Origin: Candidatus Kryptonium thompsonii
GTDB taxonomy: Bacteria; Bacteroidota; Ignavibacteria; Kryptoniales; Kryptoniaceae
Direction of reading: 5' to 3'
Assembly: GCA_001442925.1 (NCBI GenBank)
Contig: LDXX01000005.1
Span: 186,001 to 250,000 of the forward strand
DNA: 64,000 nucleotides
The notes beneath the pieces are model-generated. The model did no database searches, had not been told where the DNA came from, and was given only the letters and a program-made list of their open reading frames with translations. Positions 1 through 64,000 of this stretch are shown here, in pieces (positions within the stretch are counted from its first letter, which is position 1; every line of letters begins with the position of its first letter). Both the position numbers and the translations under genes were made by a program.

Positions 1-148
1 ATGTCGCACCTGTCGCACCAACCGCCTTAAATAACGCCGGATTTCCAGACTCAAAACCACCATTTTTTAGAACATTGACATATTGACCGAATGCAAATGA
101 GATCACCAAGATTACAAACAATCCGAGATAAGAAATTTTACGCCACAT
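1..148 (-). CDS. Secreted protein, N-terminal fragment (gene runs off window)
   Basis: The first 49 codons of a leftward gene are present; the rest lies outside the window. The start ATG (146-148) follows a strong ribosome binding site, AAAGGAGG, in the leader. The protein opens with a typical signal peptide: MWRK, a hydrophobic core, and a likely cleavage after ...AFGQ. The first mature residues include NGGFESG, a motif seen at the N-terminus of many carbohydrate-binding-like (CBM4/9-type) and other secreted Bacteroidetes proteins. The gene lies directly downstream of a LacI-type repressor on the same strand, so a sugar-regulated exported protein is plausible, but the function cannot be decided from 49 residues. 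Confidence 0.7.
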   Translation of the reverse strand, partial: MWRKISYLGLFVILVISFAFGQYVNVLKNGGFESGNPALFKAVGATGAT

Positions 149-263
149 AACTTTAACCTCCTTTTGTTTGTGGATTTAAAAATTTCAATTCAAAAAGAAC
201 TTAAAGATCAAAGCATATAGTTTTGGTTAACCTTCACCTCCAACGCTATTTGTTTTTGAAAAC

Positions 264-1331
264 TTAAATTAAACTTTCATCTATCTTGCTATCGTCGAAA
301 ACATAGAAACCTTTTTTCTTGGCTCCGCAAGAATCCCTTACAACCAATTTAACTGGGAGGTAAACTCGATTGATCCCTGAATTTGGTTTCCTTATCATTT
401 CAACAAGATGCTTAACTGCAACAACACCGAGTTCCTCTTTATCAACCCTAACCGTCGTAAGCCGAGGTTCAACATGGATACAAGCTTCTATATCATCAAA
501 ACCGACCACAGCGACCTCATCGGGAACTTTTATGCCTTTCTCCTTTAAGAATCTCAAACACCCAATAGCCATAGCGTCATTTGCTGCGAAGATCGCCTCT
601 GGTTTTAACTTCGTGAAGAGTTTTTCGCATGCTCTATATCCATTTATCACCCTTGTATCAGGTTCTTCAACTACACACATATCCACAGCGCATTCCACGC
701 CAGCTTTCTCAAGCGCCTTTTTAAATCCCTCAAATCTTCCCCTTATACTTGGATGCTCAATATCACCACCGATAAAAGCAACTTTCCTATAGCCAAGCTT
801 TAAAAGATGATCAGTCGCCATCTCCCCACCACCAACATTATCAATCATCACAGCTGAAACTTTCTTACCAGAAAGGTCATAATCAACAAGGATATATGGA
901 AGTCCCAGTTCCTCAACATACTTAACATATTTTTGATTTATTTTCCCCGCAAAAATCACACCATCAACATTATTTTCAAGTAAAAATCTTGGAATGGCAC
1001 TTTTTGAAAACTGCGTAGGGACGGTCGTTAAAAGAACATAATAGTTATAAGCCCTGGATTCAAACTCAGTTCCAAGGAAAATTTTAGTGTAAAATGGTTC
1101 ACTCCTTGAGAAATGCTCCTCTGTTAAAATGAAACCTATATTCCCCGTCTTCCTTGAGGCAAGACTTCTGGCACTTCTCGCTGGATAATACCCAAGTTCT
1201 TCAATAGCTTGTAAAACTTTTTGCTTCGTTTCCTCACTCACATTCCCCTTATTATTGATGACAAGAGAAATTGTAGAGATCGACAACCCCGTCTTTTTCG
1301 CAACATCTTTAATCGTAACTCTTTTATTCAT
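264..1331 (-). CDS. LacI-family transcriptional repressor
   Basis: This is a 355-residue LacI/GalR regulator. The N-terminal helix-turn-helix starts at VTIKDVAKKTGLS and contains the hinge-like segment YYPARSARSLASRKTGNIGF at about residues 48-67. A periplasmic-binding-protein-like sugar-sensing domain follows, with typical VAFIGGD, AIFAANDAMAIG and VPDEVAVVGFDD stretches. The ATG at 1329-1331 was chosen because it places the DNA-binding domain at the very N-terminus; the frame is open for 21 more codons upstream. There is no good ribosome binding site. The start codon abuts a TAAAGCGTTTTA-type sequence that recurs 76 bases upstream, suggesting autorepression. The downstream secreted gene is a likely target. 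The effector sugar is unknown. Confidence 0.93.
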   Translation of the reverse strand: MNKRVTIKDVAKKTGLSISTISLVINNKGNVSEETKQKVLQAIEELGYYPARSARSLASRKTGNIGFILTEEHFSRSEPFYTKIFLGTEFESRAYNYYVLLTTVPTQFSKSAIPRFLLENNVDGVIFAGKINQKYVKYVEELGLPYILVDYDLSGKKVSAVMIDNVGGGEMATDHLLKLGYRKVAFIGGDIEHPSIRGRFEGFKKALEKAGVECAVDMCVVEEPDTRVINGYRACEKLFTKLKPEAIFAANDAMAIGCLRFLKEKGIKVPDEVAVVGFDDIEACIHVEPRLTTVRVDKEELGVVAVKHLVEMIRKPNSGINRVYLPVKLVVRDSCGAKKKGFYVFDDSKIDESLI

Positions 1332-1342
1332 AAAACGCTTTA
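1331..1342. promoter_or_regulatory. Putative LacI-family operator, proximal copy
   Basis: The plus strand reads TAAAACGCTTTA, the exact reverse complement of the 12-mer at 1407-1418. It is a near-palindrome with a central CG, the usual form of LacI/GalR operators. It overlaps the chosen start codon and the ribosome-binding region of the repressor gene, so bound repressor would block expression. Assignment is inferred from form and position. Confidence 0.55.
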
Positions 1343-1406
1343 AATAAATTTTTAAATTTCCCCGATAAAAATATAAAAAATGATTAAAAATCAAAGAACT
1401 ATTGAT

Positions 1407-1418
1407 TAAAGCGTTTTA
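1407..1418. promoter_or_regulatory. Putative LacI-family operator, distal copy
   Basis: TAAAGCGTTTTA is the same 12-mer as at 1331-1342 in the opposite orientation, with centres 76 bases apart (about seven helical turns). It lies upstream of the repressor gene in otherwise featureless AT-rich DNA, where its promoter must be. Two identical near-palindromes around a repressor start fit an autoregulatory pair, possibly with looping. Confidence 0.55.
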
Positions 1419-1630
1419 CTAGCTATAATATAATAAATAATTTTGCCTTTGTCAAGTCCCCAAAGGATTTATTACCATTGGAATGACTAAACTACCCCTC
1501 CCACACTTTAATTCCCCAAATACTAACTCAACACAAATAGCCTACCACTTTTAAGTTCCTTCCAAGCAAAGTTATAGACCCCACCCTGTAACACTCGGAA
1601 CACTGGCTTTGAAAAAATACTTTAAACTAA

Positions 1631-2764
1631 CTAAATCTTTATGAAAATTCTCTTTTTGTACAAAATCCACATCAAAAAATACATCAAAAGCACATGTGCG
1701 ATCGCATAAGCAAGTGAGCCATTCATCGGTCCAAGCCACGATGCGAAAAAGTTTTCATAAATATAATTTTTTACAGTTGTTGTACTACCATCGGACAAGC
1801 TTACCTTAAAATAAGTGCTTAATCTGCCAATTATACCTGATAAGACAAAAACTGTTATGGCGTTCATACCATAGACGACAAATGGATAGGTAAATTTTTT
1901 ATAGCCTCTCACATCAACAAAATAATAACAAAACCCAAGAACTATTAACGCAAATCCAGCGGTAAAAACAGCGTAAGAGCTTGTCCAAAGATTTTTATTT
2001 ATCGGCAACCACGAATTCCAAACCGCGCCAATAAATAAACCAAGATTTCCCATGATGAAAAGCCATAACGACTTTTCGATCTCACTTCGTTTGCTTCTCA
2101 ACCAATGCCCCGTTAAAACGCCAAAAAGCGTAGTTGAAATCGCCGGAATTGTGCTCACAATTCCCTCCGGATCCCATGTTTTAGTTACGCTCCACATATG
2201 CCCGCTTAAAATCAAACTATCAACATATGCAGCGAAATTTTTGCCCTTTTCATACAATCCCGCACCAATCCCCGGAACTGGAACAAATTCCATCAAGCCC
2301 CAATAGACGAAAAGCAAAACCACAGACCAAAACACTTGCCCCCTTAAACTCGATGTCAAAAAAATAACGGAAGCAAAAAAGTAGCATATCGCTATCCTTT
2401 GCAAAACCCCCATTATCCTTATGGTTGAAAGATCAAATGTTGGAAAACCATTCAGAAAAAGCCCAAGCGCAAACAAAATTAAACTCCGTCTGACTACTTT
2501 CCAAAACAATTTAACTTTTGAATAACCCAACTCAACTCTTCTTGAAAAAGAGAACACAATTGCAACCCCAACTATGAAAAGGAAAAAAGGAAAGATTAAA
2601 TCGGTGAAAGTCCAACCATGCCAATCAGCATGCCTTAGTTGGGAATAAACATAAGACCAACTCCCTGGGTTATTCACAAGTATCATCCCTGCAATTGTTG
2701 CCCCCCTGAAAACATCAAGAGATGTTAGCCTTCCTGAAATTCCCAAAGTTTTTTCTTCGCTCAT
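1631..2764 (-). CDS. NagX-like membrane acyltransferase (heparan-alpha-glucosaminide N-acetyltransferase family, COG4299/DUF5009)
   Basis: This is a 377-residue polytopic inner-membrane protein. The N-terminus carries the family signature: SLDVFRG, GMILVNNPGSW, and HADWHGWTFTDLIFPFFLFI with the conserved His. About ten hydrophobic segments follow. Bacterial members of COG4299 are thought to transfer acetyl groups to sugars across the membrane and often sit in glycan-use loci. This fits the LacI regulator downstream on the same strand and the secreted glycosidase upstream. The length matches the family. The substrate is unknown. Confidence 0.85.
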   Translation of the reverse strand: MSEEKTLGISGRLTSLDVFRGATIAGMILVNNPGSWSYVYSQLRHADWHGWTFTDLIFPFFLFIVGVAIVFSFSRRVELGYSKVKLFWKVVRRSLILFALGLFLNGFPTFDLSTIRIMGVLQRIAICYFFASVIFLTSSLRGQVFWSVVLLFVYWGLMEFVPVPGIGAGLYEKGKNFAAYVDSLILSGHMWSVTKTWDPEGIVSTIPAISTTLFGVLTGHWLRSKRSEIEKSLWLFIMGNLGLFIGAVWNSWLPINKNLWTSSYAVFTAGFALIVLGFCYYFVDVRGYKKFTYPFVVYGMNAITVFVLSGIIGRLSTYFKVSLSDGSTTTVKNYIYENFFASWLGPMNGSLAYAIAHVLLMYFLMWILYKKRIFIKI

Positions 2765-2794
2765 TTTTAGCTCATTTTAGTTTTGAAACGCTAT

Positions 2795-3703
2795 TTATTT
2801 GACAACTCGTGCTTTCACTTTGTTTCCCTTTTTTATCTCGGCTGTTGAATTAATAACTTTACACGAAGAAAAATGCTCATTTACCACATCAACTACCTCC
2901 AATTCTCCAATTTTTTCACCATCATCAAAAACAAAAAGCGTCATTCCAGCGACAATCCCATCTTCACTGCCAAGATTTACATAAACAATATTCTGTTTGC
3001 CAATTTGTAAAATTGTTCCTTCAACTAAGCTAACTTTCAACTCCGTGGTTCCCGAAATATCCATTGCCTCACTAAAACCAGAAATAATCTCAGGAAAATA
3101 TCTTTTTAACCTTAATGCAAACTCCATCCCAGCCTTTCTCATCGCCTCACCGATGATCGTTTTATTAAATTCATTGCTTCCAAACTTTAAAAAGTCGAGC
3201 GAATAAAACTCGGAATATCTGTCCGTAGGTTTCCCAAGCAAAGTTAAGCCAAGACCTCGCTCTTTAACCTCACCTAAGATACCAAAGATGACATTTCTTT
3301 CACCTGTCAGCGCATTGTAAATTTCAACTTCAATATCAACCTCCGCATTATACGACTCATAGCCCGCCATCAATGGAAATCCCGTCGTGAACCTGCTAAT
3401 TTTAAAAGTTAACACCTTCCCACTTATGATATGTTCAACGCCAAATTTTTTATTCAACTCAGAAAACAAAAAAGCATCTTTAAAATCCAATCCCTTCGCC
3501 ATACCAATGACAGAATCAATTGGTAAAACCTCCACCCCGTAAAATTTCAAAATAAAATCCCCCAAATACCTCGGCACTTCAATTTTCAAATTCCACTTCC
3601 CTTTGAAACCTGATAAATCATCAAACGGTATGATGGCAAATTTATATTGAGCCAACGAAAAATTTAAAAGCAGAACAAAACTAAAAATTTTTAACTTCAC
3701 CAT
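2795..3703 (-). CDS. Secreted CsgG/FlgT-like hypothetical protein
   Basis: This 302-residue protein has a signal peptide ending near FSLAQ at about residue 19. The mature start, YKFAIIPFDDLSG, resembles the opening strand of CsgG-type and TolB-N-like periplasmic domains. The C-terminal 80 residues (VNLGSEDGIVAGMTLFVF..., then IGELEVVDV) resemble the FlgT C-terminal beta domain found in many envelope proteins. It probably works in the periplasm or at the outer membrane. Its start overlaps the upstream 144-residue gene by 7 bases, so the two are co-translated in one unit with the phosphodiester glycosidase. The specific function is not known. Confidence 0.65.
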   Translation of the reverse strand: MVKLKIFSFVLLLNFSLAQYKFAIIPFDDLSGFKGKWNLKIEVPRYLGDFILKFYGVEVLPIDSVIGMAKGLDFKDAFLFSELNKKFGVEHIISGKVLTFKISRFTTGFPLMAGYESYNAEVDIEVEIYNALTGERNVIFGILGEVKERGLGLTLLGKPTDRYSEFYSLDFLKFGSNEFNKTIIGEAMRKAGMEFALRLKRYFPEIISGFSEAMDISGTTELKVSLVEGTILQIGKQNIVYVNLGSEDGIVAGMTLFVFDDGEKIGELEVVDVVNEHFSSCKVINSTAEIKKGNKVKARVVK

Positions 3704-4131
3704 GGCGATTTCGTTGAACCATCAATTTTCCAATTCTTCAACCAATAAAAATCATGGACAAGATTTATAAAATTTTCAAACCCTTCCATATCAGTTCCCA
3801 AAAACTTTTGGACAAAATTTCTCTTCTCATCCTCCGAACTAGCATCAATAACTCTCAAAATTAAATTTCTAATCTTTTCAACAGTTTCATTTATTTGTGC
3901 AACGATCCTCCCTTTGTAGATCTCTTCATCAATCTCTTGAAATTTTCTCCCGCTTTTCAAAAATGAAAATACACGCCATAAAAACTTCGAATGAAAAGCG
4001 ATTTCATCTATCAAATCCATCAAATTATTTTCAATCGCAATGGAGAGCAAAAATTCAAATCCATCTTTTTCCTTCAACTTCCCGCCCGAAAATTTATCGA
4101 CCAACTCAACTATTTCATTTGCCTTCATCAT
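3697..4131 (-). CDS. Small helical hypothetical protein
   Basis: This 144-residue, largely alpha-helical, charged protein has no signal peptide, membrane segment or cysteine. I do not recognise the family. It overlaps the genes on both sides: ATGATGA joins the glycosidase stop to its start, and 7 bases are shared with the next gene. That makes it a real, translationally coupled member of this three-gene unit. The two adjacent Met codons (4131 and 4128) leave the exact start open by one residue. The helix-rich sequence with an NLILRVIDASSEDEKRNF stretch gives no functional clue. Confidence 0.6.
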   Translation of the reverse strand: MMKANEIVELVDKFSGGKLKEKDGFEFLLSIAIENNLMDLIDEIAFHSKFLWRVFSFLKSGRKFQEIDEEIYKGRIVAQINETVEKIRNLILRVIDASSEDEKRNFVQKFLGTDMEGFENFINLVHDFYWLKNWKIDGSTKSPW

Positions 4132-6611
4132 TTTAAAACCACCATCTTAATTACATCGTGAAATTTTCCAGCCAAAAGAACACAAAAATAAACCCCAGAA
4201 GAAAGCCCAGACGAATCAAAATTAACCTCATAAATTCCAGGCTTGAGCTCCCCCTTAAAAATTCTTGTGGTTTCCCTTCCAAGAACATCGTAAATTTTCA
4301 ATTCAACTGGATGAGATACGGATTCTGGTATTGAAAATTTTATCTTCGTTTCAGAGTTAAATGGATTCGGATAGTTTTGAAAAAGTTTAAATCTCAACTT
4401 TTCAGCAATTGGTTCATCTTCAACCAAAGTAACTTTAACCGGATATGTCACGCTCAAATCATCTATAAAAATTTTACCTGAGTATTCAAGACCATCTGAA
4501 TAAGCACCAGTGAAATAAAAAGCAATTTTTAAAATTTTTATTGGATAACAGAAATAAGTTCCGCTTGCTGTTTGAATTGGATATTTTGTCGAAGCCCCAA
4601 TCCTTCGCCATTCATTAGCCCAATTTATAAGTCCACCCGTGAAGACAAATATCTCATCGTTATCATCCGCGACAAAATAATAAACTCTATAAGAACCGCC
4701 ATCACCATACGCATAAAGATAGATCGAATCAGGAACCCCATAAATTGGGATTTCAGAATTAACATAAATCCAATGCTGTTTTCCAGATACATGAATAAAT
4801 CTATACTCAATGCCCAGCGATTTTGATTCAGAAATAAAATTTGTGTCACTTAAAAAAATTTTACATTCGTCTATATTTTCGGTTGAAACTGTAAATTTCA
4901 TCTCATCAAATTTTTCAAGCAATCTCTCCCCCTTCCCAATTACAACCTGAACATCGGCCGTATCCGAAAGCTCGTCAAATTTTGAAACAACCTTTCCACT
5001 CCCCTCCATTTGCCCACGAAATAACCCAAGAACGTTCACAGTTCCAATATCACCGATGACTTTCCATTCAACATCACTTGCTGAGATTGTTCTGAAATTT
5101 CCCTCCAAATCAAAACCTTTAACAGAAAACTGAATTGTTCTACTCGTATCTGTCACCACATTCTTGGGCGATATCGAGATATTTTTCATACCGTAGACGA
5201 CAACAAAACACGAGTCCCTCAATCCATTAATATGGGTCACATAAACATAGCCACTATCATTTTTCCTGCCAGCGGTGAAAAGTCCCGACAAGCTTATCGT
5301 CCCAATCGACGAATCACAAGACCAAGAAATTTGATTTGAAGTAATTTGAATCGGGTTAAAATACTTATCATATCCAAAGACACTAAATTGAAATCGCTCT
5401 CCTCTAAAAATTTTTAATCTCTTCGGTTCAATTTCAATTCTACTTAAAGTATCCTGGGGAGCAGAGCTTACGATGATAATTGCATTTGAAACTGATCTTT
5501 CGCCAGTTGCATCTGAAGGTGAGTTAACGACTTTACCCCTGACAACCATCGTTGTTGAACCACCGCCATCAAGATTAACGCCATTCCAAACCCCAAGCGT
5601 CAGCATAAAATTTGCGAGCTCATCAAGTGTCATCCCGACGCTCGATGCCTGTCTTCCATCAACGGTGATAAAATAAATTTTTGTGCTATCCTTTGAAAAA
5701 CCAACGGCTGTCCTAGGATGTCTGCTATAAGTAAAGCTCGAACTCGCCCCTTCTTGCTGATATGTTTGCGCAACTACATTTTGCCCATCCCTTATTATCC
5801 TCGGAAGCCCACCGATCGCTTGAAAAACTTTCCCAACATTCGGTGTAAGACGCAAAACAATTTTAACCGTGTCCTTAATCTTTAAGTTATTCCTTAGAAA
5901 CTCCCCTGCCCTCCCATGCCCCGATAAAACTGCTTTACCAACGGGTATTTTCATGCTTCCAACCCAATTAACAATTGTATCAACAATGCAATAAAGCGTG
6001 TCGTTAACAATCCATTGATTTAACGGACTTATCAAAGCTTCACTCCCCCACTGATTTGTCGCGGTTGAATCCCCAAAATAACCATTGTAAAAAATTAACA
6101 TATCACTTCCGCGCGCCTCATTAATTCCATTTATCGCTATTAACGAATCCCCTACAATTAAACTTCCAAAAAAGCTAAAAATTTCAATAAACGGCTTTTT
6201 ATCAACCGCGATTCCAAAAACGGACCTCGGATACGGTTTTTTCAAAATTTCGCCATTTTCAATTTGCATATTTATGGGCTCGCCAGTTTGAGTATTATAA
6301 AAATCGCCGTTAACCGCACCCACAACAACATGACCAGAATAACTTTTCCTGTTTGCCATTGAACTTGTCTTTTCAAACGCCCTTAACTGCTCCCTCCCAT
6401 TTTTTGATGCCTTAACCGTTTCAAGAGTTATGAATGGATTTGTAATGTCAACCTCAAGAACATTTATTTTCCAAGGTATGCTTGGAAAAGTTATCGATAA
6501 ATGCTTTACACCTGGTCCAACATATCTTGAAGCAACTGTATCAGTTTGAGAGTAAACAGGCAAGCAAAAAGCAAGAAAAACAAGCAAAAGAAATGTTTTT
6601 AATAGGCGCAT
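4128..6611 (-). CDS. Secreted phosphodiester glycosidase (NAGPA domain) with Ig-like domains and type IX sorting tail
   Basis: From the ATG at 6609-6611 the protein is 827 residues, with a signal peptide MRLLKTFLLL...PVYSQ. A longer TTG-initiated reading exists, but it would put 24 residues before the signal peptide. The first third is a phosphodiester glycosidase (NAGPA, formerly DUF2233) domain with the diagnostic GAVNGDFY, FITVDGRQ and NLDGGGSTTMVV motifs. Two Big_2-like Ig modules follow (SRIEIEPKRLKIFRGE, then NISISPKNV), then a beta-rich region. The last 80 residues are a type IX secretion C-terminal domain: LFQNYPNPFNSETKIKFSIP, KIYDVLGRE, GVYFCVLLAG, ending MVVLK. It is therefore exported by the SprA system encoded at 19613 and either surface-attached or released. 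Members of the family cleave sugar phosphodiesters; the natural substrate is unknown. Confidence 0.88.
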   Translation of the reverse strand: MRLLKTFLLLVFLAFCLPVYSQTDTVASRYVGPGVKHLSITFPSIPWKINVLEVDITNPFITLETVKASKNGREQLRAFEKTSSMANRKSYSGHVVVGAVNGDFYNTQTGEPINMQIENGEILKKPYPRSVFGIAVDKKPFIEIFSFFGSLIVGDSLIAINGINEARGSDMLIFYNGYFGDSTATNQWGSEALISPLNQWIVNDTLYCIVDTIVNWVGSMKIPVGKAVLSGHGRAGEFLRNNLKIKDTVKIVLRLTPNVGKVFQAIGGLPRIIRDGQNVVAQTYQQEGASSSFTYSRHPRTAVGFSKDSTKIYFITVDGRQASSVGMTLDELANFMLTLGVWNGVNLDGGGSTTMVVRGKVVNSPSDATGERSVSNAIIIVSSAPQDTLSRIEIEPKRLKIFRGERFQFSVFGYDKYFNPIQITSNQISWSCDSSIGTISLSGLFTAGRKNDSGYVYVTHINGLRDSCFVVVYGMKNISISPKNVVTDTSRTIQFSVKGFDLEGNFRTISASDVEWKVIGDIGTVNVLGLFRGQMEGSGKVVSKFDELSDTADVQVVIGKGERLLEKFDEMKFTVSTENIDECKIFLSDTNFISESKSLGIEYRFIHVSGKQHWIYVNSEIPIYGVPDSIYLYAYGDGGSYRVYYFVADDNDEIFVFTGGLINWANEWRRIGASTKYPIQTASGTYFCYPIKILKIAFYFTGAYSDGLEYSGKIFIDDLSVTYPVKVTLVEDEPIAEKLRFKLFQNYPNPFNSETKIKFSIPESVSHPVELKIYDVLGRETTRIFKGELKPGIYEVNFDSSGLSSGVYFCVLLAGKFHDVIKMVVLK

Positions 6612-6700
6612 TTTTACGATAACTTGTTTTAAAGCACAATAAACTTTCAAAAGGAAATTACATCTTAAATTGAAAAAACGCAAGAATTAAGAAACGAAAA

Positions 6701-7765
6701 TTACTCGGGATATTCTTTGGCTTGTTCTTCACCTCTTAAAACTCTTAAAACCCCCAATGCGAGTGCTCTCATCTCATCTTCACCTGGAAAAACCAAAACT
6801 GGTGCTATAAATGAAACCCTCTCAGTTATCCAATCCACTAACATTTTCGAATTTGCAAGACCCCCTGTTAAGACAACGGCGTCAACCTTACCTTTCAAAA
6901 CCGTCGCCATCGCTCCAATTTCCTTTGCAATTTGATAAGCCATAGCTTCATAAACTTCCCTCGCATATTCATCCCCGTTCTGTATTCTTTTCTCAACCTC
7001 ATCTGCATTGTTCGTCCCAAGATATGCAACAAGTCCCCCTTTCCCCATAACCATTTTTCTAATCTCTTGTTCAGTATATTTCCCTGAAAAACATAAAGAT
7101 ATAAAAGGCTGAAGTGGAAGTCCACCCGTTCTTTCAGGTGAAAATGGTCCATCGCTACTTGCATCATTTGCATCAATTATCTTTCCACCTTTAACGGGAC
7201 AAACAGATATCCCACCACCAAGATGTGCAATGACGAAATTCGTTTCATCAAGTTTTTTACCTATCTTCTCGCTTGCAAGTCTTGCAACCGCATGGATGTT
7301 TAATGCATGTGATAAACTCCTTCTCTGGATCAAAGGATGCCCCGAGTATCTAGCAAGTGGTTCGAACTCATCAACCGAGACAGGATCAACTATAAACGCA
7401 TCAACTCCCCCCAACTTGGCAATTTCATAAGCAAGAGCGCAACCAAGATTTGATGGATGCTCGCCTTGAAAATTAGCCCTTGCGTCTTCAAGCATCTTGT
7501 CGTTTACACGATATGTTCCACCCTTAACTGGTCTCAAAAGCCCGCCAATCCCAACAACTGCTGAAAAATCGGAAGGTTTTAAATTTTTCTCTTCAAGAAA
7601 GTCAAGAATTATTTTTAATCTAAAATCAAACTGCTCCCACAAAGTTTTAAAATTTGAAAGTTCTTCAGGTGAATGTCTTAACACTTTTAGATCGATTTGT
7701 TTCTCATCTTCAAAAATCGCAACCTTTGTTGATGTTGAGCCTGGGTTAATCACAAGAATTTTCAT
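6701..7765 (-). CDS. buk: Butyrate kinase
   Basis: This is a 354-residue acetokinase-family enzyme, EC 2.7.2.7, converting butyryl phosphate plus ADP to butyrate plus ATP or the reverse. The first residues, MKILVINPGSTSTKVAIF, are the phosphate-binding signature. AHLGGGISVCPVKGGKIID, DGPFSPERTGGLPLQP and VDAVVLTGGLA are typical of butyrate or branched-chain-fatty-acid kinases rather than acetate kinase. The start at 7765 was chosen at this motif; upstream in-frame codons add an implausible 29-residue leader. No phosphotransbutyrylase gene is in the window. The partner of this enzyme and the direction of flux are therefore undetermined. It is divergent from the signalling kinase at 7859. Confidence 0.93.
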   Translation of the reverse strand: MKILVINPGSTSTKVAIFEDEKQIDLKVLRHSPEELSNFKTLWEQFDFRLKIILDFLEEKNLKPSDFSAVVGIGGLLRPVKGGTYRVNDKMLEDARANFQGEHPSNLGCALAYEIAKLGGVDAFIVDPVSVDEFEPLARYSGHPLIQRRSLSHALNIHAVARLASEKIGKKLDETNFVIAHLGGGISVCPVKGGKIIDANDASSDGPFSPERTGGLPLQPFISLCFSGKYTEQEIRKMVMGKGGLVAYLGTNNADEVEKRIQNGDEYAREVYEAMAYQIAKEIGAMATVLKGKVDAVVLTGGLANSKMLVDWITERVSFIAPVLVFPGEDEMRALALGVLRVLRGEEQAKEYPE

Positions 7766-7858
7766 CGTTTTAGAAAAGTTTGTTTTAAAAAGCGACAAGG
7801 TATTGACTAACTCAAAATTCATTGTTAATTTAACAAAGAAAAAATAATTCATCCAGTC

Positions 7859-10800
7859 TTGCTTTTAAACAAAAGATATGAAATACTTTCAAAAATTGGC
7901 CAAGGCGCAGTCGCTGAAGTTTTTAAAGCGCGCGATGCACTGCTCAATACAATAGTAGCGCTAAAAATTGCAAAGCCGAACCCTGTCTATGAAGAAAAAA
8001 TAGCAACCGAATTTAGAATCACTACACAATTTGAACACCCAAATATAATTTCAGCCTATGATTTCGGAACCGTAAGAATCTGTGAAGATCAAAAACTCTT
8101 ATCGCGAAAATTTATCGTGCTTGAATATTGTGACACACAAGATATAATCAAGTACCTTTCAAACGCCGAATTCAAAGACAAAATCAAGATTATGTATCAA
8201 ATTTGTCACGCTGTGCATACAATTCATAAAGCCAAACTTGTTCACAGAGACCTTAAGCCTGAAAATATACTGTTTGACTCAACAACTAGTAGGATAAAAA
8301 TTACCGACCTTGGACTTGCCATCGGACAGGAACAGATAAACTTTGATGAGTTACCTGCTGGAACGCTTTATTACCTTGCCCCAGAAATACTACAGGGTAG
8401 CAAATTCGACCATCGCGCTGATATTTATTCGCTTGGGATTTTGTTTTACTACATCTTGAACGGCAAACTGCCTTTTGACACAGATGAACCAGTTGAAATT
8501 TTAAAGTGGCATCTTTCACCAAGGCACATTGATTTTTCAAATATCCCAGAGGAAGTGCAAAAACTTTTAAACTCAATGCTTGAGCCCGATCCATCGCATA
8601 GACCTCAAAATCTCGTTGAGGTTATGAACCTACTAAAAACTTTAATGCCCGATTTACCTGAGATAAAAAATTTCAAAGTCAGAAAACCATTTGGTAAAGA
8701 TGAGGCACTCAAAAAAGCGATAGAAATCCTTAAAACAGCCACTATCACAACTGGAAAAATAACTCTAATTACTGGGGCTGACGGAATTGGAAAAACATCA
8801 CTTCTGCGATATATAAGCGCTGAAGCAAAACTACTCGGCTTTGAGACAATTTTGATCAATGAGATCAACATTCAGAAAACCTTAAACCTCATCTTAAAAT
8901 CGCCGTTGGCATCCTTTCTAACCCCTGAACTAAAAATGAAGGCAGAAAAACTAAAAGAAGAAAAAATTCTAAACTATCATACCGTTATTGAATTCTCGGA
9001 GTTTCTTGAAAAACTGCTTTCGGATGCCTCAAATAATTTCCCACTCGCTATCTTTATCGATGCTCTAAATCCTTCTGAACCACTCTCTGAAATTTTTATT
9101 AAATCCATCTTACTCTCGGATAAACTAAAACGAAAAAACATTGCCATTTTTATAGCATGTGAGACGACCGAATTTATCACATTTATTGCACCAGAGGTAG
9201 AAAAAATTTACCTTCGCCCACTTAACACTGAGGAACTGAAAAATTATCTTTACGCCAACTTTGATTTCGATCCTGCAACGGCTCAAGAACTCGCCGAAAT
9301 GCTCAGTGAATACACAGGCGGAATATCTGCGGTGCTCGAAATCTTCTCCAATTACCTTCAGGATAAAATTGATAAAAGCACAATAGAAATATCCAAAATT
9401 GCAAATCTAGAATTTGACGCAATACTTAACAGAATAAAACAACTTAATTCAACCCAAAGAGAAATTCTTGACATCTTAAGCTTAGCAAGTGAACCAGTTG
9501 AAATTGAAATTTTGAGCAAATTCTTCAATCACGATATATCGTCACACCTATATCAACTTCAAAGTTTCGGATTTATAAAAATTGAAAACGAAAAAGTCTC
9601 AATAGCATACAAAGCTTTGAAAAAATATATCGAATCCGATCTTGATGAAGAGGCGAGAAAGAGATTCCATTTAAATTACACTTTAGCCTACCATGACGAA
9701 GACATGAAAAATGCAGATAAAGTTTTATATCACTTTGCAAAGATGGGAGACAGCGAAGGTGTGTCAAAATTTGCAGAAGTTGGAATTGAGAATCTAATAT
9801 CAAAAGGCGAATTTAAGAAAGCAATAAATCTGTGTCAGGAAATTTTTGAACTTTTGCCTGAATATCTGAAAACCTTATTTAAAATCAAACTTGGATTTAT
9901 ACATCTTCAACTCGGCAATTATAAAGATGCAATTTCAACACTCGAGAATCTTGATGAATTAGATGCATTTGAGTTAAAATCCGAGGCATATTTCCACCTT
10001 GGAGACACAAATAAGGCAATTGAAATTTTAAAACATACATTTAAAATGTATGATACGCTCTATGAGAAAATAAGAATCGCAACAAAAATATCTCAGATCT
10101 TGGCGTCGATCGGTGATATTGACACAGCATTAATATTACTTGAATTATTTGAAAACAAAAGGATACTTTCATTTATTGAGAAAACGGATGTTCTTGGAGA
10201 TCTTTATGCTGGGCTTGGAATAATCTTTCAGATGAAGGGATATAAAGAAAAGGCAAAAATTTATTTCGAATTAAGTTTAGAACACCGTTTAAAAAAGCAA
10301 AACCAGTTCAAGCTCATTGCGGGTTATAATAACATCGCAAACTTTTACAGCATTAACGGTAAATATGATGAAGCGATAACATATTGGAAAAAAGCACTTG
10401 AAATTTTGAAATCAACTGGCAATATAGTTCAAAGCGCACACATTTATAACAATATCGGGGTAAACCAATTTAAAAGAAATAACTATGAAAAGGCGCTTGA
10501 AAACTATCAAAAAGCACTGGCAATTTACAGAGCCATAAACGATGTACATGGAGTTGCAAATGTTCTGGGAAATATTGGGGAATTGATGATTGAAGAATTT
10601 AAACTTGGTGAAGCATACAAACATATAAAAGAAGCAAAAGAACTTCACATAAAAACGAATAATCTCGACGGCTTGCTCGAAACAGATTTACTTTTACTTT
10701 CCCTTTACCTTGTTGCAGGTGATATCAAAAATGCTGAACTAACTTTAAATGAAATAAACCAAAAACATCCTGAAACCCCACCCGAACTTATCGAGTGTTA

Positions 10801-11335
10801 CCGTGCGTGCATCGAGATGAAAAAGAAAAACTTTGCGGAATCTGAATCCATTTTGATGAAGCTTTTAAACAACGAGAACATCAAGGGAAACGATGATATT
10901 TACTTGAAAATTTTAATTTCTCTTCTCAAATTAAACTATGTAACAGGCGGAATAGAAAAACTTGAAATGGTGAGATCAATTGCTGAAAACTACGCTGAGC
11001 AAGTTGAAAATTTCAATCTAAAGGCTTTGTTATTTTTCCTTATCTCGCTTAGCTATGAGGATAAAGACAAATCTCTTGCAGTTAAATATCTTAACAAGTC
11101 AATTGAGTCACTTGGTTATGAATTCTTCGAGCCGAAGTGGAAAATCTACCTTATGCTTGCGCAAAATTACAAGAGGCGAGGAATTGAATCAAAGTTTTTA
11201 CAAAGTTTCGAAACAGCATTGATAAATTTTCAAGAGTTGCTTCAAAGAATAGAAACGCCTGAATTCGTTAAATCTTATCTCGCTGATGTGGAAAATGAAA
11301 AGTTTTTAAAAATACTACAAAACTTAAAAATTTGA
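7859..11335 (+). CDS. Ser/Thr protein kinase - NTPase - TPR signalling protein
   Basis: This is a 1158-residue cytoplasmic protein. Residues 6-265 form a complete Hanks-type kinase: Gly loop GQGAVAEV, Lys36 in VALKIAKP, catalytic HRDLKPEN (Asp131), metal-binding DLG (Asp150) in place of DFG, and APE at 174-176. Residues about 280-560 form an AAA/STAND-like NTPase with Walker A GADGIGKTS at 306-314. The C-terminal half (about 600-1158) is a long array of TPR repeats, such as the units beginning AHIYNNIGVNQFKRNNYEKALENYQKALAIY. There are no membrane segments, so the sensor input probably comes through the TPR/NTPase parts. The start is TTG with no clear ribosome binding site. Its stop overlaps the following sigma-54 activator, whose activity it very likely controls. 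Such STPK-STAND-TPR proteins are known in other bacteria, but the ligand here is unknown. Confidence 0.88.
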   Translation: MLLNKRYEILSKIGQGAVAEVFKARDALLNTIVALKIAKPNPVYEEKIATEFRITTQFEHPNIISAYDFGTVRICEDQKLLSRKFIVLEYCDTQDIIKYLSNAEFKDKIKIMYQICHAVHTIHKAKLVHRDLKPENILFDSTTSRIKITDLGLAIGQEQINFDELPAGTLYYLAPEILQGSKFDHRADIYSLGILFYYILNGKLPFDTDEPVEILKWHLSPRHIDFSNIPEEVQKLLNSMLEPDPSHRPQNLVEVMNLLKTLMPDLPEIKNFKVRKPFGKDEALKKAIEILKTATITTGKITLITGADGIGKTSLLRYISAEAKLLGFETILINEINIQKTLNLILKSPLASFLTPELKMKAEKLKEEKILNYHTVIEFSEFLEKLLSDASNNFPLAIFIDALNPSEPLSEIFIKSILLSDKLKRKNIAIFIACETTEFITFIAPEVEKIYLRPLNTEELKNYLYANFDFDPATAQELAEMLSEYTGGISAVLEIFSNYLQDKIDKSTIEISKIANLEFDAILNRIKQLNSTQREILDILSLASEPVEIEILSKFFNHDISSHLYQLQSFGFIKIENEKVSIAYKALKKYIESDLDEEARKRFHLNYTLAYHDEDMKNADKVLYHFAKMGDSEGVSKFAEVGIENLISKGEFKKAINLCQEIFELLPEYLKTLFKIKLGFIHLQLGNYKDAISTLENLDELDAFELKSEAYFHLGDTNKAIEILKHTFKMYDTLYEKIRIATKISQILASIGDIDTALILLELFENKRILSFIEKTDVLGDLYAGLGIIFQMKGYKEKAKIYFELSLEHRLKKQNQFKLIAGYNNIANFYSINGKYDEAITYWKKALEILKSTGNIVQSAHIYNNIGVNQFKRNNYEKALENYQKALAIYRAINDVHGVANVLGNIGELMIEEFKLGEAYKHIKEAKELHIKTNNLDGLLETDLLLLSLYLVAGDIKNAELTLNEINQKHPETPPELIECYRACIEMKKKNFAESESILMKLLNNENIKGNDDIYLKILISLLKLNYVTGGIEKLEMVRSIAENYAEQVENFNLKALLFFLISLSYEDKDKSLAVKYLNKSIESLGYEFFEPKWKIYLMLAQNYKRRGIESKFLQSFETALINFQELLQRIETPEFVKSYLADVENEKFLKILQNLKI

Positions 11336-12744
11336 ACAGGGTGAACTATAAATTTAAAATATTCCTGATAAGCACCAGCAGGGCAATTCTTGAAGATGTT
11401 AAAAGATTTATCCCCACCGAAGAAGGTTATTTTGATGTCAGCTTAATATCTTCCTATAACTCTTTGCGAAAGTTTGCAATCCAAAACCCAGACCTTGCCA
11501 TAGTTGCTATTTCAAACGATAGCGATGAAATATTGCTTGAAACCGCTGTCGAGCTATTTGGCTCACAAACTGTGGCGTGCGTCGATTACATTAAATCATA
11601 TGCCTTGACCGTTAAGCTTATAAAGCTAAGAGTTTTATCATACTTTTCAATGCCAGAAGAGAGCACTTCATTTTCAGATTTCTTGAAAGGGAAAGTAGAA
11701 GATTGGAAGAAAAAAAGTGATATAGAAAAGCTTTTAACGATAAGAAGGGAACAATTTAACTTCAGCAGTTTCATTGGAAATTCAGAAAAAATTCGCGATG
11801 TAATAGCTCTTGTTAAAAAGGCAATTGAACATAGGGATTTAACAGTTCTCATAACAGGTGAAACGGGGACAGGTAAAAATCTCATCGCCAGAATAATTCA
11901 TCAAAATACTTATTCAGACATAAAACCTTTCGTAGAAATAAACTGCGCTTCAATTCCACCTACGCTTCTTGAGTCCGAATTGTTTGGTCATGAGAAGGGT
12001 GCTTTCACAGATGCGAAGGACAGAAAAATGGGTTTATTTGAAGTTGCCAGTGGCGGGACAATTTTTTTAGATGAGATAGGAGATCTTGATTTTAATCTAC
12101 AGGGAAAGATTTTAAAAGTTCTTGAGGATAAGACATTTAGAAGGGTTGGCGGGGTTGAAACTTTAAAATTTGAAGGCAGAATTATAGCTGCGACAAATAA
12201 AAACCTTGAACATCTTGTTGCGGAGAATAAGTTCAGGCGCGATTTATACTACAGACTGATGCTTTTGCCAATTTATTTACCACCCCTGCGTGAAAGAGGG
12301 GATGACATTTTTATTCTTGCGGAATATTATATGAACAAATTTAATGAACTCTACCGTAAAAATCTCCCCAAACTTAAGGGGATATCACCGGAAGCAAAGG
12401 CTTTACTGAAAAGATACCCATGGCCTGGAAATGTCAGGGAGTTGAAACATGCGATAGAAAGGGCTGTTATTTTAAGCGATGGAGAATACTTAACACCCGA
12501 TGATTTTAAATTTTTATTTGAGAAGAAACCAGCATCACTAACCCAACAAATCGAGGAAGCCTCTTCAAACATTCAAATAACATTACCATTCGAGTCGGCA
12601 AGCCTAAAAAATCTTGAAAGAGAACTCATAAAGTCTGTTCTTGTCCGCGTCTCAGGGAATAAAAGTCGGGCTTCAAAAATTTTGGGAATATCCCGCCCCC
12701 GTCTCGACCGCCTGATCCAAAAATACCGCATCAATAATCCCTGA
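11332..12744 (+). CDS. Sigma-54-dependent activator with degenerate receiver domain
   Basis: This 470-residue enhancer-binding protein has a receiver-like N-terminus (about 7-120), a sigma-54 AAA+ domain (about 145-380) and a Fis-type HTH at the C-terminus (about 425-467). The AAA+ motifs are intact: Walker A GETGTGKN (176-183), sigma-54 contact loop GAFTDA (223-228; the commonest form is GAFTGA) and Walker B IFLDEI (244-249). The receiver has lost its chemistry. The acidic pair after beta-1 is ISTS, the phosphoacceptor position is Ala59 (PDLAIVAI), and the switch Lys-Pro is Met-Pro. Control by phosphotransfer to Asp is thus unlikely. The TTG start overlaps the kinase stop as TTGA; GTG at 11341 is an alternative. 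A matching -24/-12 promoter lies 140 bases downstream. Confidence 0.9.
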   Translation: MNRVNYKFKIFLISTSRAILEDVKRFIPTEEGYFDVSLISSYNSLRKFAIQNPDLAIVAISNDSDEILLETAVELFGSQTVACVDYIKSYALTVKLIKLRVLSYFSMPEESTSFSDFLKGKVEDWKKKSDIEKLLTIRREQFNFSSFIGNSEKIRDVIALVKKAIEHRDLTVLITGETGTGKNLIARIIHQNTYSDIKPFVEINCASIPPTLLESELFGHEKGAFTDAKDRKMGLFEVASGGTIFLDEIGDLDFNLQGKILKVLEDKTFRRVGGVETLKFEGRIIAATNKNLEHLVAENKFRRDLYYRLMLLPIYLPPLRERGDDIFILAEYYMNKFNELYRKNLPKLKGISPEAKALLKRYPWPGNVRELKHAIERAVILSDGEYLTPDDFKFLFEKKPASLTQQIEEASSNIQITLPFESASLKNLERELIKSVLVRVSGNKSRASKILGISRPRLDRLIQKYRINNP

Positions 12745-12761
12745 AATAAATCATTACACAC

Positions 12762-12778
12762 TGCAACAATTTGTTACA
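12762..12778. promoter_or_regulatory. Candidate upstream activator site for the sigma-54 regulator
   Basis: TGCAACA-ATT-TGTTACA is an inverted repeat of 7 bp with a 3-bp spacer and one mismatch. Its centre is about 120 bases upstream of the -24 element, the usual distance for enhancer-binding-protein sites. It starts 18 bases after the activator gene stop. There is no T-run after it, so it does not look like a terminator. That the adjacent Fis-type HTH binds it is inference. Confidence 0.45.
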
Positions 12779-12887
12779 TCCCATTATTTCAAACCTTTAC
12801 AAAAGGCATAATTGGATAAGCAAATAAAAAATGTCTATTTAGCATAACTGCTTAATTTTCAACAACTTTAGGTTCAATTCCCGACTT

Positions 12888-12903
12888 TGGCACAATCTTT
12901 GCA
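12888..12903 (+). promoter_or_regulatory. Sigma-54 (RpoN) -24/-12 promoter
   Basis: TGGCAC-AATCT-TTGCA matches the sigma-54 consensus, with GG (12889-12890) and GC (12901-12902) exactly 12 bases apart. Transcription should begin near 12914. It lies directly after a sigma-54 activator gene and upstream of two genes with strong ribosome binding sites, which supports function. Confidence 0.82.
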
Positions 12904-13423
12904 AGTCCTATATATAGATTTTGTTCTTTACATGTTTGATGCAAGTTGAATATGAAGATTCTGGCAGCTCTGATTAAGACTGGGAATTTTAATTGCTTGT
13001 TTTAAAGAAGTGTGTGAGGCTTGATCGCTTTAGAAAGTTTAGTTTATTGTTGTGTAAATTAACTATAAATGTTGGTAAATTGTAGTTTCAAGTTTAACTC
13101 GTTCTTTTAAATTACGCAGGGCTTTTATGTCATTGTGTTCTGTTATTTAAGCATTTGCGGAATCGAATGTAAGGTTTTTATCTGCTCCAATTTGAGATAT
13201 GAGGAAGAATTTAAAGTTGACTAGCGCTTGCAATGTGTGATCTGTTTAAAGTTTAATGGTTATAAGTTAACTGCGAAAATTGTTAGCTGCAGTTTAGCTT
13301 AATTGATATTAAACCCTGTAAAGATATTGATGTGAATGTTTTTTTGCTAATTGTAAATGTGAATTTTACTAACCATAAAACTTAAAAACTAACTAAATGT
13401 CAAACTAAAACAAGGAGGTTACC

Positions 13424-13981
13424 ATGAAGCGCTTAATCTCAGCCCTCAGCGTCATCATCTTCGCAATTAGCTTAGCTTTCTTCTTCACAAGCTGCGCAGA
13501 TAACCCGGTGGGGCTTTCAACTGGGAAGCCGGGGATTATCAACAGAGATGGACAAATTAAACTTTTGAAGTGGAATGACGCGTTTAAGCAAGAACTTCTT
13601 GCGAAGAAAGGATTTGCTGGAAAGTGGGTATTCCCAGGAAAAGATGCAACTGTCGGAGGAAGGAAAACTTACAATAATTCCGTTTATATCCCTGCGGGCG
13701 CGGTGAGTGAACCAACCTATGTGACAGTTGAAGTGCTTGGCGGAGATTATGCAGCTGTTGAATTCAATCCGAGCATGACATTTAACACAAATGTTACGAT
13801 CTCACTTTCATACGCTGGGATTGACCTTGGAGATGGTTCACCATATGATCTCAAGCCAGTATGGTATAATCCGGACACTGGAAACTGGGAATATGTTAAT
13901 AGCCCAGTGACTGTTGACACTAAAAAGCAAACAATTAGTTTCCAGACCAATCACTTCTCCAGATATGGTTGGTCATGGTAA
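13424..13981 (+). CDS. Lipoprotein with ZU5-like beta domain
   Basis: This is a 185-residue exported lipoprotein. The signal peptide MKRLISALSVIIFAISLAFF leads to a lipobox FTSC with acceptor Cys at about 25, followed by ADNPVG. The mature part contains NSVYIPAGAVSEPTYVTVEV and later LKPVWYNPDTGNWEYV and FQTNHFSRYGW, an arrangement like ZU5-type beta domains found in secreted Bacteroidetes proteins. The ribosome binding site is strong (AAGGAGG before ATG). It is the first gene after the sigma-54 promoter and leader, and is 42 bases from the TPR gene, so it is the main output of the module. Its role is unknown; a surface or periplasmic structural function is possible. Confidence 0.78.
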   Translation: MKRLISALSVIIFAISLAFFFTSCADNPVGLSTGKPGIINRDGQIKLLKWNDAFKQELLAKKGFAGKWVFPGKDATVGGRKTYNNSVYIPAGAVSEPTYVTVEVLGGDYAAVEFNPSMTFNTNVTISLSYAGIDLGDGSPYDLKPVWYNPDTGNWEYVNSPVTVDTKKQTISFQTNHFSRYGWSW

Positions 13982-14023
13982 TTTCGGTTTAATCTAAATT
14001 TTTCACAACAAGGAGGCGAAATT

Positions 14024-15274
14024 ATGAAGAGACTTAAATCAACTTTTTTAGATAAAGTTATAGCCGTCGCCCGCAGGTATTGCGGGGACGACTTTCTTAA
14101 AAAATTTAATGAGATACTAAAAGAGCGAGAAGAAAATCTCGCTCTAGACTTAAAGGAAGCAAAGGCGAAAGTTGAAGTTGAACCCGAAGTTCAAGAAGAA
14201 ATAATAGCCGAAATTAAGTTCGATACGCTTTTAAGTTTGGCTGGTGAATATCTAGATCAGTTTAAGTTCATTCAGATGTGCTTTGACATTGGAGATGTAT
14301 GTCTAACTTATGGCGAATTTAACAAAGCTGAAAATTGTTTCCTTCTGGTGATAAAGAAAGCAGGTAAAGGTCGAGAATTTGACGAAGCAAGGGCGAAGGC
14401 ATATATAAAGCTTGGTGAGGTTAAAACGAAGCAAAACGAATTGAGCGATGCTGTATCCGCCCTAAGGCAAGGGCTGAAGATATATCAAAAATTGCGGAAC
14501 ACCGAAGGAATAGCAATATGTGAAAATGGTCTTGGGATAGCATTTTATGAAAGTGGTCGCTATGATTTTGGCACTACATACTTTAACAATGCGCTTAAAA
14601 AAGCAGAAAAGACAAAGAATGAAGAATTGATCGCAAGATTGCATATAAACCTTGGTATAATCGAGAGCATGCGTGGAAACTGGGATAAAGCAATTTCGCA
14701 TTTTCAGCAGGCATTACCGCGACTTGAGAAAAGAGGTGATGCGCTTAGGCTTGCCCAAACATACCACAACATTGGCATTACGCTTATTCATAAAAACGAA
14801 TACGACGCTGCTCTTAAAGAATTTGATAAAAGCATTGAGCTTGCCCAAAAGCTTGAAGATAGTTATATGCTAGCCCTTGCCTATCTTGGAAAAGCGGATG
14901 CTTATGTTAGGATCAAAGATCTCCCGCTTGCAACTGCTTATGTGACCCGATCACTTGATATATTCTATAAAATTGGAGACAGACAAAGTATCGCTGATGC
15001 TTATAGGATTCTCGGCGTTATTCAAATCGAGCATGGAAATTTACAACTTGCGGAAAGTTATTTCAAGACCGCCATTGATTTAAATCTTGAATTTAGAAAC
15101 TGGCTCAACCTTGGCGAAACCTACTATGAATTGAGTCAACTTTACAAGAAGCAAGAGCAAATCGACAAAGCCCGAGAATCCTTAAAATCATCGCTTAAAT
15201 ACTTGAAGAAGATCAAAGTTAAATCCTATATCGCTCGAATTCAGGCTGAATTAGCAGAGTTAAAAGAAGCGTAG
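14024..15274 (+). CDS. TPR-repeat protein
   Basis: This 416-residue soluble protein has an N-terminal helical region (1-75) followed by about eight tetratricopeptide repeats to the C-terminus. They include AQTYHNIGITLIHKNEYDAA and ADAYRILGVIQIEHGNLQLA. There is no signal peptide or catalytic motif. Its ribosome binding site (AAGGAGG) is strong, like that of the lipoprotein gene 42 bases upstream; the two appear co-transcribed and end at the terminator at 15289-15318. The repeats resemble those of the kinase encoded at 7859, so it may be a scaffold or antagonist interacting with that kinase. This is inference only. Confidence 0.82.
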   Translation: MKRLKSTFLDKVIAVARRYCGDDFLKKFNEILKEREENLALDLKEAKAKVEVEPEVQEEIIAEIKFDTLLSLAGEYLDQFKFIQMCFDIGDVCLTYGEFNKAENCFLLVIKKAGKGREFDEARAKAYIKLGEVKTKQNELSDAVSALRQGLKIYQKLRNTEGIAICENGLGIAFYESGRYDFGTTYFNNALKKAEKTKNEELIARLHINLGIIESMRGNWDKAISHFQQALPRLEKRGDALRLAQTYHNIGITLIHKNEYDAALKEFDKSIELAQKLEDSYMLALAYLGKADAYVRIKDLPLATAYVTRSLDIFYKIGDRQSIADAYRILGVIQIEHGNLQLAESYFKTAIDLNLEFRNWLNLGETYYELSQLYKKQEQIDKARESLKSSLKYLKKIKVKSYIARIQAELAELKEA

Positions 15275-15288
15275 AATTTAAATCAGGT

Positions 15289-15318
15289 CCGGCGGTTTTC
15301 AGGAACCGCCGGCTTTTT
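15289..15318 (+). terminator. Rho-independent terminator of the lipoprotein-TPR unit
   Basis: CCGGCGGTT and AACCGCCGG form a perfect 9-bp stem with a 6-base loop, followed by CTTTTT. It lies 15 bases after the TPR gene stop and 27 bases before the histidine kinase start, separating the two transcription units. Confidence 0.9.
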
Positions 15319-15344
15319 AAAAATTAACTCTGGTTTAATCAAAT

Positions 15345-16643
15345 ATGATTGAAAATTTCGAAATATTCGAGGAAGTAAAAAAGAAAATAACTGATGTCAA
15401 AAAAAGAATTGAAGAACTTGAGGGAGAAAAACATAGGAATTTGGAAATTATCCTCAATGTAGTTAAAGCGATCAACTCATCTCTCATTCTTGACGAGGTT
15501 CTAAAAATAGTGTTGGATAATTTAATCTCACTTGCAAAAGCTAATAAGGGTTGTCTTTTCCTGGTAAATGGGGATAAAAATCTAAAGTGTGCGCTCGCCA
15601 GAAATTCAAAGGGTGAAACATTAGACGAAGAAGCAATCGCATATAGTAAAAGTATAGTTCAGGATGTTTATTCCAGTGGGGAGCCGATAGTCATTGAAGA
15701 TATTATCAACTACGAAGATTTCATGAGAAAAGAAAGCATAATTGCTTTAAACCTGAAAACTATAATTTGCGTCCCGTTAACAGTTGATGGTCAGATACTT
15801 GGTGTTGTTTATGTTGATAGCAACCGTGTTACAGAAATTAACAAAAATGAAATACTTCAGCTTTTCGAGATACTTGCCGGTCATGCAGCTATTGCGATAA
15901 GGAATGCAAAACTTTACGAGAAGCTTTCAAAAGCGTATATTGATTTACAATCAGCGAATGAGGCAATGATAAAAGCTGAAAGAATGGCAACGCGTGGAGC
16001 ACTTGCATCTGAAATTGGACATGAGCTATCAAATTATTTAACCATTATTTCAATTAACGCAAAGCTTATCTCAAGAGAGATAGCGAAAATTTCGCAGGAT
16101 GAAAAACTAAATAATTCCATATCTTCCCTACTATCTGGGATCAACAAGATGAAATACTTCATCCGCGGGCTTCTTGACAGCGCGGAGATGAAGCCAAACA
16201 AACAACCAAGCAATATAAACAACATCATCAAGGAAACGATACAGTTCGTACAGCCGTTGTCAAGGTACTCTATTGCAAAATTTGTTGATGAACTTGACCC
16301 CGAGCTCCCGCTTGTTAACATTGACCCGTTTCAATTCCAACAACTTTTGATCAATTTGTATAAGAACGCAACAGACGCTAGGAAAGATGCCACGATAATA
16401 ACAAGAACATACTTTGACAAGGAATTAAATAAAATCGAAATAAGAGTTGCGGACAACGGTCCAGGAATCCCCCCAGAGGTCCGCGAAAAGCTTTTCAACA
16501 TAAACTTAACTACAAAGCCCGAAGGACACGGGTATGGTCTAATGATATGCAAAAAAATAATCGAGAATCACAATGGTAAAATTGAGGTTATAAGTGAAGT
16601 TGGAAATGGAACGGAATTTATAATTTCGATCCCGGTTGAATGA
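15345..16643 (+). CDS. GAF-domain sensor histidine kinase
   Basis: This 432-residue cytoplasmic histidine kinase starts with a short coiled coil (1-35). A GAF domain follows (about 45-195, with CVPLTVDGQILGVVYVDS). The dimerisation segment has a phosphoacceptor His226 in GHELSNYLTIIS. The HATPase domain contains NATDA (N box), VADNGPGIPPEV (G1) and GHGYGLMICKKIIENHNG (G2). There are no membrane helices, so it senses an internal signal. No response regulator with an intact receiver is next to it. The nearby sigma-54 activator has lost its phosphoacceptor, so the partner must lie elsewhere. It lies after a terminator and before its own, so it is probably transcribed alone. Confidence 0.9.
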   Translation: MIENFEIFEEVKKKITDVKKRIEELEGEKHRNLEIILNVVKAINSSLILDEVLKIVLDNLISLAKANKGCLFLVNGDKNLKCALARNSKGETLDEEAIAYSKSIVQDVYSSGEPIVIEDIINYEDFMRKESIIALNLKTIICVPLTVDGQILGVVYVDSNRVTEINKNEILQLFEILAGHAAIAIRNAKLYEKLSKAYIDLQSANEAMIKAERMATRGALASEIGHELSNYLTIISINAKLISREIAKISQDEKLNNSISSLLSGINKMKYFIRGLLDSAEMKPNKQPSNINNIIKETIQFVQPLSRYSIAKFVDELDPELPLVNIDPFQFQQLLINLYKNATDARKDATIITRTYFDKELNKIEIRVADNGPGIPPEVREKLFNINLTTKPEGHGYGLMICKKIIENHNGKIEVISEVGNGTEFIISIPVE

Positions 16644-16672
16644 AGTTTTGAAAAAAGGCGCTCGGGGACATT

Positions 16673-16697
16673 GGGGAGCTATGAGCTCCCCTTTTTT
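16673..16697 (+). terminator. Rho-independent terminator after the histidine kinase
   Basis: GGGGAGCT-ATG-AGCTCCCC is a perfect 8-bp hairpin followed by TTTTTT on the plus strand. It overlaps the 3' end of the convergent ftsE gene by two bases. Confidence 0.88.
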
Positions 16698-17355
16698 ATT
16701 TTATTTGAACAAGTGTATGGTTTGAAATTTGAAAAACCTTTGCATCTTTCACCATTTCAATGATAGAATAATTGTGCGTGGCCATTATAATCGATGTCCC
16801 ACGAAGATTTATCCGTTTTAGTAGCTCTATTATTTCAGTTGATGTATCTGGGTCAAGGTTTCCAGTTGGTTCATCTGCGAGAATTAAAAATGGTTCATTA
16901 ACGATTGCTCTTGCTATGGCAACCCTCTGCTGTTCCCCACCAGAGAGCTCATCTGGCATGCTGTTCTTTTTGTGACTTAACCCAACTTCAGTAAGTGCCA
17001 TTAAAACCTTTCTGTTAATTTCTTTTCTCTTAGCCCCCGTTACATAAAGAGCGAAAGCGACATTTTCAAAGACGTTTCTATCATCAAGAAGTTTAAAATC
17101 TTGAAAAACTATGCCAAGACGTCTTCTTAAATAGGGAATTTGCCTTTTCTTTATCTTTCTTGAGTCGAACCTTCCAACTATGACTTTGCCGCGATTAGGG
17201 AAAATATCCATATAAATTAATCTAAGCAATGTACTTTTCCCAGAACCGGTCGGACCAGTGACGAAAACAAACTCACCATCGTTAACTTTAAAATTCAAAT
17301 CCTTAAAAACAAGATTATCATCAAACCATACCGATACGTTGTTAAATTCAACCAT
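16696..17355 (-). CDS. ftsE: Cell-division ABC ATPase FtsE
   Basis: This is a 219-residue ABC ATPase: Walker A GPTGSGKST, Q-loop VFQDFKLL, signature LSGGEQQR, Walker B LILADEPTGNLD and switch His in MATHNYS. The run RRRLGIVFQDFKLLDDRNVFENVAFAL is diagnostic for FtsE among ABC proteins. FtsE normally pairs with membrane FtsX to activate peptidoglycan hydrolases at the septum. No ftsX lies next to it, although the upstream gene overlaps by 8 bases. A lipoprotein-release ATPase is a less likely alternative. Confidence 0.86.
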   Translation of the reverse strand: MVEFNNVSVWFDDNLVFKDLNFKVNDGEFVFVTGPTGSGKSTLLRLIYMDIFPNRGKVIVGRFDSRKIKKRQIPYLRRRLGIVFQDFKLLDDRNVFENVAFALYVTGAKRKEINRKVLMALTEVGLSHKKNSMPDELSGGEQQRVAIARAIVNEPFLILADEPTGNLDPDTSTEIIELLKRINLRGTSIIMATHNYSIIEMVKDAKVFQISNHTLVQIK

Positions 17356-18100
17356 TCCAATTATTCCTTTTCTTTAAAATGAAATGCACTCTTTCCGATC
17401 GCTCGCCTCCCTCCAAAAAAGAAAACCCATCAAAACAACCAACAACTTCAAAAAGACCGTTGCTTTCAATAACATCTCTGATCTCTGAAATCCTATAAAT
17501 TTTCTGCGCATGCTTCTCAAAATACTTCTCACCGTTCATTTCAATTTCAAATTCATTGATGTGAATTCTCTCGTCCCTTAGATAATAACTTCTTCTAGTA
17601 TACTTTATCCCGAAACATTCCCCGCTTGAATTCATCAAGCTTGAATTTTGAATTGAGTTATATTCAGTTGAGATATCAAAGATGAAAATTCCCCAATCAT
17701 ATAATAAGGCTTCAACGCTTTTAAAAAGACCATCAAGCTTTTCTATGCTGTCAAGATAATTCACACTATCATAAAGACACAATGCAACATCATATTTTTC
17801 ATCGACTTTGAAATTTGACATGTCCCCAACAAATAACTTAACATCTTCAGCTTTAATCTTCTCCTTTGCTTTATTAATCATCGCAGCGGAAAAATCCATT
17901 CCATCAACAATGAAACCAGCTTTTTTTAATAAAATAAGCATAGTCCCAGTTCCACAAGCTATTTCAAAAATTCGCCTTGCATCGGGACAAAATTCTCTTA
18001 TCAATTCAATGATATATCTTGCCCACTTCCTATACGGCACACTTTTCATAATACAGTCGTAAATCTCAGCGAGAGCAGTATATGGCTCTGTTTGAATCAT
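17348..18100 (-). CDS. Class I SAM-dependent methyltransferase
   Basis: This 250-residue protein has the SAM-binding motif RIFEIACGTGTML (motif I), VDGMDFSAAMINKAKEK (motif II region) and YDVALCLYDSVNYL (post-motif). The opening TEPYTALAEIYDCIM is typical of the small-molecule methyltransferase group (Methyltransf_25/11). The substrate cannot be told. It overlaps ftsE by 8 bases and the upstream M24 peptidase by 4, so all three are co-expressed. No functional link among them is obvious. Confidence 0.85.
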   Translation of the reverse strand: MIQTEPYTALAEIYDCIMKSVPYRKWARYIIELIREFCPDARRIFEIACGTGTMLILLKKAGFIVDGMDFSAAMINKAKEKIKAEDVKLFVGDMSNFKVDEKYDVALCLYDSVNYLDSIEKLDGLFKSVEALLYDWGIFIFDISTEYNSIQNSSLMNSSGECFGIKYTRRSYYLRDERIHINEFEIEMNGEKYFEKHAQKIYRISEIRDVIESNGLFEVVGCFDGFSFLEGGERSERVHFILKKRNNWNG

Positions 18101-19422
18101 TTTATTAAAATTAGCTCCTTTTGTGGTGTGCTTAAGAACTCTGCCCCTGTTTCAGTTATTAAAACATCTTCTTCAAGTCCAATTCTTAGATAACCGTTCC
18201 TTTCCTTGCTGTAAAGATAAACTGATGGCTCAAGCGCAAAAACTTGGTTAGGTAATAATTTATAAAAGGGTCTCTTCCCATAACGATCTTTCCAATTTGG
18301 ACCAAGTAGAGGTCCAATCTCATGAGTTGAATATCCGATGACATGACCCGCTGCATGCGGATATTCCTCATAACCAGCGTTAACGATCACAGCTCTTGCA
18401 GAGCTGTCAACTTCAAAACCAATCACACCAGGTTTCATCTTTTTAAATCCTTCCTCGATCGCCTTAACATTTGTTTCCCACATTTTCAAAATATAATCTG
18501 GCGGTTGTTCCTCATCTTCCCTCAAGACATAAGCAGTCCGCTGGATATCTGTGCAGTAGCCACTTAAATTAATACCAAAATCAATCGTTATTAAATCTCC
18601 CCTTTGGATCACATAATTTGAAGGTTCAGAATGGCCTCGTGTAATTCCAGCATTGACACTTGGACAGCTCTCTGGTTCCCAAGAAGGTCCAACTCCGTAA
18701 TCACGCATCAGTTTTTTTATGTAATTAGCCACATCTTTCTCGGTGGTCTTACCTGGTTTTATAACTTCATTGCTTAAAGCTTTTGAAATTATTTCTTCCG
18801 TTATTTTCACAGCCTCTCTCATAATTTCGATCTCCTCGGGTAAAAGTTGACTTCTGTAAGCCATCACAATATTTTCGGACGAAACAAAACGACTTGCGAA
18901 TTTCTCACCAAGTATGTTTTTTAAATAACTTAATGTACTAGCCGAAAGACCATCTGCAATTGGAAAATCCTCAGAAATGTTAAGTGCTATCTTTCTTGGA
19001 TTTTTCTCCTCAACGATTTTTTTCAAATGCGGTGCAAGCCCTTCTTTTTTGTAAGAAATAACTGTATCATAAATTCCCGACTTCTGGATTGGGTCAACAT
19101 CATAACTTGCGCAAATTGCTATTCTTTTCAACGAGTTACCCTCGTTTATAAAGACAAGAGCTGTTCTCGCAACTGCCCTATCAGCTGATAAATCTTTGGC
19201 AAGTGGATCAACGACATATTCCCTGGTCAAAACAATCCACATATCAATTCCTTCATTTCTCATTGCTGGGAGAACAAACCTTTCAAGTTTCGCCTTTTTA
19301 ATTTCAAAAAACTTTTCCGCTGGCATTCGCTTAATTTTCCTAGGATATTGATATGGTGTTTCCCGAACACATGAGCTTATATTCAGAAGAAAAAACGCTA
19401 TGAAAACTAAAATAATTTGCAT
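18097..19422 (-). CDS. M24-family metallopeptidase (Xaa-Pro aminopeptidase-like), probable lipoprotein
   Basis: This is a 441-residue protein. The N-terminus MQIILVFIAFFLLNISSC looks like a lipoprotein signal with Cys at residue 18, placing it in the periplasm or outer membrane, unlike cytoplasmic PepP. A creatinase-like N-domain (about 30-180) precedes the pita-bread M24 domain. Metal ligands are visible: Asp in LITIDFGINLSGYCTDIQR, His in AAGHVIGYSTHEIGP, and Glu in VFALEPSVYL and GLEEDVLITETG. It probably trims peptides with proline at position 2. It is the first gene of the leftward unit with the methyltransferase and ftsE. Confidence 0.85.
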   Translation of the reverse strand: MQIILVFIAFFLLNISSCVRETPYQYPRKIKRMPAEKFFEIKKAKLERFVLPAMRNEGIDMWIVLTREYVVDPLAKDLSADRAVARTALVFINEGNSLKRIAICASYDVDPIQKSGIYDTVISYKKEGLAPHLKKIVEEKNPRKIALNISEDFPIADGLSASTLSYLKNILGEKFASRFVSSENIVMAYRSQLLPEEIEIMREAVKITEEIISKALSNEVIKPGKTTEKDVANYIKKLMRDYGVGPSWEPESCPSVNAGITRGHSEPSNYVIQRGDLITIDFGINLSGYCTDIQRTAYVLREDEEQPPDYILKMWETNVKAIEEGFKKMKPGVIGFEVDSSARAVIVNAGYEEYPHAAGHVIGYSTHEIGPLLGPNWKDRYGKRPFYKLLPNQVFALEPSVYLYSKERNGYLRIGLEEDVLITETGAEFLSTPQKELILIK

Positions 19423-19597
19423 GGGTTCTTCTTTGCTTTGTTTTTAATAAAGTTAGCAAACACAAACTAATTAAGCAACGAACTTGAAATCATACAGAGT
19501 TCAATTTGAAATTAAATTCTGAAAATTTTATCTTTAAATTAGTCAAAAAAATTTCAGGTCGGCTATAGCTCACTGTTACGCTGTTAAACATAATCGC

Positions 19598-19610
19598 TGA
19601 TAGGCTATCA
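19598..19610. promoter_or_regulatory. Perfect palindrome touching the sprA ribosome-binding site
   Basis: TGATAG-G-CTATCA is a perfect 6-bp inverted repeat ending two bases before the sprA ATG. It replaces the usual ribosome binding site, so a bound protein or RNA hairpin here would block initiation. GGCTATA recurs at 19561-19567. Function is inferred from position only. Confidence 0.35.
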
Positions 19611-19612
19611 AT

Positions 19613-22600
19613 ATGAGATCAGGAGCTTATGTGATTTTATTTTTCACTTTTTTCACTCTTTCTTCACTCGCAAAAGGTTTAAATTTTTCTTTCCACAATA
19701 TAACTTTCCCAGATACGAATGTAACTAAGATTGACACAGCCAAAGTTGATTCAACCACAGGAAAAAATTTTTTCAATAAAAAGTTCGTTTTAAAACCATA
19801 CATTCAATTAAATCGTCCCCAATTCCACCCCTTGTTATTTATGCCTTCAAACTTAATAACGCATGAGATAAAAATTGATTCCACGGGCAGGTTCGTTAAA
19901 ATAACAGAAAAAATTGCGGGCAGTGATCGGACTTTCCCCCTTGTGATACCGCTTGAAAAATATATACAGATAAAGCTTGAGGAAAACAAAAGAAAATCAT
20001 GGATTGAACTTGCGCATAGATATGAAAAAAGAGAGGAAAGAGATGACATTGAAAAACTTTTTGGAAGCATAACAAACATTCAAATACCTGTTCCGGCAAA
20101 CCCAATCTTCAGCATATTTGGTCCCCCCGTTATAAACCTTCACATTTCAGGTGCTGTCGATATAACAGGCGCATGGAGAAATGAAAAAACCGAACAACTC
20201 ATAGTATCAAGGCTTGGAAGTGTTCGAAATGAACCCGACTTTAATCAGCAAGTTCAAATAAATGTTGGCGGAACTATAGGAGATAAACTTAACATAACCG
20301 CTGATTGGAACACCCAAAGACAATTCGAGTTTGAAAACCAACTTAAGATAAGATACAAAGGCTACGAGGATGAGATAATTCAAAGCATTGAAGCAGGAAA
20401 TGTTTCGCTCCAAACTCCATCTTCTTTGATTGGAAGCAGTCAAGCTCTCTTCGGTATAAAAGCAAATTTACAACTTGGTCCACTTAAGCTAACAACCATA
20501 GCAAGCCAGAAAAAAGGTGAATCGCAAGAAAGGGTTTTGACTGGTGGAGCTCAAACGCAATCTGTAGATGTTTTCCTTTATCAATACTCGCAAAGACATT
20601 ATTTTATTGATGAGAAATACATTAAAACTTATGAACCCTACTATCAAAACAGTCCTCCATTAAGAATAGCTCCGGAGTTGCAGGTTAAAGATATTGAGGT
20701 TTGGATCTCTCAGCTTGAGCGCCCCGAACCTGGCTTGACAAGATTTATCGTAGCAGACATCAATTTGCCACCAACCACAAACAAATCGTATTACGATAGT
20801 TTAAGAACAATTAGACAAAGTGATCCTGGTAGAATTGAGGTTGGACTTTTCAGAAAACTTGAACAGGGAAAAGATTACACAATCAATGCCGACATCGGGG
20901 TTATTTCACTTAACATAGATATTCAAGATAACCAAGCAATTGCGGTTGCTTATAGAGTTGAAGGACCAACTCAAATTGCCGATGACGATACAGTTTATGG
21001 TGATTTTGTGAATTCGTTGACCGATACAGCAGTTACACTTGTTTTAAAACTTGTAAGACCGAGATCCCCGCAACCTTCCTTCAAAAAAGCATGGATCTTG
21101 CAGTTAAGAAACATTTACTCTCTTGCTGGTGCAAGAAACATAAAAAAAGAGGGATTTGAACTAAAACTTCTTTACAAACCAAGCCCGGATCAGGAAGAGA
21201 GGGAGGATATAGACGGGATAAACCTTTTAAAAGCTTTCGGATTTGATAGATTTGCAGAGGATGGTTCTCCAGGCTCGGACAACAAATTTGATTTTTCCGA
21301 CCAAACGATAAACCCAAGCCGTGGTGAAATTATCTTCCCATTTCTTAAGCCATTCAGTAAGGAAACGTTGAAAAAAATTTTCCCTGACAAAAACGACGAA
21401 TTCATAAATTCAATTGCCTACGATGATATTTACGATACAAATCAAGTTGCAGCAAGAAACAATACAGCAAAGGCATCAAAATTTAAAATTTCTGCAAAAT
21501 TGACAAGCGATGCCCAGGCAACTTATAATCTTGGATTTAATGTTGCTGAAGGGAGTGTTCAAGTTTATTTAAACGACAGAAGATTAGTTGAAGGTGTCGA
21601 TTATAGAGTTGATTACATACTTGGTCAGCTTACAATTTTAAATCGGGATGCTCTCTTACCAGGGGCAAATCTAAGAATAAGATATGAAACAAATGATCTT
21701 TTCTCTTTCGCCTCCAAAACAATTCTCGGTGCTCGAGGCGATCTTGACTTGGGCGAAAATACGAAATTTGGCTTTACATTTATGAACTATGCACAGCAAA
21801 CATTAAGTGATAAAGTTAGATTAGGAGAAGAACCGATTAGCAATACAATGTTTGGAGTTGATCTTTCAACGAGATTTAATTCGAGAAGGATTTCCGAATT
21901 CTTTAACATATTCCCAGGATATCAAGCAAAACAAGATGCTTCATTTTCTCTTCGAGGTGAATCCGCTTTCATAATTGCTGATCCAAACACAAGGAAAAGT
22001 ACAATCGTTGGGGACAACAGAGAAAGCGTCGTTTATCTCGATGATTTTGAAGGTTCAAAAAGGATTATTTCCTTCAGTTTAATTTCGAGCCATTGGCATT
22101 TTTCAAGTGCACCTGCTCTTATGCCCTTGCTCGGTGAAACAAGAAAGGAAGAAATTCCAGATACAATAAAAGTGCAAAGAAAGGGATATCTTGCATGGTT
22201 TAACATACCACAATCTGTTCAAATAACAGAAGTTTGGCCACAGAAAAGAGTTGCCCAGGAAGAGCAGTTTATTACACCGTTAGACATTCAATTTTTCCCA
22301 CAACGACGAGGACAATACAACTACACCACCAAATGGGACTCAATTAAGAATTTCCCCCGACAAAACTGGGCAGGAATGATGAGAGTTCTTCCGTACTTTT
22401 CGACCGATCTCACAACCGAAAATATAACTTACATTGAAATCTGGTTTAAAATCATAGGTAATCCTGGACCAAACGCAAAAATGCTGATAAACCTTGGGCA
22501 AATTTCCGAGGATGTAATACCGAATAAACGACTTGACACAGAAGACAAAAATGGAAACTACCGCCTTGATCCTGATGAAGATGTTGGGCTTGATGGTATG

Positions 22601-25600
22601 AACGATAGCGAAGAGAGAGCAAAATATCCCAATCTTGGTGATGATCCCAGCCAAGACAACTTTGACTATGGAGACTTAATGCGAAGAAATGGAACAGAAG
22701 GAAATAGAAACTTTTACCCTGAACCAGATCAGGAGGATTTAAACAGAAACCACATACTTGATCTTGTAAATAATTATTTCGAGTATGAAATCCCGCTTGA
22801 TACGGTAAACAATCCATACATAGCTGGTGGTGGTTCAAACGGTTGGTATCAGCTTAAAATACCGCTTTCTTCATATACACGAAGCATTGGGAATCCAAGT
22901 TTTACACTGATTGAATTTGTAAGGGTTTGGTTCACTGGATTTGATAACGACGCAGTAATTAGGATAGCTGAATTTAATCTAGTTGGAAATTACTGGGAAG
23001 AATTGGTAAAGAACGATGAAATGTTCAAAGTTACCGTCGTAAGCGTTGAAGATAATCCAGATTATACTCCTCCACCTGGTGTGCAAAGGCCAAGGGATAG
23101 GACAAGACCAGATCAGCAAATTGAAGGGAATGAACAATCACTTGCGTTTGTTATTCGGAATTTACCAGATGATACGCTCCGTCTTGCAATGAGAAGATTC
23201 CCTCAAAGACTTGACCTTTTCAACTACAAGATCATGCGTCTTTTTGTTCATGGTGATAGAAATTTCTACTTCCGCGATACCACAGATTATTCAGCTGAAA
23301 TTTTTATCTGGATTGGAACGGATACATCAAATTATTACGAATACCGTCAGCCGATATGGCCCGACTGGGATGTGCGAAATAATATTCAAATCGTCTTTGA
23401 TCAACTTACTGCCTTAAAACAAACAAGAGATTCAATAAATCAACCTATTAAGAGAATACCTGTGCCAGATGGGCCACCTGGAGCAACATATTGGGTCAAG
23501 GGGAATCCATCTCTAACAAACATCACATTTATTGCAATTGGCGTCACAAATCCAAAGGGGAAAGGGCCCCAACTACTTTCAGGTGATGTTTGGGTAAATG
23601 AACTTAGGCTTCTAAAAGCAAATGATGCCCTCGGCTGGGCATATAATCTATCCGCTCAATTTAGCGTACCCGAACTTTTAAATGTCAATTTTGGAATTGC
23701 GCGAAGAAGTCCTGAATTCAGAGGACTTTCAGATAAATTTGTTAATTCATCCGCTCGAGTTCTCTCAACAAATTGGGCTTTTTCAACGAATTTTAATATC
23801 GAGAAAATTTTGCCTTCGTTTTTAAGCTCATCGTTGCGAATTCCATTTACATATTCCAGAACTGAAAATATAGGAATCCCGAAATATATCCCTGGCAAAG
23901 ACATACTTGCAACCGAAGCTGCAAATCGCCTCAGACAGACAATCATTGAAAAAGGCGGAACAGAAGAAGAAGCAAATAGAAAAGCGGACAGCTTGTTAAC
24001 TGTCATCCAGCAAATAATGGTGTCAGAAACATGGGCAATTCCATCAGTCAACTTTACAATTAACTCCCAAAAATGGTATATCAGAGATGTCATCAACAAA
24101 ATAAACATTGGATTTAACTTCAACCGTTCAAGGTTTAGAGATATAAATACTGAACTAAGTAACAAATGGGGCTTCAACTTTCAAACGAATTATTCAACCA
24201 GTATTAAGCCAATAACCCTTAAACCTTTTAAATCACTTTTCGCAGGGATCCCACTTTTGGACACATATAAAGATTGGGAAATTCAACTCACCCCATCAAG
24301 CCTTGCTGGAATGATGAGATTTGATAGAGGACATGAGAATAGAAAATTTAGAACGAAGACAACTTACGAACCAACAACTCGCATCTTCAACGCTCAAAGA
24401 GGCTTTTCATTTGATTGGAAATTCTCAAATAATGGTTTGATAAATCCATCTTTAAGATATCAAGTTGACATAGGAAGCAATCTCGTCCACCTTGAAACCG
24501 ATTCCCTTGGCAGACAGCGGAGCACAAAAGAAATTTTTAGCGACATCTTTTTCAAAGATGGTTTGATCAACTTTGGCAAGACATCAACTTTATCTCAACA
24601 AATAAGCATAGGAACAAACCCGAGGATACCACCGATTCTTGGTTTGAACAAATATCTAAATGCTAACTTCAGTTATTCCTCCGCATATAGATGGCAAAAT
24701 AATTTCCAACAAAGAGAGCTTGGAAGGAGCGCTGGATACTCTGCAAATTTAAACTTTAACTTATCATTAAAATTAAAATCGCTTGCCAACTCATGGTTTG
24801 GAGAAGATGATGAACGAACTGGGCGCGGTCGCGGAGCCCAGGCTCAAAGGGACACATCAAAAAAATCTGGTTCAACCATATCACCCAAGAATGTTCTAAA
24901 AATGCTTATAAAAACCCCATTTCTCGATTACGAAAATGTTCAAATTACATTCACTCAGACAAACACAGCAATGAACACAGGACTTTACAGCGAAAGACCA
25001 GGCATGGGAAATCTTTGGTCATGGCTTCCGTTTATAAGCGATAGAATTGAATATGGACCATCGCTTTTATATCAACTTGGACTTGTCTCCAATCCGAACG
25101 GTAAAATTCAACTTACCCCCAAAAAAGGTTTCCCATTTTTCGGATTTGAGCAAAGTCCAGGCTTAAGAGCACCAAATGGAAATCTTGACGATAATTATAC
25201 ACAAAACAACAAAATTTCGATAACCACATCTCGCTCCCTTTGGCAAGGTGCTTACCTTGATTTAAGCTGGAATCTTGGGTGGAGCTATCAAAAAAATCAA
25301 AGAATTATAACCGATTCACTTGGAATACCCAAAGTTACATCATTTACAAGTTCCGCCTCAGTAAGCAGGTCATTCCTGACATTGCCACCTGTTTTTATAT
25401 TTAGCATTTTCAAAAGTGGAATTAAATCCGTAGCATCTGTATATTCCGAACTTAAACTCGACCCAAATGATAAAAGAACCGATGATGAAAAACTAGCCCA
25501 GGCATTTGAAGAGGGTTTTGAAACGCTCCCATTTTTAAGCAAACTTCTTGGCGGTTTCTTCCCCAGGCTTAACTGGAGGTTAAGATGGGATGGGCTTGAA

Positions 25601-26206
25601 AAGTTTTCCATCTTTAAATCTTTTGCAACTCGCGTCTCACTTGAACATGCATACACATCAAACTTTGAAAAAAGATGGAGAAGCTTCATAGGTCAAGGAC
25701 AAACATTTGAAGGTGAACGAACTGGCTATGATTTTAACCCCTTGATCGGACTTAATCTAACCTTTAAACCTTTATGGAACGGAAATCTAACTGGCGGTTT
25801 CAGATACATAACATCAACCTATTATGATTTGAACTTTTCGGCTAAGGCGATCGTTGAAACATTCAGACGAGAAATCTCATTCAACTTGAGCTATTCAAAG
25901 CGAGGTTTCAATTTGCCAATTTTTGGTCTCTCACTTAAAAATGATGTTGACATAACATTTACTTATTCATCATCGAAAAATTCAAGGCAAACATATCAAG
26001 CACGAAATCTTTCTCAAGCTTTGCCACTTGATGGAATTCTTAGGACGACAATGGAGTTGAGATTTCGTTATATTTTAAGCACGCGCGTCACAGGTTCGCT
26101 ATTCTATCGACTTACAAAATCAAAATCGGATTCAAGAAGCACCTTTATCCCAGGTTCAACAATAAATGAAGTTGGAATTGACCTCCACATCTCGATTGGA
26201 ACATGA
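19613..26206 (+). CDS. sprA: SprA (Sov) type IX secretion outer-membrane translocon
   Basis: This 2197-residue outer-membrane protein is close to the family's 2200-2500 residues. It begins with a signal peptide (about 1-21). It contains SprA landmarks such as VYLDDFEGSKRIISF (about 810-825), DVWVNELRL and the terminal NEVGIDLHISIGT, with many amphipathic strands through the whole length. SprA forms the very large beta-barrel through which proteins bearing type IX sorting tails cross the outer membrane; the glycosidase at 4128-6611 is such a cargo. No other type IX genes are in the window. The gene stands alone between a divergent peptidase and pyruvate kinase. Confidence 0.93.
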   Translation: MRSGAYVILFFTFFTLSSLAKGLNFSFHNITFPDTNVTKIDTAKVDSTTGKNFFNKKFVLKPYIQLNRPQFHPLLFMPSNLITHEIKIDSTGRFVKITEKIAGSDRTFPLVIPLEKYIQIKLEENKRKSWIELAHRYEKREERDDIEKLFGSITNIQIPVPANPIFSIFGPPVINLHISGAVDITGAWRNEKTEQLIVSRLGSVRNEPDFNQQVQINVGGTIGDKLNITADWNTQRQFEFENQLKIRYKGYEDEIIQSIEAGNVSLQTPSSLIGSSQALFGIKANLQLGPLKLTTIASQKKGESQERVLTGGAQTQSVDVFLYQYSQRHYFIDEKYIKTYEPYYQNSPPLRIAPELQVKDIEVWISQLERPEPGLTRFIVADINLPPTTNKSYYDSLRTIRQSDPGRIEVGLFRKLEQGKDYTINADIGVISLNIDIQDNQAIAVAYRVEGPTQIADDDTVYGDFVNSLTDTAVTLVLKLVRPRSPQPSFKKAWILQLRNIYSLAGARNIKKEGFELKLLYKPSPDQEEREDIDGINLLKAFGFDRFAEDGSPGSDNKFDFSDQTINPSRGEIIFPFLKPFSKETLKKIFPDKNDEFINSIAYDDIYDTNQVAARNNTAKASKFKISAKLTSDAQATYNLGFNVAEGSVQVYLNDRRLVEGVDYRVDYILGQLTILNRDALLPGANLRIRYETNDLFSFASKTILGARGDLDLGENTKFGFTFMNYAQQTLSDKVRLGEEPISNTMFGVDLSTRFNSRRISEFFNIFPGYQAKQDASFSLRGESAFIIADPNTRKSTIVGDNRESVVYLDDFEGSKRIISFSLISSHWHFSSAPALMPLLGETRKEEIPDTIKVQRKGYLAWFNIPQSVQITEVWPQKRVAQEEQFITPLDIQFFPQRRGQYNYTTKWDSIKNFPRQNWAGMMRVLPYFSTDLTTENITYIEIWFKIIGNPGPNAKMLINLGQISEDVIPNKRLDTEDKNGNYRLDPDEDVGLDGMNDSEERAKYPNLGDDPSQDNFDYGDLMRRNGTEGNRNFYPEPDQEDLNRNHILDLVNNYFEYEIPLDTVNNPYIAGGGSNGWYQLKIPLSSYTRSIGNPSFTLIEFVRVWFTGFDNDAVIRIAEFNLVGNYWEELVKNDEMFKVTVVSVEDNPDYTPPPGVQRPRDRTRPDQQIEGNEQSLAFVIRNLPDDTLRLAMRRFPQRLDLFNYKIMRLFVHGDRNFYFRDTTDYSAEIFIWIGTDTSNYYEYRQPIWPDWDVRNNIQIVFDQLTALKQTRDSINQPIKRIPVPDGPPGATYWVKGNPSLTNITFIAIGVTNPKGKGPQLLSGDVWVNELRLLKANDALGWAYNLSAQFSVPELLNVNFGIARRSPEFRGLSDKFVNSSARVLSTNWAFSTNFNIEKILPSFLSSSLRIPFTYSRTENIGIPKYIPGKDILATEAANRLRQTIIEKGGTEEEANRKADSLLTVIQQIMVSETWAIPSVNFTINSQKWYIRDVINKINIGFNFNRSRFRDINTELSNKWGFNFQTNYSTSIKPITLKPFKSLFAGIPLLDTYKDWEIQLTPSSLAGMMRFDRGHENRKFRTKTTYEPTTRIFNAQRGFSFDWKFSNNGLINPSLRYQVDIGSNLVHLETDSLGRQRSTKEIFSDIFFKDGLINFGKTSTLSQQISIGTNPRIPPILGLNKYLNANFSYSSAYRWQNNFQQRELGRSAGYSANLNFNLSLKLKSLANSWFGEDDERTGRGRGAQAQRDTSKKSGSTISPKNVLKMLIKTPFLDYENVQITFTQTNTAMNTGLYSERPGMGNLWSWLPFISDRIEYGPSLLYQLGLVSNPNGKIQLTPKKGFPFFGFEQSPGLRAPNGNLDDNYTQNNKISITTSRSLWQGAYLDLSWNLGWSYQKNQRIITDSLGIPKVTSFTSSASVSRSFLTLPPVFIFSIFKSGIKSVASVYSELKLDPNDKRTDDEKLAQAFEEGFETLPFLSKLLGGFFPRLNWRLRWDGLEKFSIFKSFATRVSLEHAYTSNFEKRWRSFIGQGQTFEGERTGYDFNPLIGLNLTFKPLWNGNLTGGFRYITSTYYDLNFSAKAIVETFRREISFNLSYSKRGFNLPIFGLSLKNDVDITFTYSSSKNSRQTYQARNLSQALPLDGILRTTMELRFRYILSTRVTGSLFYRLTKSKSDSRSTFIPGSTINEVGIDLHISIGT

Positions 26207-26231
26207 TTTTACAAACAAAATTTTGAAACAA

Positions 26232-27650
26232 ATGAAAAATTTTAGAAGGACAAAAATAGTGTGCACCCTTGGACCAGCGGTAAGCACACTTGAAAAGGTC
26301 GTTGAACTTATAAACGCTGGAATGGATGCGGCACGATTGAATTTTTCACACGGCGATTACGAGGAGCATTTAAAATTTATAAAACTTGTCAACGAAGCAT
26401 CAAAAATCACGGGTAAATTTATCCCAATAATCCAGGACCTGCAAGGACCAAAGATAAGGGTTGGAAAATTAAAAACAGAACCAATTGAACTTAAAACTGG
26501 AAATTTTGTCTTTCTTACTTCGGAATCAATCGACGGCGACAATGAAACCATTCCAATTCAATATGAATACCTTACAGACGATGTTAAAGCTGGAGATACT
26601 ATACTCCTTGATGATGGGATGATCGAACTTAAGGTTATAAGCGTTGAAGGTAAAAAAGTAAAATGTGAAATTGTTGATGGAGGGATTTTGAAATCGCATA
26701 AAGGTGTAAATTTACCTGGCGTAGAACTTCAAGTTCCATCGCTTACAGAAAAAGATATAGAGGATCTAAAATTCGGACTTGAAAATGGTGTTAACTATGT
26801 GGCACTATCATTTGTCAGAAAAAGGGAAGATATAATCAATTTGCGCAGAAAGATGGAAGATTTAGGTAGAGTTGTTCCCATAATCGCAAAAATTGAAAGG
26901 ATTGAAGCAGTTAAATCGATTGATGACATAATTGAGCTTGCTGATGCGATAATGGTCGCAAGAGGTGACCTTGGCGTTGAGCTCCCAACTGAGGAAGTCC
27001 CTGTTCTGCAGAAAATGTTAATTAAAAAAGCGAACATAGCTGGTAAACCCGTTATAACCGCCACGCAGATGCTTGAATCGATGGTTTCAAATCCAAGACC
27101 AACACGTGCGGAGGCAACCGATGTTGCAAATGCTGTCCTTGATGGAACCGATGCAGTGATGTTAAGTAGTGAAACATCAGTTGGCGAATTCCCCATCGAA
27201 GCAGTCAAAGTAATGAACAGAATAATACAAGCAATCGAAACGCAATATAATTTTTACGGACCTGTTTTTGACTCCAACTTGAAATTAAGAGATGAGGTCG
27301 ATGCAATAGGAAGAGCCGCTTGTCTTCTTGCCCAACAATTAAATGCAAAAGCGATTGTAACTATAACTCACACTGGAGCAACGGCGAAATCAATTGCAAA
27401 ATACAGACCTGCGGTTCCAATAATTGCCCTTACAGACAATGATGAAGTTGTAAAACTTTTGAATCTTGTATGGGGAGTGACTGGAATTAAACTCAAAGAA
27501 ATTTCAGAAACGGATAAAACGATAGAAAACGCAAAGATTCAATTAAGGGAAAGTGGAATTTTGGAAAGCGGAGACTTAATAATAATGACAGCTGGAATTC
27601 CACTATTCCAACGAGGTTCAACGAATATGATAAAAGTCGAACGAATTTAA
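26232..27650 (+). CDS. pyk: Pyruvate kinase
   Basis: This 472-residue glycolytic enzyme converts phosphoenolpyruvate and ADP to pyruvate and ATP. Diagnostic motifs are [12 protein letters not shown] at the N-terminus, [21 protein letters not shown], the active-site [11 protein letters not shown] (catalytic Lys), [10 protein letters not shown] and TATQMLESM, with the C-terminal allosteric domain. The ATG at 26232 was chosen because the motif begins at once; the open frame upstream overlaps sprA and is not needed. It lies 25 bases after sprA. Confidence 0.96.
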
Positions 27651-27672
27651 AACAAAAATTTCGTTTAAAAAT

Positions 27673-28374
27673 ATGACGGAAAAAGAAATTGCCGTAGTTT
27701 TGGTAAGTGGAGGACTTGACTCCTGTGTTACAGCTGCCATCGCTAACTCCCTTGGTTATGAACTTGCTTTTCTTCATTTAAATTACGGTCAAAGAACAGA
27801 GCAAAGGGAGTTAAAAGCTTTTCATGATATAGCCGACTTCTACGGCGTCAAGAAGCGCCTTGTGATAAATATTGAACATTTGAAATTAATCGGCGGATCA
27901 AGTTTAACGGATGAAAATATACCTGTTGAAGAAGCGGATTTAAACCGAAAGGCGATCCCGACAAGCTATGTTCCCTTTAGAAATGCGAATATGCTTTCAA
28001 TCGCTGTTTCATGGGCGGAGGTGATCGGTGCAACCAAAATTTTCATCGGTGCAGTTGAAGAGGATTCATCTGGATATCCAGACTGCAGAAAGGAATTTTA
28101 TAAAGCTTTCAACGAGGTTATAAAATTAGGAACGAAAGCAGGTGTTGAAGGAAGACCCATTGAGATAGTAACACCAGTTATCGAGATGAAAAAAGTCGAT
28201 ATAGTCAAAAAAGGAATTGAACTTAAAGCACCCTTACACTTGACTTGGAGCTGTTATCAAAGGGAGGATGTCGCTTGCGGTGTTTGCGATAGTTGCGCTT
28301 TTAGATTAAGAGGATTTCAACTTGCAGGTGTAGATGATCCAATTCCTTACGAAGTTAAACCCGTTTACATATAA
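27673..28374 (+). CDS. queC: 7-cyano-7-deazaguanine synthase
   Basis: This 233-residue ATP-dependent enzyme makes preQ0 from 7-carboxy-7-deazaguanine and ammonia for queuosine synthesis. [13 protein letters not shown] is the PP-loop, LNYGQRT follows, and the C-terminal zinc site is four cysteines in [19 protein letters not shown]. The start lies 22 bases after pyk, so the two are probably co-transcribed. No other queuosine genes and no preQ1 riboswitch are next to it. Confidence 0.96.
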
Positions 28375-28377
28375 AAA

Positions 28378-28456
28378 GGTCTGGGCTCAACCCTGATTAA
28401 CAGAGTTTCACCCAGACCCTTACAGCGATGAAGCAGGACCTCCCCCCAGAGGTCCT
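28378..28456 (+). other. Two strong RNA hairpins between convergent queC and uvrA
   Basis: The first hairpin pairs GGTCTGGG (28378-28385) with CCCAGACC (28411-28418) and has an inner stem AACCCTG/CAGAGTT with one mismatch. The second pairs AGGACCTC (28435-28442) with GAGGTCCT (28449-28456) around a C-rich loop, with an outer AGCG/CGCT extension. Neither is followed by a T-run on the plus strand. They may act as a joint transcription end or RNA stabiliser for queC; that is inference. Confidence 0.5.
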
Positions 28457-28570
28457 CGCTCCAGAAATGAATTAACTTTTCACTTAAGAATATAATATTT
28501 GATTATGGTCACTTTCTTTGATGGAAATCACAAATTTTGAGATATTTTGTCAAGGTTTTTGTAGATATGC

Positions 28571-31366
28571 TTATACATCATTGAGGTATTTTCGCAAGAA
28601 TTGGCCCGTGTATGAGTTTGGATTTTGAGCGATTTCCTCTGGGGTTCCAACCGCAACTATATAACCACCTCTATCTCCTGCGTCAGGTCCAAGGTCAATT
28701 ATCCAGTCGGCACACTTTATCACATCCATGTTATGTTCAATCACGATGATCGAATGTCCCGCATCAAGAAGTGCATTAAACGCTTTTAAAAGTTTAGCGA
28801 TATCATCAAAATGGAGCCCCGTCGTTGGCTCATCAAAAATAAACAATGTATGTGGACTCGTTTCAGAAGCGAGAAGATGCGCCGAAAGCTTAACACGTTG
28901 TGCTTCCCCACCAGATAAGGTATTTGCAGGTTGTCCAAGCTTAATATATCCAAGCCCAACCGCATCAAGAACCTTCAACCTCTCAACAACTTTTTTATGC
29001 CCTTTAAAGAATTCAATCGCCTCAGTAACGGTCATATTTAAAACATCGCTTATATTTTTCCCCTTATACTCCACCTCGAGTATTTCACTCTTATATCTTT
29101 TTCCATTGCATGAGTCACAGGGAAGATAAATATCGGCAAGAAATTGCATCTCAATTTTAACAAAACCATCACCTTCGCATGTTTCACACCTTCCACCCGG
29201 AATGTTAAATGAAAAATGTCCCGGCGTATATCCCCTAGCTTTTGCAAGGTAAGTTGAAGCAAAAATCTCTCTTATACCATCGAATGCCTTAACATATGTA
29301 ACTGGATTTGAGCGCGGTGTTTTTCCGATTGGAGATTGATCGACCATCTCAACCGCGTCAATTAACTCATGTCCCTCTATTTCATCAAATTCACCTATTT
29401 TCCCTTCGTAAGTTCCGTCTTTCAATTTTTTCAAAGCTGCATAAAGCACATCATGAACAAGGGTGCTTTTCCCCGAGCCACTTACACCTGTGACACAAAC
29501 AAAAACATTTAAAGGAAACTCAACATCTATATTCTTTAAATTATGTTCCCTTGCTCCACGAACTATTATTGAATTTCCCTTTTTCGGCTTTCTTCTTTGC
29601 TTAGGTACTGGGATCTTCAACTGTCCGCTTAGATATTTACCTGTCAGCGAATTTTCATCTTTAAGCAAATCTTCATATTTACCCTGAAAAACCACTCTCC
29701 CGCCATTTTCCCCTGCCCCGGGTCCAAGATCAACTATATAATCAGCTGATTCGATAACTTCCCTATCATGCTCAACAACTATAACCGTGTTTCCATTTTC
29801 TTTCAGTGATTTCAAAATTTTTATAAGACGATGCGTGTCCCGTGGATGTAAACCAATGCTCGGCTCATCAAGGATATAAAGAGTTCCAACAAGTGAAGAA
29901 CCAAGCGCAGTTGCAAGATTTATTCTCTGTGCTTCACCGCCCGATAGAGTATTTGATAATCTATTAAGCGTTAAGTACCCAAGCCCGACATCATAAAGAT
30001 ACCTTAGCCTACGATTTATCTCCGAAAGTATACTTGCAGAGATTGTTCTTTCGTATTCAGTTAACTCAATATTTTGAAAGAAGAAGTACGCCTCTTCTAT
30101 CGACATCCGAACGATATCATAAATTGTTTTTCCAGCAATCTTAACATTCAACGCCTCCTTTCTAAGCCTCGAACCACCGCAGAGATCGCATGTTGTATAT
30201 CCTCTGTATCTTGAAAGCATCACCCTATAGTGAACCTTATATGAGTTCTCCTCGAGCAGTTTAAAAAATCCATCGATACCCTCAAATCCATCGTACCCAT
30301 TTTTTATAATTTCGATATGCTCAGGGCTTAAATCCTTAAAGGGCACATCGATCGGGATGCCAATTTTCTTTGCGACGCGCAGTAAATCTTTTTGAAACCA
30401 TGAAAATTTTTCGCTTCTCCACGGATAGATTGCTCCATCCTTTATACTTTTTGTTTTGTCCGGAACAAGCGCGTCCCAATCAATTCCATATGCTCTGCCA
30501 AATCCTTGACACTTAGGGCAAGCCCCGTAAGGATTATTGAAGGAAAAAAGTCTCGGCTCCGGCTCTTCATATTCTATTTTGCAATACGCACATTCAAAAT
30601 GTTCACTAAATTTCATAATCTCACCCGAGTCAAGAACTTTGACAACAAGATAACCTCGCCCTTCGTTGAAGCCCATTTCAACTGAATCAAACAATCTTGC
30701 TTCATCAATATCAGAACGAACTACAAGACGGTCAACAAGGACATAAATTTCTTCCCTTTTAAGCTTTTTAAAATCAATTTTTTCATTTAAATCGATGAGC
30801 TCATCGTTAACAAAAATACGGTAAAAACCTTTCTCCTTAAGCGCTTCTAACTCATCTTCAATGGTATGTCCCTTATGGACATGTAATGGGAAAAGAATAT
30901 AAATTTTGCTTCCCTCAGGAAGTTGTTTTATTCTCTCTACAACAAAACCCGGCGTATCTTTCTGAACGAGATTTCCACACCTTGAACAATAAGTTTTTCC
31001 TACCCTTGCGAACAAGAGACGAAGATAATCGTAAATTTCTGTCATCGTTCCAACGGTTGAGCGTGGATTACGCCCCGTTGATTTCTGGTCAATTGCAATA
31101 GCGGGAGCAATCCCCTCAATCAAGTCAACATCAGGCTTATCCATTCTTTCAAGAAATTGTCTCGCGTATGCCGATAAACTTTCAACATATCTTCTTTGTC
31201 CCTCCGCATAAATTGTATCAAATGCAAGGCTTGACTTCCCAGAGCCACTTACACCTGTAAAAACAATGAGTTTATTCTTGGGGAGTTCAAGATCTATATT
31301 TTTAAGATTATGAACGCGAGCGCCTTTAATTATGATTTTTTCATTCTCCACGGCTTTCAAACGCAA
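28571..31366 (-). CDS. uvrA: Excinuclease ABC subunit A
   Basis: This 931-residue damage-recognition ATPase of nucleotide excision repair is of normal family length. It has two ABC modules, each with Walker A in FTGVSGSGKSSL and VTGVSGSGKSTL, and signatures in TLSGGEAQR. Zinc-binding cysteine clusters are present (CSRCGNLV, CAYCKIEY...CPKCQGFG and CETCEGDG...CDSCNGKR). UvrA works with UvrB and UvrC, which are not in this window. It is a single gene, convergent with queC and divergent from the efflux operon. The ATG at 31364-31366 fits the family N-terminus. Confidence 0.97.
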   Translation of the reverse strand: MRLKAVENEKIIIKGARVHNLKNIDLELPKNKLIVFTGVSGSGKSSLAFDTIYAEGQRRYVESLSAYARQFLERMDKPDVDLIEGIAPAIAIDQKSTGRNPRSTVGTMTEIYDYLRLLFARVGKTYCSRCGNLVQKDTPGFVVERIKQLPEGSKIYILFPLHVHKGHTIEDELEALKEKGFYRIFVNDELIDLNEKIDFKKLKREEIYVLVDRLVVRSDIDEARLFDSVEMGFNEGRGYLVVKVLDSGEIMKFSEHFECAYCKIEYEEPEPRLFSFNNPYGACPKCQGFGRAYGIDWDALVPDKTKSIKDGAIYPWRSEKFSWFQKDLLRVAKKIGIPIDVPFKDLSPEHIEIIKNGYDGFEGIDGFFKLLEENSYKVHYRVMLSRYRGYTTCDLCGGSRLRKEALNVKIAGKTIYDIVRMSIEEAYFFFQNIELTEYERTISASILSEINRRLRYLYDVGLGYLTLNRLSNTLSGGEAQRINLATALGSSLVGTLYILDEPSIGLHPRDTHRLIKILKSLKENGNTVIVVEHDREVIESADYIVDLGPGAGENGGRVVFQGKYEDLLKDENSLTGKYLSGQLKIPVPKQRRKPKKGNSIIVRGAREHNLKNIDVEFPLNVFVCVTGVSGSGKSTLVHDVLYAALKKLKDGTYEGKIGEFDEIEGHELIDAVEMVDQSPIGKTPRSNPVTYVKAFDGIREIFASTYLAKARGYTPGHFSFNIPGGRCETCEGDGFVKIEMQFLADIYLPCDSCNGKRYKSEILEVEYKGKNISDVLNMTVTEAIEFFKGHKKVVERLKVLDAVGLGYIKLGQPANTLSGGEAQRVKLSAHLLASETSPHTLFIFDEPTTGLHFDDIAKLLKAFNALLDAGHSIIVIEHNMDVIKCADWIIDLGPDAGDRGGYIVAVGTPEEIAQNPNSYTGQFLRKYLNDV

Positions 31367-31488
31367 TGCAATTTTTTCCCTTGAAAGTTTTGATTTAATT
31401 TAAAGCAAATTAAAAAATCAAACAAGTTCTAAGAAACTTCAAACTCCCGCCTGCGTCTAATTATTAAAACAAAAATTAAAAGCCATTT

Positions 31489-32553
31489 ATGAAAATTTCA
31501 AACAAAGGGCTAATTGTAATTATAATTGTCGCAATTATTGGGCTTTCCCTTCCCAAATTGAAATCAATTTTCGCAGATAAAAAAACTGTAAATAGAAACC
31601 CCGGGTTCGCACCTGAGTTCACCGCAAAAGCATACATAGCAAAACCACAAAAACTTGAAAATAAAATTAAAGTAACTGGAACAATCCTTGCCAATGAGGA
31701 AGTGGAAATAAGAAGTGAAATTTCAGGAAAGGTTGAAAAGATATTCTTTAGCGAGGGGGGAAGGGTTAAAAAGGGTGATATACTTGTTAAGGTTGACGAT
31801 TCTGAACTTCAGGCACAGCTTTTAAAAACCCAATATCAAAAGAAATTAGCCGAAGAAAAAGAGTATAGACAAAGAATGCTTCTTGAAAAAGAGGCAATAA
31901 GTAAACAAGAGTACGATGTTGCTTTAACCGAGCTTAATACACTTGAGGCAGAAATTCAACTTATCAAGGCAAGGATAGCTAAAACCGAGATAAGAGCTCC
32001 TTTTGACGGGGTTATAGGTTTAAGGTATGTAAGTGAAGGAAGTTATATTTCACCAGCGACGAAAATTTCTACCTTGCAGGATATCGATACTTTAAAAATT
32101 GAGTTTTCCATTCCTGAAAAATATATTAAATCTGTAAATGTCGGTGATAAAATTGACTTCAAAATTCAAGGCTCAGATAAAACCTATAGAGCGGTCATTT
32201 ACGCAGTTGACCCAAAGATAGACCCGACAACCAGAACCCTTCAAGTTCGTGCGATCTTCCCGAATAAAAATTATGAAGTTCTGCCTGGCTCATTTGCCGA
32301 AATTGAAGTTATACTTGAGGAAATACCCAATGCAATTTTAATACCTGCTGAGGCTATAATTCCGAGCACTGAGGGAACCAGTGTCTTCATCTACAATAAT
32401 GGGATAGCGCTTGAAAGAAAAGTTGAAACTGGAATCAGAACCGAAAGGTTTATACAAGTAAAATCTGGCCTCAAACCTGGCGACACCGTTCTTACAACAG
32501 GTCTTTTACAATTAAAATCTGGATTTAAAGTTAAAATCAGTGAAATTGAATAA
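31489..32553 (+). CDS. RND efflux periplasmic adaptor (membrane fusion protein)
   Basis: This 354-residue HlyD/AcrA-type adaptor has an N-terminal membrane anchor (ISNKGLIVIIIVAIIGLSL). The lipoyl-like half-motifs are EVEIRSEISGKVEKIFFSEG and AKTEIRAPFDGVIGLRYVSEG, separated by an alpha-helical hairpin (about 100-160). Beta-barrel and membrane-proximal domains follow. It links the inner-membrane pump to the TolC-type channel. It is the first gene of a three-gene operon with 22 bases to the permease. Confidence 0.94.
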   Translation: MKISNKGLIVIIIVAIIGLSLPKLKSIFADKKTVNRNPGFAPEFTAKAYIAKPQKLENKIKVTGTILANEEVEIRSEISGKVEKIFFSEGGRVKKGDILVKVDDSELQAQLLKTQYQKKLAEEKEYRQRMLLEKEAISKQEYDVALTELNTLEAEIQLIKARIAKTEIRAPFDGVIGLRYVSEGSYISPATKISTLQDIDTLKIEFSIPEKYIKSVNVGDKIDFKIQGSDKTYRAVIYAVDPKIDPTTRTLQVRAIFPNKNYEVLPGSFAEIEVILEEIPNAILIPAEAIIPSTEGTSVFIYNNGIALERKVETGIRTERFIQVKSGLKPGDTVLTTGLLQLKSGFKVKISEIE

Positions 32554-32575
32554 AATTTAAATTGGAGATAGAGCT

Positions 32576-35500
32576 ATGGGGCTTTCATCACTAAGTATAA
32601 GGCGCCCAGTTTTGTCAATTGTTATGTCTCTTGTGATTTTGATTTTTGGAATCATCTCTTACTTTTATCTTGGTGTAAGGGAGTATCCTGCCGTTGACCC
32701 ACCTGTTGTAACTGTGACAACAAGCTATCCAGGTGCAAATCCTGAAGTTATAGAATCACAAATAACAGAACCATTAGAGGAATCAATAAGTGGGATCGCT
32801 GGTATAAGAACTATTACATCTGTGAGCAGTTATGGGAGAAGTATGATAAGGGTTGAATTTACGGTTGATCAGGACCTTGAAGCAGCCACAAACGATGTGC
32901 GAGATAGAGTTTCCCGAGCGATGAGACTTCTTCCCCCGGATGTTGATCCCCCAATTGTCCAGAAGGCGGATGCTGATGCATTTCCGATAATAGTTTTAAC
33001 AATTCAAAGTGACAAAAGAAGCTTACTTGAATTAACAGATATCGCAAACAACATCTTCAAAGAGAGACTGCAAACTATACCTGGGGTAAGCGAGGTGAGG
33101 ATATGGGGCGAGAAAAAATATTCAATGAGAATATGGATGGATCCTGTTAAACTTGCCGCTTATCACTTGACACCACTTGATGTTAGAAACGCTCTTGCCA
33201 GGGAAAACATTGAATTACCAGCCGGAAGAATTGAGGGTAAAACCACCGAATTAACAATAAAAACACTTGGGCGCCTTCAAACACCTGATGATTTCAACAA
33301 TCTTATAATTAAAGAATCCGAAGGGAAACTCATAAGATTACAGGACATAGGATACGCTGAGCTTGCGCCAGAAAATATAAGAACGATTATGAAAGGCAAA
33401 GGTGGAATTCCACAAGTTGGGGTTGCAATAATTCCACAGCCAGGGGCAAATCACATAAATATAGCAAATGAATTTTATAAAAGAGTTGAACAATTGAAGA
33501 AAGAAATCCCGCAAGATATACAAGTTGGAATTGGGTTCGATACAACTAAATACGTTCGCCGTTCCATAGCAGAGGTAAGGGAAACTATTCTTATAGCTTT
33601 TGGACTTGTCGTTGTGATAATTTTCTTTTTCTTACGCGAGTGGAGAGCGACATTAATTCCAATTATCGCAATTCCTATTTCACTTATTGGTGCATTTTTC
33701 ATAATGTATCTGGCTAATTTCTCAATCAATGTCTTGACGCTCCTTGGGATCGTCCTTGCGATAGGTATGGTGGTTGACGACGCAATTGTCGTCCTTGAGA
33801 ACATTTACTCAAAAATTGAAAGGGGATTTAATCCATATGAAGCTGGTGTAAGGGGAACAAAAGAGATTTTCTTTGCTGTCATTGCCACAACGATAGCCCT
33901 TGTGGCTGTGTTTATGCCGGTGATATTCATCCAAGGATTCACTGGAAAATTATTTAGAGAATTCGGCGTTGTGATAGCTGGCTCAGTGATAATTTCATCT
34001 TTTGTTGCCTTAACATTAACGCCAATGTTGAGTGTGAGACTTTTAAAGAGAGGACATTCAAAATTTTACCATAGAACCGAACCATTTTTTAATAAGTTAA
34101 TGAACCTTTATAGGAATTCGCTCGATAAATTTATGCAAAGAAGATGGCTTGCGTTTGTCATAATGACTATATCGGCAATTGCTATTGTAATTTTCGGAAC
34201 AAACTTACCTTCTGAACTCGCCCCACTTGAGGATAGAGGTATGTTAAACATAAATGCAGTAGCGCCGGAAGGAACATCATACTATCAGATGCAAAAATAT
34301 ATGGATGAACTTTTACAACTTGTCGAAAGTTCTGTCCCAGAAGCTGAAGCAATTTTCGCTATAACATCGCCAGCATGGAGAGGAACTGGTTCCAACACTG
34401 GTTTTATGCGTGTAAGATTAAGTGAAAAGGACAAACGAGAGAGAAGTCAACAAGAGATAGCCAATGATTTAACACGAAAGCTCAGACAGTTAACAGGGAT
34501 AAGAGCCTATGTATCTCAGGATCAAACGATAGGAGTTGCCCGTGGCGGATTACCAGTTCAATTTGTAATTCAAGCTCCAAACTTTGAAAAACTGAAACAG
34601 GTGCTCCCAAAGTTCCTGGATGAAGCAAGCAAACGACCCGAATTTACAGTTGTTGATGTTGATCTTAAATTTAATAAACCTGAATTGAAAGTTAAGGTAA
34701 ACCGCGAAAGAGCAAAAGCACTTGGCGTCTCAGTCGCGGATGTCGCTCAAACGCTTCAACTTGCATTTAGTGAGCAACGCCTTGGCTTTTTCACAATTGG
34801 TGGGAAACAATATCAAGTGATTGGTTCGATTATCAAAGAAAGCGCTGAAAAACCAGCTGATTTAAAATCAATATATGTGAGAAACAACGAAGGCAAGTTA
34901 ATTCAACTTGACAACCTGATAACTATAGAGGAAGAAGCAAACCCACCACAGCTTTATAGATTTAACCGCTATATTTCAGCGACTGTCTCTGCAGGACTTG
35001 CTCCTAACAAAACCATCGGCGATGGGATAAAAGCAATGGAAGAGATTGCGAATAAAGTTCTCGATGAAACATTCTCGACTGACTTGAGTGGTCCTTCAAG
35101 GGACTATGCAGAAAGTTCATCAAGTTTAGCTTTTGTGATGTTTCTTGCCTTGCTTTTAACCTACCTCGTTCTCGGTGCACAATTTGAAAGTTTTGTTGAT
35201 CCACTCATTATAATGTTTACAGTTCCGCTTGCCCTTGCAGGTGCTTTATCTTCGTTGTGGTATTTCAATCAAACGCTGAACATCTTTAGCCAGATTGGAC
35301 AGATAATGCTTGTGGGACTCGTGACTAAAAACGGAATTTTAATTGTTGAATTTGCAAACCAAAGAAAAGCTATGGGGCTTTCAAAGATTGAAGCTGTGAA
35401 GGATGCTGCAGCTCAAAGATTCAGACCAATTCTTATGACAAGCTTAACTACAATCCTTGCCTTTGTTCCAGTTGCACTTGCACTTGGCGCTGGAGCTGAA

Positions 35501-35683
35501 AGCAGAAGATCCATGGGCATTGCTGTCATAGGCGGGTTAATTTTCTCAACAATTTTAACGCTTTATGTCATACCCGCTATTTACTCCTACCTCTCCAAAG
35601 AAAGCAAAAAGGAAAAAATTCCAGTTGAAGAACAACCATCTGAAATTGAACTTGCACAAATTAACAGCGTGCAAATGAAATAA
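32576..35683 (+). CDS. RND multidrug efflux permease (AcrB/HAE1 family)
   Basis: This 1035-residue inner-membrane pump is driven by the proton gradient. Twelve transmembrane helices and two large periplasmic loops are apparent. The N-terminus SIRRPVLSIVMSLVILIFG, the proton-relay segment LAIGMVVDDAIVVLENI (paired aspartates in TM4), and the TM10-12 segment GLVTKNGILIVEFANQ are classic HAE1 features. A good ribosome binding site (GGAGA) precedes the ATG. The substrate range is unknown. It is followed 29 bases later by the TolC-type gene. Confidence 0.96.
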   Translation: MGLSSLSIRRPVLSIVMSLVILIFGIISYFYLGVREYPAVDPPVVTVTTSYPGANPEVIESQITEPLEESISGIAGIRTITSVSSYGRSMIRVEFTVDQDLEAATNDVRDRVSRAMRLLPPDVDPPIVQKADADAFPIIVLTIQSDKRSLLELTDIANNIFKERLQTIPGVSEVRIWGEKKYSMRIWMDPVKLAAYHLTPLDVRNALARENIELPAGRIEGKTTELTIKTLGRLQTPDDFNNLIIKESEGKLIRLQDIGYAELAPENIRTIMKGKGGIPQVGVAIIPQPGANHINIANEFYKRVEQLKKEIPQDIQVGIGFDTTKYVRRSIAEVRETILIAFGLVVVIIFFFLREWRATLIPIIAIPISLIGAFFIMYLANFSINVLTLLGIVLAIGMVVDDAIVVLENIYSKIERGFNPYEAGVRGTKEIFFAVIATTIALVAVFMPVIFIQGFTGKLFREFGVVIAGSVIISSFVALTLTPMLSVRLLKRGHSKFYHRTEPFFNKLMNLYRNSLDKFMQRRWLAFVIMTISAIAIVIFGTNLPSELAPLEDRGMLNINAVAPEGTSYYQMQKYMDELLQLVESSVPEAEAIFAITSPAWRGTGSNTGFMRVRLSEKDKRERSQQEIANDLTRKLRQLTGIRAYVSQDQTIGVARGGLPVQFVIQAPNFEKLKQVLPKFLDEASKRPEFTVVDVDLKFNKPELKVKVNRERAKALGVSVADVAQTLQLAFSEQRLGFFTIGGKQYQVIGSIIKESAEKPADLKSIYVRNNEGKLIQLDNLITIEEEANPPQLYRFNRYISATVSAGLAPNKTIGDGIKAMEEIANKVLDETFSTDLSGPSRDYAESSSSLAFVMFLALLLTYLVLGAQFESFVDPLIIMFTVPLALAGALSSLWYFNQTLNIFSQIGQIMLVGLVTKNGILIVEFANQRKAMGLSKIEAVKDAAAQRFRPILMTSLTTILAFVPVALALGAGAESRRSMGIAVIGGLIFSTILTLYVIPAIYSYLSKESKKEKIPVEEQPSEIELAQINSVQMK

Positions 35684-35712
35684 ACTTTAAAACAAAAGTT
35701 TTTGAAGAAATC

Positions 35713-37014
35713 ATGAAAAAAATTGTGTTTGCTGTTTTAATTTTTCTATCCCCTTCATTCTCGCAGGAATTGTTAACACTTGAAGATGCGATAAATCTCG
35801 CCCTAAGAAACAATTATGATATAAAAATTTCAAAAAATACGCTTGAAATTGCGCTTAACAATTATTCGCTTGGAAATGCTGGTTTTTTACCAACGATTGA
35901 TTTAAACTTTGGATTCTCCAAAAGTTCAAACAATACAAGACAAGAATACTTTGACGGAAGGGCGATAAACAGAACAGGCGCAGCTTCGAACTCTCTCAAC
36001 CTCGGGGCTACGCTCAACTGGACTATCTTTGATGGGTTCTCTAATTACATCACCTATAGAAAACTTGCTGAAACACAAGATATTGCTGAAACGTCATCAA
36101 CTGCAACATCAGAGGAAATCATCGCAAGCGTTGTCTTGGCTTATTATGATATTTTACGGCAGAAAGAAATTTTAAAAACACTGAAGGAAAGTATATCTAT
36201 ATCCGAACAAAGAGTAAAGATTGCGGAGGAAAAATACAAAGTTGGCACCGCATCAAAAACAGAGCTTCTTCAGGCAAAGGTGGATTTAAACTCAGATATG
36301 AATACATTACTTAAACAGGAAATTGAACTTAAAAATGCAAAGGTCAATTTAAACCTACTGCTTGGAAGAAACCCAGATATTGATTTTGACATCACAGATA
36401 CAATCAAAATACAAAATCTTTCACTTGAAGACTTACTTTTAAAGGCAAATGAAAATAATCGGTCCATTCTAATTGCCCGTAAAAACAAAAATCTTGCGAG
36501 ATTAAACTTATCCAGCGTAAGAGCAAAGTTATTTCCAAGAGTAGATTTTTTTGTTGGTTATAATTTTATACGCTCACAATCTCAAGCCGGATTTATAGCC
36601 CTAAACCAAAATTTAGGTTTAAATTACGGCATAAGTTTATCTTTTAATCTTTTCGACGGTTTCAACACAGTTAGGGAACATGAAAACGCACGAGTTGAAC
36701 TTTTAAGTAGCGAGGTAAAATATGAGCAAGTCAAAAGCAATGTGGAAGCACAGATATTAAAACTCTACGAAACTTATACCACAAGTTTAAAATTAATTGA
36801 ACTTGAAAAGGAAAATCTTGAGATAGCGCGAGAAAATGTTGAGATTGCGATGGAGAGATATCGCCTTGGGATTTTAACACCGCTTGAGTTAAGGGAAGCG
36901 CAAAAAGCGTATATTGATGCAGAAAGTAGGTTGATTTCAGCGTTATATCAAGCCAAAGTTGCTGAAACGAACCTTTTGAAGTTAACAGGTCAACTGAACA
37001 ACACTTACAGATAA
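35713..37014 (+). CDS. TolC-family outer-membrane efflux protein
   Basis: This 433-residue protein has a signal peptide (MKKIVFAVLIFLSPSFSQ) and two repeated OEP domains with long helical hairpins, for example EKYKVGTASKTELLQAKVDL and ERYRLGILTPLELREAQKAY. That is the usual internal duplication of TolC. It forms the outer-membrane exit duct for the adaptor and permease upstream. There is no obvious terminator before the tRNA gene 58 bases further on. Confidence 0.93.
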   Translation: MKKIVFAVLIFLSPSFSQELLTLEDAINLALRNNYDIKISKNTLEIALNNYSLGNAGFLPTIDLNFGFSKSSNNTRQEYFDGRAINRTGAASNSLNLGATLNWTIFDGFSNYITYRKLAETQDIAETSSTATSEEIIASVVLAYYDILRQKEILKTLKESISISEQRVKIAEEKYKVGTASKTELLQAKVDLNSDMNTLLKQEIELKNAKVNLNLLLGRNPDIDFDITDTIKIQNLSLEDLLLKANENNRSILIARKNKNLARLNLSSVRAKLFPRVDFFVGYNFIRSQSQAGFIALNQNLGLNYGISLSFNLFDGFNTVREHENARVELLSSEVKYEQVKSNVEAQILKLYETYTTSLKLIELEKENLEIARENVEIAMERYRLGILTPLELREAQKAYIDAESRLISALYQAKVAETNLLKLTGQLNNTYR

Positions 37015-37072
37015 TTTTATTTCGAAGGGTTGTATATTTTGGTTCATTTTTTTAAATTTTAAACACAAGCAA

Positions 37073-37165
37073 GGAGGGGTGCCGGAGTGGATGATCGGGG
37101 CGGTCTCGAAAACCGCTATCCCGCTAAAAGCGGGATCGTGGGTTCGAATCCCACCCCCTCCGCCA
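37073..37165 (+). tRNA. tRNA-Ser (anticodon CGA)
   Basis: A full class II tRNA with encoded CCA: acceptor GGAGGGG/CCCCTCC, anticodon stem GCGGT/ACCGC with loop CTCGAAA (anticodon CGA at 37107-37109), a long variable-arm stem ATCCCGC/GCGGGAT, and T-arm GTGGG-TTCGAAT-CCCAC. The discriminator is G. It reads UCG codons. A restriction-modification island begins directly after its 3' end, a common integration position. Confidence 0.97.
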
Positions 37166-37262
37166 GTTTACAATTTCAGCATCTTTTGGGGTTATGCCTT
37201 GCATTCGCTTCGCTTGACTTTTAATTACAAATTTCTAAAATTATATCACAATGCCAGGAGAA

Positions 37263-37459
37263 ATGTTAACAATTGCAAAAAACATTAAGAAATACTAAGT
37301 AAAACTATGCATTTCTCATGGCAAGTTATCTAAACTTGCAGGTATTACTTTACATACAATCACCAAAATTGAGTTGGTGGCTACACCAAACCCCAGAATT
37401 GAAACTTTCAAAAAATTACTGACGCTTTGAGCGTTAGTATTGACAATTTAATGAGGTAA
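37263..37459 (+). pseudogene. Decayed XRE-family regulator of the restriction operon
   Basis: An AGGAG site precedes ATG. The translation MLTIAKNIKKY runs into TAA (37296-37298), then continues in frame as a recognisable XRE helix-turn-helix: KLSKLAGITLHTITKIEL, then TPNPRIETFKKL. A one-base frame change near 37420 is needed to recover the usual ending, ALSVSIDNLMR, whose TAA (37457-37459) lies 4 bases before the mod start. So at least one nonsense and one frameshift change have broken it. In intact systems such a small controller precedes and regulates the methyltransferase gene. Sequencing error could explain one but hardly both lesions. Confidence 0.78.
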
Positions 37460-37463
37460 AGCC

Positions 37464-39383
37464 ATGGAGAACTTATTAGACAATTTAAAAGCCTTACTTA
37501 AAAAAGATGAACGGCTTGTTAGCGAAGGCGAGCTTTTAAGGAATAAAATTATAGGGCTTGCTTTGAAGTTAGATAAAGACCTCATTAAACTTCTTTTATC
37601 TGATAACAAAATGAAAGAAGTATTTTTTGTTGATATAGATGGCACTTTGATTTTTGACAAGGATAAATTTATTAAGTTTGTTTCTAATAAGCAATTTTTA
37701 CCAGATAGTTATACCGCCTTTAAAAATAAAATTGGTTTAGTTGATGAAAAAGGAGAATTTATCAGTGAGAAAAAAGATGTAGTTTTATCTTGGCCTTATA
37801 AAGATTGTGTTTTAGAAGGTGGAATGACAAAAGAAGACCAAAAGCGAGATGAAATTTTCTGGAACGAAATTTTAGCGCCAGATGAAATTAGTCGTCTTTT
37901 AGATCCAAAAGTTTTTACCAACGCAAAAAGAATTGATAAAGATGGTGAACATAAATTTGATGGATTTAGAACCGATGAAAAAGGAGACATAAAAGACAAT
38001 TTAATAATCAAAGGCAATAATCTTTTAGTCCTTCATTCCCTCAAAAAAAGATTTGCAGGAAAAGTAAAACTAATTTATATTGATCCGCCGTATAATCCAG
38101 ATAATCCAAGAAATACCTTTACTTACAACAATAGTTTTAAACACTCTACTTGGTTGACTTTCATGAAAAATAGACTTGAGGTAGCGAAGTTGTTATTAAA
38201 GGACGATGGAGTTTTGCAGATTGCTATTGACGAAAATGAACAAGCGCGGCTCGGGGTCTTGATAGATGAATTATTTCATGGCTATGAAAAACACTGTATC
38301 ACCATAGTACACAATCCCAGAGGAGTACAAGGTACCAATTTTTCTTATACGAATGAGTTTGTTTATTTTGTTTTCAAAAAAGGTTTAAAAGTTATACATA
38401 AAATCAAAAGGGATACTCCTCTAGTAGAAGAATTTAGAGACCATGGGGGAGAATCATTGAGGAGTGACGCAAAAAATTGTTTTTATCCAGTGTTAGTAAA
38501 AGATAATAAAATTGTAGGTTTCGGAGAAGTGCCAAGCGATGATTTTCATCCGAAAGGAAAAAATGTTAAAAGAGAGGATGGGACAATAGAGGTGTGGCCT
38601 ATTGATGTTAAAGGAATAGAAAGAAAGTGGGTTTTTGCGAGACAAAGTATAGATGAAATTAAAGATAAATTATTTGTAAAGAGTAAGGATAACGGAGAAA
38701 TTGATATTTTTAGAATAAAGGACGAAAAAATTCCACGCACTGTTTGGTTTGGCTCAAGATATGATGCAAGTACCCATGGATCAAAAATAGTTAATAAAAT
38801 AATTGAGGGTAAAACAGTGAGTTTTCCAAAATCGCTTTATGCTGTTTATGATTGTATTTATTCAGTCGTTAAAACTGATAAAGAAGCAATTATTTTAGAT
38901 TTCTTTGCTGGTTCCGGGACAACTGCTCATGCTGTAATGATGCTTAATAATGAAGATAGTGGCAATCGGAAATTTATTTTAGTAGAACAGTTAGACGAAC
39001 ACGTGGAGGTAGCAACACAAAGAATTAAAAACGAAATTGAAAAATTCGGCAAAGGCGATTTTGTCTATTTAGAACTTCTAAAATGGAATGAAAAATTTGT
39101 TGATGAAATTAAGAGAGCGGAAACAAAAGAGGAATTGAAAAAATTGTGGGAGCAAATGAAAGAAAAGGCATTTTTAAGTTATAAGGTCGATGTTAAAACA
39201 ATAGATGAGCACGCTAAGGATTTTGAAGATTTGTCAATTGAGGACCAAAAAAGATTTTTGTACGAGTGCTTGGATAAAAACCATCTCTATGTAAATTACA
39301 GCGAAATTGATGATGAAGAGTATGGGGTAAGTGAAGAAGATAAAAAATTAAATAGGGGGTTTTATGGAAAATATCACGGATGA
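37464..39383 (+). CDS. mod: Type III restriction-modification DNA methyltransferase (Mod)
   Basis: This 639-residue protein is of normal Mod length. It has the beta-class order: catalytic DPPY at 207-210 (YIDPPYNPDNPRN), then SAM-binding DFFAGSGTTAHA at about 478-489. The N-terminal region (1-180) and the variable middle form the target-recognition part. It should methylate adenine (N6) on one strand of an asymmetric site and give Res its specificity. The recognition sequence cannot be read from the protein. A GAGG ribosome binding site precedes ATG. It overlaps the next gene by 20 bases. Confidence 0.92.
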   Translation: MENLLDNLKALLKKDERLVSEGELLRNKIIGLALKLDKDLIKLLLSDNKMKEVFFVDIDGTLIFDKDKFIKFVSNKQFLPDSYTAFKNKIGLVDEKGEFISEKKDVVLSWPYKDCVLEGGMTKEDQKRDEIFWNEILAPDEISRLLDPKVFTNAKRIDKDGEHKFDGFRTDEKGDIKDNLIIKGNNLLVLHSLKKRFAGKVKLIYIDPPYNPDNPRNTFTYNNSFKHSTWLTFMKNRLEVAKLLLKDDGVLQIAIDENEQARLGVLIDELFHGYEKHCITIVHNPRGVQGTNFSYTNEFVYFVFKKGLKVIHKIKRDTPLVEEFRDHGGESLRSDAKNCFYPVLVKDNKIVGFGEVPSDDFHPKGKNVKREDGTIEVWPIDVKGIERKWVFARQSIDEIKDKLFVKSKDNGEIDIFRIKDEKIPRTVWFGSRYDASTHGSKIVNKIIEGKTVSFPKSLYAVYDCIYSVVKTDKEAIILDFFAGSGTTAHAVMMLNNEDSGNRKFILVEQLDEHVEVATQRIKNEIEKFGKGDFVYLELLKWNEKFVDEIKRAETKEELKKLWEQMKEKAFLSYKVDVKTIDEHAKDFEDLSIEDQKRFLYECLDKNHLYVNYSEIDDEEYGVSEEDKKLNRGFYGKYHG

Positions 39384-40470
39384 AGAATTACATCTACCAT
39401 GGGACAATGATACACTTGAGAAGTTACTTCTGAAGGTTGTTCAAACTGGAGAAACAACCAAGGTTGATTTTAAGCAAACATTGAATCTTGACACCGCTGA
39501 GCAAAAAGCAGAATTACTTAAGGATATTTCTGCCCTTGCGAATAGTTATGATCAGGCTTATTACAATTATGGATTTATTATCATTGGGGTAAAGCAAAAT
39601 AAATTAATAGGTACATCATTTACACAAGAAGTTGACCATTTGCAATCTCAAATTGATGAACTTGTAAAAAACTACATTGGACCCTTTATTACAACACATG
39701 TTAGAATATTTAATACCGAGGGCAAAACATGGGGAGCTATTGTAATTCCGCCCACAAAAAATGCCCCCCATGTTTTTATAAGAGATATCCATAACAAACA
39801 CCGTGGCGATATTTATGTTCGTAGAGGAACAGTGACTGAGAAAGTTTTACCAGAAGATTTTCCTCGCTTCTTTAGGCACCATTTAGATGAATATACCTAT
39901 GAACTGCGACAAGAAATAAAAGATGTTCGGTCTGAACTTGAAGAAATAAAAAGGAATTTGGTTTCTAAAGAAACTAGTCAATCCTTAGAGGTAAGTGGAC
40001 GGAATACCCCCGGGAAAAGAATACCGGCTAGAAAAAAAACTGTCTCTTTATTGCAAGAGATTGAGAATATTTTTGCGTCTGAAGAAGATCCAATTAAAAA
40101 TGGTTTAATTAAAGAAGCAAGAAAAGTACAGTCTTTTCTTGAATCTGATTCTATTCCATGGGATCTTCAAGTTCCTTCAAAAGAAGATGGACAGAAACTT
40201 TTTTCTGCCATTGAAAAAGAGGCAGAAATATATTGGTTAGCTTTATCAAAAATTCTTCTTAAAGATGACAAAGGAAAATATGATGAGGTGATTATTCAAT
40301 CATTGAGATATCTTGCCCGTTATTATGAAGTACCGGTGGGCATAAGGCATACTGATTTAGGGCAATATATCCGATATTACCCACTAATTGTAAGCTTATA
40401 TATCGTTTTTATCATTGGTGCGTTCAAGAAGAAACAATTTCTTTTAAAAAAGTGGCCGGCATTGAATTAG
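39364..40470 (+). CDS. AlbA_2 (Schlafen-type) DNA-binding-domain protein, upstream frame
   Basis: This reading frame encodes 368 residues and overlaps mod by 20 bases, with its own AGGGGG ribosome binding site. Residues about 10-165 form an AlbA_2 domain: TTKVDFKQTLNL, NYGFIIIGVKQNKLIG, WGAIVIPPTKNAPHVFI and GDIYVRRGTVTEK. A coiled coil follows (about 180-200, ELRQEIKDVRSELEEIKRNL) and then a helical region. Translation ends six codons after an A_AAA_AAG heptamer; the protein's logical continuation lies in the -1 frame (40452-40976). AlbA_2 proteins occur in phage-defence and toxin contexts. Its role between mod and res is not described to my knowledge. Confidence 0.8.
   Translation: MENITDEELHLPWDNDTLEKLLLKVVQTGETTKVDFKQTLNLDTAEQKAELLKDISALANSYDQAYYNYGFIIIGVKQNKLIGTSFTQEVDHLQSQIDELVKNYIGPFITTHVRIFNTEGKTWGAIVIPPTKNAPHVFIRDIHNKHRGDIYVRRGTVTEKVLPEDFPRFFRHHLDEYTYELRQEIKDVRSELEEIKRNLVSKETSQSLEVSGRNTPGKRIPARKKTVSLLQEIENIFASEEDPIKNGLIKEARKVQSFLESDSIPWDLQVPSKEDGQKLFSAIEKEAEIYWLALSKILLKDDKGKYDEVIIQSLRYLARYYEVPVGIRHTDLGQYIRYYPLIVSLYIVFIIGAFKKKQFLLKKWPALN
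40446..40452 (+). promoter_or_regulatory. Putative -1 ribosomal frameshift site A_AAA_AAG
   Basis: In the frame of the AlbA_2 gene the codons read TTA AAA AAG, exactly the slippery heptamer used in dnaX and many insertion sequences. Slipping back one base continues with GTG GCC GGC ATT and joins the next frame, giving a product of about 537 residues. The zero-frame stop follows six codons later. A weak 5-bp hairpin (40469-40483) lies downstream and an AAGAAA/TTTCTT hairpin just upstream. A simple homopolymer mutation or assembly error is the main alternative. Confidence 0.45.
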
Positions 40471-40976
40471 TGAGACGATCACTTTATGAAGAACCATATC
40501 CTATTGCTTATTCTTTGTTTTTTATTCGTCGTGCTGGCGAGGTTTTTCAAACCCAGTATGAAAGCTATCCCAATTCTCGATGGTGCGATCCGGTAGCTAG
40601 TTATATAAAAGTATTGTTTGATCGAAAGATTCATATTGATGATTATCTCTGGGATAAAGATGCGAATTTTTATATTAGAGAATTCCTCTTAAGTTTGCTG
40701 CCTTTAGATATAGTAGATAAAAACACCGGCACACCAGCTATTGGTCATCCGTCATCTGGACTTTTTATCTATATAAGTGATTCTATACCGGCTATTCGTA
40801 GATTTTTGAAGAACGAGAGCGGTTGGGTTGCTAAAATTTTTTATCGTCCTTTTGAAGAAATTCTAAAAAAATTTGATGAAACAGCAAAAAGGTTAGTGTC
40901 TGGGTTATGTTGGGCCAATGGATTTGTATCTGGTGCACTTGAAGCTGCTTTTCCAGAAAAAAATGAAAATAGGTGA
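40452..40976 (+). CDS. C-terminal part of the AlbA_2 protein in the -1 frame
   Basis: There are 174 codons from the slip site. The first residues after it, VAGIELVRRSLYEEPYPIAY, continue the helical run LIVSLYIVFIIGAFKKKQF of the upstream frame smoothly, which argues that both are one protein. Independent initiation would need GTG at 40452 with no ribosome binding site. The sequence is mixed alpha/beta, with RRAGEVFQTQYESYPNSRW and GWVAKIFYRPFEEILKKF; I do not recognise a domain. It ends 24 bases before res. Confidence 0.6.
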   Translation: MAGIELVRRSLYEEPYPIAYSLFFIRRAGEVFQTQYESYPNSRWCDPVASYIKVLFDRKIHIDDYLWDKDANFYIREFLLSLLPLDIVDKNTGTPAIGHPSSGLFIYISDSIPAIRRFLKNESGWVAKIFYRPFEEILKKFDETAKRLVSGLCWANGFVSGALEAAFPEKNENR

Positions 40977-41000
40977 ATCAAAAAAGTAAAGTTATAAACT

Positions 41001-43604
41001 ATGCTCTACGAAACTTTTAATTCAATAAAAGAATCATTTGGGGAGGATTATTTTACTTCAAGGATTGATCCGGAAATAGTTCAAAATCTTAATCCGAATT
41101 TTGAATTACGGGAATATCAAAAAGAGGCGTTAGGTAGATTTGACTTTTATTTTAGCGAATACCAAAAAAGAAAATTTCCGGTGCATCTTCTTTTTCATAT
41201 GGCGACTGGGAGTGGAAAGACACTTATAATGGCGGCGAATGTTTTATATTTGTATAAACTGGGCTATCGCAATTTTATCTTTTTTGTGAATAGCGTAAAT
41301 ATCATTGAAAAAACACGGGATAATTTTCTAAACCCTTTATCAGAAAAATATCTCTTTGCTCCGAAAATTAAATTCGGAGATAAAGAAGTTTTTATCAAAG
41401 AAGTTCAAAATTTTGAAGGGGTAAATCCTGATGATATAAACATTATTTTTACTACTATTCAAGGTTTGCACATTAGAATGACCCAACCGAAAGAAAATGT
41501 TTTAACAGAAGAAGATTTTGAAGGAAAAGATATTGCTTTGATTTCAGACGAAGCACATCATTTACAAACAATAACAAAAAATCAGAAGGAACAGGAATTA
41601 GAGAAAAGCTGGGAATATACTGTTATTAAGAGAATTTTTGAAAAGAATTCCAAGAATATTTTGTTAGAGTTTACAGCTACAATTGATTTAGGAAATAAAA
41701 ACATAAGAAAAAAGTACGAAGACAGAATTATCTTTCAATACGACTTAAAGCAATTTCGCTTAGATAAATATTCTAAAGAGATTGAAGTTTTGCAAGCAGA
41801 TTTAGAGCCGATTGATAGAGCTGTGCAGGCGGTAATCTTAAGTCAGTATCGCAGAAAAATAGCTGAGAAATATAAACTACATTTAAAACCGGTAATACTT
41901 TTTAAATCTAAAAGTATTAGAGAATCAAAAGAAAATTACGATGGTTTCTTGGCAAAGATAAAAAATTTAAAGCCCAACGATTTAGAGGAAATACAGTCAC
42001 GAGCTAAAGGAACGGATTTAGAAAAAGCATTTAACTATTTTAGGAAAGAGAATATAACTTTTGATAATTTAATTAAAGAACTTCAAGAAGATTTTTCTGA
42101 AGAAAAGGTGATGCTTTTGGATTCTGAAAATATTGATGAAGAGAAGCAGTTAAAACTTAATTCTTTAGAAAGTAAGAATAATGAAATTAGAGCAATCTTT
42201 GCAGTGAATATGCTTAATGAAGGTTGGGATGTACTTAATTTATTTGATATTGTCCGATTATACGATACGCGCGACGGAAAATGGGTTCGCGGGAAATATA
42301 AACCAGGTAATACAACAATAGGAGAGGCACAACTTATTGGCAGAGGCGCAAGGTATTTTCCATTCCAGTTGGATGAAACACAAGATAAATATAAAAGAAA
42401 GTTTGATGATGATATTGAAAATGAATTAAGAATTATAGAGACATTGCATTATCACAGCGCACATAATCCCAAATACATTGAGGAGATAAAGAGTGCCCTT
42501 ACAGAAATGGGAATTATACCAGAAAAACATGTTCAAGTAGATCTATTTATTAAGGATTCTTTTAAAAAGACTGATTTTTGGAAAAACGGAGTGATTTTTA
42601 TAAATGATAGGGTGCCGAATCTAAGGACAGAGATCTTTAGCTTAGATGATGCAAAAATTGAGCGAATTTATACATATAAGCTGAAAACTGGCGAACTTAG
42701 AGAAAATGTTATCTTAGAGGAAGAAAAGAAAGAAAAACTTACCAGAGATGTAGTGCTAAGTAAGAGGAAATATAAACTTTTAGACTTTGGAGAAAATATT
42801 ATCAGAGGTGCATTAGATAAATTTGAGTTCTATAAATTTGAAACATTAAAAAAATATTTCCCCCACATCAAGTCGGTCAAAGAATTTATTTCTTCGTCTC
42901 AATATTTGGGTGGAGTTGATATAGAAATTTCAGGTCCAAAAGAAAAAATTGAAAAACTAACTCCAGCTGAGAAAATGGAGATAGCTTCATTCGTAGTTAA
43001 AAATATAGCGGAGAAAGCAAAAGTGAACACTTCAGAATTTGTAGGGACAACTCTTTTTAAAGCAAGATTGCTACGGCAAGTTTTTAAGGATAAAAAAATC
43101 AAAATAGACATTGATGAGGTCGATACTAAAGAATTAAAAGACATCAATTTGGCCGAGAAAGATTGGTATGCTCAGAATGTATTTTATGGCACAGAGGAGG
43201 AACAGAAATTTATCAGTTTTATTGATGGATTTATAGAAAGGTTGAGACAAAAATATTCGGAGATAGCACTGCTTCGCAATGAGAAATATTTTCAGGTGTT
43301 TGATTTTGATGAGGGAAGACCATTCGAACCGGATTTTATAATGCTGTTGAGGGAGAGAAGCAAAACAATCAAGATTTACCAAATTTTTATTGAACCCAAA
43401 GGAGATCAATTTAAAGATAGTAAGGGAAGGTTTGAAAATTCCAAAGAAGGATGGAAACAGAAGTTTTTGCTTGAGTTAGAGGATAGAGCAGATACAGATT
43501 TAAAATTTGAAAATAAACATTTCAAGCTTATTGGCTTACCCTTCTATAATGAGAAATTAAAAAAAGAATTTGAACAAGCTTTAGAAAGTAAAACACTTTC
43601 ATAA
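41001..43604 (+). CDS. res: Type III restriction enzyme, helicase-nuclease subunit (Res)
   Basis: This 867-residue protein has an SF2 helicase core: FELREYQKEAL (Q-motif area), Walker A MATGSGKT (67-74), DEAHH at about 185, LEFTATID, and motif V/VI region NMLNEGWDVLNLFDIVRLYD with QLIGRGARYFPF. The C-terminal PD-(D/E)XK nuclease shows FEPDFIMLL (about 775) and FIEPKG (about 797). All catalytic motifs are present, so it should be active with Mod. Together they cut DNA carrying unmodified head-to-head sites after ATP-driven one-dimensional communication. It is the last gene of the island. Confidence 0.92.
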   Translation: MLYETFNSIKESFGEDYFTSRIDPEIVQNLNPNFELREYQKEALGRFDFYFSEYQKRKFPVHLLFHMATGSGKTLIMAANVLYLYKLGYRNFIFFVNSVNIIEKTRDNFLNPLSEKYLFAPKIKFGDKEVFIKEVQNFEGVNPDDINIIFTTIQGLHIRMTQPKENVLTEEDFEGKDIALISDEAHHLQTITKNQKEQELEKSWEYTVIKRIFEKNSKNILLEFTATIDLGNKNIRKKYEDRIIFQYDLKQFRLDKYSKEIEVLQADLEPIDRAVQAVILSQYRRKIAEKYKLHLKPVILFKSKSIRESKENYDGFLAKIKNLKPNDLEEIQSRAKGTDLEKAFNYFRKENITFDNLIKELQEDFSEEKVMLLDSENIDEEKQLKLNSLESKNNEIRAIFAVNMLNEGWDVLNLFDIVRLYDTRDGKWVRGKYKPGNTTIGEAQLIGRGARYFPFQLDETQDKYKRKFDDDIENELRIIETLHYHSAHNPKYIEEIKSALTEMGIIPEKHVQVDLFIKDSFKKTDFWKNGVIFINDRVPNLRTEIFSLDDAKIERIYTYKLKTGELRENVILEEEKKEKLTRDVVLSKRKYKLLDFGENIIRGALDKFEFYKFETLKKYFPHIKSVKEFISSSQYLGGVDIEISGPKEKIEKLTPAEKMEIASFVVKNIAEKAKVNTSEFVGTTLFKARLLRQVFKDKKIKIDIDEVDTKELKDINLAEKDWYAQNVFYGTEEEQKFISFIDGFIERLRQKYSEIALLRNEKYFQVFDFDEGRPFEPDFIMLLRERSKTIKIYQIFIEPKGDQFKDSKGRFENSKEGWKQKFLLELEDRADTDLKFENKHFKLIGLPFYNEKLKKEFEQALESKTLS

Positions 43605-43838
43605 ATTATGGATACCCTTTGTTCTTACTTTTTTAGCCCGTTGGTCCTTGAAAAATTTTTGGCTTTGCCAAAGAGCAGACAGGCAAAATGAAAGGAAAGG
43701 TTTAAGTGTTATTCCCACCAATGAATCTTTGCCCGCCTGTTGTCCTGCAAAATGGAATTGTCGCCCGCAGAGCGACGATTATAAATCGCAGTCCGGATTT
43801 TCATCAAAATAAGTTCAGATTTTTTAAGACATACCACT
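43605..43838. other. Intergenic right flank of the restriction island
   Basis: No convincing gene is present. TTTGGC-TTT-GCCAAA (43658-43672), read leftward and followed by AATTTTT, may end the ybaK transcript. A GTCGC/GCGAC hairpin and the adjacent GCGACGATTATAAATCGC stretch around 43758-43790 are richer in GC than the surroundings and look like part of a dispersed repeat. I found no duplicate of the tRNA 3' end here. Confidence 0.4.
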
Positions 43839-44309
43839 TCACAAATGCTTACTTAAATCACAAAACATGGGCTCAACAAGACGAACATAGTCCGCCATCT
43901 TCATCTTCACAACATCGTTGTGAGTCCCACCGTTAAAACTTATCTCATCATTTGCTTTAAATCTTTCATCAACATAAACAGGAACATCATATAAATTCCC
44001 AAACGGAGGCATCGCACCAGTCTCACAATCCGGGAATAACTCCCTAAATTCAGATTCACTTGCAAGTGTTAAATTTTCAACATTCAAAATCGACTTCACC
44101 TTTTCAAAATTCACCCTATGATCAGAAGGAACAACAAGCATAAAAAATTTACCATCCGACTTAACGATAACACACTTCGCAAATTCCTTCCCCTTAATAT
44201 GAACGCTGGCTGCTACCTCCTGTGAAGTAAAAGCGGTTGAATGAACGATGGTGATATACTTCACCCCGTTTGAATCAAGATAGTTTTTCAACCTTTCACA
44301 GATCGCCAT
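43839..44309 (-). CDS. YbaK/ProX-type aminoacyl-tRNA deacylase
   Basis: This 156-residue protein of the YbaK/EbsC family hydrolyses mischarged aminoacyl-tRNA in trans. Family marks are HSTAFTSQEVAASVHIKGKEFAKCVIVKSDGKFFMLVV, with the conserved Lys in the middle, and CETGAMPPFGNLYDVPVYVD, the conserved GxxPPFG loop. The length is normal. Which amino acid is removed (Cys or Ala from tRNA-Pro, for instance) cannot be told. The gene stands alone. Confidence 0.88.
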   Translation of the reverse strand: MAICERLKNYLDSNGVKYITIVHSTAFTSQEVAASVHIKGKEFAKCVIVKSDGKFFMLVVPSDHRVNFEKVKSILNVENLTLASESEFRELFPDCETGAMPPFGNLYDVPVYVDERFKANDEISFNGGTHNDVVKMKMADYVRLVEPMFCDLSKHL

Positions 44310-44400
44310 GGCAGGACCTCCATTTTGAGTTATATTTCTCAGCTGGTCAGATGCGAGAGGAATTCATCTGAAAGAAATTTACTCCCTAAAACTAAAAAAA

Positions 44401-46128
44401 TCAATCACTTCCCCCAACAGAAGAACCTGTGTAGATTACTATCTTCTGCCCCACCTTTATCAAATTCCCCGTTAAACCATTCCATCTCTTAATATCGCTA
44501 ACCTTTACATTATATTTCTCCGCAATAGAGCTCAAAGTATCTCCCCTCTTAACTCGATAAATAACTCTCCCATCCATATTATTAACCCTCGTCCTATTTA
44601 CTCTAAAACCTACATTAGAGTATGAACGAACTCCTGAAATATCTGGCACCAGAATAACTTGTCCAATCCGCAAAGACCTTGGTTTAACCTTGGGATTAAA
44701 ACTATATAGAATTTCAAGCGGAACACCATATTTTCTAGCAATCTTATTGAGCGTCTCTCCTTTCCCTACCTTATGAACTATTAAATTTCTTTTCTCATCA
44801 TCTGGCAAGGCATTATAATTAGCCATAAAAATTTCCTTCTTCCCCTTTGGAATTTTCAATGTATACTGATGTGGTGGTGTATATCCACGGATGAGCTCGG
44901 GATTTAGCTCAAGCAAAGTTTCAAGATCAGTTTCTGCGCATTCTGCGATTTTCTTCAAGCTAACACTTGCATCTGTTACCACTTCATCATATTCAATTGG
45001 GTCCTCATCTGTAACTGGAAATTTAAAACCATACTTTTCGGGTTCAAGTGCTATCAAAGTAGCAGCTATATACTGCGGTACATAATTTCTTGTCTCCCTT
45101 GGCAAATATCTTCTTATTTCCCAAAAATTATAAGCGCCGGCTTTTCTTATTGCTCTTTGAACCCTCCCTGCACCAGAATTATACGCAGCTATCGCCAAGT
45201 GCCAATCTCCAAATAACTCATAGAGATCTTTAAGATGTTGGGCAGCTGCTCTCGTTGATTTCTCTAAGTTCCTTCTCTCATCATACCACCAGTTTGATTC
45301 AAGCCCATATAATCTTCCTGTTCCTTTGACAAATTGCCATACCCCAACCGCTTTAGCTCTTGAAACCGCAAATGGATTCACCCCACTTTCAATCATACAA
45401 AGATAGATTAATTCCTCAGGTAGATTATACTCAGCAAAAATTTTCTTAAACATCGGCCAGTACTTCGCAAGTCGGTTCAACCATAACTCCATAAAATACC
45501 GACCACCATTCTGGAAATAATCAAGATAACTTTGAACATATTCATTTATCACAAGCGGAATCGTCGTTTTAATCTTAACGATTTCTTCACTTTTCAACTC
45601 AACCTTCAAACTATCAACCTTTTCAGCAATTTGATTAAGCTTATCTTGAATGTTTGATATATACTCTTGAACCATTCCCCCCTGCAAGAGTGAATCAAAC
45701 TTTGAAACATATCTTTGATAAAAGCTTAATACTTCCCCGCTTATGGTCTCAAAATCTTTGCTCAACTCAACTTCACTTGTCCTCGAAATTTCATCGAGTT
45801 TCTCCATTGCATCATGAATTATCTCAACTGCAGAAATCGTATCCCCCTGATTGATGTATTCAAGCGCAAGCTTATACTCCCTCCTAACTTCATCCAAGAT
45901 TTTCGCCGTCGTTAATGAATCATATATTAAAATATCATTTTTCAAAAGGTGCTTTTGGTTATCAACTGTCGAAGTATCCTTAACAATCGAAATTGTTGAA
46001 TCTGGGAAAGAGCAAAAACTCGTTGTATCTGGATTCTGTGAAGCTTGCGTTTCCTTTAAAATGTCGTTTTTAACAGCACAACCATAAATGACAAAAACAA
46101 TGAAAAACAGTAAAAGTTTTTTATGCAT
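44401..46128 (-). CDS. MltD-like lytic transglycosylase lipoprotein with LysM repeats
   Basis: This 575-residue protein starts from ATG at 46126-46128, preceded by GGAGGTGAG. The signal is [17 protein letters not shown] with a lipobox Cys at 17. A helical region (about 60-210) precedes the SLT domain, which has the catalytic Glu in [17 protein letters not shown], then [17 protein letters not shown] and [16 protein letters not shown]. Two LysM modules end the protein ([20 protein letters not shown] and [20 protein letters not shown]). It cleaves peptidoglycan glycan strands with 1,6-anhydro product formation, acting from the outer membrane in the periplasm. Confidence 0.93.
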
Positions 46129-46298
46129 CTCACCTCCAAAAATTTTGAACATGTTTCTGTCTATCGCTAAGATATTAATTTGAAAGAACAAAATCAAGGA
46201 AAACACAGATTTTACCGAGAGTTTGAGATATTCCGAATTGTTTTTTAGAAGCGCTTAATTTATATTTTATCAAGTAAAATCAAACTCAAAGTGGTCAT

Positions 46299-47315
46299 TT
46301 GCTTAATGTTTCGAACATACTTGTTTGCCGAACCGATAAAATTGGTGATGTGGTGTTAACTTTGCCTGTTATGAATGCTTTAAAGAATTATTACCCCGAA
46401 TCTAAAATAACTTTTCTAGTAAGCGAATATACAGCCGAAATCGTTGATGGACACAGAGCCATCGATGAGATTATGATTTACAAGCCTGAAGAGAATGTTT
46501 TTCACCTTGCGAGAAGAATAAAGCAAAAAAAGTTTGACCTCGCAATTGTCGTTTTTCCCGTCTTCAAAGTTGCCCTTGCGCTGTGGATTGCTGGCGTTCC
46601 AATAAGAGTCGGAACTGGCTACAGATTTTATTCTTTCCTTTTTAACAAAAGAGTTTTCGAACATAGAAAATACGCCGAAAAACACGAAATTGAATATAAC
46701 CTCAACTTGATTAAAGCAATTGGAGTTAAGGTAGACGAAATCAAATTTGACATATTCATACCCAAGTCCTCATTTGAAAAAGTGAGGGAAATTTTAAACA
46801 GAAATGGTTTAAGCGAAGGGGATTACATAATAATTCACCCTGGGAGCAAAGGCTCAGCACGAGATTTAAAACCAAGCAAATTTCGGGAATTAGCGCAAAA
46901 GTTAAGTGATTCGGGTTTTAAAATTGTTATAACTGGAAGCGAATCTGAGAAAGAACTCGCTAAATTTGTAAGCGATGGATTAAAAAATGTTTACAACTTT
47001 GCTGGCTTATTTAACCTAAAGGAGTTATCTGCATTGATAAAATGCGCGACTATTTTCATATCGAATTCAACAGGACCAATTCACATAGCAAGCGCTGTTG
47101 GAACCACCGTTGTTGGATTTTATCCGCCGATCAAGGTAATGAGCCCAAGACGATGGGGTCCTTACACAAACGATAAGATTATCTTCATGCCAAATGTCCC
47201 TTTTGAATGTAAAAAATGCATCGGCGAAAAATGTGAATTTTTTGATTGTATGGATTTGATAAGCATAGACGAGGTTGTAAACGCAATAAAAGAAAAGCTT
47301 AAAATCAATGTATAA
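46299..47315 (+). CDS. Glycosyltransferase family 9 (heptosyltransferase-like)
   Basis: This 338-residue cytoplasmic GT-B enzyme probably adds a heptose or similar sugar to lipopolysaccharide core or another surface glycan. Visible motifs are ILVCRTDKIGDVVLTLPVMNAL at the N-terminus, IIHPGSKGSARDLKPSKF (donor pocket), and FISNSTGPIHIASAVGTTVVGFYPP. A Cys cluster, CKKCIGEKCEFFDC, near the C-terminus is common in such proteins. The start is uncertain: TTG at 46299 is the best in-frame codon before the motif. It overlaps the next gene by 8 bases. Confidence 0.88.
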   Translation: MLNVSNILVCRTDKIGDVVLTLPVMNALKNYYPESKITFLVSEYTAEIVDGHRAIDEIMIYKPEENVFHLARRIKQKKFDLAIVVFPVFKVALALWIAGVPIRVGTGYRFYSFLFNKRVFEHRKYAEKHEIEYNLNLIKAIGVKVDEIKFDIFIPKSSFEKVREILNRNGLSEGDYIIIHPGSKGSARDLKPSKFRELAQKLSDSGFKIVITGSESEKELAKFVSDGLKNVYNFAGLFNLKELSALIKCATIFISNSTGPIHIASAVGTTVVGFYPPIKVMSPRRWGPYTNDKIIFMPNVPFECKKCIGEKCEFFDCMDLISIDEVVNAIKEKLKINV

Positions 47316-48102
47316 AATTTTGAGCTTTCCACTTGTTTTCTTGGTTGCTATCTTTTTTAAGCAGAACTTAGACGAAAAAACAATTCAATTTAACAGCAGA
47401 AAAATTGAACATAACGCTTTTAAGGTTGGCGAACGTTTGCTTTACGATGTGAAGTACCAATTTATCAAGGTTGGCGAAGCGGAGATTTCTCTATCTGAGA
47501 TAGTTGAATACAACGGTCGCAAGTGTTACCGTGCCGTGTTTAAAGTTTGGTCTCTGCCGTTTTTCTCGGTGTTTTATAAGGTTGATGATAGATATGAAAG
47601 TTTAATTGATGTTGAAGGCATTTACCCGTGGAGATTTGAGCAACGCATAAGGGAAGGCGGATATAAACGTGATTTCTACGCTGAGTTTGACCATGTTAAT
47701 TTGATAGCAAAAACATCAGAAGGAATTTATCCAATTCCACAATATGCACAGGACGTTTTCTCGGCTTTTTACTACGCAAGAACACAAGACTACTCAAATA
47801 AAAAAGTTGGAGATAGAATAAAACTCGAAAACTTCTACAGAAATAAGACATACCCGCTTGAAATTAAATACCTTGGGGAGCAAACTGTTGAAGTTAAAGC
47901 TGGGAAGTTTAAATGTGTTATAGTTGAACCATTGATAGTTGAAGGTGGACTTTTTAAAGCAAAGGGAAGATTTCTCTTATGGATAACAAATGATGCTAAA
48001 AAAATCCCCGTTAAAATGACAGCCGAGATACCGATAGGAAACATAACGGGTGAGTTAAGAGAATTTGAAAACATTGAAAAAATAGATGCAAAGATAGAGT
48101 GA
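47308..48102 (+). CDS. DUF3108 periplasmic protein
   Basis: This 264-residue protein has a short N-terminal hydrophobic signal (ILSFPLVFLVAIFF). The DUF3108 pattern is FKVGERLLYDVKYQFIKVGEAEI, followed by YEVKAGKFKC-type strands (VEVKAGKFKCVIVEP) and LLWITNDAKKIPVKM. DUF3108 proteins are beta-rich periplasmic proteins in many Gram-negative and FCB bacteria. Their role is not established; some resemble lipid-binding folds. It is translationally coupled to the glycosyltransferase upstream, with an 8-base overlap, and the next start codon (TGATG) abuts its stop. Confidence 0.82.
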   Translation: MYKILSFPLVFLVAIFFKQNLDEKTIQFNSRKIEHNAFKVGERLLYDVKYQFIKVGEAEISLSEIVEYNGRKCYRAVFKVWSLPFFSVFYKVDDRYESLIDVEGIYPWRFEQRIREGGYKRDFYAEFDHVNLIAKTSEGIYPIPQYAQDVFSAFYYARTQDYSNKKVGDRIKLENFYRNKTYPLEIKYLGEQTVEVKAGKFKCVIVEPLIVEGGLFKAKGRFLLWITNDAKKIPVKMTAEIPIGNITGELREFENIEKIDAKIE

Positions 48103-49055
48103 TGAAATCAAAATATGAAAAAATAGACCTTTCAAAGGTCAAAACGATCACAATTAAAAACAGGAAAAGCAAAGTTAACACAGCAGAATTTGCAAAGGTA
48201 TTTGATCCTAAAACGCAAAGTTTTTCAGAGTTCATCGACTCGCTCCCGGAAATACTTGTGGCAAAAGATTTAAAAATTCTCGTTGACAAAATTGTAAATG
48301 CTTATGAAAAAAATAAACTTGTCATCTTTTTGATTGGGGCTCATGTTATAAAAGTTGGGCTTGCACCGCTTTTGATAGAACTTAGCAAGCTTGGGGTCTT
48401 AAAAGCAATTGCCATGAATAGTGCATCTGCTATTCACGATGTTGAAATCGCCTTGTTCGGTCAAACTTCAGAAGATGTGGCTGAAAATATAATGGACGGA
48501 AGCTTCGGCATGGCAAAAGAAACCGGGGATTTCATAAATCTCACACTTGAATATTACTGTAAAAATTCAGATCTCGGCTACGGTGAAGCTCTTGGGAAAA
48601 AATTAAACGAGGTCGATGCCCCAAATAAAGATTATAGCGTTCTCGCTTCACTTTATAATTTAGATATACCTGTGACAGTTCACGCTGCTATTGGAACTGA
48701 TATCGTCCATCAACAACCAACGATGGATGGCTCCATCACAGGTGAGATGAGCTTTAGAGATTTCAAAATTCTTTGCAATGTTTTAACAAAACTTGATCAA
48801 GATGGGGTGGTCGTAAATGTTGGCTCTGCAGTCATAATGCCGGAAGTTTTCCTTAAGGCTTTAACCATAGTTCGCAACCTTGGGTACAACGCCTTCGGAT
48901 TTACAACAGCGAATTTTGATATGCTGAGACATTACAGACCAACAGTTAATGTTATACAACGACCAACCCAAGGTGGAGGTCAAGGTTTTATGATAACAGG
49001 TCATCATGAAATAATGATACCACTTTTGGTAGCAATGATAAAAAGTAAAATTTGA
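48102..49055 (+). CDS. Deoxyhypusine-synthase-like protein of unknown function
   Basis: This 317-residue soluble protein starts from ATG in a TGATG overlap; GTG at 48099 is an alternative. It has Rossmann-like segments VIFLIGAHVIKVGLAPLLIEL and NVGSAVIMPEVFLKALTIVRNLG. Strongly patterned motifs are MNSASAIHDVEIALFGQTSEDV, DGSFGMAKETGDFIN and HAAIGTDIVHQQP. The layout recalls the deoxyhypusine synthase family (DYS1), whose bacterial members act on other substrates such as polyamines, but I cannot place the catalytic Lys with certainty. Bacteria lack eIF5A, so the family name would not give the reaction. Confidence 0.5.
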   Translation: MKSKYEKIDLSKVKTITIKNRKSKVNTAEFAKVFDPKTQSFSEFIDSLPEILVAKDLKILVDKIVNAYEKNKLVIFLIGAHVIKVGLAPLLIELSKLGVLKAIAMNSASAIHDVEIALFGQTSEDVAENIMDGSFGMAKETGDFINLTLEYYCKNSDLGYGEALGKKLNEVDAPNKDYSVLASLYNLDIPVTVHAAIGTDIVHQQPTMDGSITGEMSFRDFKILCNVLTKLDQDGVVVNVGSAVIMPEVFLKALTIVRNLGYNAFGFTTANFDMLRHYRPTVNVIQRPTQGGGQGFMITGHHEIMIPLLVAMIKSKI

Positions 49056-49063
49056 AGAACAGA

Positions 49064-49945
49064 ATGGAGCAAGAAAATTTTGATCAAAAAATAGAGAAAC
49101 CCCAAAGCTCTCTTAAGGCTTCCCCAATTGCGATGACCTTAATAGCGCTTGGGACAGTTTTCATATTATACCAGTTTTTCGGAGCAAGTTTAACTTTTCT
49201 GCTTTTCGGTGGTTTGAACGAAGCAAATGTCCAAAACTTCAGGTTGATGACTTTGATTTCTCAATTTTTATTTATCTTTATCCCAACTTTATTGTTCGCA
49301 AGATGGCAAGAAATTGGGTACAAGGAAATCTTCAAACTTAAAGCGCCATCTTTATTTGAGCTTGCTCTTACAATAATTGGGACTTTAGCACTTCAAAATA
49401 TAGCACAAATCTATCTTTATGTTCAGGACATTATCATACCAATTGAAAAACTTGGTCCCATTTTTGAAACAATGCGGAAGCTCATGGAACGAACTTATTC
49501 AATTTTAATCTCGGCAAAATCACCACTTGAATTTGCCTTCGTCGTTCTTGTTGTAGCGCTTACGCCCGCCATATGTGAAGAGTTTTTGTTCAGAGGCCTT
49601 GTCCAATACAACTTATCAAAAGCGAGCAACTACAAACTTGGGTTTATCATAACTGGGGTCATTTTTGCAATGTATCATACAAACCCGTTCAACTTTATCC
49701 CTTTAGTTGCGCTTGGGGTTTATTTTGGCTACCTTGTTTATAAATCTGGAAGTATATATCTTTCAATAATTGCTCACTTTGTAAATAATTTCAGCGCTGC
49801 TTATCTTTATTATGCCATCGGATCGGAAGGTATAATTCCAAACAATAGTTTAGCTTTATTTACAACGATGTTTTTTTCGATAGCGATTTTCATTGCTTCA
49901 ATTTACATTTTTGAAATTTTACATGTAAACAAAACTCAAAATTAA
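49064..49945 (+). CDS. CPBP-family intramembrane metalloprotease
   Basis: The protein is 293 residues from ATG at 49064; TTG at 49052, overlapping the previous stop as TTGA, would add four. It has about eight membrane helices. The CPBP (CAAX prenyl protease 2 / Abi) motifs are present: EEFLFRGLVQYNL (EExxxR), FAMYHTNPFNFIPLVALGVYFGYLVYKSG (catalytic His) and IAHFVNNFSA (His, Asn). Substrates of bacterial members are mostly unknown; some mature bacteriocins or regulate signalling. It is in a compact run of plus-strand genes. Confidence 0.88.
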   Translation: MEQENFDQKIEKPQSSLKASPIAMTLIALGTVFILYQFFGASLTFLLFGGLNEANVQNFRLMTLISQFLFIFIPTLLFARWQEIGYKEIFKLKAPSLFELALTIIGTLALQNIAQIYLYVQDIIIPIEKLGPIFETMRKLMERTYSILISAKSPLEFAFVVLVVALTPAICEEFLFRGLVQYNLSKASNYKLGFIITGVIFAMYHTNPFNFIPLVALGVYFGYLVYKSGSIYLSIIAHFVNNFSAAYLYYAIGSEGIIPNNSLALFTTMFFSIAIFIASIYIFEILHVNKTQN

Positions 49946-49952
49946 ACAGAAA

Positions 49953-50510
49953 ATGCCTAAGTGTCCGCTTTGCGGTTTTGTGTATCCGGAAGGTGTAACC
50001 GCTTGCCCGGATTGTAATATAAATTTGATCGATGAAAAGCCCGAAATATGTATATATTGCGGTGCAGAAATTGAACCGGGTTTGCTCTATTGCCCTGAGT
50101 GCGGTAAAATTTTCTTAACAAGAATTTTTGAACCTGAAGATGAAATCGAATGCGAAGAACATCTTGATAAGCCAGCTGTTGGAATTTGCGTTGTATGTGG
50201 AAAACCCATTTGCAAAGAGTGCGCAATTGAAGTTGATGGCAAAATTTACTGCAAAGAAGGGAACCACAAGCAATATAAAGAGGAATGGTCTATCGTCTAC
50301 ACAACCCAATACGAATATGAAGCTGAAATGCTAAAAGCAAACCTTGAAAGCGCTGGTATTCCATGTGTCGTTTTCTCTACAAAAGATCACACTTACTTTA
50401 TGACGGTTGGCTTTGGAATAGTTAAAGTGCTTGTCCCAAAAGACAAGAAAGATATTGCACTCAAAATAATTGAAGATCTCAAGTACAGCGATGAGGATTA
50501 TTACGAATAA
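49953..50510 (+). CDS. Zinc-ribbon/B-box protein with DUF2007-like C-terminal domain
   Basis: This 185-residue protein contains two zinc ribbons (CPLCGFVYPEGVTACPDC and CIYCGAEIEPGLLYCPEC), then a B-box-like zinc motif (CEEHLDKPAVGICVVCGKPICKEC...YCKEGNH). A C-terminal domain resembles DUF2007, the putative signal-transducing family (YTTQYEYEAEMLKANLESAGIPCVVF). It is soluble and cytoplasmic. It probably binds a partner or nucleic acid through its zinc sites; the role is unknown. It lies 16 bases before cdsA. Confidence 0.78.
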   Translation: MPKCPLCGFVYPEGVTACPDCNINLIDEKPEICIYCGAEIEPGLLYCPECGKIFLTRIFEPEDEIECEEHLDKPAVGICVVCGKPICKECAIEVDGKIYCKEGNHKQYKEEWSIVYTTQYEYEAEMLKANLESAGIPCVVFSTKDHTYFMTVGFGIVKVLVPKDKKDIALKIIEDLKYSDEDYYE

Positions 50511-50525
50511 AAATCGGGTGAAAAA

Positions 50526-51347
50526 TTGAGTAATCTCACCATTCGAGTCTTGGTTGCAGTCGTTGGCATACCTTTAATAATCCTTATAACGCTTTATGGA
50601 AAATTGCCTTTTCTTATTTTCGTTCTTCTCATATCCACCCTTGCAACATATGAATATTACAAGCTCGCCACTCATAAAAATTCATCCCCGATCATCTTGA
50701 TTGGAATGTTTACAATTTTAATAATTGATTTAATTTTTTACCTTGGCGAAGTTCAGCACTTAATATCACTTTTCATTTTAGCGATTCTTTTAACTGGGCT
50801 TGTTGAATTGTTTAGAAAACCCAAACCCAATGGATGGTCAGCCATTTCAAATCTTGCGACGACCCCATTCCCAATTTTTTATATTGGATTATCGCTTGGA
50901 ACATTGATTGGTTTAAGGGAAGCTAAATATTATGACTATTTCAAAGGTGGTGTTTTTATAATTTCAATCTTTGCGATAATATGGATTTGCGATACAGCAG
51001 CATACTTTGTAGGTAAGTCATTGGGAAAGCGAAAGCTTTATGAAAGGGTAAGTCCGAACAAAACAGTTGAAGGATTCATTGGAGGTTTGATTTTTGCCTT
51101 TTTATCATCATTCATAGCAAGGTATATGGTGCTTGATTTTTTAACAATCTATGATGTCGTTGCGATAGCGATAATTGTTGGGGTTTTCGGACAGCTTGGG
51201 GATCTTGTTGAATCTTTAATTAAGAGAGATGCTGGTGTTAAGGACTCATCAAATATAATTCCGGGGCACGGTGGTGTTTTTGATAGATTTGATAGTTTGA
51301 TTTATGTTGCCCCGCTTGTTTATCTTTATTTTACAACTTTAAAATAA
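50526..51347 (+). CDS. cdsA: Phosphatidate cytidylyltransferase
   Basis: This 273-residue inner-membrane enzyme makes CDP-diacylglycerol from CTP and phosphatidate, the branch point of phospholipid synthesis. Seven to eight membrane helices are visible, and the C-terminal signature is complete: SLIKRDAGVKDSSNIIPGHGGVFDRFDS. WICDTAAYFVGKSLGKRKL is also typical. The start is TTG at 50526, since no ATG or GTG lies suitably near. Confidence 0.95.
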   Translation: MSNLTIRVLVAVVGIPLIILITLYGKLPFLIFVLLISTLATYEYYKLATHKNSSPIILIGMFTILIIDLIFYLGEVQHLISLFILAILLTGLVELFRKPKPNGWSAISNLATTPFPIFYIGLSLGTLIGLREAKYYDYFKGGVFIISIFAIIWICDTAAYFVGKSLGKRKLYERVSPNKTVEGFIGGLIFAFLSSFIARYMVLDFLTIYDVVAIAIIVGVFGQLGDLVESLIKRDAGVKDSSNIIPGHGGVFDRFDSLIYVAPLVYLYFTTLK

Positions 51348-51360
51348 ATTTTGTACTCAT

Positions 51361-52653
51361 GTGAGAAACGGAAGGAAGAAAATACATGTTTTGACGCTTG
51401 GTTGTCCCAAAAACCTTGTCGACTCAGAAATTTTAATAAGCAGATTGAAAGATAACTTTAAAATCGTTGAAAAGCCGGAAAAAGCCGAAATTGTGATAAT
51501 AAATACCTGTGGCTTCATTGAATCCGCAAAACAAGAGTCAATAGATAAAATTTTTGAGGCAATCTCGCTTAAAGAGAAAGGAAAGGTGGAAAGTGTTTAT
51601 GTAATGGGTTGCCTATCTGAGAGATATAAAAATGAACTTGAAAAAGAGATACCGGAGGTTGATAAATTTTTCGGCGTCGAACAATTCCCCGAGATTTTAA
51701 ATGAACTCAGAGTTGATTATAAATATGAACTGCTTGGGGAAAGGGAAATTTTAACAACTGGGCATTTTGCTTATCTTAAAATTTCTGAGGGTTGTGACAA
51801 TCCCTGCTCCTTTTGCGCTATACCTTTAATTCGTGGCAGACATGTAAGCCGTCCGATGGAGGAGATAATTAAAGAAGCCGAAAAACTTGCATGGAAAGGT
51901 GTAAAAGAGTTAATAATTATCGCACAGGATACAACTTACTATGGTCTCGATATCTATGGTGAGAGAAAACTTGCTGAGCTTTTACTTAAACTTTCCCAGA
52001 TTGATGGAATTGAATGGATTCGGTTAATGTATGCATTCCCATCCAAATTCCCCGAAGAAGTTATAGATGTGATAGCGCAAAATCCTAAAATTTGCAAATA
52101 TATCGATATCCCAATCCAGCATATTTCCGATAAAATTTTAAAGTCGATGAGGCGAGGAATCACAAAACGAAAAACGATCGAACTCCTTGAAAAAATCAGA
52201 GAAAAGATTCCAGATGTCGCCATAAGGACGAGTTTGATAGTTGGTTATCCTGGCGAAACTGAAGAAGAATTTGAAGAATTGTTAAATTTTGTCAATGAAT
52301 TTAAGTTTGATCGTCTCGGTGTTTTCACATATTCGCAGGAGGAAGGAACGCCTGCTTTTGAACTTGGCAATCCTGTTCCAAGCGAGGAAAAAGAAAGAAG
52401 AATGGCTTTAATTATGAAAGCACAACATGACATCATAATTGAGAAGAACGAAAAAATGATTGGAAGGAAGCTTAAGGTTTTGATAGATAAAAAAGAGAAA
52501 AATTATTATGTAGGTCGAACGCAATGGGATGCCCCAGAAATTGACCTTGAAGTCTTGGTTGAGGGAAAAGATTTAAAGGTTGGGGAATTTTATCAAGTTG
52601 AAATTTACGATTTTTTTGAGTATGATTTAATTGGACGAGTTGTTCAATCATGA
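51361..52653 (+). CDS. rimO: Ribosomal protein S12 methylthiotransferase
   Basis: This 430-residue radical-SAM enzyme adds a methylthio group to the conserved Asp of ribosomal protein uS12. The N-terminal UPF0004 domain begins VLTLGCPKNLVDSE with a cluster-binding Cys. The radical-SAM loop is GCDNPCSFCAIPLIRGRHVSRP (Cys-x3-Cys-x2-Cys). A C-terminal TRAM domain follows. LGCPKNLVDSE and the absence of MiaB features support RimO over MiaB. The start is GTG at 51361, 13 bases after cdsA. Confidence 0.95.
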   Translation: MRNGRKKIHVLTLGCPKNLVDSEILISRLKDNFKIVEKPEKAEIVIINTCGFIESAKQESIDKIFEAISLKEKGKVESVYVMGCLSERYKNELEKEIPEVDKFFGVEQFPEILNELRVDYKYELLGEREILTTGHFAYLKISEGCDNPCSFCAIPLIRGRHVSRPMEEIIKEAEKLAWKGVKELIIIAQDTTYYGLDIYGERKLAELLLKLSQIDGIEWIRLMYAFPSKFPEEVIDVIAQNPKICKYIDIPIQHISDKILKSMRRGITKRKTIELLEKIREKIPDVAIRTSLIVGYPGETEEEFEELLNFVNEFKFDRLGVFTYSQEEGTPAFELGNPVPSEEKERRMALIMKAQHDIIIEKNEKMIGRKLKVLIDKKEKNYYVGRTQWDAPEIDLEVLVEGKDLKVGEFYQVEIYDFFEYDLIGRVVQS

Positions 52654-52754
52654 GTCTGAAGAGATTTTTAAGAAACAAACTGAAAAATATTTTTGTTAAA
52701 AGTTTTTGGAATAAAAATTTAAAACCGATTTCAAGTCGGGTGGAGAAAAAATGA
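52650..52754 (+). CDS. 34-residue basic mini-protein (possible)
   Basis: An ATG overlaps the rimO stop as ATGA, and the stop of this frame overlaps the next gene's start as ATGA, so the 34 codons fill the gap exactly. The product begins MSLKRFLRNKLKNIFVKSFW; it has eleven Lys/Arg against one Glu, and its first half could form a cationic amphipathic helix. I recognise no family. Double ATGA overlap suggests translational coupling. There is no separate ribosome binding site, and a chance open frame is possible. Confidence 0.35.
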   Translation: MSLKRFLRNKLKNIFVKSFWNKNLKPISSRVEKK

Positions 52755-54055
52755 AAAAACTAATTTTAATTTTGCTAATTCTCATAGGCTCGGTTGTTTA
52801 CTCACAAGTTGAGACGAGTTCACCCAGAAGCTACGCAATGCCCCAGTTTTACTTCAGCGCACTCAATTTCGCTGGGGATATGAGTCAAAATGGGAGCAGA
52901 GTTGATATCTATGTTCAGGTCCCGTATGAATATCTTCAATTTGTAAAAGAAGGTGATCGTTATGTTGCTAGTTATGAAGTTGATGTCCGAATCATAACGC
53001 CAAAGGGCAAAGATGTGGTTGAAAAAGTATGGACGCAGAAAGTAATAGCGGATAACTTTGATCAAACGACTTCAAGGGCTTTCTGGGATATATCACAGGC
53101 ATTTTTGAATCTTCCATTTGGCGAGTATAAAATTAGTGTTCAAGTAATCGATATTGATACAAAGCGAGGGCTTAAAAAAGAGGGCACAATAAGCGTAAGA
53201 AATTTTGCTCAAAGACCGATAACGATAAGCGACTTGATGATGGTTTCATCTGTAAAGGTTGAAGATGGCGTCAAAACAATAGTTCCTAATGTGTTAAACA
53301 CAATATCCACTTCTGGCGATAAGAATTTTTACCTTTTCTTTGAGGTTTATAACAACACTAACATCTCGGATTCCGTCGATATAACTTACAAGATTGATAA
53401 AATAAAGAAGCGCAAGAGGGAACAAGACGTTTCTTTTACAGGAGCAGTGAAGGAATTCATTAAACCTGGAAAAAATTCAATCATATTTGAAGTTTCCGAA
53501 CCAAAAATTGGCTTTGGTGATTATATAATTTCTGTTCAGGTTAAAATGTCATCGAATCCGGACTATTATTTTACAGCTCAAAGAGGATTCGTGGTCAGAT
53601 GGCATGAAATTCCAGAGTTAATAACTGATCTTGACAAAGCAATTGAACAACTCGTTTATATTGCAAAACCAGAAGAGCTTAACTATATCAAATCAGCACA
53701 AGATGACACAGAGAAAGAAAAAAGGTTTCTTGAGTTCTGGCGCAAGAAGGATCCAACGCCAAATACGGTTAAGAATGAACTTATGGAAGAATATTACAGC
53801 AGAGTTAAGTATGCAAATGAACACTTTGGGCATTACCTTGAGGGATGGAAAACAGACATGGGAATGGTTTATATAATTTTCGGACCACCAAGTAGTGTTG
53901 ATAGACACCCATTTGACATTAATGCTAAACCATATGAGATATGGTACTATTACGAAATCAACAGAAGATTTATCTTTCTCGACGAGACAGGTTTCGGAGA
54001 CTACCGTTTGATAACCCCACTCTGGGATGAATGGACAAGAAATATTTGGCGTTAA
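52751..54055 (+). CDS. GWxTD-domain secreted protein
   Basis: This 434-residue exported protein has a signal peptide (MKKLILILLILIGSVVYSQ). Two beta-sandwich-like regions follow, then the C-terminal GWxTD domain: GHYLEGWKTDMGMVYIIFGPP, PYEIWYYYEINRRFIFLDE and GFGDYRLI. The domain is widespread in Bacteroidetes, Ignavibacteria and Acidobacteria; its function is unknown. A GGAG site (52742-52745) precedes ATG. It converges on the TonB-receptor-like gene with a 4-base overlap at the stop codons. Confidence 0.9.
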   Translation: MKKLILILLILIGSVVYSQVETSSPRSYAMPQFYFSALNFAGDMSQNGSRVDIYVQVPYEYLQFVKEGDRYVASYEVDVRIITPKGKDVVEKVWTQKVIADNFDQTTSRAFWDISQAFLNLPFGEYKISVQVIDIDTKRGLKKEGTISVRNFAQRPITISDLMMVSSVKVEDGVKTIVPNVLNTISTSGDKNFYLFFEVYNNTNISDSVDITYKIDKIKKRKREQDVSFTGAVKEFIKPGKNSIIFEVSEPKIGFGDYIISVQVKMSSNPDYYFTAQRGFVVRWHEIPELITDLDKAIEQLVYIAKPEELNYIKSAQDDTEKEKRFLEFWRKKDPTPNTVKNELMEEYYSRVKYANEHFGHYLEGWKTDMGMVYIIFGPPSSVDRHPFDINAKPYEIWYYYEINRRFIFLDETGFGDYRLITPLWDEWTRNIWR

Positions 54056-55884
54056 TCAAAAAAAGTCCATATAACGCCAAATCTTAAGCTTCTATCCTGC
54101 ATTGGGTAGAAAGCCGTGGTCATATATCTTGAATTTGTAACATTAGCAAATGTTAAAAATATAACTGCGCTTTTCACTCTCCCACTCAAGAAGAAATCAA
54201 GCGTTGTAAATTTCTTCAACTCATATTTATCCTGAACAAACATAAGACTTGAATTGATAAATTTATAGCCAGTGAATTTGTCCGAAACTCTTGCCCTGAT
54301 GCCTGCCCTTAAATTTAAAGTTCGAGTCAGCTTGCCATCGAAGAAAAATTCAGCTTTGATGAAATATCTTGGATACGGCTTTGTCACTTTATTAAGGATT
54401 AAAGATGAGTTAACAACTAAATTTAACTTCCAGAGTTTAACACTGGCATCTACGTCGCCAAATGTTCGGCTTAAATAAGTTCTATAAAATGATGAATCTT
54501 GAAAAACAAGGAAATTGAAAATTTTTCTGTTTTGAACTTTAATACCAAGGGCGAAGTTTTCATCATTTGCTTTCATCCCAATTTCATAAACTCGATGCTT
54601 TTCGAATTCAACCGAGTTTGTTATAAACTGTTCAAGTAAAGTTGGAACTCTATACGAATGTGAAAATCCAGCATAAAAATTTAAATTGCCCAACTTTGTT
54701 TCAGCTCCGAAACCGTAAGCTGAAACCACCCTATTGAGAAGATTTTCAACCTTGAAAAATAAGGAAAGCCCAAAACTTGAAAAATTTAAAGAAGAGTTCA
54801 AAAATGATGTGACAGACAAAATCGAACGTGAACCAGGCAGAATATAGCCAGTTGAAAGAGAGTCGTTCAATAAATCGATCTTCAAATTGTTTTTTTGAAG
54901 TTCAAATCCAGCGTTTAAATTTACAAGCCAAAACATACTTTTAAAGTTTAACTTAAAGCCGTAAAAATTTGAAATTCGTTCATTTGGGTCTTTTATCAAA
55001 CTAAGCCTATCTTTTTGAAAAGTATGGTAAACTGTAAAGTTAATCACAGTAGTCGAATCCAATTTATAAAGTGATGTCAAAGTCAGATCGTTTCTTTTCG
55101 ACGATAAATTTGAGCTTGATTCAATAACAGGGGCAATCCTTTCGTTGTAGATTACATCTTCAGCTTCAGGTGATGCTTTAGTTGTATCGATTCCCCCGTT
55201 TAAGCCCATGTTAGTTGTCGTATAAATATTTAGAAGTGAGATATTTACTCCGTGTCGGGGAATCCAGAACGAGTTTATGAATAAGTTCCAAGCATCATAT
55301 TGTGAATTGACAAACCTACCAGCTGACACACTTCTTCGGAAACCAAAGGTTAGATTTAAATTTCTATAAAAGTTATATGAAAAGCTTCCGTCCGCTGCAA
55401 TTAGGTCGTAAGCGTCTTCAATGTATCGTATTCTTGTAATGGGTCTTTGTGTGAAAATGTTTTTAAAGATATAGTTTGAAGCCGACGAATTTGAATTTTG
55501 AAATATGGAACTGGAGTAATCCTTTACAGTTTCAATTTTATAAATATTGTCAAGCGGAAGCATGTGAAAGGATTGATACGGATAAACATAACCACTCAAA
55601 GTTCTTCCATTCAGAAAAAAGTGGGAAGAGCGCATGTCGGCAAAGTTAAAATTCAGATTGACAGGCTTTCCATTTTCGCCAAGCTCGTTTGAAAAAACAT
55701 TGAAGTTTAAATTGAAGATATCCAACGCAAATTTATAATCTAATCTCTCAATCTGTTCAATTTTTATCTCAGCGACCTTAGAAAATGTTGGGAGTTTGGA
55801 GATCTCAAAAAAATTAATTGTATCTTGTTTTGATTGAGATAGAAGGGGGGTCGAGAGTAGGAAGAGAAGGATGAAAAGTTGCAT
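54052..55884 (-). CDS. TonB-dependent-receptor-like outer-membrane barrel
   Basis: This 610-residue protein has a signal peptide (MQLFILLFLLSTPLLSQS). A short plug-like region follows (about 30-150) with FFLNGRTLSGYVYPYQSFHM and NIYKIETVKDYSSSIFQNSNS, resembling the plug segment that fixes the strand order of TonB receptors. The rest is many amphipathic beta strands ending in an aromatic C-terminal residue region (RFGVIWTFFD). It is shorter than usual receptors (650-900), and no N-terminal TonB box is evident, so it may be a passive porin derived from a receptor. No transport partner lies next to it. Confidence 0.7.
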   Translation of the reverse strand: MQLFILLFLLSTPLLSQSKQDTINFFEISKLPTFSKVAEIKIEQIERLDYKFALDIFNLNFNVFSNELGENGKPVNLNFNFADMRSSHFFLNGRTLSGYVYPYQSFHMLPLDNIYKIETVKDYSSSIFQNSNSSASNYIFKNIFTQRPITRIRYIEDAYDLIAADGSFSYNFYRNLNLTFGFRRSVSAGRFVNSQYDAWNLFINSFWIPRHGVNISLLNIYTTTNMGLNGGIDTTKASPEAEDVIYNERIAPVIESSSNLSSKRNDLTLTSLYKLDSTTVINFTVYHTFQKDRLSLIKDPNERISNFYGFKLNFKSMFWLVNLNAGFELQKNNLKIDLLNDSLSTGYILPGSRSILSVTSFLNSSLNFSSFGLSLFFKVENLLNRVVSAYGFGAETKLGNLNFYAGFSHSYRVPTLLEQFITNSVEFEKHRVYEIGMKANDENFALGIKVQNRKIFNFLVFQDSSFYRTYLSRTFGDVDASVKLWKLNLVVNSSLILNKVTKPYPRYFIKAEFFFDGKLTRTLNLRAGIRARVSDKFTGYKFINSSLMFVQDKYELKKFTTLDFFLSGRVKSAVIFLTFANVTNSRYMTTAFYPMQDRSLRFGVIWTFFD

Positions 55885-56046
55885 TTTTATGAAAACTTAT
55901 TGATTTTTTGTGAATAAATTTATCAAACATCGTCGAATTTTTCAATTAAAGATATTTTGAGCGGTGTTATTATTTGGTTTTTCATTGTTTATTTCAGTCC
56001 AAATTTTTATATTTATCAACGAGTTTAAAAATAAAAATTTTGTGAG

Positions 56047-56559
56047 ATGAGTTTACAAGCACTTGTTTTCTTTGTCTCCGCTCTCATTGCAATAGTTTCA
56101 GCAATTCTAATGATAACACGAGCCAATCCCGTAAAAAGCGCAATTTTTTTAATTATCAATTTTCTTTCACTTTCGATTATATACCTTACTTTAAATGCAC
56201 AGTTTATAGCTATCATCCAAGTTTTAGTTTATGCTGGCGCAATAATGGTTTTGTTCGTATTCGTGATAATGTTACTTAATTTGCAAGATGAGAAAAGGTT
56301 ATCAGATAAGCTCGACATAAGAAAAGCAATCGCCTTTTTGTTTGTATTGCTCGTCTTCAGCAGAATTGCGCTTGGATTGGGTAAATCTGCAAGCGGAAGG
56401 TTCTTGGAACAAGCTAAAAATTCGGTTGAGCTAGGAAAAGTTGAGTCCATTGGTGAAAAATTATTTACAAGTTATATCCTACCATTTGAAATCACATCTT
56501 TAATTTTAATCGTTGCGATAGTTGGTTCGATTGTTCTCGCTAAAAGAAAATTCGAGTAG
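56047..56559 (+). CDS. nuoJ: NADH-quinone oxidoreductase subunit J
   Basis: This 170-residue inner-membrane subunit of complex I has five predicted helices. ANPVKSAIFLIINFLSLSIIYLTLNAQFIAIIQVLVYAGAI is the typical NuoJ core, with the conserved VYAGAIMVLFVFVIMLL run. It is the first gene of the nuoJKLM-antiporter-nuoN run. No nuoA to nuoI genes precede it; the upstream neighbour is on the other strand, so its promoter must lie in 55885-56046. Confidence 0.94.
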   Translation: MSLQALVFFVSALIAIVSAILMITRANPVKSAIFLIINFLSLSIIYLTLNAQFIAIIQVLVYAGAIMVLFVFVIMLLNLQDEKRLSDKLDIRKAIAFLFVLLVFSRIALGLGKSASGRFLEQAKNSVELGKVESIGEKLFTSYILPFEITSLILIVAIVGSIVLAKRKFE

Positions 56560-56612
56560 CCTTGCTATATGAGAATGCTTACCAAACTAATTAAAACAAA
56601 CCTGGGCGTGTC

Positions 56613-56915
56613 ATGATACCTTTGTCATGGTATTTATTTTTGAGTTTGATTCTTTTCACCATCGGAGTTTTGGGCGTTCTGATAAGGAGAAATGCAATCG
56701 TCATTTTCATGTGCATTGAGTTGATGTTAAACTCTGTAAATCTTGCCCTTGTTGGATTTTCAAGCTACATCGGAAATGAAATTGGACAAATGCTTGTCTT
56801 TTTTGTGCTAGTTGTCGCAGCTGCTGAAGTTTCAGTTGGACTTGCAATTATAATCGCAATCTTTAGGAACAGACTAACTGTTAACATTGACGAGATAAAT
56901 TTACTAAAATGGTAA
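56613..56915 (+). CDS. nuoK: NADH-quinone oxidoreductase subunit K
   Basis: This 100-residue, three-helix membrane subunit is of standard length. It is homologous to MrpC, with [26 protein letters not shown] and the membrane Glu residues (here in MCIELML and [11 protein letters not shown]) that form the proton path. It lies 53 bases after nuoJ and 23 bases before nuoL. Confidence 0.95.
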
Positions 56916-56938
56916 ATTAAAAAAAGAGGCACCTGAAA

Positions 56939-58858
56939 ATGCATAAGTATATCGGACTTGCGCTCATATTTCCACTTGTCGGTTTCATCATTAACGGTTT
57001 ATTTGGGTGGAGAATAAAGAAAGAAAAAGTAATTGGATGGTTTGGAAGTTTAACTGTTGGAGCTTCATTTATTGTTTCATTTCTTATCTACCTTGAACTT
57101 GTTAGGTTGCCATTTTACGAACGAAAATTTATTGTTGAATATTTCTCCTGGATAAAGACAGGTGGATTAGATATTTCCTTCTCGTATCTTGTGGATCCTC
57201 TTTCAATTTTAATGGCTATGGTTGTCACTGGCGTTGGTTTCTTGATTCATATTTATTCAATTGGATACATGCATGGCGATAGGGGCTTTGCAAGATTTTT
57301 TGCGTATTTGAACCTTTTCATATTTATGATGCTAACACTTGTTCTAGCTGATAATTACCTGCTTATGTTCCTTGGATGGGAAGGGGTTGGGTTATGTTCC
57401 TACCTTTTGATTGGATTTTGGTATGATAAACCTTTTGAAAAAATGACGACAAGCGATGCGGGGAGAAAGGCATTCATAGTAAACAGAATTGGGGATTTTG
57501 GGTTTTTAATCGGTTTGTTTTTAATGTATAAATATTTCGGCAGTTTAAACTTCAATACTGTTTTTTCAATTGCGAATAAACTTCAAGTTGGGGATTCAAC
57601 CGTTTTTTGGATAACTTTGCTTTTATTTGTTGGAGCCACTGGAAAATCGGCTCAAATTCCGCTTTATGTCTGGCTTCCCGATGCGATGGCTGGTCCAACT
57701 CCCGTAAGTGCATTGATTCACGCTGCTACGATGGTAACTGCTGGAGTTTATATGATTGCAAGGTCATCAGTTTTATATGCTCTTGCGCCAACGACGATGG
57801 AAATCGTAGCCATAATAGGTGCATTGACCGCTGTTTACGCAGCTTCAATGGGACTTGTTCAAAATGGTATTAAAAAGGTTCTCGCCTATTCGACGATAAG
57901 TCAGCTTGGATATATGTTCTTAGCAATGGGTGTTGGAGCATTTTCCGCTGGAATATTTCACTTGACAACTCATGCGTTTTTTAAAGCTCTTCTATTCTTG
58001 GGAGCAGGTGCAGTGATGCATGCACTTGATAATGAAGAAGACATTCAAAAGATGGGCGGATTAAAAGCTCATCTGCCAATAACTTATAAAACCTTCTTTA
58101 TTGCGTCGCTTGCGATTGCAGGAATTCCGCCACTTTCTGGATTTTTCAGCAAAGATGAAATTTTGTGGGGTGCTTATTCTCAAGGTTCGTTCTGGTTATG
58201 GCTCCTTGGAGCAATTGGTGCTTTTATGACAGCGTTTTATATGTTTAGGCTTGTTGCGCTTGTCTTTGAAACACCACCAAGATATGGGGCAAAGCATCCC
58301 CACGAAGCTCCAAAGGTTATGACATTACCTTTGATAGTTTTAGGCTTTTTCTCAGTAACCGCTGGATTTATTGGAATTCCTGAGTCTTTCGGTTTGAAAA
58401 ATTTATTCCATCATTGGCTTGAGCCTGCATTTGAAGATGCAAATGCAAAACTAATACTTGAATCTACTCATTCAACTTCCACAGAATTCATGCTTATGTT
58501 TATTTCAGTATTGATAAGCGTGGGTGGGATATTGCTTGCAAGATATTTATATCTCAAACGAATGAATATAGTTGCGAAATTAACGCAAACTTTTTCAGGC
58601 GTCTACAAATTGGTTTACAATAAATATTATGTTGATGAGATATATGACACAATTGTCGTCAAACCTATAAAATGGGGAAGCGAAAAATTGCTGTGGAGAT
58701 TTTTTGATGTCAAAGTTATTGATGGCATAGTCAATGGAAGTGCGAGGGTTACATCAATTGTAAGTTCGGTAGTTCGCTTTGTTCAAAATGGAATCGTTCA
58801 ATTTTACGCTGTTGTCTTTTTGATTGGGATTTTAATTATCTTGTGGATCATCTTCTGA
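56939..58858 (+). CDS. nuoL: NADH-quinone oxidoreductase subunit L
   Basis: This 639-residue antiporter-like proton-pumping subunit of complex I has about 16 helices. Typical features are LSILMAMVVTGVGFLIHIYSIGYM, FLGWEGVGLCSYLLIGFW, AQIPLYVWLPDAMAGPTPVSALIHAATMVTAGVY and the broken-helix region LAYSTISQLGYMFLAMGVGA. The C-terminal lateral helix region is present (about 540-620). It follows nuoK by 23 bases in the same operon. Confidence 0.96.
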   Translation: MHKYIGLALIFPLVGFIINGLFGWRIKKEKVIGWFGSLTVGASFIVSFLIYLELVRLPFYERKFIVEYFSWIKTGGLDISFSYLVDPLSILMAMVVTGVGFLIHIYSIGYMHGDRGFARFFAYLNLFIFMMLTLVLADNYLLMFLGWEGVGLCSYLLIGFWYDKPFEKMTTSDAGRKAFIVNRIGDFGFLIGLFLMYKYFGSLNFNTVFSIANKLQVGDSTVFWITLLLFVGATGKSAQIPLYVWLPDAMAGPTPVSALIHAATMVTAGVYMIARSSVLYALAPTTMEIVAIIGALTAVYAASMGLVQNGIKKVLAYSTISQLGYMFLAMGVGAFSAGIFHLTTHAFFKALLFLGAGAVMHALDNEEDIQKMGGLKAHLPITYKTFFIASLAIAGIPPLSGFFSKDEILWGAYSQGSFWLWLLGAIGAFMTAFYMFRLVALVFETPPRYGAKHPHEAPKVMTLPLIVLGFFSVTAGFIGIPESFGLKNLFHHWLEPAFEDANAKLILESTHSTSTEFMLMFISVLISVGGILLARYLYLKRMNIVAKLTQTFSGVYKLVYNKYYVDEIYDTIVVKPIKWGSEKLLWRFFDVKVIDGIVNGSARVTSIVSSVVRFVQNGIVQFYAVVFLIGILIILWIIF

Positions 58859-58881
58859 ACAAAAATTAAAGAGATTGAAAA

Positions 58882-60420
58882 ATGGAGTGGCTTCAAAAAC
58901 ATATCTTAACTACGATAATCTTCCTACCACTTGTCGGCGCACTTGTGATTTCACTTATAAATAGCGAAAGAAAAAATTTGATAAAATTTCTTGGGCTCTT
59001 TTTCTCAACCTTAACCTTTGCTCTCTCTGCGTATGTTTTTCTAAAATATGAACCACAAAAGACAGGATTTCAATTTGTCGAGATTTACCCTTGGATCCGT
59101 TCCCTTGATATTTCCTATAAAATTGGAATTGACGGAATTTCACTTTTGCTTCTTGTTTTAACCACATTCTTAACACCTGTTGGATTACTTGCTACATGGG
59201 GCTCCGTCGATAAAAGGGTAAAAGGTTATGTTATCATGTTTCTTTTGCTTGAAACGGGGATGAATGGTGTTTTTTGCGCTCTTGATACTTTTCTCTTCTA
59301 CATCTTCTGGGAAACGATGTTGATTCCGATGTACTTTATAATTGGAATATGGGGCGGTGAAAACAGAATTTACGCAGCTGTTAAGTTTGTAATTTATACC
59401 ATGGTTGGAAGTTTGCTTATGCTTGTTGCAATTATAGCTCTTGGAAATTTTGCAAGCCAGCTAAATGGCCAATTTACTGGGGATCTCGAAAAGTTATATG
59501 AAGTTGCGCCAAAGGTTGCTTTGAACGCACAAATTTTGATGTTCCTTGCCTTCACCTTAAGCTTTGCTATAAAAGTTCCGCTCTTCCCGTTTCACACATG
59601 GCTTCCAGATGCACATGTTGAGGCACCGACTGCTGGAAGTGTAATACTTGCCGGCGTTCTTTTGAAAATGGGAACTTACGGAATTTTGAGATTCTCAATT
59701 CCACTTTTCCCTGAGGCAACCTTCATCTTTTTACCTTACATTGCCGTTTTAGCTGTCATTGGGATAATTTACGGTGCACTTGTTTCCTTCGTTCAACCTG
59801 ATTTAAAAAAGCTTGTTGCTTATTCTTCCGTTAGCCATCTTGGCTTTGTTGTGCTTGGGTTAATGGGGTTAACAATCGAAAGCGTACAAGGTGGATTAAT
59901 TCAAATGGTCAATCATGGATTATCAACAGGTGCTTTATTTATGCTTGTTGGGATGATTTACGATAGGCGTCATACGAGGATGATTGAAGAATTCGGTGGT
60001 CTTGCCCGTGTAACACCTGTTTATGCAACATTTTTTATGATAGTTGCGCTTTCATCGCTTGGCTTGCCAGGGCTGAATGGTTTTGTCGGTGAGTTTTTAA
60101 TCTTGCTTGGCTCTTTCAAATCGAAATTTTTGGGCACAACTGCATTTTCAATTTTAGCAGCAAGCGGTGTGATTTTAGCTGCGGTTTATCTTCTCACTGC
60201 ATATCAAAGGATATTCTTTGGGAAAGTGACAAAGCCTGAAAATCAAAACATAAAAGATTTAAATCTTCGAGAAATTGTCTCACTTGCTTTTGTGTTAATT
60301 TTTATAGTATGGATTGGAATTTATCCGAATACCTTTTTGAAGAAATCGGAACCAAGTGTGAAAAAAGTTGTCGAACAAATGGAAAAATATCGCTCGGGAA
60401 TTTTTAGAGCGCAAAAGTGA
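58882..60420 (+). CDS. nuoM: NADH-quinone oxidoreductase subunit M
   Basis: This 512-residue antiporter-like proton-pumping subunit has 14 helices. Motifs are IDGISLLLLVLTTFLTPVGLLATW, FYIFWETMLIPMYFIIGIWGG (key Glu), FAIKVPLFPFHTWLPDAHVEAPTAGSVILAGVLLKMGTYG and KKLVAYSSVSHLGFVVLGLMG. It is of normal length and lies 23 bases after nuoL. It is followed by a NhaD-like antiporter gene rather than directly by nuoN. Confidence 0.96.
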   Translation: MEWLQKHILTTIIFLPLVGALVISLINSERKNLIKFLGLFFSTLTFALSAYVFLKYEPQKTGFQFVEIYPWIRSLDISYKIGIDGISLLLLVLTTFLTPVGLLATWGSVDKRVKGYVIMFLLLETGMNGVFCALDTFLFYIFWETMLIPMYFIIGIWGGENRIYAAVKFVIYTMVGSLLMLVAIIALGNFASQLNGQFTGDLEKLYEVAPKVALNAQILMFLAFTLSFAIKVPLFPFHTWLPDAHVEAPTAGSVILAGVLLKMGTYGILRFSIPLFPEATFIFLPYIAVLAVIGIIYGALVSFVQPDLKKLVAYSSVSHLGFVVLGLMGLTIESVQGGLIQMVNHGLSTGALFMLVGMIYDRRHTRMIEEFGGLARVTPVYATFFMIVALSSLGLPGLNGFVGEFLILLGSFKSKFLGTTAFSILAASGVILAAVYLLTAYQRIFFGKVTKPENQNIKDLNLREIVSLAFVLIFIVWIGIYPNTFLKKSEPSVKKVVEQMEKYRSGIFRAQK

Positions 60421-60460
60421 AAAAATTAAACCGAAATTTGAAATAAATTAAGGGTGATAA

Positions 60461-61879
60461 ATGAAAAAAATAATTTTCGGAAGCTTAATCACTCTAATTT
60501 TGCTGTTCTTTCAAGTGTCGGATGCTTTTGCGATAGAATATGAGATTCTTCCGGTTAATCCGGTGATGATAACACCCTTTATCTTACTTCTCCTTGCCAT
60601 TGCTGTGATGCCATTTATAAATCGTCATTGGTGGGAGCATAATTACCCGTTTGTTTCCTTTGCCCTTGGTGCTGTCACAGTGATTTATTACTTCTTCATT
60701 CTGAAAAATGCCCCAAGGATGTTGCATACAGCAATTGAATATTTTAGTTTTATCTCGTTGATTGGGTCACTTTTTGTTGTTGCTGGTGGGATTCACATAA
60801 GGGTTAAGGGTAGATCAACTCCGCTTGCAAATGTTATATTGCTTGGGATTGGTTCTGTCATATCGAACCTTCTTGGGACGACAGGTGCGTCAATGGTGTT
60901 GATAAGACCTTACATCAGATTGAACAAGTATAGAATTTCAGGATATCATATTGTTTTCTTTATTTTCATTGTTTCAAACATTGGTGGGATGTTGACGCCA
61001 ATAGGTGATCCCCCACTCTTCCTTGGCTATCTTAAAGGTATACCGTTCTTCTGGGTGATAACGAAGGTTTGGCATATTTGGTTGATATCAGTTGGAACTA
61101 TTTTACTTATATTTTTTCTCATTGACAGGCACCATTATAAAAAGTTGCCGGATGTGATGGAAAAGGAAATTGAGACGAAAGGTGAAGAAGCTGTTGTGGA
61201 GGGTTTACACAATGTTATATTTCTTGCGATAATTCTTGGTGCGGTTTTTCTTAAGGAACCAATCCGGGAGACTATAATGATTGGTTCTGCGATAGCGAGT
61301 TATCTTACGACCAAGAAAGAGATTCACGAACGAAATGATTTTAACTTTATTCCGATAAAGGAGGTAGCGATTCTGTTTGCGGGTATCTTTGCAACTATGG
61401 TTCCCGCTCTCGATTGGCTTGAGTTGAACGCAGAAAAACTTGGAATCACACATCCCGGACAATTTTTCTGGGGCACTGGGATTTTGTCGGGTTTTCTTGA
61501 TAATGCACCAACCTATCTAAACTTTTTAAGTGCAGCTTTTGGGCTTCATGGTTTAAGCGTCGATAACCCACTTCACATGAAGGCTATGCTTGGTATGCTC
61601 TCACCTAATGACTTGAGCCATTTACATATTTTACATAATTCAAATGTCTTCCCAGTAACACCTGAATCTTGGAAATATATACAAGCAATATCGGTCGGTG
61701 CTGTTATCTTCGGTGCAATGACTTATATCGGCAATGGTCCGAACTTTATGGTCAAATCAATTGCTGAGCAAGCACATGTTAAAATGCCAAGCTTTTTCGG
61801 TTATATGATTAAATATTCAATTCCAATTCTGTTGCCCATTTACACACTTATATGGTTTATTTTCTTTAGGACATTTTGA
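60461..61879 (+). CDS. NhaD-like Na+/H+ antiporter (ion transporter superfamily)
   Basis: This 472-residue inner-membrane protein has about 12 helices and a possible cleavable N-terminal segment (VSDAFAIEYE). It belongs to the IT/NhaD group: VISNLLGTTGASMVLIRPYIRLNK, IVSNIGGMLTPIGDPPLFLGYLKGIPFFW and GFLDNAPTYLNFLSAAFG. The last two are the two family signatures, each with a conserved acidic residue. NhaD members exchange cytoplasmic Na+ for H+. The position between nuoM and nuoN suggests it is expressed with complex I and couples Na+ extrusion to respiration. A carboxylate or citrate transporter function is the alternative. Confidence 0.82.
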   Translation: MKKIIFGSLITLILLFFQVSDAFAIEYEILPVNPVMITPFILLLLAIAVMPFINRHWWEHNYPFVSFALGAVTVIYYFFILKNAPRMLHTAIEYFSFISLIGSLFVVAGGIHIRVKGRSTPLANVILLGIGSVISNLLGTTGASMVLIRPYIRLNKYRISGYHIVFFIFIVSNIGGMLTPIGDPPLFLGYLKGIPFFWVITKVWHIWLISVGTILLIFFLIDRHHYKKLPDVMEKEIETKGEEAVVEGLHNVIFLAIILGAVFLKEPIRETIMIGSAIASYLTTKKEIHERNDFNFIPIKEVAILFAGIFATMVPALDWLELNAEKLGITHPGQFFWGTGILSGFLDNAPTYLNFLSAAFGLHGLSVDNPLHMKAMLGMLSPNDLSHLHILHNSNVFPVTPESWKYIQAISVGAVIFGAMTYIGNGPNFMVKSIAEQAHVKMPSFFGYMIKYSIPILLPIYTLIWFIFFRTF

Positions 61880-61921
61880 AATAGCACTTTGTCTTAACAT
61901 AAAAATAAAGGCAAATTTGAC

Positions 61922-63358
61922 ATGAACTTTTACAACGACCTACTTGGCATATCGCCGGTTTTAATTGTCTCATTAGCTGGCTTGATCGTTGTGATTTTAG
62001 AAGCACTTTTCAAAAAAGGTGAAACGATAAGTTATTTTTTAAGCATAATTTCACTTATTTTAGCGGGGCTTTTTGCTATCTACACTTATTCAATGTATTC
62101 GACAGCTTTTAATGGGATGGTTGCGGTTGGAGGATATGCGAGTTTTTTCAACTTTATTTTCTGCGTTGGTGCTTTACTCACAATTTTACTTTCAAAAGAT
62201 TATCTTGCTAAGAGAAACATAAATTATGGTGAGTTCTATATACTTGTTTTGTTTGCGACTGCTGGCATGATGTTTCTTGCATCGGGTGTTGATCTTATCA
62301 TAACTTTCCTTGGAATTGAACTTATGTCCATTTCCCTTTATGTTCTTGCAGCTTTTGCCAGGACAGATCCGAAATCAAATGAGGCTGGTTTAAAATATCT
62401 TCTGCTTGGGGCGTTTGCGACTGGATTTTTGCTTTTCGGGATTGCGTTTATTTATGGGAGCACAACAACAACCAATTTAAAAGTTATATCCGCGAATTTC
62501 CAAAATTATCAAAATGATTTCCTCTTTTGGCTCGGGGTTGGACTCTTGCTTGTGGGATTTTCATTCAAGGTTGCAGCTGTGCCATTTCATATGTGGGCAC
62601 CCGATGTTTATGAAGGAGCTCCAACGCCAGCAAGTGGTTTTATGTCAGCAGTTTCAAAGTCAGCTGCATTTGGCGCCTTTGTTTTAGTTTTCATATTTGG
62701 CTTCAATGGCACGAATGAACAAGTAAGATATGCGATAGCTATCATTTCCGTTTTATCAATGGCTCTTGGAAATATAATAGCACTCTCACAAACCAATATT
62801 AAAAGAATGCTCGCCTATTCAAGTATAGCTCACGCTGGATATATCCTAATTGGGCTCGCCTCAGCAAATGAACTCGGGAAACAAGGGGTTCTTTACTATT
62901 CTTTAGCTTACATTCTGATGCAAGTTGGAGCCTTTGGGGTTGTTTCCATCGTTGAAAGAGAGGAAAACAAAGCACTTAATATAAATGATTACGCTGGGCT
63001 TGGGCATAGGAAACCTTTGATTGGCGTTTTGATGTCCATTTTCATGTTTTCATTAACAGGTTTTCCACCCTTTGCTGGATTCGTCGGAAAGTATTATCTT
63101 TTCGCATCAGCTGTACAAGCTAAAATGACTTGGCTTGCAGTGGCTGGAGTATTGGCAACGCTTGTATCAGTTTATTATTACCTGAATGTTGTGATAAATA
63201 TGTATCTTAAAGAACAGCCAGCAGAAGTTTTAAATAATCCTGAGCAAGAAAAAATTTCTATTTCAAGTGCTTTTGCGGTTTTAATCTCAGCAATTGGTAT
63301 ATTTATCATAGGAATTTTGCCGACCCTAGTGACGAGGTATTTTGAGAAGTTGTTTTAA
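61922..63358 (+). CDS. nuoN: NADH-quinone oxidoreductase subunit N
   Basis: This 478-residue antiporter-like proton-pumping subunit has 14 helices. Motifs are FLGIELMSISLYVLAAFARTDPKSNEAGLKYLLLGAFATGFLLFG, FKVAAVPFHMWAPDVYEGAPTPASGFMSAVSKSAAFGAF and NIKRMLAYSSIAHAGYILIGL. It is the last nuo gene here, 42 bases after the antiporter gene. The hydrate-repair gene follows 26 bases later, perhaps in the same transcript. Confidence 0.96.
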   Translation: MNFYNDLLGISPVLIVSLAGLIVVILEALFKKGETISYFLSIISLILAGLFAIYTYSMYSTAFNGMVAVGGYASFFNFIFCVGALLTILLSKDYLAKRNINYGEFYILVLFATAGMMFLASGVDLIITFLGIELMSISLYVLAAFARTDPKSNEAGLKYLLLGAFATGFLLFGIAFIYGSTTTTNLKVISANFQNYQNDFLFWLGVGLLLVGFSFKVAAVPFHMWAPDVYEGAPTPASGFMSAVSKSAAFGAFVLVFIFGFNGTNEQVRYAIAIISVLSMALGNIIALSQTNIKRMLAYSSIAHAGYILIGLASANELGKQGVLYYSLAYILMQVGAFGVVSIVEREENKALNINDYAGLGHRKPLIGVLMSIFMFSLTGFPPFAGFVGKYYLFASAVQAKMTWLAVAGVLATLVSVYYYLNVVINMYLKEQPAEVLNNPEQEKISISSAFAVLISAIGIFIIGILPTLVTRYFEKLF

Positions 63359-63384
63359 TATAAATTAATCTTTTGGCGAAATTT

Positions 63385-64000
63385 ATGCTTTTAGTTGCAA
63401 CCCCTGAAGAAATGAGGAAATGCGATAGTTATGCGATAGATAACCTTGGGATTCCGGGGCTTTTGTTGATGGAAAATGCGTCACAGGGTGTGATACAGTC
63501 GATTTTAATGAAGTATGGCAATGTAAATGGAAAGAAAATTTTCGTTTTTTGTGGCGGGGGAAACAATGGTGGTGATGGTTTAGCCGTAGCCAGAAAACTT
63601 TTCGGAATGAAGGCTGATGTATATGTCTTCTTACTTGTTGAACCAGATAAATTGCGTGGCGACGCTCGAACAAATTACGAAATTGCGCTCAAAATTCATG
63701 AAAAGAAAGGCAAAGCAGGAATATTTGAGATTATAACTTTGAGCGATGTAAAAGAACTCGATAAATATCCCAAGCCTGATCTTGTAATTGATGCTATATT
63801 TGGAACTGGATTTAAAGGAAAGGTGGAAGGTTTGTTTTATGATGTGATAAGTTGGATAAATTCAACGCGCGCTTATACGGTTTCAATTGATATTCCATCT
63901 GGTTTGAACGGTGACACTGGAGAAGTTGAAAATATCGCGGTGAGGGCTGACCTTACTGCAACTATGGGGCTTCCCAAGACTGGACTTATGTTAAACATGG
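63385..64000 (+). CDS. nnr: NAD(P)H-hydrate epimerase (probably bifunctional with dehydratase), 5' part
   Basis: About 205 residues are present and the gene continues past the window end. The YjeF N-terminal epimerase domain is clear: PEEMRKCDSYAIDNLGIPGLLLMENA, VFCGGGNNGGDGLAVARKL, DLVIDAIFGTGFKG and SIDIPSGLNGDTGE (catalytic Asp). The enzyme inverts S- and R-forms of damaged NAD(P)H hydrate. In most bacteria a C-terminal ADP/ATP-dependent dehydratase domain is fused, which cannot be seen here. Its place after complex I genes fits an NADH-repair role. Confidence 0.92.
   Translation, partial: MLLVATPEEMRKCDSYAIDNLGIPGLLLMENASQGVIQSILMKYGNVNGKKIFVFCGGGNNGGDGLAVARKLFGMKADVYVFLLVEPDKLRGDARTNYEIALKIHEKKGKAGIFEIITLSDVKELDKYPKPDLVIDAIFGTGFKGKVEGLFYDVISWINSTRAYTVSIDIPSGLNGDTGEVENIAVRADLTATMGLPKTGLMLNM

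Follow-up and report, generated by a model that had tools for sequence, protein, structure and literature searches.

A long untranslated leader with boxA-like elements behind a predicted sigma-54 promoter in Candidatus Kryptonia

Known boxA systems and the Kryptonia locus

Most known elements of the boxA type belong to rRNA operons, lambdoid phages, CRISPR arrays and the suhB leader, and to our knowledge NusB is near-universal. The placement of boxA upstream of CRISPR arrays was reportedly described by Stringer et al. in 2020, a study that PMC7862264 and PMC12691694 cite. In PMC5725501, the boxA consensus is GYTCTTTAANA, derived for gamma-proteobacteria, and Nus factors on the leader boxA of E. 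coli suhB repress. PMC7862264 describes a boxA of a Legionella CRISPR array, GTTCTTTAAAA, the insertion of which raised the array transcript ~10-fold, and PMC12691694 describes the rRNA antitermination complex as one that blocks Rho and protects CRISPR arrays.

The window (the whole stretch of 64,000 nucleotides that was analysed) comes from a genome of Candidatus Kryptonia (G000), a hot-spring bacterium. Its gene order was compared with that of six further genomes of the genus (G001-G006); the same-genus contigs, found via the lipoprotein, are named Candidatus Kryptonia, Candidatus Chrysopegis kryptomonas or Candidatus Thermokryptus. Common to all seven is the order Ser/Thr kinase-TPR protein, sigma-54 activator, gap, lipoprotein, TPR protein and GAF-histidine kinase. 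The genes and upstream sites of the window are:

11332-12744, + strand: sigma-54 activator (enhancer-binding protein) with an AAA+ domain and a Fis-type HTH (Pfam Sigma54_activat, E 1.1e-64; HTH_8, E 7.4e-8)
12762-12778, no strand assigned: palindrome of the TGYAAC-N5-RTTRCA type, probable activator binding site, in 7/7 genomes
12888-12903, + strand: predicted sigma-54 promoter TGGCACAATCTTTGCA (-24/-12), a near-perfect match, with a site in 7/7 genus genomes
13424-13981, + strand: lipoprotein, 185 aa, the operon's first translated gene (ORF, homologues)
14024-15274, + strand: TPR protein, second gene of the probable operon (ORF, Pfam, synteny)
15345-16643, + strand: GAF-histidine kinase, third gene of the probable operon (ORF, Pfam, synteny)

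The lipoprotein is 82-92% identical to its counterparts in the six relatives, and no family match was identified for it in Pfam or NCBIfam. The activator gene adjoins the promoter, with synteny in all seven genomes and ~150 nt between the gene and the sigma-54 site in each. This site, which the first-pass annotation had correctly placed upstream of the lipoprotein, combines a -24 GG, a -12 GC and the correct spacing with an activator and an upstream site, and scores above 98.7-100% of shuffles in each of the seven genomes. The -12 element deviates from GC in some relatives (GA in G004, G005 and G006; GT in G002). The palindrome lies ~110 bp 5' of the -24 element, with a second copy in four of the seven genomes, and is probably bound by the adjacent activator.

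Perfect matches to TGGCAYN5TTGCW number 17 in G000, six of them within long frames. Among the 11 outside long frames, the site in the window has the farthest downstream frame (537 nt from the start of the site), apart from one match that lacks any downstream frame. The next distances are 297, 215 and 210 nt, and two of these have a shorter frame in between.

The leader and its boxA-like words

As the first-pass annotation had proposed, promoter and lipoprotein are separated by about 500 bases without a sustained frame: the distance from the predicted start near 12914 to the ATG is 510 nt, and no + strand run exceeds 37 codons without a stop, whereas the longest run in shuffles averages 47. Leaders of the seven genomes measure 356-981 nt. 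The window leader is poor in C, again as described (T 39%, A 31%, G 20%, C 11%), giving a GC skew of +0.30, and the skew is positive in all seven leaders. The features of this stretch are:

12914-13423, + strand: predicted untranslated leader, 510 nt, C-poor, unconserved outside short elements; predicted start near 12914, ATG at 13424
12923-12932, + strand: boxA-like element 1, GTTCTTTACA, at +10 of the predicted transcript; place kept (+10 to +16) in 7/7 genomes
13101-13110, + strand: boxA-like element 2, GTTCTTTTAA, at +188; second copy in 6/7 genomes, at +95 to +273
13391-13410, + strand: pre-RBS block AACTAAATGTCAAACTAAAA, near-invariant in 7/7 genomes
13412-13418, + strand: Shine-Dalgarno AAGGAGG before the lipoprotein, from sequence

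The middle of the leader can be aligned above shuffles only with G002 and G003 (0/200 shuffles each), and no such alignment was obtained with G001, G004, G005 or G006. A lack of conservation in relatives, which had been named as a point against the leader, is true of most of it, but specific short elements are conserved. The repeated words noted earlier are enriched in the window leader (AAGTTTA three times and AAGTTTAA twice, reached in 4/1000 and 1/1000 shuffles, respectively), but neither was found in the leaders of the six relatives, so they are unconserved and the AAGTTTAA words were set aside.

The window leader contains two copies of the pattern GYTCTTTNNA, which the first-pass annotation did not mention. 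Across the seven leaders this pattern occurs 13 times (seven first and six second copies, the G001 leader having one copy only), compared with 0.42 on average and never more than 3 in 1000 dinucleotide shuffles; all 13 words are on the sense strand and none on the opposite one. With the first 45 nt removed, the pattern is still present in six of the seven leaders, and 2000 shuffles give at most 3/7. The motif was spotted by eye in an alignment before these specific enrichment tests were made, and because the seven genomes are related, the independent events are fewer than 13. GTTCTTT ranks first in an unbiased 7-mer count (7/7 leaders), but this count is no more than suggestive in itself: shuffles yield some 7-mer in 7/7 leaders in 11/200, and the second copies alone are unexceptional in it.

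In the 64-kb window as a whole, GYTCTTTNNA is at background (8 matches, two of them the leader copies, compared with 11.4 expected), and across G000 the pattern GYTCTTTDHAW gives 218 matches, compared with 287 for the reversed control. With no genome-wide enrichment, an isolated match carries little weight; what counts is where the words lie and that they recur. The combination of a sigma-54 site followed by GYTCTTTA was found exactly once in each of the seven genomes, always at the lipoprotein locus, and the reversed-pattern control gave none. A tighter boxA pattern has nine matches in G000 and five in its reversed control; the nine are the second boxA of the window, the rRNA leader, the 5' end of the tmRNA gene, two intergenic sites (L093 and L094) and four in long frames. 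From these counts, a general boxA regulon in G000 cannot be claimed.

The GYTCTTT core is also that of the organism's own rRNA operon, in which the leader carries TGTTCTTTGAAAA before the 16S gene (L088). This leader was located through boxA itself, because the 16S body reads N after the first few hundred bases. Of 11 loci examined in relatives from the same order, seven have GTTCTTTGACAA or GTTCTTTGGCAA 104-143 nt 5' of 16S, and the other four lack a match, a recognised start or enough upstream sequence. The 16S-23S spacer of such relatives has GTTCTTTGACAA again. The 16S search returned no match in five of the seven genus genomes, and the 16S of G002 (L058), which looks foreign, was left out. 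First copies in the leaders read mostly TTTACAT rather than TTTAANA or TTTGAAA. Second copies in G005 and G006 match the consensus GYTCTTTAANA, whereas the first copies do not; being gamma-proteobacterial, this consensus need not hold in the host phylum.

In its GYTCTTT core, its 5' position in a long untranslated RNA and its presence in more than one copy, the Kryptonia element resembles the boxA of rRNA operons, which is a site for NusB-NusE (S10). It differs in preceding protein genes, in the sigma-54 promoter, in having no obvious boxB or boxC, and in that the first boxA is only ~10 nt from the predicted start. The likeness to CRISPR-array boxA is that a long untranslated RNA is, or in Kryptonia would be, protected, and that the second copies of G005 and G006 are identical to the Legionella word GTTCTTTAAAA (PMC7862264); unlike that case, the Kryptonia stretch is an mRNA leader and not an array. 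Like the suhB element of E. coli, the Kryptonia boxA lies in the 5' UTR of a protein gene. The suhB element is near the start codon and represses, whereas in Kryptonia boxA is 360-980 nt from the start codon and 10-16 nt from the predicted start, and thus suits processivity better than RBS occlusion.

Short leaders in outgroups and gene remnants in the genus

A profile search with the lipoprotein matched 22 of 197 genomes of the class, 15 of the 22 lying outside the genus (190 of the genomes being beyond the seven). We fetched 13 outgroup loci and counted 11, after dropping L127, in which another frame ends 38 nt upstream, and L130, for which no upstream frame was found. With a promoter score based on hand-set weights, 10 of the 11 have their best sigma-54-like site 38-92 nt 5' of the start codon; L124 has no credible site, and L121 and L128 have borderline ones (0.04 and 0.05 of shuffles). 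BoxA was found in 0/11 of the upstream gaps. The order activator, promoter, lipoprotein is shared with Kryptonia in six of the 11 loci, where a sigma-54 activator is encoded directly upstream, whereas the short spacing without boxA, as in ordinary sigma-54 leaders, is not. Since the spacing is 38-92 nt in 10 of the 11, a short leader is probably ancestral; thus, the leader would have grown within the Kryptonia genus, and boxA would have come with this growth.

The spacing between promoter and lipoprotein would have increased from ~40-90 to 360-990 nt, at least partly through a gene for a small cysteine-rich secreted protein that later decayed. The G003 leader (L028:1791-2771) could encode a secreted protein of 166 residues, cysteine-rich at its end (CRCEWFFADCGCEPYK), in an open frame before which no recognisable Shine-Dalgarno was identified. 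This protein has no NCBIfam match, and its Pfam match is sub-threshold and covers part of it only. G001 and G005 encode intact relatives at other loci, and G004 has a shorter relative. The leader of G003 also has a second, decayed end of such a gene upstream, and that of G002 has a decayed copy of the cysteine-rich gene (0/300 shuffles reach the match in either case). In the window, the trace is weaker:

13320-13372, + strand: possible decayed 3' end of a cysteine-rich secreted-protein gene, from a weak local alignment to the G003 frame (1/300 shuffles)

A blastn match of window positions 13329-13423 to G003 (E 3.4e-11) includes the pre-RBS block. No remnant was detected in the leaders of G001, G004, G005 and G006. 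The earlier suggestion that the leader is what remains of a lost gene is therefore apt for part of it, clearly so in G002 and G003 and weakly in the window. From these comparisons, insertion and decay of a gene would account for part of the long leaders, not demonstrably for all.

Proposed function and alternative explanations

We consider it somewhat probable (about 0.6) that this is a boxA-led 5' untranslated leader of a sigma-54-dependent operon, partly derived from a dead gene, and that boxA lets polymerase cross it. The operon (lipoprotein, TPR protein and GAF kinase) would be switched on by the upstream-encoded activator, which would open the sigma-54 polymerase at 12914. With no ribosomes to shield it, the long untranslated RNA that follows would be open to attack by Rho. 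The first boxA would be transcribed almost immediately and would recruit NusB-NusE (S10) to the elongating polymerase; the complex would then be reloaded or stabilised at the second, which in most species follows ~80-260 nt later. The polymerase thus modified would cross the leader to the lipoprotein without Rho termination, as in rRNA operons and CRISPR arrays. The RNA-binding domain of Rho (PF07497) was identified in six of the seven genus genomes, G000 included, and is missing in G005, which is 71% complete. Rho-loading sites are C-rich and G-poor, with which the GC skew of the leaders contrasts, and the C-poor composition would also disfavour Rho loading.

It is possible that the effect has the opposite sign and that the leader boxA represses, by analogy with E. 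coli suhB (PMC5725501). A tentative and rather doubtful extension is that the operon is gated by the availability of Nus factors, the tandem boxA tying its expression not only to the activator but also to free NusB-S10, and thereby to the state of ribosome synthesis; leaders of this long, boxA-led type might recur in Kryptonia.

The leader is real but is not a new structured RNA. That it might be a structured regulatory RNA, a riboswitch or a separate small RNA was suggested by its length and by the hairpins reported in the first-pass annotation. The window leader folds no better than chance (z +0.43; 68/100 shuffles fold as well), the z-scores of all seven leaders span -1.87 to +0.58, and the alignment of the leaders (A2) has 0 consensus pairs. 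This alignment is mostly gapped, with the boxA copies of G005 and G006 in differing columns, and could therefore miss a short local element; the single-sequence folds hint at none. Neither an Rfam match, up to E 1, nor a terminator nor a conserved body was found in the leader. On these grounds we rejected the structural readings, which, like a separate small RNA, are highly improbable, and the proposed regulatory leader is supported in altered form, through its conserved boxA-like words and not through structure. A further suggestion was that a second promoter close to 13424 drives the lipoprotein and makes the leader irrelevant. The near-invariant block at 13391-13410, just 5' of the RBS, could be read in this way, but it has no -10/-35 look and occurs also at the RBS of unrelated genes. 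A + strand scan from the sigma-54 site to 13424 with the E. coli consensus, which may miss the promoters of this clade, revealed no sigma-70-like promoter, and the outgroups keep a sigma-54-like site near the lipoprotein gene. We regard such a promoter as very improbable.

The leader could instead be a passive spacer in which the boxA-like words have no role, made up only of one gene, or several in tandem, that once belonged to the operon and is decaying. The open frame in G003 without a recognisable Shine-Dalgarno, the decayed copies in G002, G003 and, weakly, the window, and a middle that is unconserved beyond the closest relatives all agree with this. Left unexplained are the fixed boxA in 7/7 genomes, the second copy in 6/7 and the 13:0 strand bias, and the four genomes without a detected remnant still have long leaders; we consider a mere spacer unlikely. 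Another possibility is that GYTCTTTA acts as DNA and not as RNA, bound near the sigma-54 start by a repressor or second regulator; the fixed place of the first copy just 3' of the promoter in all seven genomes agrees with this. The word is non-palindromic, however, keeps one orientation and matches the organism's own rRNA boxA, and its second copy is far inside the transcript at a variable distance, which makes a DNA site quite improbable.

If boxA acts in the leader as proposed, Nus-factor antitermination would reach a new setting, a sigma-54 mRNA leader outside Proteobacteria with a conserved and often paired boxA. The locus would also illustrate how a bacterium can cope with a long untranslated stretch inserted between a promoter and its gene. 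Our literature search, outside which most subscription journals lay, found nothing joining boxA with sigma54 antitermination or with RpoN and NusB. The short boxA-free leaders of the outgroups make the order of events directly testable.

The 20-nt pre-RBS block, perhaps a translation enhancer, is repeated with hardly a letter changed ahead of a small plasmid/phage-like gene; the contigs concerned, in G000, G001 and G003 (L055, L056 and L057), are plasmid-like.

Other sites in the genome were noted. The boxA-like word CGTTCTTTGAAA lies right at the 5' end of the tmRNA gene (L086, G000:C1:7534-7550, minus strand; Rfam tmRNA), and another opens a gap of ~550 nt before a zinc-ribbon/TPR protein (L094/L134, G000:C10:42278, minus strand). 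At G000:C7:113827 (L108), the boxA-like core TGTTCTTTGAGA is close behind another sigma-54 site, before small genes. A perfect sigma-54 site at 249101-249116 of G000:C6 (L104:1290-1489, minus strand) has no downstream frame of at least 70 codons. Its predicted transcript, possibly a sigma-54-dependent small RNA, contains repeated GCACCT words, which resemble an anti-Shine-Dalgarno, and has a strong hairpin with a T run at its end (fold z -2.30).
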